NCBI GenBank assembly: GCA_027622555.1 | Contig: JAQBYJ010000038.1 | Coordinates: 1 to 44,521, forward strand | DNA length: 44,521 bases | Origin: Verrucomicrobiota bacterium | GTDB lineage: Bacteria; Verrucomicrobiota; Verrucomicrobiia; Opitutales; UBA2995 | Reading direction: 5' to 3' | Shown here: piece by piece, positions 1-44,521 of the stretch | Numbering within the stretch: position 1 is the first letter of the stretch | Layout of the letters: each line of letters begins with the position of its first letter | The notes under the pieces: generated by a model | The model's database searches: none | What the model saw: only the letters and a program-made list of their open reading frames with translations | Told to the model about the DNA's origin: nothing | Program-made: the position numbers and the translations under genes

Positions 1-51
1 ACGAGTGGTTTGGACCCATTCTCGGAAGTGCTCAAAATCCGGTAAATTCAT
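1..51 (-). CDS. Possible start of a leftward gene (partial, 17 codons)
   Basis: On the minus strand an ATG at 51-49 opens a frame that stays open to the window edge and reads MNLPDFEHFREWVQTTR. The composition looks coding, and the gene would diverge from the DUF2851 gene. Only 17 codons are visible, so no family can be named, and this could be a chance frame. Confidence 0.3.
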   Translation of the reverse strand, partial: MNLPDFEHFREWVQTTR

Positions 52-270
52 AATGAGGAGACCTACAAGCAACTGAGGAAACAGAGTTTTATAGAAAAAG
101 CATGTTGTCCGCTTCGATGAATTTCATGAGCTTGTCGAAGTGGCTGTCGCATGACGGCTCGAAGCTTCGTTATCCCGGTTAGCTCTTGTTCAATTATTAG
201 AGTAAAATTTGCTGATACAAATTTTAGATACTTGAACAATGCGTTTTCCGAACTTCATACTGTTCAATTA

Positions 271-1467
271 GTGAAAGTCGAAGTCGTTGCAGAGATCGAA
301 GGAGAATATGGGCCGCTTACTATTTCGGAGCGCATGGTTCAAAAAATTTGGGCCAAAGGAGATTTTCGGAAATCGGATTTAAAAACTCTGGAAGGTGCTC
401 ATCTGGAGATTCTGGATTTGGGCCAATGGAATCTCCTGGCTGGCCCGGATTTTAAACAGATTGCGATTAAGGTAAATGGAAAGGTTATTCACGGAGATGG
501 TGAGCTACATTTCTTTGATTCGGATTGGGAGACTCACAACCATGAGTCGGATCCTGCGTTTAAAAATGTGATTTTGCACATTTTGGTATTTCCTCCTAAA
601 ATCCGGAAACGTTCTATCCGATGTTCTGTAGAGCACACGTTACTTTTTTTGGACCTTTTGCCTCAAGGTTTGGAAAGTTATGCGGAAGAAGAGGCATTGG
701 GAGCGCTCATTTCTGGTGATGAGACTGCTTTGGAAGAATCTCTTCTGGAATTGGGATTCGATGACCGAATGGCACTTTTGGTAGAATCTGCCGCTAAACG
801 TTGGAAGGCCAAAGTGGACTATGCAAAACGTCGAATTGAAACGCTTGGCTGGGAAGAGGCCTGTCACCAGACTGCGTTGGAAATCATGGGTTACCGGTAC
901 AACCGGGCTGCCATGCTTTTTCTGGCGGGTGATTATTCGTTGAGTGCCTTGCGATCGGGAAATTTCTCCGCAGCGGACCTCTACCAGGCGGGGCACGGAA
1001 GGTGGCGTACATCAGGCACACGTCCCGCCAATCATCCGCGTCAGCGACTTTTTCAGTATGAAGATTGGATCAATCAACGGCCGCTTTGGCCTTCCGATTT
1101 GGAGGACTCACTCAGAGATTTTCCCCAGGTTCCTGATTCTGAGCTTATTAAAACGACCCGTAAGACGCTTGCTTTGGGAAAAATCCGGAGCTTATTGGCA
1201 GAAAAGGTGGTTGGCGGTGCAGTCGGCGGAACTCGGATTGAGAACCTCATTTGTGACGGATTTTTGCCTTTGGTGGCCGCTCGCTCGGGGAGGGAGTTAT
1301 TTTCTTACTGGTACCATTGGTTTCCTGGTGATATTCCATCTGCCTTGAAAAGACTTTTCCAACTAGTGAATAAGGGCTCTCCAAGACGGCATGCTTTATG
1401 CAATGGAGCGTTGCAGGGTGCTTTACAGCGGATGATTGAAGTTAGGGCACCAAAACGAAGAAAATAA
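271..1467 (+). CDS. DUF2851 family protein
   Basis: This is a DUF2851 family protein of unknown function. The family signature is visible: SERMVQKIW near the start, then NLLAGPDF, a [17 protein letters not shown] block (family: G-[DN]-x-E-[IL]-H with SDW and H.H) and NVILHILVF. The frame is open from an ATG at 151, but its first 40 residues do not resemble the family, whose members begin just before the ERMVQ-like motif. I therefore chose the GTG at 271, giving 398 residues. No clear ribosome binding site supports either start. The position directly upstream of nusA is unusual, because rimP commonly occupies this slot in other bacteria. A promoter-like site follows the gene, so co-transcription with nusA is not required. 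The family assignment is firm; the start is not. Confidence 0.75.
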
Positions 1468-1495
1468 GCCTTTTATAGTCTCAACCTTTGGATAC

Positions 1496-1524
1496 TTGAC
1501 ATGGGGTTTGTCCGGGTCTAACAC
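1496..1524 (+). promoter_or_regulatory. Putative sigma-70-type promoter of the nusA operon
   Basis: A perfect TTGACA at 1496-1501 is followed after 17 bases by TAACAC at 1519-1524, a weak -10 (3 of 6 consensus positions). It lies in the gap between the DUF2851 stop and nusA. Transcription would start near 1530 and give a leader of about 65-70 bases that contains the hairpin at 1555-1582. Predicted by eye only. Confidence 0.45.
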
Positions 1525-1554
1525 TTTCCCCTTTCACACTTTACCAACACTGGG

Positions 1555-1582
1555 AAGTGGGCTCTTCAGCCCGCTTTTTTTT
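1555..1582 (+). terminator. Intrinsic-terminator-like hairpin in the nusA leader (possible attenuator)
   Basis: A GC-rich stem AGTGGGCT/AGCCCGCT (one G-T pair) with a CTTC loop spans 1556-1575 and runs into eight T residues at 1575-1582. It has the textbook form of a Rho-independent terminator, yet lies downstream of the putative nusA promoter and only 15 bases before the nusA ATG. It may end DUF2851 transcripts, attenuate the nusA operon, or both. Confidence 0.65.
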
Positions 1583-1597
1583 ATCACTATTTATCAC

Positions 1598-2839
1598 ATG
1601 AGCAGCGAAATTTTATCCGTCCTGGAATATATGGAGAAGGAAAAGGGCATCGATCGAAAAGACATGATCGGCGCCATTTCCCTGGCTATCAAAACCGCGG
1701 CCAGCAAAGGTGTAAATGCCGGCCAAGAGCTCAAAGTCGAGATCGACCCTAAGACGGGTGGATTGCACGCATGGATGCTTCTCAATGTGGTTGACTCAAT
1801 AAGTGATCCAACCACCGAGATTCACATCGAGAAGGCTCGATTGATTGACAAGGAAATGAACCTGGGTGACGTCTTCGAAAAGCCAATTGATCCTGCTTTC
1901 CTGGGTCGTATTGCTGCTCAAACTGCCAGACAGGCGATTATGCAGCAAGTCCGTCAATTTGAAAAAGAACGCATTTTCGATGATTACAAGGATTCGATTG
2001 GTGACGTGGTTTCCGGAATCGTTCGCCGCCGCGAGCGTAGTGATTTGATTATCGACTTGGGTAAGGCGGAAGCACTTCTTCCTGCCCGTGAAAAAGTACA
2101 TGGCGAAGATTATGCTCCCGGAGAGCGTATTCGTTGCCTGTTACTGGCCATTGAGCAAACCAACCGTGGACCGGAATTGATTCTTTCACGCGCCCATTCA
2201 AAATTTATTCGCCGGCTCATGGAGCTGGAGGTCACGGAAATAACCGATGGAACGGTTGTGATCAAGGCTTTGGCCCGCGAGCCGGGATACCGGACTAAAA
2301 TTGCGGTCATGAGCAAAGATAAAAAGGTCGACCCGGTAGGAGCTTGTGTAGGAGCCCGCGGAGCACGTGTTAAGAGTATTGTTCGCGAGCTGGGTGGAGA
2401 AAAAATTGATATCATTCGTTATTTTGAAGACCCTAAGGAAATGCTGGCGGAAGCACTGAAGCCAGCTGTGCCCCTGAATGTGGAGATCGACGAACGAAAC
2501 AAACGGATTCACTTTGAAGTTGCAGACCGAGATCTTTCGGTAGCAATCGGTCGTCGCGGACAAAATGCGCGTCTTACATCCCGCCTCATGGGCTGGCGTC
2601 TCGACATTAGCAAAGAGAAGATCGCCGGTGGATTCGAAGACCGTAAGGAACGTGCAATTGCCGGGCTTAACCAGATTCCTGGAATTAGCGATGAGCTAGC
2701 TAATCGTTTGGTAGCTGTGGGCTTGATCAGTCCTGAAACATTTACAGGTGTTGAGGCATCTGACCTTCTGGATGCCGGGTTTACCCAAGAAGAGGCGGAT
2801 GAAGTATTAACCAAAGTTAAGGAGTTTCTCTCCCAATAA
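1598..2839 (+). CDS. nusA: Transcription termination/antitermination factor NusA
   Basis: NusA binds RNA polymerase and nascent RNA and modulates pausing, termination and antitermination. The order is as expected: an N-terminal polymerase-binding domain (about 1-125), an S1 domain (about 133-200, with [20 protein letters not shown]), KH1 ([15 protein letters not shown], about 251-265) and KH2 ([11 protein letters not shown]). A C-terminal helix-hairpin-helix-like tail follows (about 345-413, [12 protein letters not shown]). I chose the ATG at 1598 because it begins the conserved [18 protein letters not shown]. The frame is open back to 1436, but that extension covers the promoter and hairpin and looks non-coding. 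Product 413 aa. It is the first gene of the nusA-infB-rbfA-nrnA-truB-ribF set. The family is known for autogenous control at leader terminators. Confidence 0.96.
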
Positions 2840-2895
2840 AATAGAATATTTCTTAGGTCCAAATCCTACTGCCGTTAACTCGGCGGAACAAATAT

Positions 2896-5340
2896 ATGAG
2901 TGTAAGAATTCACGAAATTTCAAAACAGACAGGCGTTTCCAATAAGGAAATCGTCGATCTGCTGAAGGAAAGGGGATACGCAGTATCTACCGCTTCGAGT
3001 GGCATTGATCCCATTTCAGCAGAATCTCTAATCGAAGAGCTCGGGCGGGTTAAAGAGCCTGAAACTGAGGCTGCTGCCCCTGAGCCAACTCCTGCTGCAA
3101 AAGAATCAAAGCCCGAGCTTAAGGCCCAGTCCGCTCCTCCATTAAGTGCATTTGTTCGTTCGAAAGCAGATATCGAACGAGAAAAAGAAGAGAAACGCCT
3201 GGAAGAAGAGGAGAAACGTAAACCTGCGGCAGTTGCTCCACCACCGCCTCCACCACCAGCACCACGGCCAGCCTCTGTTTCGCCTCCAGCAGCACCGCCA
3301 AAGCCGGTACAGGTCGCACCCAAGGCACCACCAGTTTCTCCTCCGTCTGCCTCACCAGCACCTTTATCGCCTCCCCCAGGTCGATCGGCAGCACCTTTTC
3401 CTAAAATGGCTTCACCTGAAGCTTTAACACCTCCTCCTCCTTTGTCGCCTCCTCCTGTCGTTGGAGGACCACCACCGACTCCCGGTGTCGACGGACCCAT
3501 TCCAGTAGAACCTGATCAAACAGAGGGAGGCGAAGGAGAAGCTTCAGACGCGCCAGAAGTCAGTGATGTAAAGATGGTGACGGTAAAACCGCCCATTGTT
3601 GTTAAAGAATTTGCATTGGAGATCGGACTAAAACCCTTTAAGCTTATTTCAGAGCTCATGGAGATGGGGATTTTCTCCTCCATGAATCAGGTCATTGAAG
3701 AAGAGGTAGCTGTTCGCATCGCCGAACGCCATGGTTTCCTGCTTGAAGTGAAGCATCGTGGTGAAGAAAAACAACCACCTGCCAAAAAGAAAGTTGTTGT
3801 AGTTGACCAAAGTAAATTCCAGGAACCGCGTCCGCCCGTCGTTTGTATCTTAGGCCACGTTGACCACGGGAAAACGACGCTGCTTGATTATATCCGCAAA
3901 GCAAATGTTGTTGACGATGAGTTTGGTGGGATCACCCAGCATATTGGCGCTTACCAGGTAGAGCATGCTGAAAAGAAAATTACTTTTCTCGATACACCCG
4001 GTCACGCCGCATTCTCAAAGATGCGTGAACGGGGTGCACATGTGACAGACATAGTTGTTTTAGTCGTAGCCGCCGATGACGGTTTTATGCCGCAGACGGA
4101 TGAAGCACTGAAGTTTGCCGAACAATCTGGTGATCCAATTCTTGTTGCGATCAACAAAATTGATTCAAAGGGTGCAGATCTGGACCGTGTGAAAACTCAG
4201 ATGCAGGAGCGCAACATTGCACCTGAAGACTGGGGTGGCGAAACCATTGCTGTTGCGATGTCCGCAATGAAGGGCCAAAATGTTGAAGAGCTTCTCGATA
4301 TGATCAATCTCCAGGCGGAGGTGATGGAACTCAAAGCCAGTAAGGTAGGTATAGCCAAAGGAACGGTGATTGAGTCCAAGATGGAAGTTGGCCGTGGTCC
4401 TACAGCAACTGTTATAGTTCAGGAAGGTACCTTAAAAGTTGGCGATGCTATCATATGCGGAACCAGTTACGCCAAAATTCGGGCCATGGTGGATGATAAT
4501 GGTAAGAATATTAAGCAGGCATTACCTTCTACACCTGTGAGCATTCATGGTTGGTCAGATACACCTGCGAGTGGTGGTGAGTTTGAGGTCGTTAAAAATG
4601 AAAAAACGGCCAAACAAATTTCTGCGGAGCGTATAATTGAACTAAAGCGTGCGAGCGTTGTTGTTGTTGAAGTTGAAGAAAAACCGGCAACTTTGGAGAC
4701 GCTTTTTGAGGCGATCGAACAAACACGAAAGAAAGTGTTTAAGGTGGTTGTTAAGTGCGACGTTCATGGATCGATTGAAGCTGTTCGGGAAATACTCAGT
4801 ACTATCCAAAGTGATAAGATTGACCTGGAAATTATTTCGGCCGATGTTGGTGCCATCAGTAAACAGGATGTAGATCTTGCCAGCACTTCAGATGCTGCAG
4901 TGATCGGTTTTAATGTTCGCCTTGAAACAGGTGTGGCATCAATTGCAAAGCATGGTGGTGTAAGCATTATGCAATTCAATATCATCTATCAAATGATTGA
5001 CGAGTTGAAGTTGGCGATGGCCGATCAGCTCGAACCGGAGCTTTCTGAAAAGAAAATGGGTGGTGCCGAAGTTCGCCAAATATTCCCGGTTGGTCGCTCA
5101 ACGGCTGCTGGTTGCTTGGTATCCGATGGGCGTATCGCCCGTGATGCACGCGCTCGTGTTTTACGTAAAGGAGAAGAAATCTTCATGGGTAAGATCTCTA
5201 TGCTGAAACGCTTCAAGGAGGATGTGAATGAGGTTCGCACCGGTTACGAGTGCGGTGTCCAGTTATCGGGCTTCGGGGACTACGAAGAGGGAGATATTAT
5301 CGAGTGTTTCGAGATTGAGAAGAATCGAGCATCCTTGTAG
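2896..5340 (+). CDS. infB: Translation initiation factor IF-2
   Basis: IF-2 is a GTPase that brings initiator tRNA to the 30S subunit and promotes subunit joining. It has 814 residues. An N-terminal IF2_N domain (about 2-50, [21 protein letters not shown]) is followed by a long Pro/Ala/Ser-rich low-complexity linker (about 60-205). A second IF2_N-like segment covers about 232-280. The G domain has G1 GHVDHGKT (320-327), G3 DTPGH (366-370) and G4 NKID (420-423). The C-terminal beta-barrel and initiator-tRNA-binding domains complete the family length. It starts 56 bases after nusA on the same strand, with no terminator between, so co-transcription is likely. The proline-rich linker is longer and more repetitive than in enterobacterial IF-2. 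Confidence 0.97.
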
Positions 5341-5383
5341 TGTAAGTAGCTAACTCTTGAATACAATTTAATCACTGCCGGTT

Positions 5384-5743
5384 ATGGGTCAGAGGAATTT
5401 AAGAGTTAACGTTTTGGTAAAACAAGAAGTGAGCCAGCTTCTGCACACACGGTATCAAGGGCAGACAGTGTTTATTACGATTACAGATGTTTTGGTCTCC
5501 CCCGATCTGCGAAATGGCCGTGTCTATTATGCCGTGATCGGCGGGGAGGAGGAAAAGAAAAAAGCTTCAAGGTTTTTTCATCAAAATGCTCGAGATATTC
5601 GCGATCAATTGAGCAAAAATATCGTTTTAAAATATCTCCCATTCCTAACCTACCATTTTGACGATTCCATCGCACGTGGCGTCGAAATTATCGAACTGAT
5701 TGACCAGGTTACTGACAAAGATTCTCAAAAGGAAAACCTATAG
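5384..5743 (+). CDS. rbfA: Ribosome-binding factor A
   Basis: RbfA is a small KH-fold protein that binds the 30S subunit and helps mature the 5' end of 16S rRNA. The 119-residue product matches the family length and pattern. It opens with QRNLRVNVLVKQEVSQLL, has the central ITDVLVSPDLRNGRVYYAV and ends with the LPFLTYHFDDSIARGVEI motif (family: P.L.F..D.S...G..I). It follows infB by 43 bases. The next gene, nrnA, starts 4 bases after its stop, supporting a single operon. Confidence 0.93.
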   Translation: MGQRNLRVNVLVKQEVSQLLHTRYQGQTVFITITDVLVSPDLRNGRVYYAVIGGEEEKKKASRFFHQNARDIRDQLSKNIVLKYLPFLTYHFDDSIARGVEIIELIDQVTDKDSQKENL

Positions 5744-5747
5744 AAAA

Positions 5748-6743
5748 ATGCCTTATTATCCGAATACTTCACCTCAGTTTAAAGCACTGGTAGATTCGCT
5801 TGCTGGTAAAAAGATAGCAGTCGTTGGCCATGTTCGGCCAGACGGTGATTGCATCGGCTCTCAGGTAGCCTTGTGTCGTGCCCTGAAGTCCGTTAATGTT
5901 GAAGCTGTCTGCGTGAACCAAGACGAAGTTCCTGGGACCCTTGAGTTTTTAATAGAAAATACTCCCTTTTATAGAGGTGCTGATTTCGACTTCGACGGTT
6001 GGGATGTCGTAACAGTTGATTGCGCTGATAGAAAACGAATTGGAGTGGATGTAGCTCCCCGCGCACCGAAACCCATTGGTAACATTGATCACCATATCTC
6101 CAATACGCTTTATGGTGAAACGAATTTAATTGAAGGAACGTCCTCGGCAACTGGAGAGATCCTGGCCGGATATTTTCTCGATTGTGGTTACGAAATCGAT
6201 GTGGATACCGCCAATGCTTTATATGTAGGCATTGCTACCGACACGGGACAATTTCGATTTCCTTCCACAACGAAACACACTTTTGATTTAGCAGGCGTTT
6301 TGATCGAGCGAGGTGTGGATCTTAATAAGGTGAATCTTGAACTTTATGAGCGTGAAAGTTTTTCACGTCTCGAGTTGATGCAACGGTTTTTACAATCGCT
6401 TAAGCTTCATTTCGACGGTCGTGTATGCGTTGGTCTTCTCGAAGATGGTGTTTATGAGGCCGTTGGTGCAAAGACAGAGGACTCGGAAGGACTTGTTGAT
6501 TTTGCTCGAAGCATCGACGGAGTGGATATCGGTGTCTTGCTTGAGGAGCGATCTGGTATGATTAAGGGTAGTCTTCGAGCCAAAGAGAAAAAATACCGCG
6601 TCGATGAAATTGCAAAAGTCTACAAAGGAGGTGGCCACGCAGCTGCCGCGGGTTTAAATTACGAGTCGACGATTGAAGCGTTTTTGCCCGAATTGCTTAA
6701 GGCAATTGGAGATCAATTAAAAAAAGTGGATTCAAGTTTATAA
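5748..6743 (+). CDS. nrnA: DHH/DHHA1 phosphoesterase, NrnA-like oligoribonuclease / pAp phosphatase
   Basis: This is a DHH-superfamily phosphoesterase. NrnA-type members degrade nano-RNA and dephosphorylate 3'-phosphoadenosine 5'-phosphate. Visible motifs are motif I GHVRPDGDCIGS, motif II VTVDCAD, the defining NIDHHISN with the DHH triad, ATDTGQFRFPST, and the C-terminal DHHA1 glycine motif GGGHAAAAG. I chose the ATG at 5748, 4 bases after the rbfA stop, because it precedes the conserved region. The frame is open back to 5700, overlapping rbfA, but that extension is dispensable. Product 331 aa. Its place between rbfA and truB is typical of many bacteria. Confidence 0.92.
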   Translation: MPYYPNTSPQFKALVDSLAGKKIAVVGHVRPDGDCIGSQVALCRALKSVNVEAVCVNQDEVPGTLEFLIENTPFYRGADFDFDGWDVVTVDCADRKRIGVDVAPRAPKPIGNIDHHISNTLYGETNLIEGTSSATGEILAGYFLDCGYEIDVDTANALYVGIATDTGQFRFPSTTKHTFDLAGVLIERGVDLNKVNLELYERESFSRLELMQRFLQSLKLHFDGRVCVGLLEDGVYEAVGAKTEDSEGLVDFARSIDGVDIGVLLEERSGMIKGSLRAKEKKYRVDEIAKVYKGGGHAAAAGLNYESTIEAFLPELLKAIGDQLKKVDSSL

Positions 6744-6752
6744 TAAAGAGAC

Positions 6753-7484
6753 ATGGCTCAGGTATTGAATGACTTCGATGGCGTATTGCTGATCGATAAA
6801 CCTACTGGGATTACTTCCCATGATGTAGTCGATCGGGTTCGTCGAAAATTAAAAATGAAACGTGTGGGGCACGCAGGAACTCTAGACCCGCTTGCTACGG
6901 GTCTCTTGATTATTCTAGTCGGAAAAGCGACAAAACTGTCCGCACGCCTTATGGGTTTGGACAAAGAATATGAAGGCACTATTGAGTTTGGGAAAACTTC
7001 AGATTCATACGATATTGATGGCGAGATTGTAGATACCAGGGAAGTGCCAGATAGCATCACCTCCGAACGCATCCAGGAAGAAATGAATGCCTATATTGGT
7101 GACCAGTACCAAACACCGCCGATGTTTTCGGCAGTAAAAATAAAAGGGGTCCCTCTGTACAAGCACGCTCGAAAGGGAATGGAGGTGCCGCGTGAACCAC
7201 GGTTTATTCGCGTATCCAGCTATACGCTGAATTCATGGGAAAGTCCGAAAGCAGAATTTTATGTCTACTGCACCAAAGGAACTTATATTCGAAGTCTGGT
7301 GCATGATGTTGGACAAAAATTAGGATGTGGCGGCATGCTAATTCAATTGAGACGAACGGCTTCCAATAACCTTACATTAAAGGACTCTGTGACTTTGGAA
7401 GACTTTGAAGGCGAATCGCTTTCGCAAATAAGCAAATATCTGATGCCTGGTTATAAGGCACTAACTCCCGAAGCAGAAAGCTGA
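6753..7484 (+). CDS. truB: tRNA pseudouridine(55) synthase TruB
   Basis: TruB converts U55 of the tRNA T-loop to pseudouridine. The N-terminal motif [17 protein letters not shown] and the catalytic GTLDPLATG motif are intact, with the catalytic Asp at about residue 45. The later motif [18 protein letters not shown] is also present. At 243 residues the protein is shorter than the roughly 300-residue enterobacterial enzyme and seems to lack the C-terminal PUA-like extension, as is common for short TruBs. It starts 9 bases after nrnA, and ribF follows after 5 bases. Confidence 0.95.
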
Positions 7485-7489
7485 ACGCA

Positions 7490-8443
7490 GTGTCCCAAAA
7501 ATTCCCCATCCGGTTTACTGGCTTAAAAGAGACTGCTTTTCCTGCGAAGCCGCTCTTCCTTGCCGTAGGCATGTTTGACGGTGTTCATTTGGGGCATCAG
7601 GCAGTTATTGAAACTGCGGTTCAGTCTGCGCAGGCGGCAAATGGCGTGAGTGGCGTATTGACATTTTGGCCACACGCCAGTCGCTTATTCAATCCGAGTG
7701 ATCCGGTGAAGATGATCATGACTCCGGAAATAAAAGCGGGGGCTCTTGGTGCCCACGATATTGAATACATGATTCAGCAGCCGTTTAATAATGAATTCTC
7801 CGCAATAGAGGCTAAAGATTTTATTGCTCACCTTAAGCATCAATTACCCCATCTTCAATCGATTCACGTTGGATCCAATTGGCGCTTCGGAAATAAGAGG
7901 CTTGGAGACATTGCGATGTTGGTTGAGTTGGGACGAGCAGCAGGTGTGCATGTGATCAATGTCGAAAGGGTTTTTTATGACGGGGAAGCCATTAGCAGCA
8001 CACGTATTCGAAAGCATCTTGCTTTAGGCGAAATGGAACTCGCAAATGCTTTGTTGGGTGATGTCTATTTTTCGATCGGACCGGTGGTGCCAGGAAAGAA
8101 TTTAGGTTCTAAAATTGGTTTTCCAACATTGAATCTGCCTTGGTCTTGCGAATTGAATCCTCCCTATGGTGTATACTTTGTCGATGTTAAGGGAAAAAAG
8201 AATGGCAAAACTACTTTGGTAAAAGCTGTAGCCAATTTTGGAATTCGTCCGACTGTTGAGGAAACCAATGAGCCGGTTCTTGAAATCCATGTTCTAGAAG
8301 ACTTCCCGTTTATAGAGGGGGACGTACTGAAAGTACGTTGGTTTCACTTCCTACGTCCAGAGATGAAATTTGATAGCATAGACTCACTGAAAGCACAGAT
8401 AGGACGTGATGTTAGTGAGGCCCTAAGATACTGGGATCTTTAA
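7490..8443 (+). CDS. ribF: Bifunctional riboflavin kinase / FMN adenylyltransferase
   Basis: This enzyme makes FMN and then FAD from riboflavin. The N-terminal FMN adenylyltransferase domain shows LAVGMFDGVHLGHQ (nucleotidyl-transfer HxGH-type motif) and VGSNWRFGNKRLGD. The ISSTRIRKHLALGEME segment links to the C-terminal flavokinase domain (GKNLGSKIGFPTLNL, then PYGVYFVDV). It has 317 aa. The start is a GTG at 7490, because no ATG lies upstream of the conserved region and the first in-frame ATG falls inside the AVGMFDG motif. It is the last gene of the operon and meets the leftward PDZ gene tail-to-tail with a 30-base gap and no obvious hairpin. Confidence 0.95.
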   Translation: MSQKFPIRFTGLKETAFPAKPLFLAVGMFDGVHLGHQAVIETAVQSAQAANGVSGVLTFWPHASRLFNPSDPVKMIMTPEIKAGALGAHDIEYMIQQPFNNEFSAIEAKDFIAHLKHQLPHLQSIHVGSNWRFGNKRLGDIAMLVELGRAAGVHVINVERVFYDGEAISSTRIRKHLALGEMELANALLGDVYFSIGPVVPGKNLGSKIGFPTLNLPWSCELNPPYGVYFVDVKGKKNGKTTLVKAVANFGIRPTVEETNEPVLEIHVLEDFPFIEGDVLKVRWFHFLRPEMKFDSIDSLKAQIGRDVSEALRYWDL

Positions 8444-8473
8444 GGACCAGGAAAATTTACCAGCCACAACGGA

Positions 8474-9454
8474 TCAGCTTTCCTTCTCCTTGCTTCCGTA
8501 ATTTGGGTGGCTTAAGTGAGCTTCATCTTCACCACTGTTAATAATGATGCGGATATTTTCTTTCTTCACGTCTTCCAGGTTTTTCCAATTAAATTCCTTC
8601 GGCTCGTTTAGCTGCTTGAGGATTCCTTGCACGTTCTCAGGGAGGTCTTTCATTACGTCATCGACGGGGTAGTCACCTTCGTAAAGGACCTTGGTATCTG
8701 TTGAATCTTTCTCGCTGACGACATAATGATTGTTGCCATCGATTGTTTCCATGCTGGCAATTAAGCTACCTTTGTTAATGGAAACTTTTTGCGGACCACG
8801 GCCTACCGAAGTTACACGCTTACTCCCATCCTCTTCTTCACGTTCAATTATGATTTCTGGAATAAATTGCAGGGCTTTGTTTCCCATTTCGGCTGCACGT
8901 TCTGAAAACTCTTCCATGCGCTCCTGAAAGTCTTCCATATCAAAGTTCAGATTCCATTCACCGAATGAGGGAAAAGGTGGTTTTTGATTAGGTTTTGGAA
9001 AAGGAAAATCCCGAGTCCAACCTTGTTGTTCATGCACTTCCTTCTCTCCAAGTTCGACCTTGAGAATTAATTTCTTACTTTTTCGGAGAACTTCAACCTT
9101 CACACTATCTCCTGCTTCTTTGGATCGAATGAGCGTGCTCAGTTGCTCCTGGTTGATGATTATCTGGTCGTCTACTTTCAATAAGATATCGTATTGCTGA
9201 AGATCCGCTTTTGCCGCTCCAGAATTTTCGGCAACATGGTCGATGGTAAGACCCACGCCGTCAGGTATATCTATGTGGTTTCTTAGCGCTTTACTTACAC
9301 GGCTCGTCTCCACGCCAAGAAAAGTAACCATTTTTATTTCTTCTTTAGAGGCATCGACTTTCAGTTCGACCGATTGAGCGTATGAATTATTGAGGATCAT
9401 AAAAAGGCAGCTCAAACTTAGGAAAGCGTGTAAAAGTAATTTGTGGTTTTTCAT
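8474..9454 (-). CDS. Secreted PDZ-domain protein
   Basis: This is a 326-residue exported protein with one PDZ domain. A signal peptide is visible (KNH, then LLLHAFLSLSCLFMIL, ending near SYAQ at residues 24-27). The PDZ domain covers about 45-140: FLGVETS, then GVGLTIDHVAENSGAAKADLQ, YDILLKVDDQII and SVKVEVLRKSKKLILKV. The second half has no recognised domain; it is charged, with a Pro/Phe-rich patch near 150-165. No protease triad is present, so this is not an HtrA enzyme. It follows the sigma/anti-sigma pair with a 20-base gap and is probably co-transcribed, which suggests an envelope function under ECF control. Confidence 0.8.
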   Translation of the reverse strand: MKNHKLLLHAFLSLSCLFMILNNSYAQSVELKVDASKEEIKMVTFLGVETSRVSKALRNHIDIPDGVGLTIDHVAENSGAAKADLQQYDILLKVDDQIIINQEQLSTLIRSKEAGDSVKVEVLRKSKKLILKVELGEKEVHEQQGWTRDFPFPKPNQKPPFPSFGEWNLNFDMEDFQERMEEFSERAAEMGNKALQFIPEIIIEREEEDGSKRVTSVGRGPQKVSINKGSLIASMETIDGNNHYVVSEKDSTDTKVLYEGDYPVDDVMKDLPENVQGILKQLNEPKEFNWKNLEDVKKENIRIIINSGEDEAHLSHPNYGSKEKES

Positions 9455-9474
9455 ATAATGTCTTCTGGTTGAAG

Positions 9475-9960
9475 TTACAACAGGGTGACCGGAACAAAAA
9501 GAATCTCTTCTCGCGGAATCTCCATTGTGAATACACTGCCATCGTTTTTATCCAACATGGTCAAAGTATCGATAAACTGGTAGCGAAGCTTGCGGACCGG
9601 ATCATGTCCGTCCGTGAAAACGATCCCATCGTCAAAGGCTTTCATCAGGCGTTGTTCCGCCTCCAGAGGGATATATGAATTCTTGGCAACTGGCTGGGAA
9701 ATTTGAGTTGATTCTGACCGAGATGCGGCATTGCCAGAATCTACGTCGTTGGATGTCCTCGAAATTGAAATAGCAAAAACAAAGATCAAGCAGGCTGCAG
9801 TGGCTAAAGCTATCCCAGGCCAAAACCGTACTAAAGATATTGTATGGGTCGATTGCGGTTCTTCCAGAGCGCTTTCTATTTTTGTCTTAAGTGCTTCGCT
9901 GGGAGCAGCAGGTTTTAAAAGACCTAACTCCTTTTCAATTTCTTCGTAGAATCTTTTCAT
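9475..9960 (-). CDS. Single-pass membrane protein, probable anti-sigma factor
   Basis: The 161-residue protein has a cytoplasm-facing N-terminal part of about 45 residues (KRFYEEIEKELGLL), one transmembrane helix at about 48-68 (GIALATAACLIFVFAISI) and an extracytoplasmic C-terminal part. Its ATG overlaps the stop of the ECF sigma gene (ATGA), so translation is probably coupled. Position and topology fit an anti-sigma factor. The zinc-binding H..C..C pattern of ZAS-type anti-sigmas is absent, so the role rests on context alone. Confidence 0.6.
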   Translation of the reverse strand: MKRFYEEIEKELGLLKPAAPSEALKTKIESALEEPQSTHTISLVRFWPGIALATAACLIFVFAISISRTSNDVDSGNAASRSESTQISQPVAKNSYIPLEAEQRLMKAFDDGIVFTDGHDPVRKLRYQFIDTLTMLDKNDGSVFTMEIPREEILFVPVTLL

Positions 9961-10460
9961 ATCAGTGATGGAGTAATTTCCTTTTTTAAATGTTCCAAGG
10001 CGTAGCGGTAGCGGGATGCAGCCGTGTTGAGCGAGACATCCAGGATGTTTGCAATTTCCTGAAATGTAAGTTCTCCCCAGATTTTGAGTACAACAACCTC
10101 CTGTTGGTCTTGGGAAAGTTGCTGAATGGCATCTTCGAGTAAGGTATTTCTTTCCTGAACTTCCAAACGTCTTTCAAATAGTTCCAATTCGCTTTCCCTA
10201 TCTTCGAAAACTTTGTGTTCCCGGATTTTTCTACGATTGTTTGACCGAGCATGATCGATAGCCGTTGTTCTGACTGCCGCGTAGAAAAGGGATTTATTGA
10301 TGGAGCCATTATGGCCATAGGTTTTCCAGATTTTAATAAATGCTTCTTGAACTATATCTTCGGCTTCTGAAAGGAATCCTGTTTGCTGCCTGGCGAAAAG
10401 CAGGAGCGAAGGACCCCATTCCTTGAAGTAGTGTTGCCACGTTGCGGATTCTGCAGCCAT
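9957..10460 (-). CDS. RNA polymerase ECF sigma factor
   Basis: This is a sigma-70-family extracytoplasmic-function factor of 167 residues. Region 2 is at about 15-80 (AEDIVQEAFIKIWK, then AVRTTAIDHARSNNRRK). Region 4 is at about 110-160, with a helix-turn-helix (LTFQEIANILDVSLNTAASR, about 131-150). The family directs polymerase to stress or envelope genes and is held by a linked membrane anti-sigma. Gene order on the minus strand is sigma, anti-sigma, PDZ protein. A 13-base palindrome at 10482-10494 lies just upstream of the start. A bidirectional terminator at 10513-10545 separates it from the next operon. Confidence 0.92.
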   Translation of the reverse strand: MAAESATWQHYFKEWGPSLLLFARQQTGFLSEAEDIVQEAFIKIWKTYGHNGSINKSLFYAAVRTTAIDHARSNNRRKIREHKVFEDRESELELFERRLEVQERNTLLEDAIQQLSQDQQEVVVLKIWGELTFQEIANILDVSLNTAASRYRYALEHLKKEITPSLI

Positions 10461-10481
10461 GAAGTGAATTTACCTATGAAA

Positions 10482-10494
10482 CGCTACGGTAGCG
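10482..10494. promoter_or_regulatory. Perfect 6+1+6 palindrome upstream of the ECF sigma gene
   Basis: CGCTAC-G-GTAGCG is a perfect inverted repeat 22-34 bases before the sigma-factor ATG (minus strand), in the only space left for its promoter. It could be an operator or part of the promoter. There is no direct evidence of function. Confidence 0.3.
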
Positions 10495-10512
10495 CCAATT
10501 TGTCTGGATTAC

Positions 10513-10545
10513 AAAAAAAAGTCCTCATGAAGAGGACTTTTTTTT
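10513..10545. terminator. Bidirectional intrinsic terminator
   Basis: Eight A residues (10513-10520), a GTCCTC/GAGGAC stem with a 5-base loop, then eight T residues (10538-10545). It is symmetric and so works in both directions. On the minus strand it ends the DUF3570-ApbE-TlpA-DUF4266 operon and isolates it from the sigma-factor operon. Confidence 0.85.
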
Positions 10546-10580
10546 GAAAGGGATGTTTCCTGGAAAAGTTTTATGGCTGT

Positions 10581-10802
10581 TTAGTTGCAGCCGCAACCTC
10601 CGCCGCCGATTCCTGCTCCGCCGTGAGAGGCTTCTCTCGTATAATTGACGTGTTCTGCCATGGTAATGTCCAGAGGATCACGTTCGCTCATCATTGAATA
10701 CTGTGCCAGGTTTCCTTTTTCCCAAGGTTCGACAGATTCACAGCCCCAGAAGCCCATGCCCATAAGTCCTAAGATCGAAATTTTTATCAGATTCGTTTTC
10801 AT
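10581..10802 (-). CDS. DUF4266 small lipoprotein with Gly-rich CxC tail
   Basis: This is a 73-residue DUF4266 family lipoprotein of unknown function. A lipoprotein signal ends at Cys21 (GMGFWGC, with the acylated Cys followed by ES). The family core is clear: EPWEKGNLAQ, then RDPLDITMAEHV and REASHGGAG. The C-terminus is GIGGGGCGCN, with Cys70 and Cys72 forming a CxC pair. It is the last gene of a four-gene unit, starting 2 bases after the TlpA-like gene. From this I infer that the exposed CxC tail is a substrate of that thioredoxin, a metal site, or an attachment site. It would be anchored in the outer membrane or the periplasmic face. Confidence 0.85.
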   Translation of the reverse strand: MKTNLIKISILGLMGMGFWGCESVEPWEKGNLAQYSMMSERDPLDITMAEHVNYTREASHGGAGIGGGGCGCN

Positions 10803-10804
10803 GA

Positions 10805-11296
10805 TTATTCTGCTAGTAAGGATTTAATTTCTTCGCGGTAGGCGTCGATGGTTTTCTTGCCTCCGTATCCTTTGTGGATGGAACGGATGATTCCCTGTTT
10901 ATCCACCATTATTGAAGTTGGCATGACTTCAATTTCTGCGGCGCGAACGAATTGTTTCTCTGCATCAAAAACGAGGGGAAATGTGACGGCGGATTTGTCA
11001 GCAAATGTTTTGTAGGCTTTTTCCGTGCTATCGACACTGACAGCCAAAATAACAAATCCCGCATCTTTCATTTCCTTATAGAGCTCGTCCATGGCGGGAA
11101 AGGACGCCTTACACGGGGCACACCAGGATGCCCAGAAATCTATCAGAACTACTTTGCCTTCGAGGTCGGGCAGTTCACCGGATAATCCGAAGGTTGTGAG
11201 ATCGGGTAAGGTATCCGATTCAGCGAGTTTTGCCTGAACGCCTGCGCTGAAAAGAGAGAAGCCAATGAGGGCAATAATTGGGAGTTTAAATTCCAT
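10805..11296 (-). CDS. TlpA-like periplasmic thioredoxin
   Basis: This is an exported thiol-disulfide oxidoreductase of the TlpA/ResA/AhpC-TSA type, 163 residues. A signal peptide (EFKLPIIALIGFSLFSAGVQA) is followed by the thioredoxin fold with active site FWASWCAPCK (Cys59, Cys62), a helix containing DELYKEMKDAGF, the strand VILAVSVDS, and the cis-proline loop VMPTSIMVD. I chose the ATG at 11296, which opens directly on the signal sequence; an in-frame start at 11320 would add 8 residues. The start overlaps the ApbE stop by 11 bases and the DUF4266 gene follows after 2 bases, so expression is tightly linked. The likely partner is the CxC lipoprotein or another cassette product. Confidence 0.9.
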   Translation of the reverse strand: MEFKLPIIALIGFSLFSAGVQAKLAESDTLPDLTTFGLSGELPDLEGKVVLIDFWASWCAPCKASFPAMDELYKEMKDAGFVILAVSVDSTEKAYKTFADKSAVTFPLVFDAEKQFVRAAEIEVMPTSIMVDKQGIIRSIHKGYGGKKTIDAYREEIKSLLAE

Positions 11297-12278
11297 TAAC
11301 CATGTATTGATGTATCGCATATGAATCTAGACGTTTGAATTCGGTATGTATTGTGGCTTCAGCCCCAAAAAATGTATTAATGAGTTCCAGTCCTTCAACT
11401 TCGCCTAGCAAACAAGCGGCGGTAGCAAGGATTCCGGCTTCCGTGCAAGTTCGTGCTACGACTGTTGTATGACGTACTTTATTGGCGATTGGGTAGCCTT
11501 TTCGATGATCGATCATGTGGCCGTAACGTTTTCCATCTAACTCAAAGAATCGCCGGTAATCCCCCGAGCTCGCTACACATAGGTCAGTTAAGGCCAGGCT
11601 ACCCCAGCAGGTGCCGGGTTTGCCAGGATCCTCGATTCCAACATGCCAGTGGGTATACTTTGGAGGCTTCCCGAGAGCAGCAATATCGCCTCCGAAATTT
11701 ATAAGAACATCGGTTATTCCATAATCACGGGCGATTAGTGAAACCCTATCGACTGCGTATTCTTTACCAATGCCGCCAAGGTCCAGGCCCATACCTGTTT
11801 GGGTGAGTCGGATTTTTCCAGGAGCTCTTTCAACCTTGTCCCAGCCAACAAGAGCCTTGGCTGTTTCGATTTCTTCTTTATCGGGGATTCGTGGTGTTTC
11901 GGCTTTGTAATCCCAAAGTTTCATAACCGGTAAACTCGTTGGGTCGAAGAGCCCTTGGGTAATGAAATGAAATTGATTGCACAGGTCGAAGAGAGCTTCT
12001 GCCTCCAAATCAATGTCCACCCATTCTTTACCTGCAGCTCGATTGATTTTGCTGATCAAGCTATCTTCCTGGTAGCGGGAGTAAGTGTGTTCGAATGCTT
12101 TAACCCAATGAAGGGCTGTCTCTTTAAATTGTGTGGCTTGTTTTGGGTCGTTGCTTCGAAACTGAATCTCGCAGGGGCAACCCATTGCTTTGAAGCGCAG
12201 CTTGAACAATCCTTTTTCAAGATTGTCCGTTGAAATACTCTCAATCCCAAGATTGGGCTTCGTTTGTTTTAAAACCAC
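11286..12278 (-). CDS. ApbE-like FAD:protein FMN transferase (atypical)
   Basis: ApbE enzymes attach FMN from FAD to a Thr or Ser of target proteins. The fold motifs are present in 330 residues: MGCPCEIQF (32-40), DLGGIGKEYAVDR (166-178), LINFGGDIAALG (192-203), and GHMIDHRKGYPI (253-264), equivalent to the usual H-I-I-D-P-R-T-G. Two things are odd. There is no signal peptide or lipobox, although many Gram-negative ApbEs are exported. In addition, the usual A-D-A-L-x-T metal motif reads AGILAT (281-286), with Gly282 in place of the Asp. Its start overlaps the DUF3570 stop by 10 bases. Family membership is sure. Whether it acts as a flavin transferase in the cytoplasm, or has another activity, is open. 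Confidence 0.88.
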   Translation of the reverse strand: MVLKQTKPNLGIESISTDNLEKGLFKLRFKAMGCPCEIQFRSNDPKQATQFKETALHWVKAFEHTYSRYQEDSLISKINRAAGKEWVDIDLEAEALFDLCNQFHFITQGLFDPTSLPVMKLWDYKAETPRIPDKEEIETAKALVGWDKVERAPGKIRLTQTGMGLDLGGIGKEYAVDRVSLIARDYGITDVLINFGGDIAALGKPPKYTHWHVGIEDPGKPGTCWGSLALTDLCVASSGDYRRFFELDGKRYGHMIDHRKGYPIANKVRHTTVVARTCTEAGILATAACLLGEVEGLELINTFFGAEATIHTEFKRLDSYAIHQYMVNGI

Positions 12279-13435
12279 CAGCGTCCTCCTATGGTAATTA
12301 TGTCCGCATCACTATAAGCACTTTGGTGGGTTATACCATCCAGGCCTTTCATTTCGTAGCGGTTGTATTTCACATTAAACTCAAGGTTATCCAGGGCGAA
12401 CCAGACCAGCTTTGCGCCATAGGTTACCGTCTCCATTTTTGACAGTCTGTGATCCGATGAATAATAAGGACCTGTTCCGCTGAGACCGCGTTTTGGAATG
12501 ATCGAAGTTTGATCAAGATCGTAATGATAGAATTGGGCGGCCGATTGTTTATAGTAACGGTAATTGGGCCGAAAAATCACTTTGTCCGACAACTTTTGAA
12601 ACCACTCTACCGAAACGGTATGAGAATCAATCCCGGCATCGTCCGAAAAATATCTGTAGGATGTTTGCGTGCTGGCTTTGAGTTTTTCGAAGTCTCGCAA
12701 GACTTCGGTAAAGAAAATCCATTTCTCACGAGAGCGGGGACGATTTTCTGGAAACCGAATCGGGAGAAAAAAGTCTGGTAGAATTTCAACGCTTTTGAGG
12801 ACGATTTTGTAAGGGTCTGCCAGGTAACCGTTCTCTTGACCGTAGGCAATATTCGCTCTGACGACTGTGGATGGATCAAGAACTTGAGAGACTCCAAAAA
12901 ATAAATCGTGTGAGGTCTTGATTTCCGGGTCTCTCAGAGTGGGTGCGGTGAGCTCGTCGTCCAACAGCGAGTATCCCACCTGGAGGGTCGTATTGTTTTT
13001 GTTGAGTTCTCGCTTGTAGCTAGCAGTACCTCCTTGGGAAATGTAGTCGCTTTCATCACTATAGCTGAGTTCGAAAGTAAAAGCGTTATCGCCCTTCTTG
13101 TGCTCTATATTAACTACTGCGGATTTACGTCTATCCTCCAGTTCCTCCAGGGGGACCTGATCCGGATCACTCTCTTGAATGGGTTCCCCGGTTGGGGTCG
13201 AACCGGTGATAGTGTCTACCAAGCCCACAACGCTGACAGTCGTGTTTACTCCAAGGTCCTTTTCTACCCGCAAGTAATGAGCTTCTACCCTAATGCGGTC
13301 ATTGTCTTCTTGATATTCCTCGTATTTGCGTGTGATTGAATCTTCTCCCAGGATTAGTTTAGGAGCGCTGAAGAGTAAATATAACGCCAATAAGAGGCAA
13401 TGGAACTGATTCTTTAAATACGATTTAGCTGACAT
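12269..13435 (-). CDS. DUF3570 outer-membrane barrel protein
   Basis: This 388-residue DUF3570 family protein is first in a four-gene operon. A signal peptide is visible (HCLLLALYLLFSAPKLILG). The rest alternates short amphipathic strands (for example RVEAHYLRVEKDLGVNTTVS, TTLQVGYSLLDD, LEFNVKYNRYEM) and ends in GGRWWF. The terminal Phe is typical of BAM-inserted outer-membrane barrels. Near the N-terminus, VDTITGSTPTG (73-83) resembles the ApbE flavinylation motif D-x-x-[ST]-G-A-T, with Thr80 as the candidate acceptor. This fits the ApbE gene immediately downstream. The function of the family is unknown to me; a flavin-bearing barrel is my inference. Confidence 0.85.
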   Translation of the reverse strand: MSAKSYLKNQFHCLLLALYLLFSAPKLILGEDSITRKYEEYQEDNDRIRVEAHYLRVEKDLGVNTTVSVVGLVDTITGSTPTGEPIQESDPDQVPLEELEDRRKSAVVNIEHKKGDNAFTFELSYSDESDYISQGGTASYKRELNKNNTTLQVGYSLLDDELTAPTLRDPEIKTSHDLFFGVSQVLDPSTVVRANIAYGQENGYLADPYKIVLKSVEILPDFFLPIRFPENRPRSREKWIFFTEVLRDFEKLKASTQTSYRYFSDDAGIDSHTVSVEWFQKLSDKVIFRPNYRYYKQSAAQFYHYDLDQTSIIPKRGLSGTGPYYSSDHRLSKMETVTYGAKLVWFALDNLEFNVKYNRYEMKGLDGITHQSAYSDADIITIGGRWWF

Positions 13436-13476
13436 TTGGCATATCGGGCGAGGTAACTTGGAAAATCGAGTTGGTA

Positions 13477-13505
13477 ATATTATCCATTTGAATGGCGGGA
13501 ATCAA
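13477..13505 (-). promoter_or_regulatory. Putative promoter of the DUF3570-ApbE-TlpA-DUF4266 operon
   Basis: On the minus strand TTGATT (13505-13500) is followed after exactly 17 bases by TAATAT (13482-13477), giving a 5' leader of about 35 bases before the DUF3570 ATG at 13435. It is a good sigma-70 match, predicted by eye. Confidence 0.5.
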
Positions 13506-13633
13506 AAAGTATCAGTTTCGATACCTAAAGCTTCAATTTATTCTCATTTAGTTGATTCTTGCTTAAGAAAGTGGCGATTTAGGACGTTTCTGCTTGGATA
13601 GACGCGATTGTTCTGTGCTTTTACTGACTTTTT

Positions 13634-14800
13634 ATGTCGACCAATACAATTCTTATCACCTGTCCCAAGCGTGGAACCGCTTATTTGGAGGAAGAACTGA
13701 AAACCCTCGATTATCCTGTAATCAAGGTAGTGGATGCGGGCGTTTTTACTGAAGGAACCTTGGAAGACTGTTGGCGACTCAATTTGCAGATTCGAACCGG
13801 TTTGCGTATTTTGTTTCAAATCGCCGAGTTTGAAGCTGAAGATTCCGAAGCACTCTACAGTGAGGCTCTAAAGGTAAAATGGAACCAATGGATTGCTGAT
13901 GATGGTTATGTTTGTGTGATCAGTTCGGTTTTAAATCCTTCGATCGACAATACGCAGTTTGCCAGAATGAAGCTGAAGGATGCTGTGGTGGACCAGATTC
14001 GTAGTGTAACAGGAAGTCGTCCTGATTCTGGCCCCGACCAAAATAAAACCGTTCTATTCCTATATTGGCGCGAATCGCAGGTGATTCTTTATTTCGATAC
14101 TTCGGGTCGTCCTCTAAGTAACCGTGGTTATCGCGTTCATCCCTGGAAGGCACCGGTGCGTGAGACTCTGGCTGCAGCGATGATATCTGCGACCCGCTGG
14201 GATCAAAATTCTCATTTTGTTAATCCCATGTGCGGAAGCGGAACGATTGCCATTGAAGCGGCACTCATGGCACTGGGTCGACCTCCGGGTTTTTTGCGTG
14301 ACAATTTTGGGTTCATGCATTTGTTGCCTTTCGATAAAGCGGCGTATCAAAAAGTTCGCGATTCCATTCCTTCGGCTACTCGTAAAAAGCTGCCCTTTTT
14401 GATTCAGGCATCAGACTTGGACCCCGATGCAGTTGAGGCAGCAAGGCACAACGCTAAATTGGCTGGTGTGGATCACGTCATCCAATTTTCGGTTTCTGAC
14501 TTCCGTGACCTCGACCTTCCAGACGCACCAGGCGTTGTCGTAATGAATCCTGAATACGGTGAGCGTTTGGGAGCAGAAAAGGAGTTGGTTTCTTTTTATC
14601 GGGAGATTGGCGATTTCTTTAAGAAGAAAGCAGCCGGATATTGGGCCTACGTTTTTACAGGGAATCCAGGTCTTGGGAAGCGTATCGGGCTACGAACTAC
14701 CCGAAGGATCGAGTTTTACAATGGCCCGATCGATTGTCGACTAATGGAGTTCGAACTTTATTCCGGGACAAAGAGAACCTCGTTTAGACCAGAAGATTAG
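13634..14800 (+). CDS. THUMP-domain class I SAM-dependent RNA methyltransferase (RlmL/YpsC-like)
   Basis: The 388-residue protein has an N-terminal ferredoxin-like/THUMP region (about 5-165) and a C-terminal Rossmann methyltransferase (about 170-375). The SAM-binding motif NPMCGSGTIAIEAAL is at 197-211 and the acidic motif SDLDPDAVEAARHNA at 260-274. The family methylates guanine N2 of 23S rRNA (RlmL, YpsC) or of tRNA (Trm14). The usual catalytic NPPYGER motif here reads NPEYGER (305-311), with Glu for the second Pro. The gene stands alone on the plus strand between the DUF3570 operon and a nucleotidyltransferase. The substrate cannot be decided from sequence. Confidence 0.85.
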   Translation: MSTNTILITCPKRGTAYLEEELKTLDYPVIKVVDAGVFTEGTLEDCWRLNLQIRTGLRILFQIAEFEAEDSEALYSEALKVKWNQWIADDGYVCVISSVLNPSIDNTQFARMKLKDAVVDQIRSVTGSRPDSGPDQNKTVLFLYWRESQVILYFDTSGRPLSNRGYRVHPWKAPVRETLAAAMISATRWDQNSHFVNPMCGSGTIAIEAALMALGRPPGFLRDNFGFMHLLPFDKAAYQKVRDSIPSATRKKLPFLIQASDLDPDAVEAARHNAKLAGVDHVIQFSVSDFRDLDLPDAPGVVVMNPEYGERLGAEKELVSFYREIGDFFKKKAAGYWAYVFTGNPGLGKRIGLRTTRRIEFYNGPIDCRLMEFELYSGTKRTSFRPED

Positions 14801-14910
14801 GATTGGGCACGCTTGGGTTGCACGTTTTCAACCATGCTCAATTGAGTTAGGTTCATGGACTTTCGGCTGGACCTGCGAAAACGAGCATTCAAAGTTCAGG
14901 TTATTAGTTA

Positions 14911-15792
14911 ATGAGTGATCTTACTTTAGTTATTCTCGCTGCCGGCCTTGGTAGCCGTTACGGCGGTGTGAAGCAGTTGGAAGGTCTTGGTCCGTCCAAT
15001 GAAGTTCTTCTCGACTACTCAGTCTACGACGCCATTCGCAGTGGTTTTGGAAAAGTGGTGATTGTTATTCGTGAAGAAATGGAAGCAGCCTTTCGTGAAC
15101 GGATAACCCAAAGATTTGAAAAGCGCGTTACAGTCAAATTTGTTTACCAAACGCTCGACAAGGCACCCGAAAGTAGGGTCAAGCCTCTGGGAACCGGGCA
15201 TGCACTGCTTGCCGCCGCGGATAGTTTCGATGGTCCTTTCGCTGCAATAAACGCCGATGACTTTTATGGTCCTACGTCCTTCCGGTTGCTAGCTCAAAGG
15301 CTAGGAGGGATTTCCGCAAAATCTGGTGTGTTAATAGGATTTGAACTTGATAAGACCTTGTCCGATTTCGGAAGCGTATCGAGGGCGGTGTGCGAGGCTT
15401 CTTCTGACAAGCTCCTGACCCGCATCGAAGAGCATACTCAGATTTCTCGGAGGGAGGGCGGTATAACCGGTGTTTTCAACGGAACTGTAAGGAATCTTAA
15501 GGAGGATACTATCGTTTCTCTTAATTTATGGGGCTTTTCTCCGGATTTTCTACCCTTTTTGGCGAAGCAGTTTGATGTTTTTATTAAGGAGCTGTCGGAC
15601 CCTTTGACTGAAGAATTTTATTTACCTGCTGCAGTTTTTGAATGGATTCGATCCGAAGGTGCTGCCGTTGAATTAAGTCTTTCCAGCGAAAAATGGTTGG
15701 GCCTGACGAATCCGCAGGACAAGGTCGATGCGAAGGCTCAACTATCAGATTTGATCGCTCAGGGAATTTACCCGACGAATCTGTGGGACTAA
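14911..15792 (+). CDS. Sugar-1-phosphate nucleotidyltransferase family protein
   Basis: This is a 293-residue NTP_transferase (GT-A-like Rossmann) protein. The nucleotide-binding signature LAAGLGSRYGGVKQ is at residues 9-22, and a metal-binding INADDFYG lies near 110. The enzyme would transfer a nucleotidyl group to a sugar phosphate or similar substrate. There is no sugar-pathway neighbour to indicate which, and no C-terminal left-handed beta-helix. It ends 7 bases before the convergent TPR gene. Confidence 0.8.
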   Translation: MSDLTLVILAAGLGSRYGGVKQLEGLGPSNEVLLDYSVYDAIRSGFGKVVIVIREEMEAAFRERITQRFEKRVTVKFVYQTLDKAPESRVKPLGTGHALLAAADSFDGPFAAINADDFYGPTSFRLLAQRLGGISAKSGVLIGFELDKTLSDFGSVSRAVCEASSDKLLTRIEEHTQISRREGGITGVFNGTVRNLKEDTIVSLNLWGFSPDFLPFLAKQFDVFIKELSDPLTEEFYLPAAVFEWIRSEGAAVELSLSSEKWLGLTNPQDKVDAKAQLSDLIAQGIYPTNLWD

Positions 15793-15799
15793 TTTCTCC

Positions 15800-16105
15800 T
15801 TATTTAAGATCCTCCAACAAGGCGGAAACTTCCTTTTCCGGATCTTCGTGGTGTTGTTCTTTGGCAAGGATTAGTGCCTTTTCCAGGAATACCATGGCTT
15901 TGGCCCTGTTTCCCAGGGCTATATAGGCCTTCCCCAGGAGAATATGTGGAATCATCCAATTAGGTTTCCTATCAATGCAGAGCTGCAGGTGTTCAAGGCT
16001 TTCCTGGTATTTCTCTTCTTCGAACAGTGCCTCGCCGTAACTGAAGCGAAACATTTCGTTCTCGGGATTCGATTGAATGAGGGTGGCAAATCGTTCTGAA
16101 CTCAT
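15800..16105 (-). CDS. Small tetratricopeptide-repeat protein
   Basis: The 101-residue protein is almost entirely helical TPR. Two to two and a half repeats are visible: FRFSYGEALFEEEKYQESLE, then PHILLGKAYIALGNRAKAMVFLEKAL. It has no signal peptide, so it is probably a cytoplasmic protein-interaction module. It lies 55 bases downstream of the PP2C gene on the same strand and may be co-transcribed with it. No specific role can be assigned. Confidence 0.75.
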   Translation of the reverse strand: MSSERFATLIQSNPENEMFRFSYGEALFEEEKYQESLEHLQLCIDRKPNWMIPHILLGKAYIALGNRAKAMVFLEKALILAKEQHHEDPEKEVSALLEDLK

Positions 16106-16160
16106 AGGAGTTATTAATTTTCCAATACCTTAGGTCAGGGAATTTTTGGACACAATCTGA

Positions 16161-16880
16161 TTATTCTGCAAAGATCACAACCCCGGTTACGTTATCGGGC
16201 GCTCCGTTGTCGAGAGTGGCTTGAATCAATTGCTCAATGGTCGCTTCTGCCGAACTCCTCACTGTCATAATACGTTGAAGTTCTTCAACAGGTACGGGCC
16301 CGGAGATCCCATCCGAGCAAAAGAGGAGGCGATCACCACTTTGTAGCTCATGTTTGGTATGCTCTGGCTTGATGAGCTGCCTTTGGCCCAGGCACTGTGT
16401 GAGTGTGTGTTTATAGTGATCGGGTATATCGCTGTCGTTTTGAAATTGGTTCTGTTCTTTCGCAAAGGTCTCCAAGGTGTGGTCCGTCGTTATTTGTTCC
16501 ATGGATCCGTCGCGGAATAGGTAAATCCGCGAATCGCCTATGTGTGAAATTTCCAAATAATTGTTACGGATCATTCCGAGTGAAAAGGTAGTTCCAATCC
16601 CAAGTCCATGAGCAGATAGTTGTCCTGTTTGGATTACCTGGTGGTTTACCTCCTTCATGAACATTTCCCAGTCAATACCTTTCCAGTTCTCACTACGTCG
16701 GGCATTTGTCCAAAGTTCGAGATACTGAATAGCGGCCTTACTCGCCAAATCGCCAAAGGGTAGACCTCCCAGACCATCCGCCACAGCATACACTTTGTTC
16801 TCATTGTCACAAAAAAAACTGTCTTCGTTTTTTTTGCGCACAAGACCAACATGGGTGTTGCCTGCCGCTGTGAAGTTCAT
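16161..16880 (-). CDS. PP2C-type serine/threonine protein phosphatase
   Basis: This is a metal-dependent PPM/PP2C phosphatase of 239 residues, the minimal bacterial catalytic domain (Stp/PrpC type). The ordered motifs are complete: VRKKNEDSFF (14-23), YAVADGLGGLPFGD (31-44, first metal Asp), ISHIGDSRIYLFRDG, LLFCSDGISGP, and PDNVT near 228-232. I chose the ATG at 16880, which places the usual short lead before the RxxNED motif; an in-frame GTG at 16922 is also possible. No Ser/Thr kinase lies next to it in this window. Confidence 0.92.
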   Translation of the reverse strand: MNFTAAGNTHVGLVRKKNEDSFFCDNENKVYAVADGLGGLPFGDLASKAAIQYLELWTNARRSENWKGIDWEMFMKEVNHQVIQTGQLSAHGLGIGTTFSLGMIRNNYLEISHIGDSRIYLFRDGSMEQITTDHTLETFAKEQNQFQNDSDIPDHYKHTLTQCLGQRQLIKPEHTKHELQSGDRLLFCSDGISGPVPVEELQRIMTVRSSAEATIEQLIQATLDNGAPDNVTGVVIFAE

Positions 16881-16967
16881 AAGCGGGAAAAGTTGAGAAT
16901 ACGGGTGCTTAAAGTCAATCACCAGACTCGGAATGTTGCCAAAAGGGCCCGTTGTTTAAAAAACCCA

Positions 16968-17417
16968 TTAACTTTTGTTTTCCGGTGGTGGCTTCTGTTT
17001 GCCCCGTACATGGGGATTGTTGCCTTGAACCGCTTGCAGGGGAATTCGCGAAATGATTTTCCCATTACATTCAATATCAAATGCATATTGCCCCGCTCCG
17101 GGAAAAGGCAGTCCTTGCATATTCACCACCAGGTTTCGGGAAAGGAAATACTGTTCGTCCGGAACATTGGCTATTTGTATGCTGAATTTCAGCGGGCCAC
17201 TTGGTAAGAGCTCTTTCCCATCGGCATCTACAAAAACAACCTTGAATTGGTGGTCACCCACATCCGAACCTCGAAATAAAAATCGCAAGGCCAGGGTGCA
17301 ATGGGGGTGTTGAGTCGGAAATTTTCTACTCCAAACCGTATCGAAGGCTCCGAGGATACAGAGCTTTCCGTTATAATCGGACGCTGAGTCGCAAATGACT
17401 GAAGTGAGCAATTCCAT
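16968..17417 (-). CDS. DUF6941 family protein
   Basis: This 149-residue protein is a likely DUF6941 member, judged from the opening LTSVICDSASDYNGKLCILG followed by AFDTVW and the later HPHCTLALRFLF. It seems to form a beta-sandwich (GDHQFKVVFVDADGKEL). It has no signal peptide or membrane segment. The family has no established function. It lies in a run of leftward genes (GNAT, DUF6941, PP2C, TPR), each 50-90 bases apart. Confidence 0.65.
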   Translation of the reverse strand: MELLTSVICDSASDYNGKLCILGAFDTVWSRKFPTQHPHCTLALRFLFRGSDVGDHQFKVVFVDADGKELLPSGPLKFSIQIANVPDEQYFLSRNLVVNMQGLPFPGAGQYAFDIECNGKIISRIPLQAVQGNNPHVRGKQKPPPENKS

Positions 17418-17468
17418 AGGTGGAGTCTTAAAAAATTATGGCTGACTGCAACACTCCATTACAGGAAA

Positions 17469-18017
17469 TTATCGGACCTTGGCGTAGGAGTGAACGTCGC
17501 GCGGTTCGACTCCCATATTCGGATGCATGCTCCAACGTCTTAACGTACCCTCGAATTCCATACCTGCTTTTTCCATGACTCGCCCGGAAGCCGGGTTATC
17601 CACATCGCATACTGCGCCTATTCTGAAAATCTTCGGTTGTGCTAAGGCCCAACCTATCCAATAGCGCAAAACTTCGGTTATCATTCCTTGCCCCCAATAA
17701 GGCCTGGCTAGCAAATAACCAACTTCGGCTTTGAACCCATCTATGATGATTGAAAAAGAACCAACCAATACGTCCGGCTCATTTCGCTTGTGCAGAAGAT
17801 ACATGATTCCCGGCTTTTTATCCCATTCTTTTATTATGTAGCTCAGCCAGGATTGAAGGTCCTCAATTTTTTCGTAAGGCTTAAAGACCAAATACCGGGT
17901 CACCTCCGGATCTTGAGCGTAGGTGTCGAACATCGCTTTCGTATCAGCGAGAGTAGGTTTTCTACCTGCTATATTCTCGGTAACAAAAGATAGGGGAGGG
18001 ATCGTTTGAGTTTCCAT
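17469..18017 (-). CDS. GNAT family N-acetyltransferase (RimJ/RimL type)
   Basis: The 182-residue protein is a GNAT acetyltransferase using acetyl-CoA. Hallmarks are AEVGYLLARPYWGQGMITEV (motif A, CoA pyrophosphate loop GQGMIT) and DVDNPASGRVMEKAGMEFEG, the RimJ/RimL-type N-x-x-S-x-x-[VL]-x-E-K-x-G-F block. The substrate may be a ribosomal protein N-terminus or a small amine; sequence alone does not tell. It is divergent from the MuiA-like gene across a 189-base gap. Confidence 0.88.
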   Translation of the reverse strand: METQTIPPLSFVTENIAGRKPTLADTKAMFDTYAQDPEVTRYLVFKPYEKIEDLQSWLSYIIKEWDKKPGIMYLLHKRNEPDVLVGSFSIIIDGFKAEVGYLLARPYWGQGMITEVLRYWIGWALAQPKIFRIGAVCDVDNPASGRVMEKAGMEFEGTLRRWSMHPNMGVEPRDVHSYAKVR

Positions 18018-18206
18018 CTAAGCTCGTAATTGTGAAGTTCAGTCCTTGCGATTGGAGAATAATGACACTTTTTAGGCAAGTTTCTAAGAAACATACTTTG
18101 GCAGTTGTTGTTATTAAATCAGGCCCGCTTTTTGGGCTTGGGTGAAATCCATTTTTGCCCTTAATGTTTCGTATGACTGGGCCACTTGAAATAATCCGCA
18201 TTACTC

Positions 18207-18578
18207 ATGAATATTAAACGGTTCTTGCTTATTGGTATGGCGATTTACGCTTTCTCTCAATTTCTACACGCTCAAACACTTATCGATTCCAGGATTACCG
18301 AGGTGTATGTTTACACGGGTTCTGCCCGGGTTACCCGACTGGCGGATCTCGATCTGCTTGCAGGTGAAAACGTGTTAAGGTTCTCCGGTCTTCCGACTAA
18401 TCTGGATGTAAATCAGATCCAGGTCGGCCTGGTGGACGGCGTTCCGATTCGCTTGGACAATCTCATGTTCCAGCAAATAAAGGATCGTGAGAACACGGAC
18501 ATTGAAGAAACTACAAAGGCTTCTATTGAAGAACTCCGCTCCCGTATTCAGGTTATAAATGCGCAAAAGAGTGATTAA
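18207..18578 (+). pseudogene. MuiA-like DUF4140/DUF4139 protein, N-terminal part (cut by TAA)
   Basis: This is the N-terminal portion of a mucoidy-inhibitor-A (DUF4140/DUF4139) family protein. A signal peptide (FLLIGMAIYAFSQFLHAQ) leads into the DUF4140 domain (ITEVYVYTGSARVTRLADLD, then AGENVLRFSGLPTNLDVN), followed by the start of a coiled coil. Translation stops at a TAA at 18576-18578 (codon 124). The same frame then continues without another stop to 19850. The uninterrupted length of about 547 codons matches the usual size of this family. I conclude that one gene is split by a single nonsense change or a sequence error. Confidence 0.85.
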
Positions 18579-18650
18579 TCCAGTCGGGTCGCCTTTGCCA
18601 ATAATCTCAGTGCTTCCTTCACCACAGGATTTGGTGAAGCAGAAATCAAT

Positions 18651-19850
18651 TTGGATTCTATACAACGCGCCGAAGAGGTTTTAAAGTTTCAGCAACAAAC
18701 GGTTATCGAAGCCCAGGAAAAGATTCGAAAACTCGATATTGAGATTTCTGAGCTGAATGAAGAATTGAAAGAGTTGCTTAAAAAACTGGCTGAGGAAACT
18801 CAAAAGGCCAATCAGCTTCAGGGAGAAGTAACGGTCCGTTTGTTTGCGCCAGAGGCAGGTGCGGCGAAACTTGTATTTCATTACCTGGTTCCGAATGCGA
18901 ATTGGTACCCATCCTACGCCATTCGTGTATCATCTTCAGACAAGTCGATGGAATTAGTCTATCAAGCCAACCTCTGGCAAAATTCCGGCGAAAGCTGGGA
19001 GAATGTTGCTGTTACCGTATCTACCAGTCAGCCGACGCGTTCAGGAAATGTGCCTGAACTGGGTCCTGTATTTTTGCAGCCGAATGAATATTACCAACGC
19101 CAAAGAGGTCAGGCTGCAGGGGAAGTATATGAATTAAGTCAGTTCTCTGTTTCTGAAAAAGAAGATCGTGGCTATGCTTCAGATGAATCTATGGCAGGAA
19201 CGAAACTAAAAACCGTGGTACAAGCAGGAGTCTCATCCTTCTCCGCCACCTTGCCTTCGAGAGTGACTCTGGCTTCTGAAACTGAACCTTCCCGTTTCCC
19301 CATTCTTACAAAAGGTTTTAATGCCGAATTCTGGAGTGAGGTCGTTCCATTAATTCAGGAGAAAGGGTTTCTTAAATCCAAAACGACCAATGCTTTTGAC
19401 CTGCCTCTCATTTCTGGACAGGCCCAGGTTTTCATCGATGGCACGCTCACCGCCAGAGTTTCAGTTCCTTACGCTTTACCTGGTGAGGAGCTTGAACTAT
19501 CTCTCGGTGTCGATGACTTCATAATCGTCAAACGTAAGGAAACGCTGCGGGAAACAGAGTACGCCGGCTTAATCGACAAGACCACTATTTTGAAACGAGC
19601 CTATTCAATTGAGGTAACCAATTTTCATCCTCTCGATCACAAAGTTAAAGTCTTCGAGCGGTTCCCAATCTCACGCAACGAGAAGATCACGGTAAAGCGA
19701 AAGGCGCCTGCGGATTCCAAGGTTGAAATTGAAGAAGAAACGGGAGTCTTTTTCTGGGAAGAGAGCCTTCGAGCGAAACAGCTCAAGGAGTATAAAGTTG
19801 AATTTGAGGTAGTTCATCCACGTGAGTGGTATCTGGAGGATCAGGTTTAA
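18651..19850 (+). pseudogene. MuiA-like DUF4139 protein, C-terminal part (same frame as 18207-18578)
   Basis: This is the C-terminal part of the same gene. In the frame of the upstream fragment, sense codons resume right after the TAA at 18576-18578, and a TTG at 18651 is the first plausible restart. It has a coiled coil (about 18660-18810, rich in E/K/L/Q heptads), then the DUF4139 beta domain: VRLFAPEAGAAKLVFHYLV, NANWYPSYAIRV, SGESWENVAVTVSTSQPTRS and LSLGVDDFIIVKRK. The family is thought to act in the cell envelope. If translated alone it would lack a signal peptide and could not be exported. The DUF2339 gene follows after 18 bases and may be in the same operon. Confidence 0.82.
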
Positions 19851-19868
19851 TCGTTACCATTTATTTAA

Positions 19869-22700
19869 ATGGATTTGCTGATCGGCATCGTTTTTCTGGC
19901 TCTTCTCATCACCTTACTGGTGAAGCAGGGGACAAGTAACGGTGAGATCGATAAACTCAAACAACGACTAAGTAAGCTGGAGCTAGAGTTGGATGATTTT
20001 CGACGGCCACATCTGAAGACTACCAAGTCCGATGAACAGACTGAGTCTTCACCGGTCGCCGCACAGCCCATCCCAAAAACAGTAAGCGCGTCTAACCTTC
20101 CTGAAACCAGCGTTGCACAAGCTTCCTATCCTCAATCACCGAAAGTAAGTGGGCCACCGCCTATTCCAAAACCGAAGCGTACGGGCTCATTGGATTTCCT
20201 TCGAAGTATCGGCTTGTGGCCACCCGTCCGGAAAAAGGGATCCGCGGAGTTGGTTCTTATGCAATGGTGGATGCCTCGAATCGGTGGCATCTTGGCAATA
20301 CTGACCATTATCTTTATTGCCGTCTATGTCGCCCAGGGGACTGCACCGTGGGTTAAGTTTTTGGAAATGCTGGTAGCTTCCTTCGGAGTCTTTGGATTGG
20401 GGCTGTTTTTCAGTAAAAAGCGTCCTGATTTTGGGAATGTGCTAATGGCTACCGGATTATCGATGATCTATATCTCGAGCGTAGCGGGTTACGCGGTCGG
20501 GCCGGTCAAAGTCGTCGATAGTCCGCTCCTGGGAGCGTTGATGCAGGTGGCGGCTTTGATTTTAAATTTCGGAATGGGTACCTGGCGGAAGGATAGGGGT
20601 ATGCTCATTCTCGCACTAGTATTTGGCTACATTTCCTCTTTGTTTGCAGCCCTTGAGGGTTTCCGTGAAGCCGCTCTTTTATCGTCACTCCTGGTGTATA
20701 TTGCAGGGATCATCTCCTACCGGCGGATTGGAGGACTCACCATCGCCAGTTTATCTCTCGCCGGGGTCTATTTGCCGTTGGCTGGATTTGTAGGAATTAA
20801 ATACCTGAAGGACGCTGCCGTGTATCCCGAATTTTGGTCCGTCGTCGTTTTTCTGGTTCTCACCGTTTCGATCCTCCCCGCCTGTAAGTTATATTTCAAG
20901 GACCCCACCTTCGTTGATTCTCGCTGGAATCGCTTGTATCAGTCAGTAAATACCAGTTTGGCGATAGGCTTAGGGTATCTGTTTGTCCATGAGTTTTACA
21001 GAAATGAGTTAACCGAGTTTTACGGCGTATTTGCCGTTCTATTTGTGGCATGGTCTATCGTTTGGTTTCTACGAGATTCAAAAGGAATAGAGTATCATTT
21101 GTTTTTTCTCAAAGGATCTGCCCTGACGTCCTTATGGTTTATTAATTATTATTCCGGCGATCTTCGTTGGATGGCTTTAGGGATTCAGGTAATTATTTTG
21201 GCGGCTTCAGTGCATCGATCGAAAAGTATTTGGGTAGAAATAATTACGGGGATCACCTGGTTGGTTTCCTTTTTTTATTTCATCTTACCCGGCTCATTTA
21301 ATGAGGTTTGGAGTTTTATTTGGTTTATTCGAGGAGCATACATCCTGATCTCTGTTGCCGGATTGGGCTACTTGATGGCCTACGTGTCGGGTAAACAAAT
21401 CTTGCGAAGGGTTATTTATGCTATCCCTGCTATAATACTCGCTGCGACCGCCACTGAGTTTGCGGCAGATTCAAACGTCATGGGATTCAATGATTCCGGT
21501 GCCATCGCATTGATGGCTTTGCTGGTATTGTCTGTTTCGTTGTTGAGGGTAGTCAATAGTTGGGTACCGCTTGTGGCTGGTGGCTTGGTTTTCATTGCGG
21601 GTCACCTAAGCTTTTGGGCTGATCCTGACGACAAATACTCTTTGGCTTTGGTCTTGCTTGTATCCGCCGTTTGTTTGTTTGGACTGCTGAAAGCCAAGAT
21701 CGCAAAGCAACACATTGTTGAGACGTTACTCCATGGATTGTGGGTTGTTTCGGTGCTGTATTTTTTCAGCAACTTTCAACTTGAATCTTGGTATTCTGTA
21801 CTGATCGCCCTGTTTTCGATACTATTGTTTGCAGGTGGTTATTCACCGCTGAAACGATTGCCGGAGGTGTGTGCATTCCCGCTTCTGTTTCTACTGCTTT
21901 ATCCGCCACGCGGAGATGTGCCAGGCGTATTATTATGTTTCTTCGTTTTGATGTTAGGAGCACTCGCAAATGTGGCGGTGGCGTACCCACGCTATCAGCA
22001 GTTCGTATATTTCCTCAAGCGCGGAGATTTATTGTTGTGGCTGCTAAACGCCCTGTTCATTTTCTGGGCCGGGTGGACTTTCTCAACTCATGTTAGCTTG
22101 GCTAACGAATTACTGCTTTGGACCGTCCTGGGAGCGATGTTTTATTTCCTTTGGTACTGGAGGTTGATGTGGGTTTCTTTTGTGGGGGCTTTATGTTGTG
22201 CCACGGTACCGGTATACCGGATCACTCATCTGTGGCTCGATCCCATTGTCGATGGATTGCTCGGCGGCGCTCCGTGGGCCTGGCAGGTTTTGTTGGCAGG
22301 ATTGATTTCTGTGGTTCTGTGGCTGTGCATCGGTGGTCTGCCCCGGATTCGACCACATGGAAAGTTAACAATACAGAGCGAACAGCTCCTGGCCTGGGTT
22401 AGTGCTTCAATGGGCTATCTGGTTTATGTCGCAACCTTTTCCTATCCTCTATTAAACTGGGATCGACTGTATACCCCTTGTTTGGCCGCTTTCAGTATCG
22501 GGCTCATTGTGCTGGGTATCATTCTAAAAAGTAAGCCCTATCGGTTGGTGGCCATGCTCACGTTCCTCGTAGCTCTTTTTCGCCTCTTTACCTACGATAT
22601 CAGGGAAACACTATTTCGTATCATCGCCTTTGCGGTATTAACCGTATTTATGACGGTCATCGGTTTTCTCTACCAAAGGTATTCGTCTAGAATCGAATAG
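19869..22700 (+). CDS. DUF2339 polytopic membrane protein
   Basis: This 943-residue integral membrane protein is of the DUF2339 type. It has an N-terminal helix (LLIGIVFLALLITLLV), a short charged coiled coil (IDKLKQRLSKLELELDDF) and a Pro/Ser-rich cytoplasmic linker to about residue 100. A long series of hydrophobic helices, probably more than 20, fills the rest (first ones near ILAILTIIFIAVYVAQG and VGPVKVVDS). Family function is not established. It follows the broken MuiA gene by 18 bases, and no terminator is visible between them. Confidence 0.85.
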   Translation: MDLLIGIVFLALLITLLVKQGTSNGEIDKLKQRLSKLELELDDFRRPHLKTTKSDEQTESSPVAAQPIPKTVSASNLPETSVAQASYPQSPKVSGPPPIPKPKRTGSLDFLRSIGLWPPVRKKGSAELVLMQWWMPRIGGILAILTIIFIAVYVAQGTAPWVKFLEMLVASFGVFGLGLFFSKKRPDFGNVLMATGLSMIYISSVAGYAVGPVKVVDSPLLGALMQVAALILNFGMGTWRKDRGMLILALVFGYISSLFAALEGFREAALLSSLLVYIAGIISYRRIGGLTIASLSLAGVYLPLAGFVGIKYLKDAAVYPEFWSVVVFLVLTVSILPACKLYFKDPTFVDSRWNRLYQSVNTSLAIGLGYLFVHEFYRNELTEFYGVFAVLFVAWSIVWFLRDSKGIEYHLFFLKGSALTSLWFINYYSGDLRWMALGIQVIILAASVHRSKSIWVEIITGITWLVSFFYFILPGSFNEVWSFIWFIRGAYILISVAGLGYLMAYVSGKQILRRVIYAIPAIILAATATEFAADSNVMGFNDSGAIALMALLVLSVSLLRVVNSWVPLVAGGLVFIAGHLSFWADPDDKYSLALVLLVSAVCLFGLLKAKIAKQHIVETLLHGLWVVSVLYFFSNFQLESWYSVLIALFSILLFAGGYSPLKRLPEVCAFPLLFLLLYPPRGDVPGVLLCFFVLMLGALANVAVAYPRYQQFVYFLKRGDLLLWLLNALFIFWAGWTFSTHVSLANELLLWTVLGAMFYFLWYWRLMWVSFVGALCCATVPVYRITHLWLDPIVDGLLGGAPWAWQVLLAGLISVVLWLCIGGLPRIRPHGKLTIQSEQLLAWVSASMGYLVYVATFSYPLLNWDRLYTPCLAAFSIGLIVLGIILKSKPYRLVAMLTFLVALFRLFTYDIRETLFRIIAFAVLTVFMTVIGFLYQRYSSRIE

Positions 22701-22850
22701 GGAATTAGTATGGAATATCCCTATGGATGGGGCGTCGCATTGGTATCTTATACTGTTGTCACAGCTCCATCATCAGGTTGATAGTTCTGATGGTTAGGCT
22801 GTATGGTTTCTCTGAACCCACACAGGTTTGACTCTCAAAAGAATGAACAC

Positions 22851-24656
22851 ATGGACGAAGATTTCAAATTGGTAGACCTGCAGGCTCCGAAAGGAATTTC
22901 GCCAAGGCTATTCTCTTTTTTGAAATCTCCCCTTGAGCGGGTATTCAGCGTGTCAGCACTCAACGATGTCTATCGGGGAATTCGTCAGCGAGTTCCTGAT
23001 CAGCCGTTCTTTGATGCGGCTCTTGCAGAAGTCGGTGTTGCCTACGAAGTGTCCGAGGAAGACCTGAATCGTATTCCTAAGGAGGGTCCGTTGGTGGTTA
23101 TTGCGAACCATCCCTTCGGTGGTTTGGAAGGCCTGATCCTAGGGTCATTAATCTCTTCAGTACGAAGTGACGTCATGCTCTTGGGCAATTACCTGCTTCA
23201 TAGTATTCCTGAAATACGACCTCACCTGATCTCGGTTGACCCCTTCGGTGGCAAAGAATCCTCCAAAGCCAATATTGGCCCGCTGAAAGAATCTCTAAAA
23301 CTTCTTAAATCCGGTGGGGCATTAGTGACCTTTCCGTCGGGGGAAGTATCGTCACTCAATATAAATCAACGAAAAATCACCGATCCTGTCTGGTCCGTGC
23401 ATACAGCAGCCTTGGTCAAACGAACCGGGGCTACGGTGTTGCCCATATTTTTCGATGGAAGGAATAGTTCGCTCTTTCAATTGATGGGTATGGTCCATCC
23501 GCGATTGAGAACCATATTGCTCGTTCACGAGTTGTTTAAAAAGCGCGGATCCACATTAGCCGTGCAGATTGGTAATCCTCTATCCAGTCGTAAATTCCAG
23601 GGGATGACGACCCAGGAGATGACTAACTTCATGCGGATGAGTACCTATTTTCTTAAAAATAGAAATAGCTCTGATCATAAGCGAGTCGCCATTCGTTTCC
23701 CAAAATTTAAAACAACTCCACAGGTAGAAATTATTGCGCCCATAAATAAGGACCTCCTTGTGACAGAGTTATCTGGACTACCTCCATCTCAGAAGCTGGT
23801 TTCAGAAAAAGAGTTGGAAGTGTATCATGCCCGGCCCAAGCAGATTCCCCATATGCTTCGCGAGATTGGTCGTCTACGGGAAGTTACGTTTCGTGAAGTA
23901 AACGAAGGGACCGGTCGCGCTCTTGATCTGGATGAGTTTGATGAAACATACACACAGTTGTTTCTTTGGAATCGCGAAAAGCAGGAACTCGTTGGAGCTT
24001 ACCGTATCGGTCAGCTGGATTCTATTCTCAAAGATTCGGGAAAGAAAGGACTGTATACAAATACGCTCTTTAAGTTTAAGCCCGGATTCCTGGAGCAACT
24101 GGGCGACGCCCTGGAGCTCGGCCGTTCGTTTATTCGCTCGGAGTATCAACGCAAATACGGATGCCTCACATTGCTGTGGAGGGGGATAGGAGGCTACCTC
24201 GTAGAAAACCCGAAATACCATGTATTGTTTGGCCCGGTCAGTATTAGTCGCGACTACCATGCCGTCTCGAAAAGCCTGATGGTTCAATTTCTAAAAGAGC
24301 ACAACCGCTTCCAGGAATTGGCCAAATTGGTAAAACCTCGAAATCCTCATCGCCGGGATCGTATCAACGGAGTGGAGAAGGGCGACCTCCGGAATTCGCT
24401 TCGTAGCATTGATGATGTTTCCGCTCTGATATCTGAAATCGAACATGATGGCAAAAGCGTACCTGTGCTCTTGCGTCATTACCTCAAACTAAACGCCCAA
24501 TTGCTTAGCTTCAATGTAGACAAAGGCTTTTCCGATGTCGTCGATGGTCTCGTCCTCGTAGACCTCAAGGAAACCGAACCTCGAATGGTCAAACGTTACA
24601 TGGGCGACGAGAACTACACCCAATACGCCGAAAAACACGGAATCAAAGTTTCTTAG
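22851..24656 (+). CDS. olsF: OlsF-like bifunctional ornithine lipid synthase (acyltransferase fusion)
   Basis: Two acyltransferases are fused in about 601 residues. The N-terminal half is a PlsC/OlsA-like glycerolipid O-acyltransferase with the NHPFGGLEGL block (catalytic His about 87), FPSGEVSS and TGATVLPIFFDGRNS. The C-terminal half is OlsB-like (acyl-homoserine-lactone-synthase/GNAT fold) with YHARPKQIPHMLREIGRLRE, then LGRSFIRSEYQRKYG and LLWRGIGGYL. In OlsF the C-terminal part N-acylates ornithine and the N-terminal part O-acylates the lyso-lipid, giving phosphate-free ornithine lipids. The start is uncertain: I chose the ATG at 22851, and an upstream ATG at 22803 would add 16 residues. 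The gene is monocistronic, with a repeat and a terminator downstream. Confidence 0.82.
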   Translation: MDEDFKLVDLQAPKGISPRLFSFLKSPLERVFSVSALNDVYRGIRQRVPDQPFFDAALAEVGVAYEVSEEDLNRIPKEGPLVVIANHPFGGLEGLILGSLISSVRSDVMLLGNYLLHSIPEIRPHLISVDPFGGKESSKANIGPLKESLKLLKSGGALVTFPSGEVSSLNINQRKITDPVWSVHTAALVKRTGATVLPIFFDGRNSSLFQLMGMVHPRLRTILLVHELFKKRGSTLAVQIGNPLSSRKFQGMTTQEMTNFMRMSTYFLKNRNSSDHKRVAIRFPKFKTTPQVEIIAPINKDLLVTELSGLPPSQKLVSEKELEVYHARPKQIPHMLREIGRLREVTFREVNEGTGRALDLDEFDETYTQLFLWNREKQELVGAYRIGQLDSILKDSGKKGLYTNTLFKFKPGFLEQLGDALELGRSFIRSEYQRKYGCLTLLWRGIGGYLVENPKYHVLFGPVSISRDYHAVSKSLMVQFLKEHNRFQELAKLVKPRNPHRRDRINGVEKGDLRNSLRSIDDVSALISEIEHDGKSVPVLLRHYLKLNAQLLSFNVDKGFSDVVDGLVLVDLKETEPRMVKRYMGDENYTQYAEKHGIKVS

Positions 24657-24677
24657 GAATTTTCCGATACCTGAAAG

Positions 24678-24743
24678 TGGTAGGGCGGGTTTGGCCCAAA
24701 CCGCCGTTTCTACGACGGCTCGCTCGGCGATCGAGCCCTACCA
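24678..24743. repeat. TGGTAGGGC intergenic hairpin repeat, copy 1 (complete)
   Basis: The element has perfect 9-base terminal inverted repeats: TGGTAGGGC at 24678-24686 and GCCCTACCA at 24735-24743. Inside are a GGTTTGG/CCAAACC hairpin and a second GC-rich fold. Related partial copies occur at 25802 and 26863. It resembles a REP-type palindromic element. Confidence 0.7.
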
Positions 24744-24754
24744 AATTTGAACAA

Positions 24755-24786
24755 AAAAACAGCGACCCGAATGAGCCGCTGTTTTT
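24755..24786. terminator. Bidirectional intrinsic terminator between olsF-like and lsrF-like genes
   Basis: A perfect 10-base stem AAAAACAGCG (24755-24764) / CGCTGTTTTT (24777-24786) with a 12-base loop lies between two convergent genes. A/T runs on both sides allow termination in both directions. Confidence 0.8.
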
Positions 24787-24844
24787 AAAGTATGAGATTA
24801 AGCAAGAGGATGAGGACGATGAGTCGACACTCTTTGCTTTATTC

Positions 24845-25720
24845 TTATCCGTTCTTCAAATCGTTGAAGAGTTCGAGTGCTTCGGCGGGCTTGAGGCCGT
24901 CGTGCACGACGCCTGAGACGGCTTTGATCATCGCGAGTGGGGCTTCGGACTGAAAGACGTTCCGGCCCATATCGACTCCGGCGGCACCACACTGGATTGC
25001 GTTGTAAGCGAGCTCAAGTGCTTCGATCTCGGGAAGCTTTTTACCACCAGCTATGACCACGGGAACGGGAGTAGCGGCAACTACGTTTTCGAAACCCTCC
25101 GTGTAATAGGTTTTGACGATGCTTGCTCCATTCTCGGCGCAGACCCGGGCTGCGAGACTAAAGTAGCGCGAGTCGCGAGCCATATCTTTGCCCACTGCCG
25201 TCACGCCCATGACCGGGATGCTGTATTTAAGACCGATATCCACAAGACGGCTGATGTTGGCGATGGTTGAGGCTTCTGTGGCGGCATCTCCGACGGCAAT
25301 CATAGCTGCCATGCAAGATGGATTCATGCTGATGGCGGCGGCTTCATCCAACAGAACATTGTGATTCATCTCGGTGAGAATCGTAGTTCCGGTGTCGGTC
25401 CGAAGGCAGATCGGTTTGGTATTGTCGGGTGGGATACAGGCACGAATCATTCCGCGCGTTCCCATGAGACAGTCCGCGTGTTCGGCCAAAGGAGCGATGT
25501 TCAGGTCGATGCGTTCCAGGCCCGATGTGGGACCCATTAGAAAGCCATGATCGAAGGCGAGCATCACAGTGCGCCCTGACTTGCGGTTAAAGATGCGGGA
25601 CATGCGGTTCTTGATGCCCCAATCGGTGCTGTTCATGCCTTTGAGATAAAAAGCCTTGGTATCCGCGGGTGTATTTAGCCCGAAGTTATCGCCGTCTCTG
25701 ATGTCGTCTAGATCTGCCAT
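24845..25720 (-). CDS. lsrF: LsrF-like class I aldolase / 3-hydroxy-5-phosphonooxypentane-2,4-dione thiolase family
   Basis: The 291-residue protein is strikingly LsrF-like throughout: MADLDDIRDG, MSRIFNRKSGRTVMLAFDHG, GLERIDLNIAPLAEHAD, VGKDMARDSRYFSLAAR, IVKTYY, VIAGGKKLPE and GVDMGRNVFQS. Lys203 in IVKTYY is the expected Schiff-base lysine. E. coli LsrF cleaves the phosphorylated AI-2 product 3-hydroxy-5-phosphonooxypentane-2,4-dione with CoA. No other lsr gene (transporter, LsrK, LsrR, LsrG) is visible here, so another ketose-phosphate substrate is possible. It is the downstream end of a leftward run of sugar-type enzymes. Confidence 0.85.
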   Translation of the reverse strand: MADLDDIRDGDNFGLNTPADTKAFYLKGMNSTDWGIKNRMSRIFNRKSGRTVMLAFDHGFLMGPTSGLERIDLNIAPLAEHADCLMGTRGMIRACIPPDNTKPICLRTDTGTTILTEMNHNVLLDEAAAISMNPSCMAAMIAVGDAATEASTIANISRLVDIGLKYSIPVMGVTAVGKDMARDSRYFSLAARVCAENGASIVKTYYTEGFENVVAATPVPVVIAGGKKLPEIEALELAYNAIQCGAAGVDMGRNVFQSEAPLAMIKAVSGVVHDGLKPAEALELFNDLKNG

Positions 25721-25801
25721 GGAATTTTTAGATGTTTATGTTCAATTGTCGATTTGGCGGCAGAGCAGGGATGCTCTTGCTCTACCTCTCATTGATTTGA
25801 T

Positions 25802-25831
25802 TGGTAGGGCGACTGCGTCCTCGCAGCGCCG
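25802..25831. repeat. TGGTAGGGC intergenic repeat, copy 2 (partial)
   Basis: TGGTAGGGCG is followed by a CTGCG-TCCT-CGCAG hairpin and CGCCG, matching the left end of the family. The right terminal inverted repeat is not recognisable. It lies between the lsrF-like and alpha/beta hydrolase genes. Confidence 0.6.
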
Positions 25832-25884
25832 AAATTGTTATTGTTTAGAACGATTATTAATTTTGGTATTTGAGTGGAAATGGA

Positions 25885-26688
25885 TTAGTTGGCGTTTAGC
25901 CATTCCAAGATACGTTGGTTAAAGTCGGCCATGTGCTCAAAGTGGAAGGCGTGGCCGGCATTGTCATAAAAATAGGTATCACAGCCAGGGATGCCACCGG
26001 CAACTTCTTTTGCCATCCACATGGGAGTGAAGATGTCGTCCTTACCGCCAATCACCAGGCACTTCTGGGAGATATCGCCTAACTGGTCGAAAACGTCGTG
26101 CGTCGTGCAAGCAGCAGCCTGGCCTTCTAAACCGTGAAGTGGTTGTGGGTCGGGAGCTACAGCAAAACCGCCTCGGCCTTCGAGAAGCCCCGCGTAACCG
26201 TCGGCATTATCCCAGAACGGTTTGGTAAATATAAGTAGTTGAATCCACTCCATGAACTGAGCTGGAGACAGGTGTGCGAAGCAGACCTTCATGTGTTCAA
26301 ATATCGATTTGGCGTAGGCATCGCAGCGAGCCCATGGACACATTAGAACAGCACTTTTCACTTTAGCGGGGTGACGCAGGCACAGTTGCTGTGCGATAAT
26401 AGATCCCATGGAAACACCGACTACTTTCGCCGACTCGATTCCCAAAGCGTCCATAAGTCCGGCATAGTCGTCCGCCATCATGGCGCTGGTATAGTCGCCC
26501 TCCGGTTTGTCCGTATTACCGATTCCACGATTATCCACCTTGATGCAGCGGTAGTTCTGTTCCCAATGTTCAGCGTGTACGTCCCAAACTGCACCCGGGG
26601 CAGTGATCCCCATAATTAAAATAAGCGGGTCTCCTGAACCGCGCTCTTCGTAATACATCTGAATTCCGTTGGTTTCTACGTGAGGCAT
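25885..26688 (-). CDS. Alpha/beta-fold hydrolase
   Basis: The 267-residue hydrolase has a complete catalytic triad: nucleophile Ser93 in VGVSMGSII, Asp218 in GGKDDIFTP and His246 in NAGHAFHF. The oxyanion strand LILIMGITAPG and the DNRGIGNTDKPEG loop resemble 3-oxoadipate enol-lactonase and related esterases. It has no signal peptide and is cytoplasmic. It lies 164 bases upstream of the lsrF-like gene on the same strand. In a sugar-acid pathway it could act as a lactonase, but this is inference from context. Confidence 0.85.
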   Translation of the reverse strand: MPHVETNGIQMYYEERGSGDPLILIMGITAPGAVWDVHAEHWEQNYRCIKVDNRGIGNTDKPEGDYTSAMMADDYAGLMDALGIESAKVVGVSMGSIIAQQLCLRHPAKVKSAVLMCPWARCDAYAKSIFEHMKVCFAHLSPAQFMEWIQLLIFTKPFWDNADGYAGLLEGRGGFAVAPDPQPLHGLEGQAAACTTHDVFDQLGDISQKCLVIGGKDDIFTPMWMAKEVAGGIPGCDTYFYDNAGHAFHFEHMADFNQRILEWLNAN

Positions 26689-26862
26689 GTTTTAATTGAG
26701 AATAGGTGGATTAAAATAGGAAAAGAGGGTTTGATTCCCCAAAAAGAAAAAACAGTTTGGGTAGGCCGGTATGACGGATCAATACTTTATTGGACTTCCT
26801 TTCCAATTGTTGTGGCCTGACAGTCAAGAGACAGAGAAGATTTACTTTTTGGTTCTCCGGAG

Positions 26863-26891
26863 TGGTAGGGCCGCAGCGTCCCGCTGCGCCG
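26863..26891. repeat. TGGTAGGGC intergenic repeat, copy 3 (partial)
   Basis: TGGTAGGGC is followed by a perfect GCAGCG-TCC-CGCTGC hairpin and CGCCG. An imperfect closing arm (CTACCGAGCC) appears near 26914-26930. It has the same architecture as copies at 24678 and 25802. Confidence 0.6.
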
Positions 26892-26998
26892 TTTACTTCG
26901 CTTTGCTCGTGAACTACCGAGCCGTTTTCGGCGACATGATCGCAAGAAAACAATTCCGGGTTCTCATCCCCCGGAAACTTTACTGATCTCCTAATATT

Positions 26999-27026
26999 AA
27001 AAAAGCCTACTTTAGTTGTAGACTTT
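26999..27026 (-). terminator. Intrinsic terminator downstream of the GIY-YIG gene
   Basis: Read on the minus strand, a 9-base stem (AAAGTCTAC/GTAGGCTTT, one G-T pair) with a 7-base loop runs into six T residues (complement of 26999-27004). It lies about 70 bases past the GIY-YIG stop and would end a tRNA-Ser/GIY-YIG transcript. Confidence 0.6.
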
Positions 27027-27092
27027 GATAATGGCGGAGTTTCGAGCCTGTTAGGCGACATCTGAGGAGCAACGCAACGAGGCAAGGGGGGC

Positions 27093-27347
27093 TTACTCGT
27101 TATTCAACCAAAGTCGTTTCCTTGCAAATGCTTTCCCTGATCCAGTCTTGAGGTATTTTTCGAAATCCAAAGCAGACTCTTTTTTTTCAAAAGCAGCATA
27201 AAAAACTAATTTCCATGGGCGAAATGGCGCTGTTGACCTATTGCCTCCTGCATTATGTTTGGCTAATCTTTTCTCCAAATCTGAGGAGAATCCCGTATAA
27301 GATTGATCTCTGAAATTAATGCTCTGGATTCGGTATACGTAATACAT
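27093..27347 (-). CDS. Small GIY-YIG nuclease family protein
   Basis: The 84-residue single-domain GIY-YIG protein is of the UPF0213/YhbQ-like size. The core reads YYVYRIQS (GIY position) and QSYTGFSSDLEKRLAKHN (YIG position and the catalytic Arg region). FRPWKLVFYAAF and a Glu in ALDFEKYLKTG (metal-binding) follow. It lacks other domains, so it is not UvrC or an intron endonuclease. It lies 124 bases downstream of tRNA-Ser on the same strand, an arrangement I have often seen for this family, and may be co-transcribed with the tRNA. Its role is unknown. Confidence 0.85.
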   Translation of the reverse strand: MYYVYRIQSINFRDQSYTGFSSDLEKRLAKHNAGGNRSTAPFRPWKLVFYAAFEKKESALDFEKYLKTGSGKAFARKRLWLNNE

Positions 27348-27364
27348 AATAAGCCCTACTACGC

Positions 27365-27462
27365 TAAAGCTTCGAAGGGCATCCTTCGCAATCTAATACG
27401 TAAAACTTACTGAACCCATTTCACCCCTCTGTTGATTGAGTGGCGTGCCATCCGAAGCTTTA
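27365..27462. repeat. Inverted repeat linking tRNA-Ser 3' flank and GIY-YIG 5' flank
   Basis: TAAAGCTTCG (27365-27374) and CGAAGCTTTA (27453-27462) are perfect 10-base inverted arms 78 bases apart. Inside, CGAAGG-GCAT-CCTTCG (27373-27388) forms its own hairpin, and GCGAAGG recurs just beyond the right arm. The element fills the spacer between tRNA-Ser and the GIY-YIG gene. Confidence 0.55.
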
Positions 27463-27471
27463 TGCGAAGGC

Positions 27472-27561
27472 TGGCGGAGAGAGGGGGATTCGAACCCCCG
27501 GTAGAGTTACCCCTACACCTGCTTTCCAAGCAGGCCCATTCGACCACTCTGGCATCTCTCC
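27472..27561 (-). tRNA. tRNA-Ser (anticodon GGA)
   Basis: This is a class II tRNA on the minus strand. The acceptor stem is GGAGAGA (27561-27555) with TCTCTCC (27482-27476), then discriminator G and an encoded CCA (27474-27472). The anticodon stem-loop is CCTGC-TTGGAAA-GCAGG with anticodon GGA at 27527-27525. A long variable arm (GTGTAGGGGTAACTCTACC) is typical of serine. The T arm is GGGGGTTCGAATCCCCC. It decodes UCC/UCU. Confidence 0.97.
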
Positions 27562-27861
27562 GTTTACTTAGGAAGGACATCAAGATGTTGGTCTTGTTGG
27601 GTAGGTCAAGTATACTTTGAAAGTGTCTTTTCACTGAGGGTAATGTGCTGTTCAACGGTCCTGGCGCATGCCTTGCCTGTAAACGGCTCTGAACTACCAA
27701 TCTTTTCCGAATAGGCTACTGCCTTCACACTTTTCTGGTATCTTTCTGATTCATTCGTCTTTACCGTCTACGAACCTGAGTCATCGAAGGGTGTTGCCTT
27801 TGGAGTTCGCTCGCTTTGCTTTACAAGGCGGATTGGTTTGGCATTGAGAACAGTATTATAA
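27562..27861. other. Gene-free stretch between tRNA-Ser and the GxxExxY unit
   Basis: I see no convincing gene or strong hairpin in these 300 bases. The tRNA promoter should lie within the first 60-100 bases (minus strand), where an imperfect TTGACC and a TATACT occur but are not well spaced. Confidence 0.4.
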
Positions 27862-27890
27862 CTACGAAAAACGCAAAATTACGCGAAAAC
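27862..27890 (+). repeat. Left arm of 29-bp inverted repeat around the GxxExxY gene
   Basis: The arm begins CTACGAAAAACGC and ends TTACGCGAAAAC, directly abutting the ATG at 27891. It matches the reverse complement of 28284-28312 at 27 of 29 positions. Internally it repeats an ACG(C/A)(G/A)AAA pattern. Confidence 0.9.
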
Positions 27891-28277
27891 ATGAGTGAAG
27901 ATATTTTGTACAAGAATGAAAGCTACCGAATTATGGGTGCTTGTTTTGAAGTATATAAAGAAAAGGGGAATGGGTTTCTTGAATCTGTTTATCAAGAATG
28001 TGCGGGATTCGAATTTTTGGATTCTTTAATTCCTTTTGTAGAACAAGAACACTTGAAACTGAGTTACAAGGGAAGAGAGCTAAAACAGGGATACAAACCA
28101 GATTTTATTTGTTTCGATAAAATAATAGTCGAAATTAAAGCTGTGAAAAACCTAACAGATGAACATCGAGCTCAAATAATCAATTACCTTAAGGCGACCG
28201 GCTTAAAACTTGGGCTATTAGTCAACTTCGGACATTATCCTCAATCGGAATACGAACGATTCGTCAATGAACGCTAA
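27891..28277 (+). CDS. GxxExxY protein (PD-(D/E)xK-like small protein)
   Basis: The 128-residue protein belongs to the GxxExxY family. The name motif is at Gly28-Phe-Leu-Glu31-Ser-Val-Tyr34. A PD...ExK pattern (YKPDFICFDKIIVEIKAV; Asp71, Glu81, Lys83) resembles a PD-(D/E)xK nuclease core. The C-terminus ends in the typical LLVNFG plus a short tail. I chose the ATG at 27891 because it opens the conserved region and abuts the inverted repeat; the frame is open back to 27816. It is on the opposite strand to its neighbours and looks AT-richer. It sits exactly inside a 29-bp inverted repeat, so a transcript would carry the gene as the loop of a long hairpin. Biological role unknown. Confidence 0.85.
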   Translation: MSEDILYKNESYRIMGACFEVYKEKGNGFLESVYQECAGFEFLDSLIPFVEQEHLKLSYKGRELKQGYKPDFICFDKIIVEIKAVKNLTDEHRAQIINYLKATGLKLGLLVNFGHYPQSEYERFVNER

Positions 28278-28283
28278 TAAACC

Positions 28284-28312
28284 GTTTTCGCGTAATTTCG
28301 CGCTTTTCGTAG
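28284..28312 (-). repeat. Right arm of 29-bp inverted repeat around the GxxExxY gene
   Basis: The arm begins GTTTTCGCGTAATTT and ends CTTTTCGTAG, 6 bases after the GxxExxY stop. It pairs with 27862-27890 with only two mismatches. The whole unit is 451 bp (27862-28312). No target-site duplication is evident. Confidence 0.9.
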
Positions 28313-28344
28313 TGTAGAAAAAATACTCAGTTCAAAAGAATATA

Positions 28345-29232
28345 TCACTCAGGCCAGTAGTCAGACATCTTCTTACGCAGAAACGAAACGCTTCGCTGCA
28401 TTTGGTCAAAGCCATCGACGCCGTCTTCGATGCTTACCCAACCATTGAAGCCAGCTTCCTTGAGTGTTCCGAAAATCGCATCGTAGTCATTGAGGCCTTT
28501 TCCGATTTCGCCGTGACTGAGTCGTTGGGCGTAGCCGACACTGTCCATTTCTTCTTTGCGGAGATCTTCGATGTTTCCTTCGAGAAGAAAGCGGTCGCTG
28601 GCGTGCATGGTAACAACGCGGTGCTTTACACGTTCTAAAAGTTCGAGCGGATCTTCTCCCGCGAGGATGGTGTTGCTGGGGTCGTAGTTGACTCCAAAGT
28701 GGGGTGAGTCGATGCGATCAACCAGGTCGCAAAACACATCCATACGTTGGGCAAACTCCGGGTAGGACCAATAGTTGTCCTTGTAATGATTTTCTATGAT
28801 GAGGGTAATGCCCTGGTCTGCCGCATGCGGGATACACGCCTCTATGCATTCAACCGCGTAGTTGATCCCATCTTCTCTGGATACGTCCGGGCGTCTTTGT
28901 CCTGAGAGGACCCGGCAGAATGAACCTCCTAGAGTTCCGCACATATCGATCCAGTTTTTCTCTTTATCGATTTGTTCTTGGCGAAAACTTTTATCGGGAT
29001 GTGTGAAGTCAGGGGAACAGCACAGCATAGGAATACTTCGCCCCTGGTCTTCGACTTTCTTTCGGTAGTCAGACCATCCGGATTTCTTCTTTAGATCGAG
29101 AAAGTCGCAGTAGAACTCGAGACCATCCACATCGAGTTTTCCGGATAGATCAATCCACTCATTGAGCGACATGGATCCGTCCATACAGAGTGAATCCATC
29201 CATGCTTTAGGAAATGCAGCAAGCTTTGCCAT
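28345..29232 (-). CDS. Sugar phosphate isomerase/epimerase (xylose-isomerase-like TIM barrel)
   Basis: The 295-residue protein is of the AP_endonuc_2/xylose isomerase-like TIM-barrel type. Visible barrel features include LDVDGLEFYCDFLDL (strand 1 with Glu), LIIENHYKD (metal-binding Glu), HFGVNYDPSN (metal-binding Asp), VVTMHASDRF (His) and GWVSIEDGVDG (Glu). These are the metal ligands expected of ketose 3-epimerases, inosose dehydratases and sugar isomerases. It has no signal peptide. It is 15 bases downstream of the SDR gene on the same strand, so it belongs to the dehydrogenase operon. The exact substrate is not determinable. Confidence 0.85.
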   Translation of the reverse strand: MAKLAAFPKAWMDSLCMDGSMSLNEWIDLSGKLDVDGLEFYCDFLDLKKKSGWSDYRKKVEDQGRSIPMLCCSPDFTHPDKSFRQEQIDKEKNWIDMCGTLGGSFCRVLSGQRRPDVSREDGINYAVECIEACIPHAADQGITLIIENHYKDNYWSYPEFAQRMDVFCDLVDRIDSPHFGVNYDPSNTILAGEDPLELLERVKHRVVTMHASDRFLLEGNIEDLRKEEMDSVGYAQRLSHGEIGKGLNDYDAIFGTLKEAGFNGWVSIEDGVDGFDQMQRSVSFLRKKMSDYWPE

Positions 29233-29247
29233 GTAGATCGATTAGAG

Positions 29248-30051
29248 CTACATTTTCCCTTCAAGGAAATCGGCGTCCAAAGAAGGGATACGGCCTTTAA
29301 ACGGGTATTGCTCCAGCTCGAACACAGTACCGTTCCATGGCCTGGAATCATCGCTGAGCCAGAAGGCTACCACTTTGGCCACTTCCTCAGGACTAGACAT
29401 CTTGCCACTTGGAACCATCATTTTGGGTACATCATGTTGCCAGCCTTCAGGGAACCCGTCGGAAATTTTTACTTTGTATTCGTTCTCAGTGAGCACCCAA
29501 CCAAGATTGATGTGAGTGAAACGAATAGCATCTCTATCATACAAATTCGCCAAGTGTTTCGACAGGGTAAGGAGCGCCCCTTTGGAAATACTGTAGGGGG
29601 CCAGCATGCGTTCTCCTCCCAAGGCGTTGATCGATCCTATATTCACCACGCTTCCTTTGGCTTCTTTAAGATAGGGTAGCGCCGCCTGGATAATAAAGAA
29701 TGGAGCGCGGACATTTATAGCCATCATATTATCGAAGAATTCCACATCTGTTTTCTCGAAGTGCGAACGAGTTGTTCTTGCGGCATTATTTACGATTCCG
29801 TCCAAACGACCAAAATGCTCAATGGTTTGGGCTACCACCTTCGCTGGATCCTCTTCCGTTTCCAGACTTCCTATGACCCCGTGTGCGTTGGGTCCGAGTT
29901 CGTCTACGATTTTCTGAACAGCATCGGGGCGACGGCCATGAACGGCTACCTTTGCGCCTTGCGCAATACATAGTCGGGCAGTGTGTTCACCCACGCCGGT
30001 ATTGGCGCCGGTTACCAGGATTACTTTGTTATCTAATTTTGCTAAACTCAT
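29248..30051 (-). CDS. SDR family NAD(P)-dependent oxidoreductase
   Basis: This is a classical short-chain dehydrogenase of 267 residues. The cofactor motif is TGANTGVG (14-21) and the stabilising IVNNA is at 86-90. The catalytic Ser140 (NIGS), Tyr153 and Lys157 (YSISK) are in place. It resembles gluconate or sugar-alcohol dehydrogenases of this class. Its ATG overlaps the stop of the medium-chain dehydrogenase (ATGA at 30048-30051), which implies translational coupling. A paired oxidation and reduction of a sugar is plausible. Confidence 0.9.
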   Translation of the reverse strand: MSLAKLDNKVILVTGANTGVGEHTARLCIAQGAKVAVHGRRPDAVQKIVDELGPNAHGVIGSLETEEDPAKVVAQTIEHFGRLDGIVNNAARTTRSHFEKTDVEFFDNMMAINVRAPFFIIQAALPYLKEAKGSVVNIGSINALGGERMLAPYSISKGALLTLSKHLANLYDRDAIRFTHINLGWVLTENEYKVKISDGFPEGWQHDVPKMMVPSGKMSSPEEVAKVVAFWLSDDSRPWNGTVFELEQYPFKGRIPSLDADFLEGKM

Positions 30052-31070
30052 GGGATTAATACTGATTTAACGATTTCTGCGGAGTGCATGGTTTCAAAAG
30101 CGGTGTGCCATTCTTCCAAAGGCCAAATGCCACCAATGATGGGGTCTAAATTTAGTTGCCCTGTTGCGAGCAGATCAAGAACCCTTTCCCAAATAGGCCA
30201 ATTGTGACTGAAGCTACCCCGGAGTGTAAGGGCCTTGGCAACGAGGGGATCAAGATTGAAGTCCAACGGTTGACTTCCCCAGCCAACCTTACTGATCCAG
30301 CCTGCCGGTCTTGTAATTCGGAGGGCGATTTTCAAGGTCTTTGAAATTCCGGCGGCGTCTACGACTCCGTCAACGCCGAGTCCGTCGCCGGCAAACGCCC
30401 ATTCGTCGAGATCATTTACAAGGGCCGTGCAACCATACTGCTCAGCGACCTGTAAGCGCTTACGATCCGATTCCAGACCCAGGACTGCTACTTCGGCTCC
30501 ACAGATTTTCGCCATGGCAGCGCAAAGTAGGCCGATGGGACCTGGTCCGATTACGACTACGCGGTCACCTGGCTTAATATCAGATTGGTTCACAACTGCA
30601 TTGTAGGCTACGCAGCAAGGTTCGGTGAGCGCTGCTTTTTCAAAAGATAACTCCTTGGGAATGGTATGTAGCAGGCGCGCAGGAACTTTTACAAATTCGG
30701 TCATTGCTCCGTTTACACCATAGCCAAAACCCAGACGCGTAGGGTCCAGGTTATAAAGTCCTTTGCGGCTCATAGGATTATTGGGGTCGATGACGGCAGC
30801 CGTCTCACTGACCACCTTATCGCCTTCCTGCCAGCCTTTGACGCGGCTACCCATTTCGGCAATTACGCCACCAAATTCGTGACCCAAAACCACCGGGTAA
30901 TTTACCGGCCAACTGTGCATCGCCTCCCATTGGTGCAAGTCACTTCCGCAAACACTGACCGCTTTTACCTGTAGCAGAACGTCATCTTCTCCGATGACAG
31001 GTTTGTCTATTTCGCGGAGTTCTACGGCACCTTTTTTGTTTTCGTAGTTAACGACTGCTGGGAAAAGCAT
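30048..31070 (-). CDS. Medium-chain zinc-type alcohol dehydrogenase (sugar/polyol dehydrogenase-like)
   Basis: The 340-residue MDR protein keeps the catalytic zinc ligands: Cys41 (SVCGSDLHQWE) and His64-Glu65 (GHEFGGVIAEMG). The Rossmann motif VIGPGPIGLLCAAMAK lies near 172-187. The four-Cys structural zinc lobe is missing: residues 90-115 (ETAAVIDPNNPMSRKG onward) hold no cysteine. This is seen in some sugar dehydrogenases. The likely role is NAD(P)-dependent oxidation of a polyol, sugar or sugar acid. It is first in the operon MDR-SDR-epimerase; a hairpin at 31141-31160 lies 71 bases upstream. Confidence 0.88.
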   Translation of the reverse strand: MLFPAVVNYENKKGAVELREIDKPVIGEDDVLLQVKAVSVCGSDLHQWEAMHSWPVNYPVVLGHEFGGVIAEMGSRVKGWQEGDKVVSETAAVIDPNNPMSRKGLYNLDPTRLGFGYGVNGAMTEFVKVPARLLHTIPKELSFEKAALTEPCCVAYNAVVNQSDIKPGDRVVVIGPGPIGLLCAAMAKICGAEVAVLGLESDRKRLQVAEQYGCTALVNDLDEWAFAGDGLGVDGVVDAAGISKTLKIALRITRPAGWISKVGWGSQPLDFNLDPLVAKALTLRGSFSHNWPIWERVLDLLATGQLNLDPIIGGIWPLEEWHTAFETMHSAEIVKSVLIP

Positions 31071-31140
31071 GGTATATAAGTGAGAAGCGAGAATTGATAA
31101 TGAATTGGTAGCGAGCTGCCGATGAAACGGCGATTTTGGT

Positions 31141-31160
31141 AAAACAGGCCTACCTGTTTT
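31141..31160. promoter_or_regulatory. Perfect inverted repeat between HPS/KGPDC and dehydrogenase genes
   Basis: AAAACAGG-CCTA-CCTGTTTT is a perfect 8-base inverted repeat. Only four T residues follow on the minus strand, so it may be a weak terminator of the upstream gene or an operator for the MDR-SDR-epimerase operon. Context does not decide between them. Confidence 0.45.
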
Positions 31161-31220
31161 CTGGCGTAAATCAGCTAGATTACGTCACTAGAATTACAAA
31201 GTTTGGACGTTGTGCGAGTT

Positions 31221-31922
31221 CTATTTTATTACCACATCTCCAAATGCATGAACCTTGTCGCAAATGAGGCGTAGAGACTCTTCAATGTTGCCGTCTGCTG
31301 TTTTAAAGGAATCTGCATCTATGGTCAGTGGCGCACCAAGAACGACCAAGGGAGCTCCGTATTTCGGAGTAGCTATGGCCTGTTCGATGGTTAGTCCTCC
31401 GACTGCCTGAACGGGTACATGAACCGCTTGAACAATGGCGCGCAGTTCGTCGAGCGGATTGGGCATGCGTTCTCCCCGCGCGGCGATTCCTCGGCGTTCG
31501 TCGTAACCGATGTGGTGGATTACATAATCACATCCCAGGTCGGCCAGTCGCTTGGCACCGTCGACCATATTCGCGCTACCAAGATTGTCACCCATCACTT
31601 CGATTCCCAGATCCCTGCCGGCTTTGACTACACAGCGTATCGTTTCATCGTGAGCCTGTGACATGACTACCACCTGAGTTGCTCCCGCTTTGGCCATGAT
31701 TTCGGCTTCGAGCCAGCCACCGTCCATGGTTTTCAGGTCTGCCACAATGGGCGTGTCGGGAAACCGGCTGCGCAAGGCTCGAACTCCGTGCATGCCTTCG
31801 GCAATGATTAAAGGGGTCCCTGCCTCGAGCCAATCGACTCCGGCCCTCATGGCCATTTCGGCAGTTTTTAGGGCCTCGGCGATATCAACTATATCCAGAG
31901 ATATTTGTACGATGGGTAGCAT
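31221..31922 (-). CDS. 3-hexulose-6-phosphate synthase / 3-keto-L-gulonate-6-phosphate decarboxylase family
   Basis: This 233-residue protein belongs to the orotidine-phosphate-decarboxylase suprafamily. The shared active-site residues are present: Asp10, Glu33 (WLEAGTP), and Asp62, Lys64, Asp67 in VADLKTMDGG. VQAVGGLT and VVLGAPLT form the phosphate-binding end. The discriminating loop reads VIHHIGYDERRG (134-145), closer to the HPS-type H-T-G-x-D than to the KGPDC-type H-R-S-x-D. HPS condenses formaldehyde with ribulose 5-phosphate; KGPDC decarboxylates 3-keto-L-gulonate 6-phosphate. No phosphohexulose isomerase is adjacent, and the sugar-dehydrogenase neighbours fit a sugar-acid route. I leave the reaction undecided. 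Confidence 0.85.
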   Translation of the reverse strand: MLPIVQISLDIVDIAEALKTAEMAMRAGVDWLEAGTPLIIAEGMHGVRALRSRFPDTPIVADLKTMDGGWLEAEIMAKAGATQVVVMSQAHDETIRCVVKAGRDLGIEVMGDNLGSANMVDGAKRLADLGCDYVIHHIGYDERRGIAARGERMPNPLDELRAIVQAVHVPVQAVGGLTIEQAIATPKYGAPLVVLGAPLTIDADSFKTADGNIEESLRLICDKVHAFGDVVIK

Positions 31923-31943
31923 GTCAGATTTAAATGGATTTCG

Positions 31944-32708
31944 TCAGCGAAAGGTTATGGGAATCTTTATTTGGCTTCGCGCGGCCCGTCCATCGATTTC
32001 GCCTGGTCTGAAGGTACTGGCTAGAATGGCGTCAATAGCGGCTTTGCTTAAATTGGGATGTGGAGAACTTACGATTTGAACTTCAGAGGTTCTACCATCG
32101 GTATTCACCATGAACTTGAGTTCTACGGTGCCCCCGATTCCCCGGCTCTTCAGGTTTGGCGGATAAATGGGTTCGATTAACTTTCTGACTTTGGGATTCT
32201 TATCCAGTTTTTGTGGCAGGTAAGGCTTTTCGTCGGTGTAAGGAATTTCGCCTTTGCCCAATTTTTTCAGCTCCAATTTATTTCCACTGCCAGCGTCATC
32301 AATATACATGGTCTGACCCTTGATTTGACCCGAGAAAAGGTCCTTGTTCTCACTCGAGATCGAAAAAGTGCCTTCCGCCGTCTCCTGGTATTTGAGATCA
32401 AATTCCCGAATGAATCGCGGATATCTGTCATCCAATTTTTTGAATTGAATCAGCCTGATCTTAATTTCGTTCGTTCCTGATAATTGGAATTCTCTTATAT
32501 GGTTGCGGTAGGAGTCTATGGATTCCTCGGCATCCTGCGCTTCGCTATTCGAAGCCCTGATATGTTTGCCGATTTTCTGAATGGAAGTATCAGTGAATTT
32601 CCAAAAACCATCTATTTCCGCGGCTCCTAGAGTTGGGAGAAACGGTTGGACCGTGGCTAGTAGAGTTATGAAATAGAATGATTTGATGAAGGAGGAGAGG
32701 ACTTTCAT
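31944..32708 (-). CDS. Secreted TonB-C-terminal-domain protein
   Basis: The 254-residue exported protein has a C-terminal TonB-like domain. A signal peptide (FYFITLLATVQPFLPTLGAAE) leads into an unrecognised middle domain (IDGFWKFTDTSI; ten or more beta strands are likely). The TonB_C domain follows: PIYPPNLKSRGIGGTVELKF, then DGRTSEVQIV, AIDAILASTFRPG and KIPITF. It has no Pro/Lys-rich periplasm-spanning arm and no N-terminal anchor, so it is not a classical energy transducer. I chose the ATG at 32708 because it places the signal peptide at the N-terminus; an in-frame start at 32765 would add 19 polar residues. Confidence 0.75.
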   Translation of the reverse strand: MKVLSSFIKSFYFITLLATVQPFLPTLGAAEIDGFWKFTDTSIQKIGKHIRASNSEAQDAEESIDSYRNHIREFQLSGTNEIKIRLIQFKKLDDRYPRFIREFDLKYQETAEGTFSISSENKDLFSGQIKGQTMYIDDAGSGNKLELKKLGKGEIPYTDEKPYLPQKLDKNPKVRKLIEPIYPPNLKSRGIGGTVELKFMVNTDGRTSEVQIVSSPHPNLSKAAIDAILASTFRPGEIDGRAARSQIKIPITFR

Positions 32709-32925
32709 TGGATGACTATTTGGGTCGCGAACAAGTTTGCTCCTACAAAATCCTGTTTCTTGCATGTAGGAGCAATTTTAATCGCGACTCTATCGAATGT
32801 TTTTGGGTTTGATATCAATCAGTCTTTAACAACAGCCGACCAGACAACGCACCGTGATCGTATCTCCAAAATGTTCACGGCATAAAACCTATCGAAAGGC
32901 TCTGTAAAATCCGCTGCTACCATTT

Positions 32926-35223
32926 CTAAACAATCCTGAACCCTTCCTTTGAGATGGGCATGGTGCGGATTCGCTTTCCTGTTGCGGCAAAGATCGCATT
33001 CGTGACAGCGGCTACCGCCGGTGGGAAGGCGGGTTCACCCAGGCCTGTCGGTGAATGATCTGTGGTTAGCCATTCGATTTCTATTTCCGGATGGGATGGC
33101 ATTCTTAGAAGTGGATAGTCGTCGAAGTTTTGTTCTTTAACGGCCCCTTCTTCAAAGGTGATTTCCTGGTTGGCCAGCGTGCTGATGGCGTCAACCACAG
33201 AGCCTTCAACCTGGTTTTCGCCGCCACTCTTATTGAGTAGCATCCCGACGTCGCAAGCAACCACCACGCGATCGACTTTGACGTTGTTGGAACTATCAAC
33301 GGTGACTTCTGCCACTTCCGCAAAGTATCCAAGGTGACTGAAGTAGAACGAGAGTCCACGGCCTTGACCGCTTTTCATTTTTTTACCCCAGTTGCCTTTC
33401 TTGGCTGCTGCCTTGGTGACGTTGATGGCTCGTTCGGTATTGAAGTCCCGAGCACTCTTATTACCCAGCCATTGGGGTTCGCCGAATTGTTCAAGTAGGA
33501 ATTCCAGATGGTCCCTTCCGGCGGCGGTGGCCATCTCATGAATGAAACTTTGAAAAACCCAGGCGACAGAGCAGGAAGTAGGTGCGCGCCACCAACCGCA
33601 AGGAACGGTTAAGGGAACTTCGTGAGTTTCGATTCTAACATTGGGGATTTCCGGAGCCTGAATATTTCCGGCGCGTATGTTGCCGCCCCGGACGGGCTTC
33701 CCATCGCTTTTATTGGTGAATACAAGCGTGCGGTCCTGAAGCCCGGTTAATTTGCCTTTCGAGTCCAAGGTTCCCTTCATGTTGTGGAATCCTCCGACGC
33801 GGTAAAAGTCGTGAGCCATATCAGACTCGCGGTTCCACATAAGTTTGACCGGAGCATTTACTTTGTGAGCAACAGCAGCAGCTTCACAGGCGAAATCATT
33901 TATGAGTCGACGGCCAAATCCACCACCACCGCGAACTTGATTGACGATGACATTTTTCTCTTCAATTCCCAAGATTCTGGAAACGGCGCCAGCGATTGCC
34001 TGAGGTGTTTGGGTTGGAGCCCAGAACTCCATTTTGCCACCATGAAACCAGGCAGTGCAGTTTTGAGGTTCCAGGTTGGAGTGGGAGAGGAACGGATAGG
34101 TATAGAAACCGTCCACAACCTTTTTGGCTGATTTAATGGCTTCGTCCATGCTGCCGGTTTCCTCGGTCACTGGACCAGGCCTGGAAGTCAGGTCTTTTGC
34201 CATTTCCTTGAAGTCCCCCCACGATTCGTTGGAGGCTGAACTCTTGTCCCAGGAAACTTGCAAGGCTTTCTCAGCGAGAAAGGCCTGGTAGGTGGTTTTT
34301 GCCACAATGGCCACACCGGGGCTTAGCTCTCCATCGACACTATTCCCTTCAACGATGAATGCATCGGTGACTCCTGGAAGATTTTTTACCTCGTCCAGGT
34401 TTGCGCGTTTCACTTTCCCATAAAAACTTGGACACTTCACATAGACGGCGTAAAGCAATCCAGGAAGTTGTTGATCTATGCCAAACAGTGGCTGGCCGGT
34501 GACCAATTGGAGGTTGTCCACACCGGGGATAAATTTTCCCAGCAGTTTGTATTCACTGCGTTCCTTGAGTTTGACTGAACTGGCATCCGGCACGTCAAGG
34601 GTGGCGGCTTTTGATGCCAGCTTTGCATAGCTGAGTTTGTTTCCGTTGGCTTTATTAACCACAAAACCTTGATCAGCATTGCACTTGGAAGCATCGACTC
34701 CCCATTCGTTGGCTGCAGCGGCGACGAGCATGGTCCTTGCCACAGCACCTGCTTGACGAAGCGGGTCCCAATTGCGTGGAGTTGATTGGGAACCACCTGC
34801 GGATTGAGCGCCAAATCGATCTTTATCGATTTCTGACTGGATGACCGTCACGGACTCCCAGGGAACTTCCAGTTCCTCTGCCACGATCATGGGTAAAAAG
34901 GTTTTAACTCCTTGGCCAACTTCCGGGTTTTTCGCGGCTATTACGATGGTGCCGTCCGGCTTGATTTGAACGAAAGCGTTCGGTGAGAAGGCTTGTTCGC
35001 TGTTTTGGTGGTGAGCTGCTTCAGATTTGGAGCGTCCTCCCAGCATGAACGCCAGGACGAGTCCCCCACCTGCGATCCCTGAGAGTTTCAAGAACTGCCG
35101 GCGTGGCAAGTGCAGACTGGCTGCTTCAAACGAATCCGAGCCTATCTGGTTATGGCGTTCAACAAATTCGGCCGGCATATCCACATCGGGAATCAAGTCG
35201 TAACTATAAATATCGTGCTTCAT
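32926..35223 (-). CDS. Molybdenum hydroxylase large subunit (IorB / xanthine-dehydrogenase type)
   Basis: This 765-residue molybdopterin-binding subunit is of the xanthine oxidase family, isoquinoline 1-oxidoreductase beta-like. A twin-arginine motif [11 protein letters not shown] (40-50) is followed by a hydrophobic stretch, so the enzyme is probably Tat-exported or membrane-anchored. Core motifs are [30 protein letters not shown] and the C-terminal [11 protein letters not shown] containing the catalytic Glu. I chose the ATG at 35223 because it overlaps the stop of the 2Fe-2S subunit (ATGA); the frame is open to 35292. The substrate (an aldehyde, purine or N-heterocycle) is unknown. The FAD subunit is absent, as in IorAB-type enzymes that pass electrons to the membrane. 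Confidence 0.9.
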
Positions 35224-35696
35224 GCTACACCTCCGTTTCTGGCTACGGTGTGAATGGCTTTGCGGATGCGGGTGTAAGTTCCGCAGCGGCAAATATTTCC
35301 TGCCATGGCGTTGTCGATATCAGCGTCCGATGGCTTTGGGTTTACGCTTAGCAAGGAAGCTGCGTTCATCATCTGTCCAGCTTGGCAATAACCGCATTGG
35401 GGAACATCGTGTTCCATCCAGGCTTCTTGCAAGGGGTGGAGATGATCTTCATCCTGGGCCAATCCTTCGATCGTTGTAACGGACAATCCGTCTACCGAGG
35501 AAACCGGGGTGCTGCAGGAGCGAATGGCTGTTCCATTCAAGTGAACGGTGCAGGCCCCGCAAAGGCCTTTGCCGCAGCCGAATTTAGTACCGACCATGCC
35601 GAGGTGATCTCGTAAGGCCCAAAGTAGGGGAGTGGAGGGATCGATATCGCTGATCGTGCGATTATCCCCGTTTACGTTAATTTGTATTGTTGCCAT
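35220..35696 (-). CDS. [2Fe-2S] subunit of molybdenum hydroxylase (IorA/CoxS type)
   Basis: The 158-residue subunit carries two [2Fe-2S] clusters. The N-terminal plant-ferredoxin-type cluster uses Cys41, 46, 49 ([11 protein letters not shown]) and Cys61. The C-terminal four-helix cluster uses Cys101, 104 (CGYCQAGQM) and Cys136, 138 (NICRCGTY). It relays electrons from the molybdenum centre. It has no signal sequence, so it may be co-exported with the Tat-bearing large subunit. It is first in the two-gene leftward operon and is divergent from xdhC across 72 bases. Confidence 0.95.
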
Positions 35697-35737
35697 AGGG
35701 TGGATTGAAGAAAAGTTTTGAGAATCAAACTAAGTTG

Positions 35738-35754
35738 CTTTGATGAAGTCAAAG
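35738..35754. promoter_or_regulatory. Small palindrome between divergent iorA-like and xdhC genes
   Basis: CTTTGA-TGAAG-TCAAAG is a perfect 6-base inverted repeat in the 72-base divergent promoter region. It might be an operator controlling both directions, though the element is short enough to occur by chance. Confidence 0.25.
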
Positions 35755-35768
35755 TCTGAAAGTTCCCT

Positions 35769-36824
35769 ATGCACGAAATTTGGTCACAATTGAAACCCTG
35801 GATAGAATCCGGACAAACGTTTGCTCTCGCGACGGTTGTGAGTGCGCGCAATCCGTCTCCCAGAGGTATTGGGTCTGTATTGGCCATTTCTGAGGATGGA
35901 AAACAGTTTATAGGATCGGTCAGTGCAGGTTGCATTGAAACCGAGGTTATTGAAATGGCCGTGGCCTGCGCCGCCGATGGCAAGACCCGTTGGGCCGAGT
36001 ATGGACCGAGTCAGGGGTTTCCCTGGGAGGTTGCTTTTTCCTGTGGCGGCAAGATCGGTGTAAGAGTGGAGCGATTCCGTCATGATGCGGAGATTGTCAG
36101 AGTCTTGGTCGACTTGCACGAATCGCACGGTACAGGGGTTTGGTTGAGCGGGGAAGGCAAGCAGGCGCTGATGCTTGAGGATGGGGCCATTACCGGGGAT
36201 CTAGTCGATTGGGAGTCTGGGACAATTGATCAGGCGAAAGGTATAATGGCTGCTGGAGGACATACGCATGAAGTTCTGGAAAGTGATTCCAAAGTGCTCC
36301 TGCGTTTAATCTCTCAGCCTTATCGTTTATTTATAATTGGTGCAGGACATATTTCGCTCAGCCTGGTTCATTTTGCCAAAGCGCTCAATTACCAGACGAT
36401 CGTAATCGATCCTCGGGAGAGCTTTGCGCAAGAAGAGCGTTTTGAAACAGCCCCGGATCATTTGATTCAAGAATGGCCGGAAGTCGCATTCTCAAATATC
36501 CGACTGGGACCTTTCGATAGTGTCGTTATGCTGACCCACGATCCGAAGATCGACGATCAGGCATTGGAGATAGCTCTAAAAAGTGATGCTGCTTATATTG
36601 GAGCTCTTGGAAGTAAGAGAAGCCACGAGGCTCGCTTGAAGCGATTAGCAGAAAAAGGATTTGGTGAGGACGAATTGGCACGCATGCACGGACCTGTTGG
36701 TCTAAATATTGGGAGCACGACACCTGCTGAAATCGCGATCAGTATTATTGCTGAGATGGTAATGGCTAAAAACGCTGTTCGGGCAAACGAAAGAGGAGTA
36801 ACCACAGAAAGCGCAAAAGGGTAG
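35769..36824 (+). CDS. xdhC: XdhC/CoxI family molybdoenzyme maturation protein
   Basis: The 351-residue XdhC family protein is needed for sulfuration or insertion of the molybdenum cofactor into xanthine-dehydrogenase-type enzymes. An N-terminal domain (FALATVVSARNPSPRGIGS, then GSVSAGCIETEVIE with the conserved Cys) is followed by a Rossmann domain (LFIIGAGHISLSLVHFAKAL). ALGSKRSHEARLKRL, HGPVGLNIGSTTPAEIAISI and EMV complete the family pattern. It is divergent from the molybdenum hydroxylase genes it probably serves. mocA follows after 30 bases on the same strand. Confidence 0.93.
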   Translation: MHEIWSQLKPWIESGQTFALATVVSARNPSPRGIGSVLAISEDGKQFIGSVSAGCIETEVIEMAVACAADGKTRWAEYGPSQGFPWEVAFSCGGKIGVRVERFRHDAEIVRVLVDLHESHGTGVWLSGEGKQALMLEDGAITGDLVDWESGTIDQAKGIMAAGGHTHEVLESDSKVLLRLISQPYRLFIIGAGHISLSLVHFAKALNYQTIVIDPRESFAQEERFETAPDHLIQEWPEVAFSNIRLGPFDSVVMLTHDPKIDDQALEIALKSDAAYIGALGSKRSHEARLKRLAEKGFGEDELARMHGPVGLNIGSTTPAEIAISIIAEMVMAKNAVRANERGVTTESAKG

Positions 36825-36854
36825 GGCTCGAGCCTCCTGCTATGCCGATTTTCG

Positions 36855-37466
36855 ATGACAGAGGGAAATAAATCTGAATCCGTTCTCCCTGTTTGCGCCA
36901 TCATTCTCGCTGCTGGTGAATCTAGGCGCTTTGGATCCGAAGACAAACTGTTGGCGAAAGTTGGTGGAGTTTCGATACTTGAACGGGTTGTTAATGTCAT
37001 CGCAGGTGTCGGGGCGGACAAAACCATTGTTGTGACGGGTGCTAATCACGAAGTAGTCGGGTCATTACTTTGCGGGTACGAAGTTGAGTTGGTTCGGAAT
37101 GAGAAATGGGCAGAAGGAATGGGACGGTCCCTTTCGTTCGGAGCCTCGGTTGTTGATTCCAGTGCTTATTCGGGTCTCCTGGTTTGCCTCGGGGATCTTC
37201 CTTTTATTGAGGCAAATAACATCCGAAAATTAATCGCTGCCTTTTTCGATCATAAGGGCCAATCCATCGTTTTGCCAATTCACAACCACATAAGAGGTCA
37301 TCCGGTGATCTTTCCCAGTTTCTTTCAAAAAGAGCTGATAAAATTGAGCGGAGATTCAGGAGCAAAACGTGTTCTGTTGTCAGCTGCGGAAAAGGTCGTG
37401 GAGGTGGAAATGGAATCCGATCAATTTCTCAGAGACATTGATTGTCAGAGCGATCTGACCTGTTAA
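36855..37466 (+). CDS. mocA: MocA-like molybdenum cofactor cytidylyltransferase (MobA-like NTP transferase)
   Basis: The 203-residue MobA-like nucleotidyltransferase carries the signature IILAAGESRRFGSEDK (nucleotide binding) and the metal-binding CLGDLPFIE. The family transfers CMP (MocA) or GMP (MobA) to molybdopterin. Its place behind xdhC and opposite a xanthine-oxidase-family enzyme favours MocA, which makes MCD for that enzyme family. The specificity is inferred from context. It is convergent with the nitrilase-family gene, with a 31-base gap. Confidence 0.82.
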   Translation: MTEGNKSESVLPVCAIILAAGESRRFGSEDKLLAKVGGVSILERVVNVIAGVGADKTIVVTGANHEVVGSLLCGYEVELVRNEKWAEGMGRSLSFGASVVDSSAYSGLLVCLGDLPFIEANNIRKLIAAFFDHKGQSIVLPIHNHIRGHPVIFPSFFQKELIKLSGDSGAKRVLLSAAEKVVEVEMESDQFLRDIDCQSDLTC

Positions 37467-37497
37467 TCGTTTCTCATTATTTTCAATTCGAAGTTAG

Positions 37498-38331
37498 CTA
37501 CTTTTCTTTGAGCGGCATGTCCTTCTTAGTGAGTGGCAGAATTTGATAAATGATCTTTTCGCCAATGCCGGCCTCTTGAATGATCTCGCCTTGTGGTGTC
37601 ACGAAACCGCTGTTTCCTCGAAGATCTTTTTCGTAAGATCCTTGAGCCAGGTTGGCTCCAACTCCGTAACAATTCGCTATCTGGCTTCCACGAACCACCT
37701 TTGTCCAGCCATGTGAGCTGTCTCCGTTTACGCCGATGAAAAGATCCATTTTGCGTTGGGCAATTCGCACATCCCAATCGGGACAGCTTTTGCAACCCAG
37801 TGAGTTGTCCATGTCTTTGCAGATGAGCATGCCAACTTGACCTAAAGGAGTGGTGAATGGTGTGGCATCGCCCATGGAGGATTCCCCTGGTTTGGTCCAC
37901 TTCTTTTCATCATTGGATGGATTCATTTTTCTATGACGACCCAGAATCTCGCCGTGAGTATCAAAGAATAGCGCCGTATTATAAACAGCCTGGATCTGGT
38001 CCCCGGAAGGTTCTCTTAACCCCATAACCAACATGACTCCCAGTTCTTTGCTCAGTAAAGAAAACCTTGTGGTCAAGTTTTCGAATTCATTCGCGAGCTC
38101 AAGCATCGTTACGCCGTTTTGCTCCCATGGTGAGTAGCGGTAAAAGGCGGTCTCAGGCGTGACAACCAGATCAGCACCATTGTCTGCAGCCTCTCGCACA
38201 AAGGCTTCCATTCGATCAGCATCCACACCAACGGAATCTGGGTCCTGGATTGAATATTGTACAATAGCTACCTTTACTTCTGCATCCAAAGGAAGAGCTG
38301 CAATAAGTACTATTACCAACATCCTTTTCAT
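37498..38331 (-). CDS. Exported carbon-nitrogen hydrolase (nitrilase superfamily)
   Basis: This 277-residue nitrilase-superfamily protein has an intact triad: Glu60 (VVTPETAF), Lys135 (GRHRKMNPS) and Cys171 (MLICKDMDN). The family hydrolyses amides or nitriles. A short signal-like N-terminus (KRMLVIVLIAALPLDA) precedes the first strand VKVAIVQYS, so export to the periplasm is likely; most relatives are cytoplasmic. Substrate unknown. It is convergent with mocA and divergent from the serine hydrolase. Confidence 0.83.
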   Translation of the reverse strand: MKRMLVIVLIAALPLDAEVKVAIVQYSIQDPDSVGVDADRMEAFVREAADNGADLVVTPETAFYRYSPWEQNGVTMLELANEFENLTTRFSLLSKELGVMLVMGLREPSGDQIQAVYNTALFFDTHGEILGRHRKMNPSNDEKKWTKPGESSMGDATPFTTPLGQVGMLICKDMDNSLGCKSCPDWDVRIAQRKMDLFIGVNGDSSHGWTKVVRGSQIANCYGVGANLAQGSYEKDLRGNSGFVTPQGEIIQEAGIGEKIIYQILPLTKKDMPLKEK

Positions 38332-38596
38332 TCTTGTATGCGGTACAATTGTTTCATCCCGAAAGTTTTATTCTGGAGTTCAATCATTTCTTGGCAACTG
38401 GCACTTTCATTGCAGCAAGAAAAAGTAAGTAGCTTACAGGTCCTATTAAAAAAGCTGTACTTTTCGAAAATCTGGCAAGGAAACCGACAAAAGTGGATAT
38501 TGAAAATCATTCGAAACTTCCGAATATTGGAGTGTGTTGTTTGTTTGGTTTAATAAACGAACTTTCCGAATCGCCTTAAAAAAAACCACGCTTCTT

Positions 38597-39862
38597 ATGA
38601 AAAGTCTCAGGTTCTTCTTTTCTTTCCTCCTAATAATTCTATCCAATCCAGCTTTCCCTGTGGTGGGCCAGGAGGAGTCAACGGCTGATCCATCAGATGC
38701 CACCCTTATAGATAAAGATAGCCGAGTGCGGGACGAAGAAACACCCGAGTCAGATACGCTCGAAAAGTTGCTGGTTGATCTGAAAGAAATTCTGGAAGAA
38801 GAGAAGGTTCCAGGGGCTGGGATAGGAATAGTCTCCAAGGATGAGGACATCTGGATAGGCGGCATGGGTTTGGCAGACCTGGAAAGTAGCCGTAAGGCTG
38901 ATGAGGATACCCTGTTCCGTATCGGCAGCATCAGCAAAATGTTTGTCTCCCTTTCTATGCTGAAATTGCAGGAAGATGGGCTTTTGGATTTGCAAGATAC
39001 CTTACTTGAACATGCACCTGACATTTCGTTCAAGAATCGTTGGAGTGAGACTCATCCTATTAAATTGGTTCACTTACTTGAGCATAGTACTGGTTTTGAC
39101 GATTTACATTTCAATGAGTACGCATTGGCCGAACCGAACATTTCTTTAAAGGACGCTTATGCATTTAACCCTCGCTCAAGAAGCAGTCGCTGGAAGCCAG
39201 GCACTTTTGCTACTTACAGCAATGCAAATCCTCCGCTCGCAGCTTACGTACTTGAGAAAGTAACTGGTCAAACATTTGAAGATTTTGTTCAGGACGAATT
39301 ATTCGATCCCTTGGGAATGTATACGGCGAGCTACTTTCTGACACCAGAAGTTGAAGAGTTGATCGCCACTGGTTATGAAGGAAGTAAGAAAAACCCGAAG
39401 CCGGTCGACTATTGGCACATTATCATGCGGCCGTCAGGTAGCATTAATGCGTCGGCTCGTGAAATGTCCCAATTGGTTCGAATGTATCTTAACCGCGGAG
39501 TCCATGAGGGTAAGCAAGTCTTATCAGCGGAAAGTATAGAGCGCATGGAAACACCGCTGACCACACTCGCCGCTCAAAATGGATTATACGACGGTTATGG
39601 ACTTAATAATTACACCAAGACCAATAATGGTTTTGTTTGGCAGGGTCACAATGGAGGTATGATGGGTTTTGTCGCTGACCTGACCTATCAGCCTGAACTT
39701 GGAGTCGGCTTTGTGGTTATGATCAATAAAGCAAGCGGCGCCCTTGGGAAATTGAACAAGCGCATTTCTGATTATCTAATGGATGGGATCGAAAATCCAG
39801 AGCTCCCGGCTGATGTTGAATTGGACCAGGGAGATGTAGAGAAATTCTCCGGCTACTACTAG
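38597..39862 (+). pseudogene. Serine hydrolase (beta-lactamase/transpeptidase fold), catalytic part; reading frame broken at 3' end
   Basis: This is a class C beta-lactamase/DD-peptidase-like domain of 421 residues. A signal peptide (KSLRFFFSFLLIILSNPAF) precedes the catalytic motifs: S-x-x-K at Ser111-Ile-Ser-Lys114 (RIGSISKMF), Y-x-N at Tyr207-Ser-Asn209, and HNGG in QGHNGGMMGF in place of KTG. It ends abruptly at FSGYY followed by TAG. Relatives continue from this Y-x-G-Y-Y motif into a beta domain and membrane helices. That continuation is present one frame over, up to 40571. The catalytic domain itself is intact, so the fragment may still fold. I chose the ATG at 38597 for its signal peptide. 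Confidence 0.85.
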
Positions 39863-39935
39863 AAATCAGTTTTCTTTTGCGTTTGAGCGTCTTCCATTTT
39901 TTAGGATAACTGCTCGGGAAGGGCATTTTAAGGTA

Positions 39936-40571
39936 ATGGGTATTCCCGGAGGTGGTCACGAGCTCACTCCGGTGGAAGGCGGCTTATATCGAGCTGGTAA
40001 GAAGTGGATGGCCACTGTGGTATTTTTTGAGAATGAGGATGGTAAGCGCTATTATCAGAATGGTGCTTTTGGTACCCGAGTTAAAGTGTCTGGATTCAGT
40101 GCATGGGGGCAATTTATTCTGGCAGTCTTGTGTGTGGTGCTGATGGTATCCTCCCTGGTTCTATTTCCCGTATACGGAATTGGAATGATGATTAGGAAAT
40201 ATACGAAAGTGCACGATAACAATATGCAGCAAAAAGTTGTGCAGAATTGGGGTGTGCGTTTGATTCCACCCATTGCAGTTGTGTTCCTTATCGTGAGTTT
40301 TGCGATCTTCGCGTTTATTGTAACGTCCAACCAACGTACGTTTGATCACTTCGGAAACATGACTATTCTCAGCTCATCTTTGTATTTGGTTGAATGGATA
40401 TTTGTGGCCCTTGCTTTGACTGGTTTGTTTAAAGTGATCCAGGCCTACCGACACAACATCAGCATCCACCCGTTTGCGAAGATCTACTTATTATGTGTGA
40501 GTCTGGCTAGTACGATCTATGCCGGTTACACGCTCTATTGGAATCCATGGGTTCCAATGTGGATGTATTAA
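39936..40571 (+). pseudogene. Membrane C-terminal part of the frameshifted serine hydrolase
   Basis: In this frame, which is open from about 39861 without needing a start codon, the text reads RNQFSFAFERL then TAREGHFKVMGIPGGG. This fits as the direct continuation of FSGYY in the upstream fragment. A beta segment (ELTPVEGGLYRAG, then ATVVFFENEDGKRYY) leads to four or five hydrophobic helices: FILAVLCVVLMVSSLVLF, PPIAVVFLIVSFAIFAFIV, YLVEWIFVALALTGLF and IYLLCVSLASTIYAGY. Removing one T near 39860 fuses both parts into a single protein of about 658 residues. Alone, it would have no catalytic function. Confidence 0.82.
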
Positions 40572-40588
40572 AGAAATTTTCGTGGCCT

Positions 40589-40615
40589 CAAGACGTGTCC
40601 TTATTGACACGCTTG
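40589..40615 (+). terminator. Hairpin between the serine hydrolase and pyruvate carboxylase genes
   Basis: CAAG-(A)-CGTGTC pairs with GACACG-CTTG around a CTTATT loop, with one bulged A. No T run follows directly (the nearest is 12 bases away), so it is at best a weak terminator of the upstream gene or a leader structure for pyc. Confidence 0.35.
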
Positions 40616-40666
40616 GTCTTGGCTCCATTTTTACCGGTTCCACTTTTTTAAGATTATCACCTTTCC

Positions 40667-43600
40667 ATGAAGAAGTTACTTGCTGCCAACCGTAGTGAAA
40701 TCGCTGTCCGGATTTTTCGAAGTGCCACTGAATTGGGTTACCGGACGGTAGCTGTATACGCGAATGAGGACAGACTGGGTGTTCACCGGTTCAAAGCGGA
40801 TGAGGCTTACCTGGTAGGCAAGGGCAAGGGGCCAGTCGCGGCTTATCTGGATGTGCCTGGTATCATTGATCTGGCTAAAAGCAAAAAGGTGGATCTCATC
40901 CATCCGGGCTATGGATTTCTCTCAGAAAATGCTGAATTTGCTGAGGCCTGTGAAGAAAACGGGATAACATTTGTGGGGCCCAGCTCAGATTTGTTACGCC
41001 GCATGGGTGACAAAATCGAGGCCCGCAAGATCGCCGATGAGGCAAATGTGCCAACCCTCCCAGGAACGCCTGATCCTATAAGTGATCCAGCCAAGGCCGC
41101 AAAACTAGCTAAGAAAATTGGTTTCCCACTCATCATCAAGGCTGCCTTTGGTGGCGGTGGCCGTGGAATGCGGATTGTTAAGGATCCGAAAAACCTGAAG
41201 TCCTTGCTTGAAGAAGCTCAAGGCGAAGCGGAAAGAGCATTTGGAAATTCGGCCGTATTTCTCGAACGCTACATCGGGCGAGCCAAGCACATCGAAGTTC
41301 AGATTCTGGGGGACAAGAAGGGCAACGTTGTCCATCTGCATGAACGCGATTGTTCTGTCCAGCGTCGGCACCAGAAAGTTATCGAGATCGCTCCTTCGGT
41401 AGGCCTTCCGGAAAAGGTTCGACATGAGCTGTGTGATGCAGCGGTTAAAATCGCAAAATCGATTGGCTACTACAGTGCAGGAACGGTGGAATTCCTCCTC
41501 GATCTAGACACGCACGAATGGTTTTTCATCGAAATGAACCCACGCATCCAGGTGGAGCATACGGTGACCGAAGTTATTACGGGAATCGATATTGTTCGCA
41601 GCCAGGTGTTGATTGCTCAAGGACATACGCTGTTTAGTCAGGAAGTAGGAATTCCTCAACAGGATGACATAGCACGAAACGGTTTTGCCATCCAGGCGCG
41701 GGTAACTACTGAGGATCCTGAGGAGAATTTTGCGCCGGATTATGGGAAAATAGTGAACTACCGAAGTGCTGCAGGATTTGGAATCCGTTTGGACGGAGCG
41801 ATGGGTGATACCGGTTCTGTTATTACGCCTTTCTACGATTCTCTCTTGGTTAAGCTGACCGCTTCGGCTGGATCTTTTGAACTGGCAATACAACGGATGG
41901 ACCGCGCCTTGCGCGAAATGCGTATTCGCGGTGTGAAGACCAATATTCCGTTTCTTGAAAACGTCATACACCATCAGTCATTCACTTCCGGTAAAGCGAC
42001 GACTACTCTGATCGATACAACTCCCGAGTTGTTTAAATTCAAACGCCGTCGTGACCGAGCGACCAAACTTTTAAAACTGCTCGGCGAAACCATAGTTAAC
42101 GGAAATTCCCAGGTCAAAGGTCGGCCGGTGCCGGCCATGGATCTTCCGGTCATCATTCCTAACTACGATCCCAAGGCGAAAAAACGAAAAGGTACTCGAG
42201 ATTACTTACTACAGCACGGACCGGAAAAGTTCGCTGAGTGGACACGGAAGCAAAAACGCTTGCTAGTTACGGATACGACTTTGCGCGATGCGCACCAGTC
42301 CTTACTCGCGGCCCGGATGCGCAGCTATGACATGTTGGCAGTAGCAGACAGTATCTCTCAACGTGCTCACAATATTTACAGCTTGGAATGCTGGGGTGGG
42401 GCGACCTTCGACACCTGCATGCGTTTTCTGCAGGAGAATCCGTTTAAACGGTTGCGCGATCTTCGCGAACGGATTCCCAATATCTGTTTTCAAATGCTTT
42501 TGCGCGGAGCCAATGGAGTGGGCTATTCAAATTATCCGGACAACGTCATTCGTGGCTTTGTGAAACATTCCGCGGAATCCGGCATGGATATCTTCCGCGT
42601 GTTCGATTCGCTCAACTACTTGCCGAATCTTAAGGTGGCGATGGATGCCATTCGCAACGACACGAAATCAGTCTGTGAGGCAACCGTTTGCTATAGCGGC
42701 GACATTCTGGATAAGAGGCGCGACAAGTACACGCTCGATTACTACATCAAGATTGCCAAGGAGCTGGAATCGATGGGAGCTCATGTTCTGGCGCTTAAGG
42801 ATATGTCAGGCCTCTGTCATCCCAGAGCTGCTTTTAAGCTGATAAAAGAACTTCGGTCAGAGATCGGCATTCCCGTCCACTTCCACACCCACGATTCAAG
42901 CGGAATTGCCTCCGCCTCTATTATTAAAGCCGCTGAAGCCGGCGTGGACGTAGTTGATCTTTCTATTTCTTCGATGTCTGGCCTAACCGCCCAGCCGAAC
43001 CTCAACTCGATTGTGAATGCCATGCGCGGCGATTCGCGCGACACCAAATTGGACTTGGACTACCTCAACGAACTTTCCATTTACTGGGAAGCGGTCAGGC
43101 AATTTTACGAACCTTTCGACACCAGTCCCAAATTCGGAACTGCCGAAGTTTACAAACACGAAATGCCTGGTGGCCAATACACCAACTTGCGTGAACAAGC
43201 GCGAGCCCTGGGTCTCGGCGCTCGCTGGCCTGAAGTGGTTCGTTACTACGAAGAAGTAAACCAGATCCTGGGCGACATCGTTAAGGTAACACCCAGTAGT
43301 AAAGTGGTGGGCGACCTTTCCATGTTCCTACTAACCAAGGGTGTTGAGCCGGCTGACCTCGTAAACCTCGAGCCTGGAACCTCATTTCCTGAATCGGTCG
43401 TCGATATGCTTTCGGGTGGACTCGGCCAACCGACCGGAGGATGGCCCAAGAAAGTTCAGAAAGTCGTCCTTGGTGATCGCAAAGCATTTCGAGGTCGACC
43501 AGGTTCTCGGGCAGAGAAGGTGGACCTGGATGAAACTCGAAAAGAGGTTACTCAAATCACTCGACTTTCAAGCTGCAGTGACGACGAGCTTTACCAATAC

Positions 43601-44107
43601 CTGATGTACCCACAGGTGTTTAAGGACTACGTAAAGCTCACTAAGGAATTAGGCGAAGCCGATGTAGTTCCAACGCCTACTTTCTTTTACGGATTGCAAC
43701 CAGGTGAAGAAATTTCTGTCGAGATTGCTGAGGGAAAAACGCTCATCGTTAAACTCATTTACGTCAGTGATGCCGACGAAGACGGACAGCGTGTTTTGAC
43801 CTTCGAACTTAATGGTCGCGCTCGCGAATGTGTAATTGCCGATAAGTCTGCGAAGACGGAAACCAAACGTCGTACCAAGGCCGATAGTGCCGACCTCAAA
43901 CAAGTCGGTGCACCTATCCCAGCCATGGTCAGCAGTGTCACGGTTACTGTCGGTCATCAGGTTAAAAAAGGTGAGAAGCTTGCCATCCTTGAAGCGATGA
44001 AGATGCAGACAACTGTCTATGCCCAAGTCGACGGCATCGTCGATCAGATCGAAGTTCAAGTCGGTGATCAGGTGGAGAGTAAAGATTTGTTGGTCAAGTT
44101 GAGGTAG
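40667..44107 (+). CDS. pyc: Pyruvate carboxylase (single-chain, biotin-dependent)
   Basis: This enzyme carboxylates pyruvate to oxaloacetate using ATP, bicarbonate and biotin, feeding the TCA cycle. All domains are in one 1146-residue chain. Biotin carboxylase is at about 1-450, with the ATP-grasp loop GGGGRGMR (162-169), HERDCSVQRRHQK and EMNPRIQVEHTVTE. The HMGL-like carboxyltransferase runs from about 530 (TTLRDAHQSLLAARMR). The PYC/OADA domain follows to about 1030. The C-terminal biotinyl domain has the acceptor Lys1112 in EAMKMQT. The length matches the four-domain bacterial PYC. It stands alone on its strand, with about 95 bases upstream containing a hairpin and an imperfect TTGACA. 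Confidence 0.97.
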   Translation: MKKLLAANRSEIAVRIFRSATELGYRTVAVYANEDRLGVHRFKADEAYLVGKGKGPVAAYLDVPGIIDLAKSKKVDLIHPGYGFLSENAEFAEACEENGITFVGPSSDLLRRMGDKIEARKIADEANVPTLPGTPDPISDPAKAAKLAKKIGFPLIIKAAFGGGGRGMRIVKDPKNLKSLLEEAQGEAERAFGNSAVFLERYIGRAKHIEVQILGDKKGNVVHLHERDCSVQRRHQKVIEIAPSVGLPEKVRHELCDAAVKIAKSIGYYSAGTVEFLLDLDTHEWFFIEMNPRIQVEHTVTEVITGIDIVRSQVLIAQGHTLFSQEVGIPQQDDIARNGFAIQARVTTEDPEENFAPDYGKIVNYRSAAGFGIRLDGAMGDTGSVITPFYDSLLVKLTASAGSFELAIQRMDRALREMRIRGVKTNIPFLENVIHHQSFTSGKATTTLIDTTPELFKFKRRRDRATKLLKLLGETIVNGNSQVKGRPVPAMDLPVIIPNYDPKAKKRKGTRDYLLQHGPEKFAEWTRKQKRLLVTDTTLRDAHQSLLAARMRSYDMLAVADSISQRAHNIYSLECWGGATFDTCMRFLQENPFKRLRDLRERIPNICFQMLLRGANGVGYSNYPDNVIRGFVKHSAESGMDIFRVFDSLNYLPNLKVAMDAIRNDTKSVCEATVCYSGDILDKRRDKYTLDYYIKIAKELESMGAHVLALKDMSGLCHPRAAFKLIKELRSEIGIPVHFHTHDSSGIASASIIKAAEAGVDVVDLSISSMSGLTAQPNLNSIVNAMRGDSRDTKLDLDYLNELSIYWEAVRQFYEPFDTSPKFGTAEVYKHEMPGGQYTNLREQARALGLGARWPEVVRYYEEVNQILGDIVKVTPSSKVVGDLSMFLLTKGVEPADLVNLEPGTSFPESVVDMLSGGLGQPTGGWPKKVQKVVLGDRKAFRGRPGSRAEKVDLDETRKEVTQITRLSSCSDDELYQYLMYPQVFKDYVKLTKELGEADVVPTPTFFYGLQPGEEISVEIAEGKTLIVKLIYVSDADEDGQRVLTFELNGRARECVIADKSAKTETKRRTKADSADLKQVGAPIPAMVSSVTVTVGHQVKKGEKLAILEAMKMQTTVYAQVDGIVDQIEVQVGDQVESKDLLVKLR

Positions 44108-44331
44108 GTCTCAAGCTGGTCTAACCCTCAGAATTAACTGCTGTTAAAAGCGTTGAGTAGCACTTGAGGTGATTTCAATGTCTGGCGGTTTAATGGATTG
44201 GAAGCAACAGGCGGCGGAGTTGGAGCGATTGTTACCCGAGTGTGAGGTATCGTTGCAGTGGCGTGTCCGGGACCAGGTGAGCCGGCTGCTTCCTCCTCGT
44301 AATCCGAAATCGGTGGATAGAAATAACGGGG

Positions 44332-44521
44332 TCATATCTTCATTATTGACAGAATTCTTTCCTTTTTCTTCCACGCCTCGCCTTTTATCAACTCCAATCG
44401 TCCAACATACTGGCTCACCGATGCCGGTCGTCCCATCCCCAATCGATCGGCCAGCCAACCATTGCTGACTGAACTCCGCGCTTTCATCAAACTAGCCAAA
44501 ATCACTTTGTCGGGAGCAGAC
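44332..44521 (-). CDS. C-terminal end of a REP-associated tyrosine transposase-like gene (partial)
   Basis: Read leftward from the window edge, the frame codes for 62 residues ending in TGA at 44334-44332. It includes DKVILASLMKARSSVSNGWL and ADRLGMGRPASVSQYVGRLE, the helix-turn-helix-like tail seen at the end of REP-associated (Y1/IS200-like) transposases (typical pattern: W-[IL]-A-x-R-L-x-M-G). The stop context GAAGATATGACCCC also recurs at ends of such genes. The catalytic domain with HUH and Tyr would lie outside the window, so this rests on the tail alone. Confidence 0.55.
   Translation of the reverse strand, partial: SAPDKVILASLMKARSSVSNGWLADRLGMGRPASVSQYVGRLELIKGEAWKKKERILSIMKI

Follow-up and report, generated by a model that had tools for sequence, protein, structure and literature searches.

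A DUF3570-ApbE-TlpA-DUF4266 cassette of Verrucomicrobiota: a candidate outer-membrane flavin/thiol electron carrier with a signal-less, swapped-site ApbE

Four genes are closely packed on the minus strand between positions 13435 and 10581 of the window (the whole 44,521-nucleotide stretch analyzed, one contig from a draft genome of 6.0 Mb). They encode, in order, DUF3570 (12269..13435; PF12094, 4e-64), an ApbE-family FMN transferase of what we call the Gly-type subfamily, without signal peptide (11286..12278; PF02424, 3.5e-75), a TlpA/ResA-like exported thioredoxin (10805..11320; AhpC-TSA/Redoxin, 8.5e-23), and a DUF4266 lipoprotein (10581..10802; PF14086, 1.3e-18). An earlier note on this DNA had located all four reading frames as we do, and each matches its Pfam family well above the cut-off. 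DUF3570 and ApbE overlap by 10 bases, and TlpA and DUF4266 are separated by 2; the 11-base overlap that the note gave for ApbE and TlpA presupposes that the ATG at 11296 is the TlpA start, as is probable; with 11320 as the start the overlap is 35. The strong terminator claimed downstream is borne out by an intrinsic hairpin on the minus strand (10512..10546; a 15-bp stem with a GTCCTC core, then a U-run) of -21.4 kcal/mol and z -5.07, matched by 0 of 200 shuffles. The proposed promoter-like site at 13477-13505 finds no support: a promoter scan shows nothing at that place and counts 3 such sites for the region, compared with 6.9 in shuffles. The nearest relatives of the window are Opitutales metagenome-assembled genomes with the same cassette, in which DUF3570 is 71% and 61% identical.

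The note had read the cassette as an extracytoplasmic flavin/thiol redox system; this is the right reading, but the gene set has already been so described. In C. luteolum, as Meheust et al. 2021 showed, ApbE flavinylates DUF3570 at two [ST]GA[ST] sites; the authors also reported DsbD clusters with ApbE, DUF3570, thioredoxin, and DUF4266, and a further 316 clusters in which these four genes occur without DsbD (PMC8238504). The statement that two of the four families are without established function is accordingly out of date in its DUF3570 half. Our literature search found this to be the sole paper naming DUF3570 or DUF4266 (a later search found no other for DUF3570), and its text mentions neither a beta-barrel nor a porin. 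A survey of family co-occurrence, set beforehand as the test that could refute the reading, placed DUF3570 in 42 of 388 Verrucomicrobiota genomes, DUF4266 in 42, and both in 41 (41 of the 43 with either), which speaks decisively for the reading. Because the two families share 41 genomes, and because 35 of the 41 type-I cassettes examined have all four genes in the same order, the four-gene arrangement is far beyond chance; among the rest, TlpA is absent in loci L049 and L079, ApbE is absent in L061 and L082, L077 consists of DUF3570 and ApbE only, and L053 is cut by a contig end. A divergent second type, ordered DUF4266, DUF3570, thioredoxin, ApbE, occurs at two loci (L084 and L085), and a related set in yet another order is found on Hymenobacter plasmids (type II), which together with Vibrio (type I) were the only carriers found among plasmid records. 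On the whole, then, the earlier interpretation is partly supported, being broadly right and already known, but it missed i) the lack of both a signal peptide and a conserved metal-binding Asp in ApbE; ii) the single variant motif TGST in DUF3570, compared with two published sites; iii) the predicted position of the flavin site at the extracellular mouth of the barrel; and iv) a secreted family, encoded elsewhere in the genome, that tracks the cassette.

DUF3570 is predicted to have a signal peptide of approximately residues 1-30 followed by a 16-stranded outer-membrane barrel. As modeled by AF2, the mature protein (pLDDT 95.4, pTM 0.89) has 16 barrel strands plus one loop hairpin, and aligns over its full length with outer-membrane barrels (PelB 9h80, Z 21.3; OmpC/OmpF models, Z 16-17); the sequence itself, compared with the PDB, gave only chance matches to PrnA (E 0.05). 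A signal peptide, an even strand number, and a C-terminal aromatic residue (RWWF), the marks by which we recognize an outer-membrane barrel, are all present. The flavinylation-type motif D-T-I-T-G-S-T-P occupies mature residues 44-51 (13193..13216, minus strand), with T50 (13196-13198, minus strand) as the putative acceptor. The type-I motif, [DN]-x-I-[STA(V)]-G-[AST]-[ST]-P, occurs once per protein; a 40-row alignment shows no variation at G48 and P51, 33 T and 7 S at the acceptor, 34 A, 5 S, and 1 T at the -1 position, and 21 S, 11 A, 6 T, and 2 V at the -3 position. Most type-I relatives have a single motif, its variable places filled by A, S, or T, and the window and its close relatives have the degenerate forms TGST and TGTT. 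We considered whether such degeneracy marks a loss of flavinylation, and set this aside because the acceptor S/T, the G, and the P are always kept in the alignment.

In the model, the flavin residue ends strand 3. Since the aromatic end of the C-terminal strand marks the periplasm, counting strands back from it makes the 3-4 loop extracellular, and the flavin motif is thus predicted to lie at the extracellular mouth of the barrel. Loops after odd strands vary (the flavin loop from 11 to 130 residues) and turns after even strands keep to 2-4 residues; 29 of 39 near-invariant residues are in the outer half of the barrel. The weak point of the strand count is a two-residue gap between strands 5 and 6.

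Two active-site residues of ApbE are swapped. Gly282 (11433..11435, minus strand) replaces the metal-binding Asp (E. coli D283, FmnB D301), a residue whose role in ApbE enzymes has been described (PMC8906456, PMC4767422) and which in FmnB coordinates Mg, alanine there greatly reducing or abolishing activity (PMC8906456). Glu173 (11760..11762, minus strand) stands where all Asp-type enzymes compared have Gly, and the two columns pair perfectly: Gly282 goes with Glu173 in 41/41 sequences, and Asp282 with Gly173 in 68/68. Gly is found at the Asp position in 40/40 type-I cassette ApbEs, one of them from a Vibrio plasmid, whereas Asp is kept in 64 of 71 cassette-unlinked rows. The only two unlinked Gly rows both belong to a genome (G284) whose cassette has no ApbE; that a Gly-type enzyme is nonetheless kept elsewhere in this genome (L150) speaks for the flavin reading, and the second G284 enzyme (L141) likewise has both changes. 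The 42 Gly-type rows form one side of one branch in a quick maximum-likelihood tree (SH-aLRT 98). Judging from this tree, the Gly/Glu swap happened once and has been conserved ever since, and the perfect correlation therefore does not represent many independent tests.

The Gly-type ApbE looks active, because the catalytic residues are kept: Ser238 and His254 in 41/41 members, Lys172 and Arg243 (and also Asp198) invariantly, and Thr286 in the window enzyme as well. The possibility that it is a pseudoenzyme was rejected, the remaining catalytic residues being invariant. An AF2 model (pLDDT 92.8) superimposes on TP0796 4ig1 (Z 39.0, rmsd 1.9 over 308 residues) and on FmnB (Z 37.6), and puts residue 173 at the start of helix 171-185 and residue 282 at that of helix 278-291. 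We suggest that the acidic metal ligand may have moved from 282 to 173; joint exchange of both residues in every member is what compensation would predict. A Cys four residues before Gly282 was also considered as the replacement ligand and set aside, many Asp-type ApbEs having Cys there too.

Signal peptides were sought by a simple h-region test (any start codon allowed, cut-off 2.0), which found none in 42 Gly-type ApbEs (best score 1.82), compared with 53 of 68 Asp-type ApbEs; among the partners, it found them in 40/41 TlpAs, 39/42 DUF4266s, and 34/43 DUF3570s (40 at a cut-off of 1.8). The window ApbE has a GTG start and no h-region, and only about ten codons are open upstream, so that no signal can be hidden there. 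By this test the Gly-type ApbE appears to be cytoplasmic while its partners are exported. We do not regard the missing signal as unique to the Gly-type, since Asp-type ApbEs encoded beside other secreted substrates (PepSY/DUF2271) also seem to be signal-less. A cytoplasmic enzyme could reach an extracellular loop only before the barrel is inserted, and because ApbE can act on a seven-residue motif (PMC12052999), the simplest solution would be modification of the unfolded precursor before export.

The two remaining products would provide the thiols. TlpA has both a signal peptide and a CxxC (CAPC at 11111-11122, minus strand, within WASWCAPC), and DUF4266 has a lipobox, FWGC (Cys21), and a Gly-rich tail ending in CGCN; the lipobox Cys and the terminal CxC are each found in 42/42 DUF4266 sequences. 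No DsbD was seen among the flanking genes of the cassette that were scanned, and the single DsbD copy of the window genome is on another contig.

About half of type-I loci, the window not among them, have a secreted Ig-repeat protein directly downstream of DUF4266, with an N-terminus that reads 'LL.LLQRTP.(V/L)R' and, some 40 residues on, '[DNHQ]-x-x-[ASTV]-G-A-T'. When the N-terminal profile was compared with the 388 genomes, 25 genomes had listed matches that took in the N-terminus, and 25/25 were cassette-positive; weak matches that begin past model position 40 represent generic Ig repeats and do not enter this count. Within one family (f3), every cassette-positive genome has the Ig-repeat family, and it is absent, among the matches listed, from the cassette-negative genomes, including those of two genera (g8 and g10) with positive members as well. 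Several copies lie away from the cassette, and the window genome has three, with NTVTGAT, QTVTGAT, and NSVTGAT; the three are encoded at 15007-15489 and 13444-13896 of C86 and at 71217-71669 of C9, both outside the window. GAT is kept in 38 of 39 sequences, and the residue at -3 agrees with that of the DUF3570 at the same locus in 16 of 28 cases, where shuffling gives 10.4 (p 0.006 before any correction for phylogeny); V at -3 of DUF3570 in two genomes is accompanied by V in the Ig-repeat protein, and in the window genome both residues are T. The related protein downstream at L049 opens instead with a CxxCH region of cytochrome c type, reminiscent of the exchange between flavin and cytochrome that PMC8238504 describes.

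On balance, we are inclined to regard the cassette as the source of a flavin/thiol electron carrier in the outer membrane, with FMN attached to DUF3570 by ApbE. The gene content, the synteny, the ApbE clade, the residue swap, and the absence of an ApbE signal can all be read from the sequences themselves; the barrel and the side on which it would carry its flavin are predictions of the model. By analogy with the published C. luteolum protein, ApbE would put FMN on Thr50 of the window DUF3570, most likely in the cytoplasm, while the precursor is still unfolded and awaits Sec export; the barrel of 16 strands would then be inserted in the outer membrane, with FMN at its extracellular mouth; and TlpA, reduced by the cell's single DsbD, would together with the CGC tail of DUF4266 pass periplasmic electrons to FMN and then to an external acceptor. 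We infer the pre-export timing, the direction of the electrons, their path from DsbD through TlpA and DUF4266 to FMN, and the acceptor. Against the flavin reading stand the alanine result in FmnB, the departure of TGST from [ST]GA[ST], and the unusual arrangement in which an enzyme of the cytoplasm would modify a secreted barrel and Sec would have to export an FMN-bearing chain. A broader form of the same idea, in which a cytoplasmic Gly/Glu-type ApbE flavinylates both DUF3570, for surface FMN, and the Ig-repeat proteins before secretion, furnishing Verrucomicrobiota with a flavin-based extracellular electron-transfer surface, is tentative, and we would sooner doubt it than assume it.

The loss of an Asp whose removal cripples FmnB, together with the degenerate motif in the window and its close relatives, might be taken to mean that the Gly-type ApbE has lost its FMN transferase function (instead binding FAD, acting as an FAD pyrophosphatase, or serving a structural role) and that DUF3570 is unflavinylated; this seems to us quite improbable when across 41 members the remaining catalytic positions vary hardly or not at all, Glu173 is present wherever Gly replaces Asp282, and DUF3570 keeps its acceptor S/T, G, and P. 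If flavinylated, the barrel could still be a periplasmic-side flavoprotein with no extracellular electron outlet: treating strands 87-98 and 101-114, separated by just the two-residue gap, as one bulged strand would flip the parity and turn the flavin loop to the periplasm, nearer its thiol partners. We consider this unlikely, since the merged strand would have 28 residues compared with the usual 10-19, the strand number would be odd, the long variable loop would fall on the periplasmic side, and the full-length alignment with even-stranded porins holds from both termini.

The thiols and the secreted family invite other readings as well. Gly-rich CxC tails are able to bind metals. The CGC of DUF4266, in just such a tail, could hold Cu or Fe instead of relaying thiols, making the cassette a surface metal-reduction or metal-acquisition system, and the VIT1 iron transporter is present in 25 published DUF3570 clusters (PMC8238504); but a CxxC thioredoxin is in the operon in nearly all cases, and no metal transporter was recognized among the recurrent neighbors looked at, for which annotation is partial, so that we rate this reading as rather unlikely. 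The Ig-repeat proteins may be further ApbE substrates, or their GAT may be a signal-peptidase site, and we give the two similar weight. The latter, with cleavage as AGA/T at the end of an extended signal peptide, would make these proteins secretion clients of the barrel, or simply co-inherited with it, and not flavoproteins; its chances in our view fall a little short of even. The stretch that precedes GAT does look like the h- and c-regions of a signal peptide, and [ASTV]-G-A obeys the -3/-1 rule, but the peptidase needs neither the G at -2 nor the T at +1 that are invariant in 38/39, the D/N/H/Q at -6 matches flavinylation spacing, and the agreement at -3 with DUF3570 of the same locus, which is uncorrected for phylogeny, also runs against it.

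Returning to the carrier proposal, if the Gly-type ApbE is active, the perfectly paired Asp-to-Gly and Gly-to-Glu exchange at its metal site would be a clean test of metal binding and substrate choice by FMN transferases; if flavinylation precedes export, Sec would carry FMN-bearing chains, and this would change where ApbE should be sought in genomes, the published survey having required that one or more of the target genes encode a signal peptide; if the barrel flavin is surface-facing, it would provide a heme-free electron route across the outer membrane; and the Ig-repeat family offers a small set of candidate new substrates that could be tested directly.

The cassette resembles the DsbD/DUF3570 clusters of PMC8238504 in having the same four families in one operon, a DUF3570 as the (here putative) ApbE substrate, and a terminal-CxC DUF4266, and many of those clusters are likewise without DsbD. 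It differs from them in that the published system has two [ST]GA[ST] motifs and the window DUF3570 one variant motif, that the window-type ApbE is without signal peptide and has the Asp/Gly to Gly/Glu swap, and that the DsbD of the window genome is unlinked. The cytoplasmic ApbE of Klebsiella also has no signal peptide, but its substrate is cytoplasmic, unlike the exported substrate of the cassette enzyme (PMC12052999). With the ApbE/Ftp/FmnB enzymes of E. coli, T. pallidum (TP0796), and Listeria, the cassette ApbE shares the fold and the catalytic Ser, His, Lys, and Thr; those enzymes, however, have the metal-binding Asp and an export signal where it has Gly and no signal, and it has gained a Glu next to the catalytic Lys. 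The variant as a whole, comprising a signal-less swapped-site ApbE, a single-site DUF3570, a predicted surface flavin, and co-distributed candidate substrates, is apparently undescribed; as far as the literature found goes, what is new is the ApbE clade and its swap, the DUF3570 barrel model, the co-occurrence of DUF3570 with DUF4266, and the Ig-repeat family. In MtrCAB-type porin-cytochrome conduits, an outer-membrane barrel carries electrons outward. An outward electron-carrying barrel is also what we propose for the cassette, but where those conduits employ hemes, the cassette, with no multiheme cytochrome, has flavin and thiols.

In genome G284 the cassette (locus L061) is without ApbE; a Gly-type ApbE is present on a separate contig (L150), and a second, divergent ApbE (L141) of the Gly/Glu type lies about 8 kb from the cassette. 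At locus L068 (G121:C1:1015153-1016333) an in-frame TAG falls within DUF3570 and the gene is broken into several reading-frame pieces, reflecting either a pseudogene or a sequencing error; the remaining cassette genes beside it appear intact. In Hymenobacter volaticus (L088:3987-5083) ApbE is divided between two overlapping frames and the adjoining DUF3570 is intact. The DUF3570 proteins of L005-L007, L022, L030, L032, and L033 carry long low-complexity inserts in the flavin loop, rich in Pro, Ala, Thr, and Ser, which reach about 115 residues and start immediately past the predicted flavin motif.

RibF (riboflavin kinase/FAD synthetase) is encoded about 2.1 kb past the cassette end in the window (7490-8443) and immediately past it, convergently, in a relative (L004:8970-9932); this proximity may be coincidence. 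Also in the window, at 9475-10460, an ECF-type sigma factor gene overlaps by 4 bases a gene for 161 aa, which has no Pfam match and by position is anti-sigma-like; a PDZ protein (8474-9454) comes next after the pair. Immediately after a DUF4139 protein, also in the window, an ORF of 943 aa (19869-22700) has no Pfam match whatever.

The window's own genome encodes three secreted Ig-repeat proteins of the LLQRTP...TGAT family, at G000:C86:13444-13896, C86:15007-15489, and C9:71217-71669 (the L197 and L198 set), and a di-heme cytochrome c peroxidase-like gene adjoins the two on C86. At L049 (5828-10000) the protein encoded immediately 3′ of a cassette without TlpA, in the place that a GAT protein holds at other loci, has an N-terminus of cytochrome type (CxxCH) fused to repeats of Ig and cadherin-like kinds.
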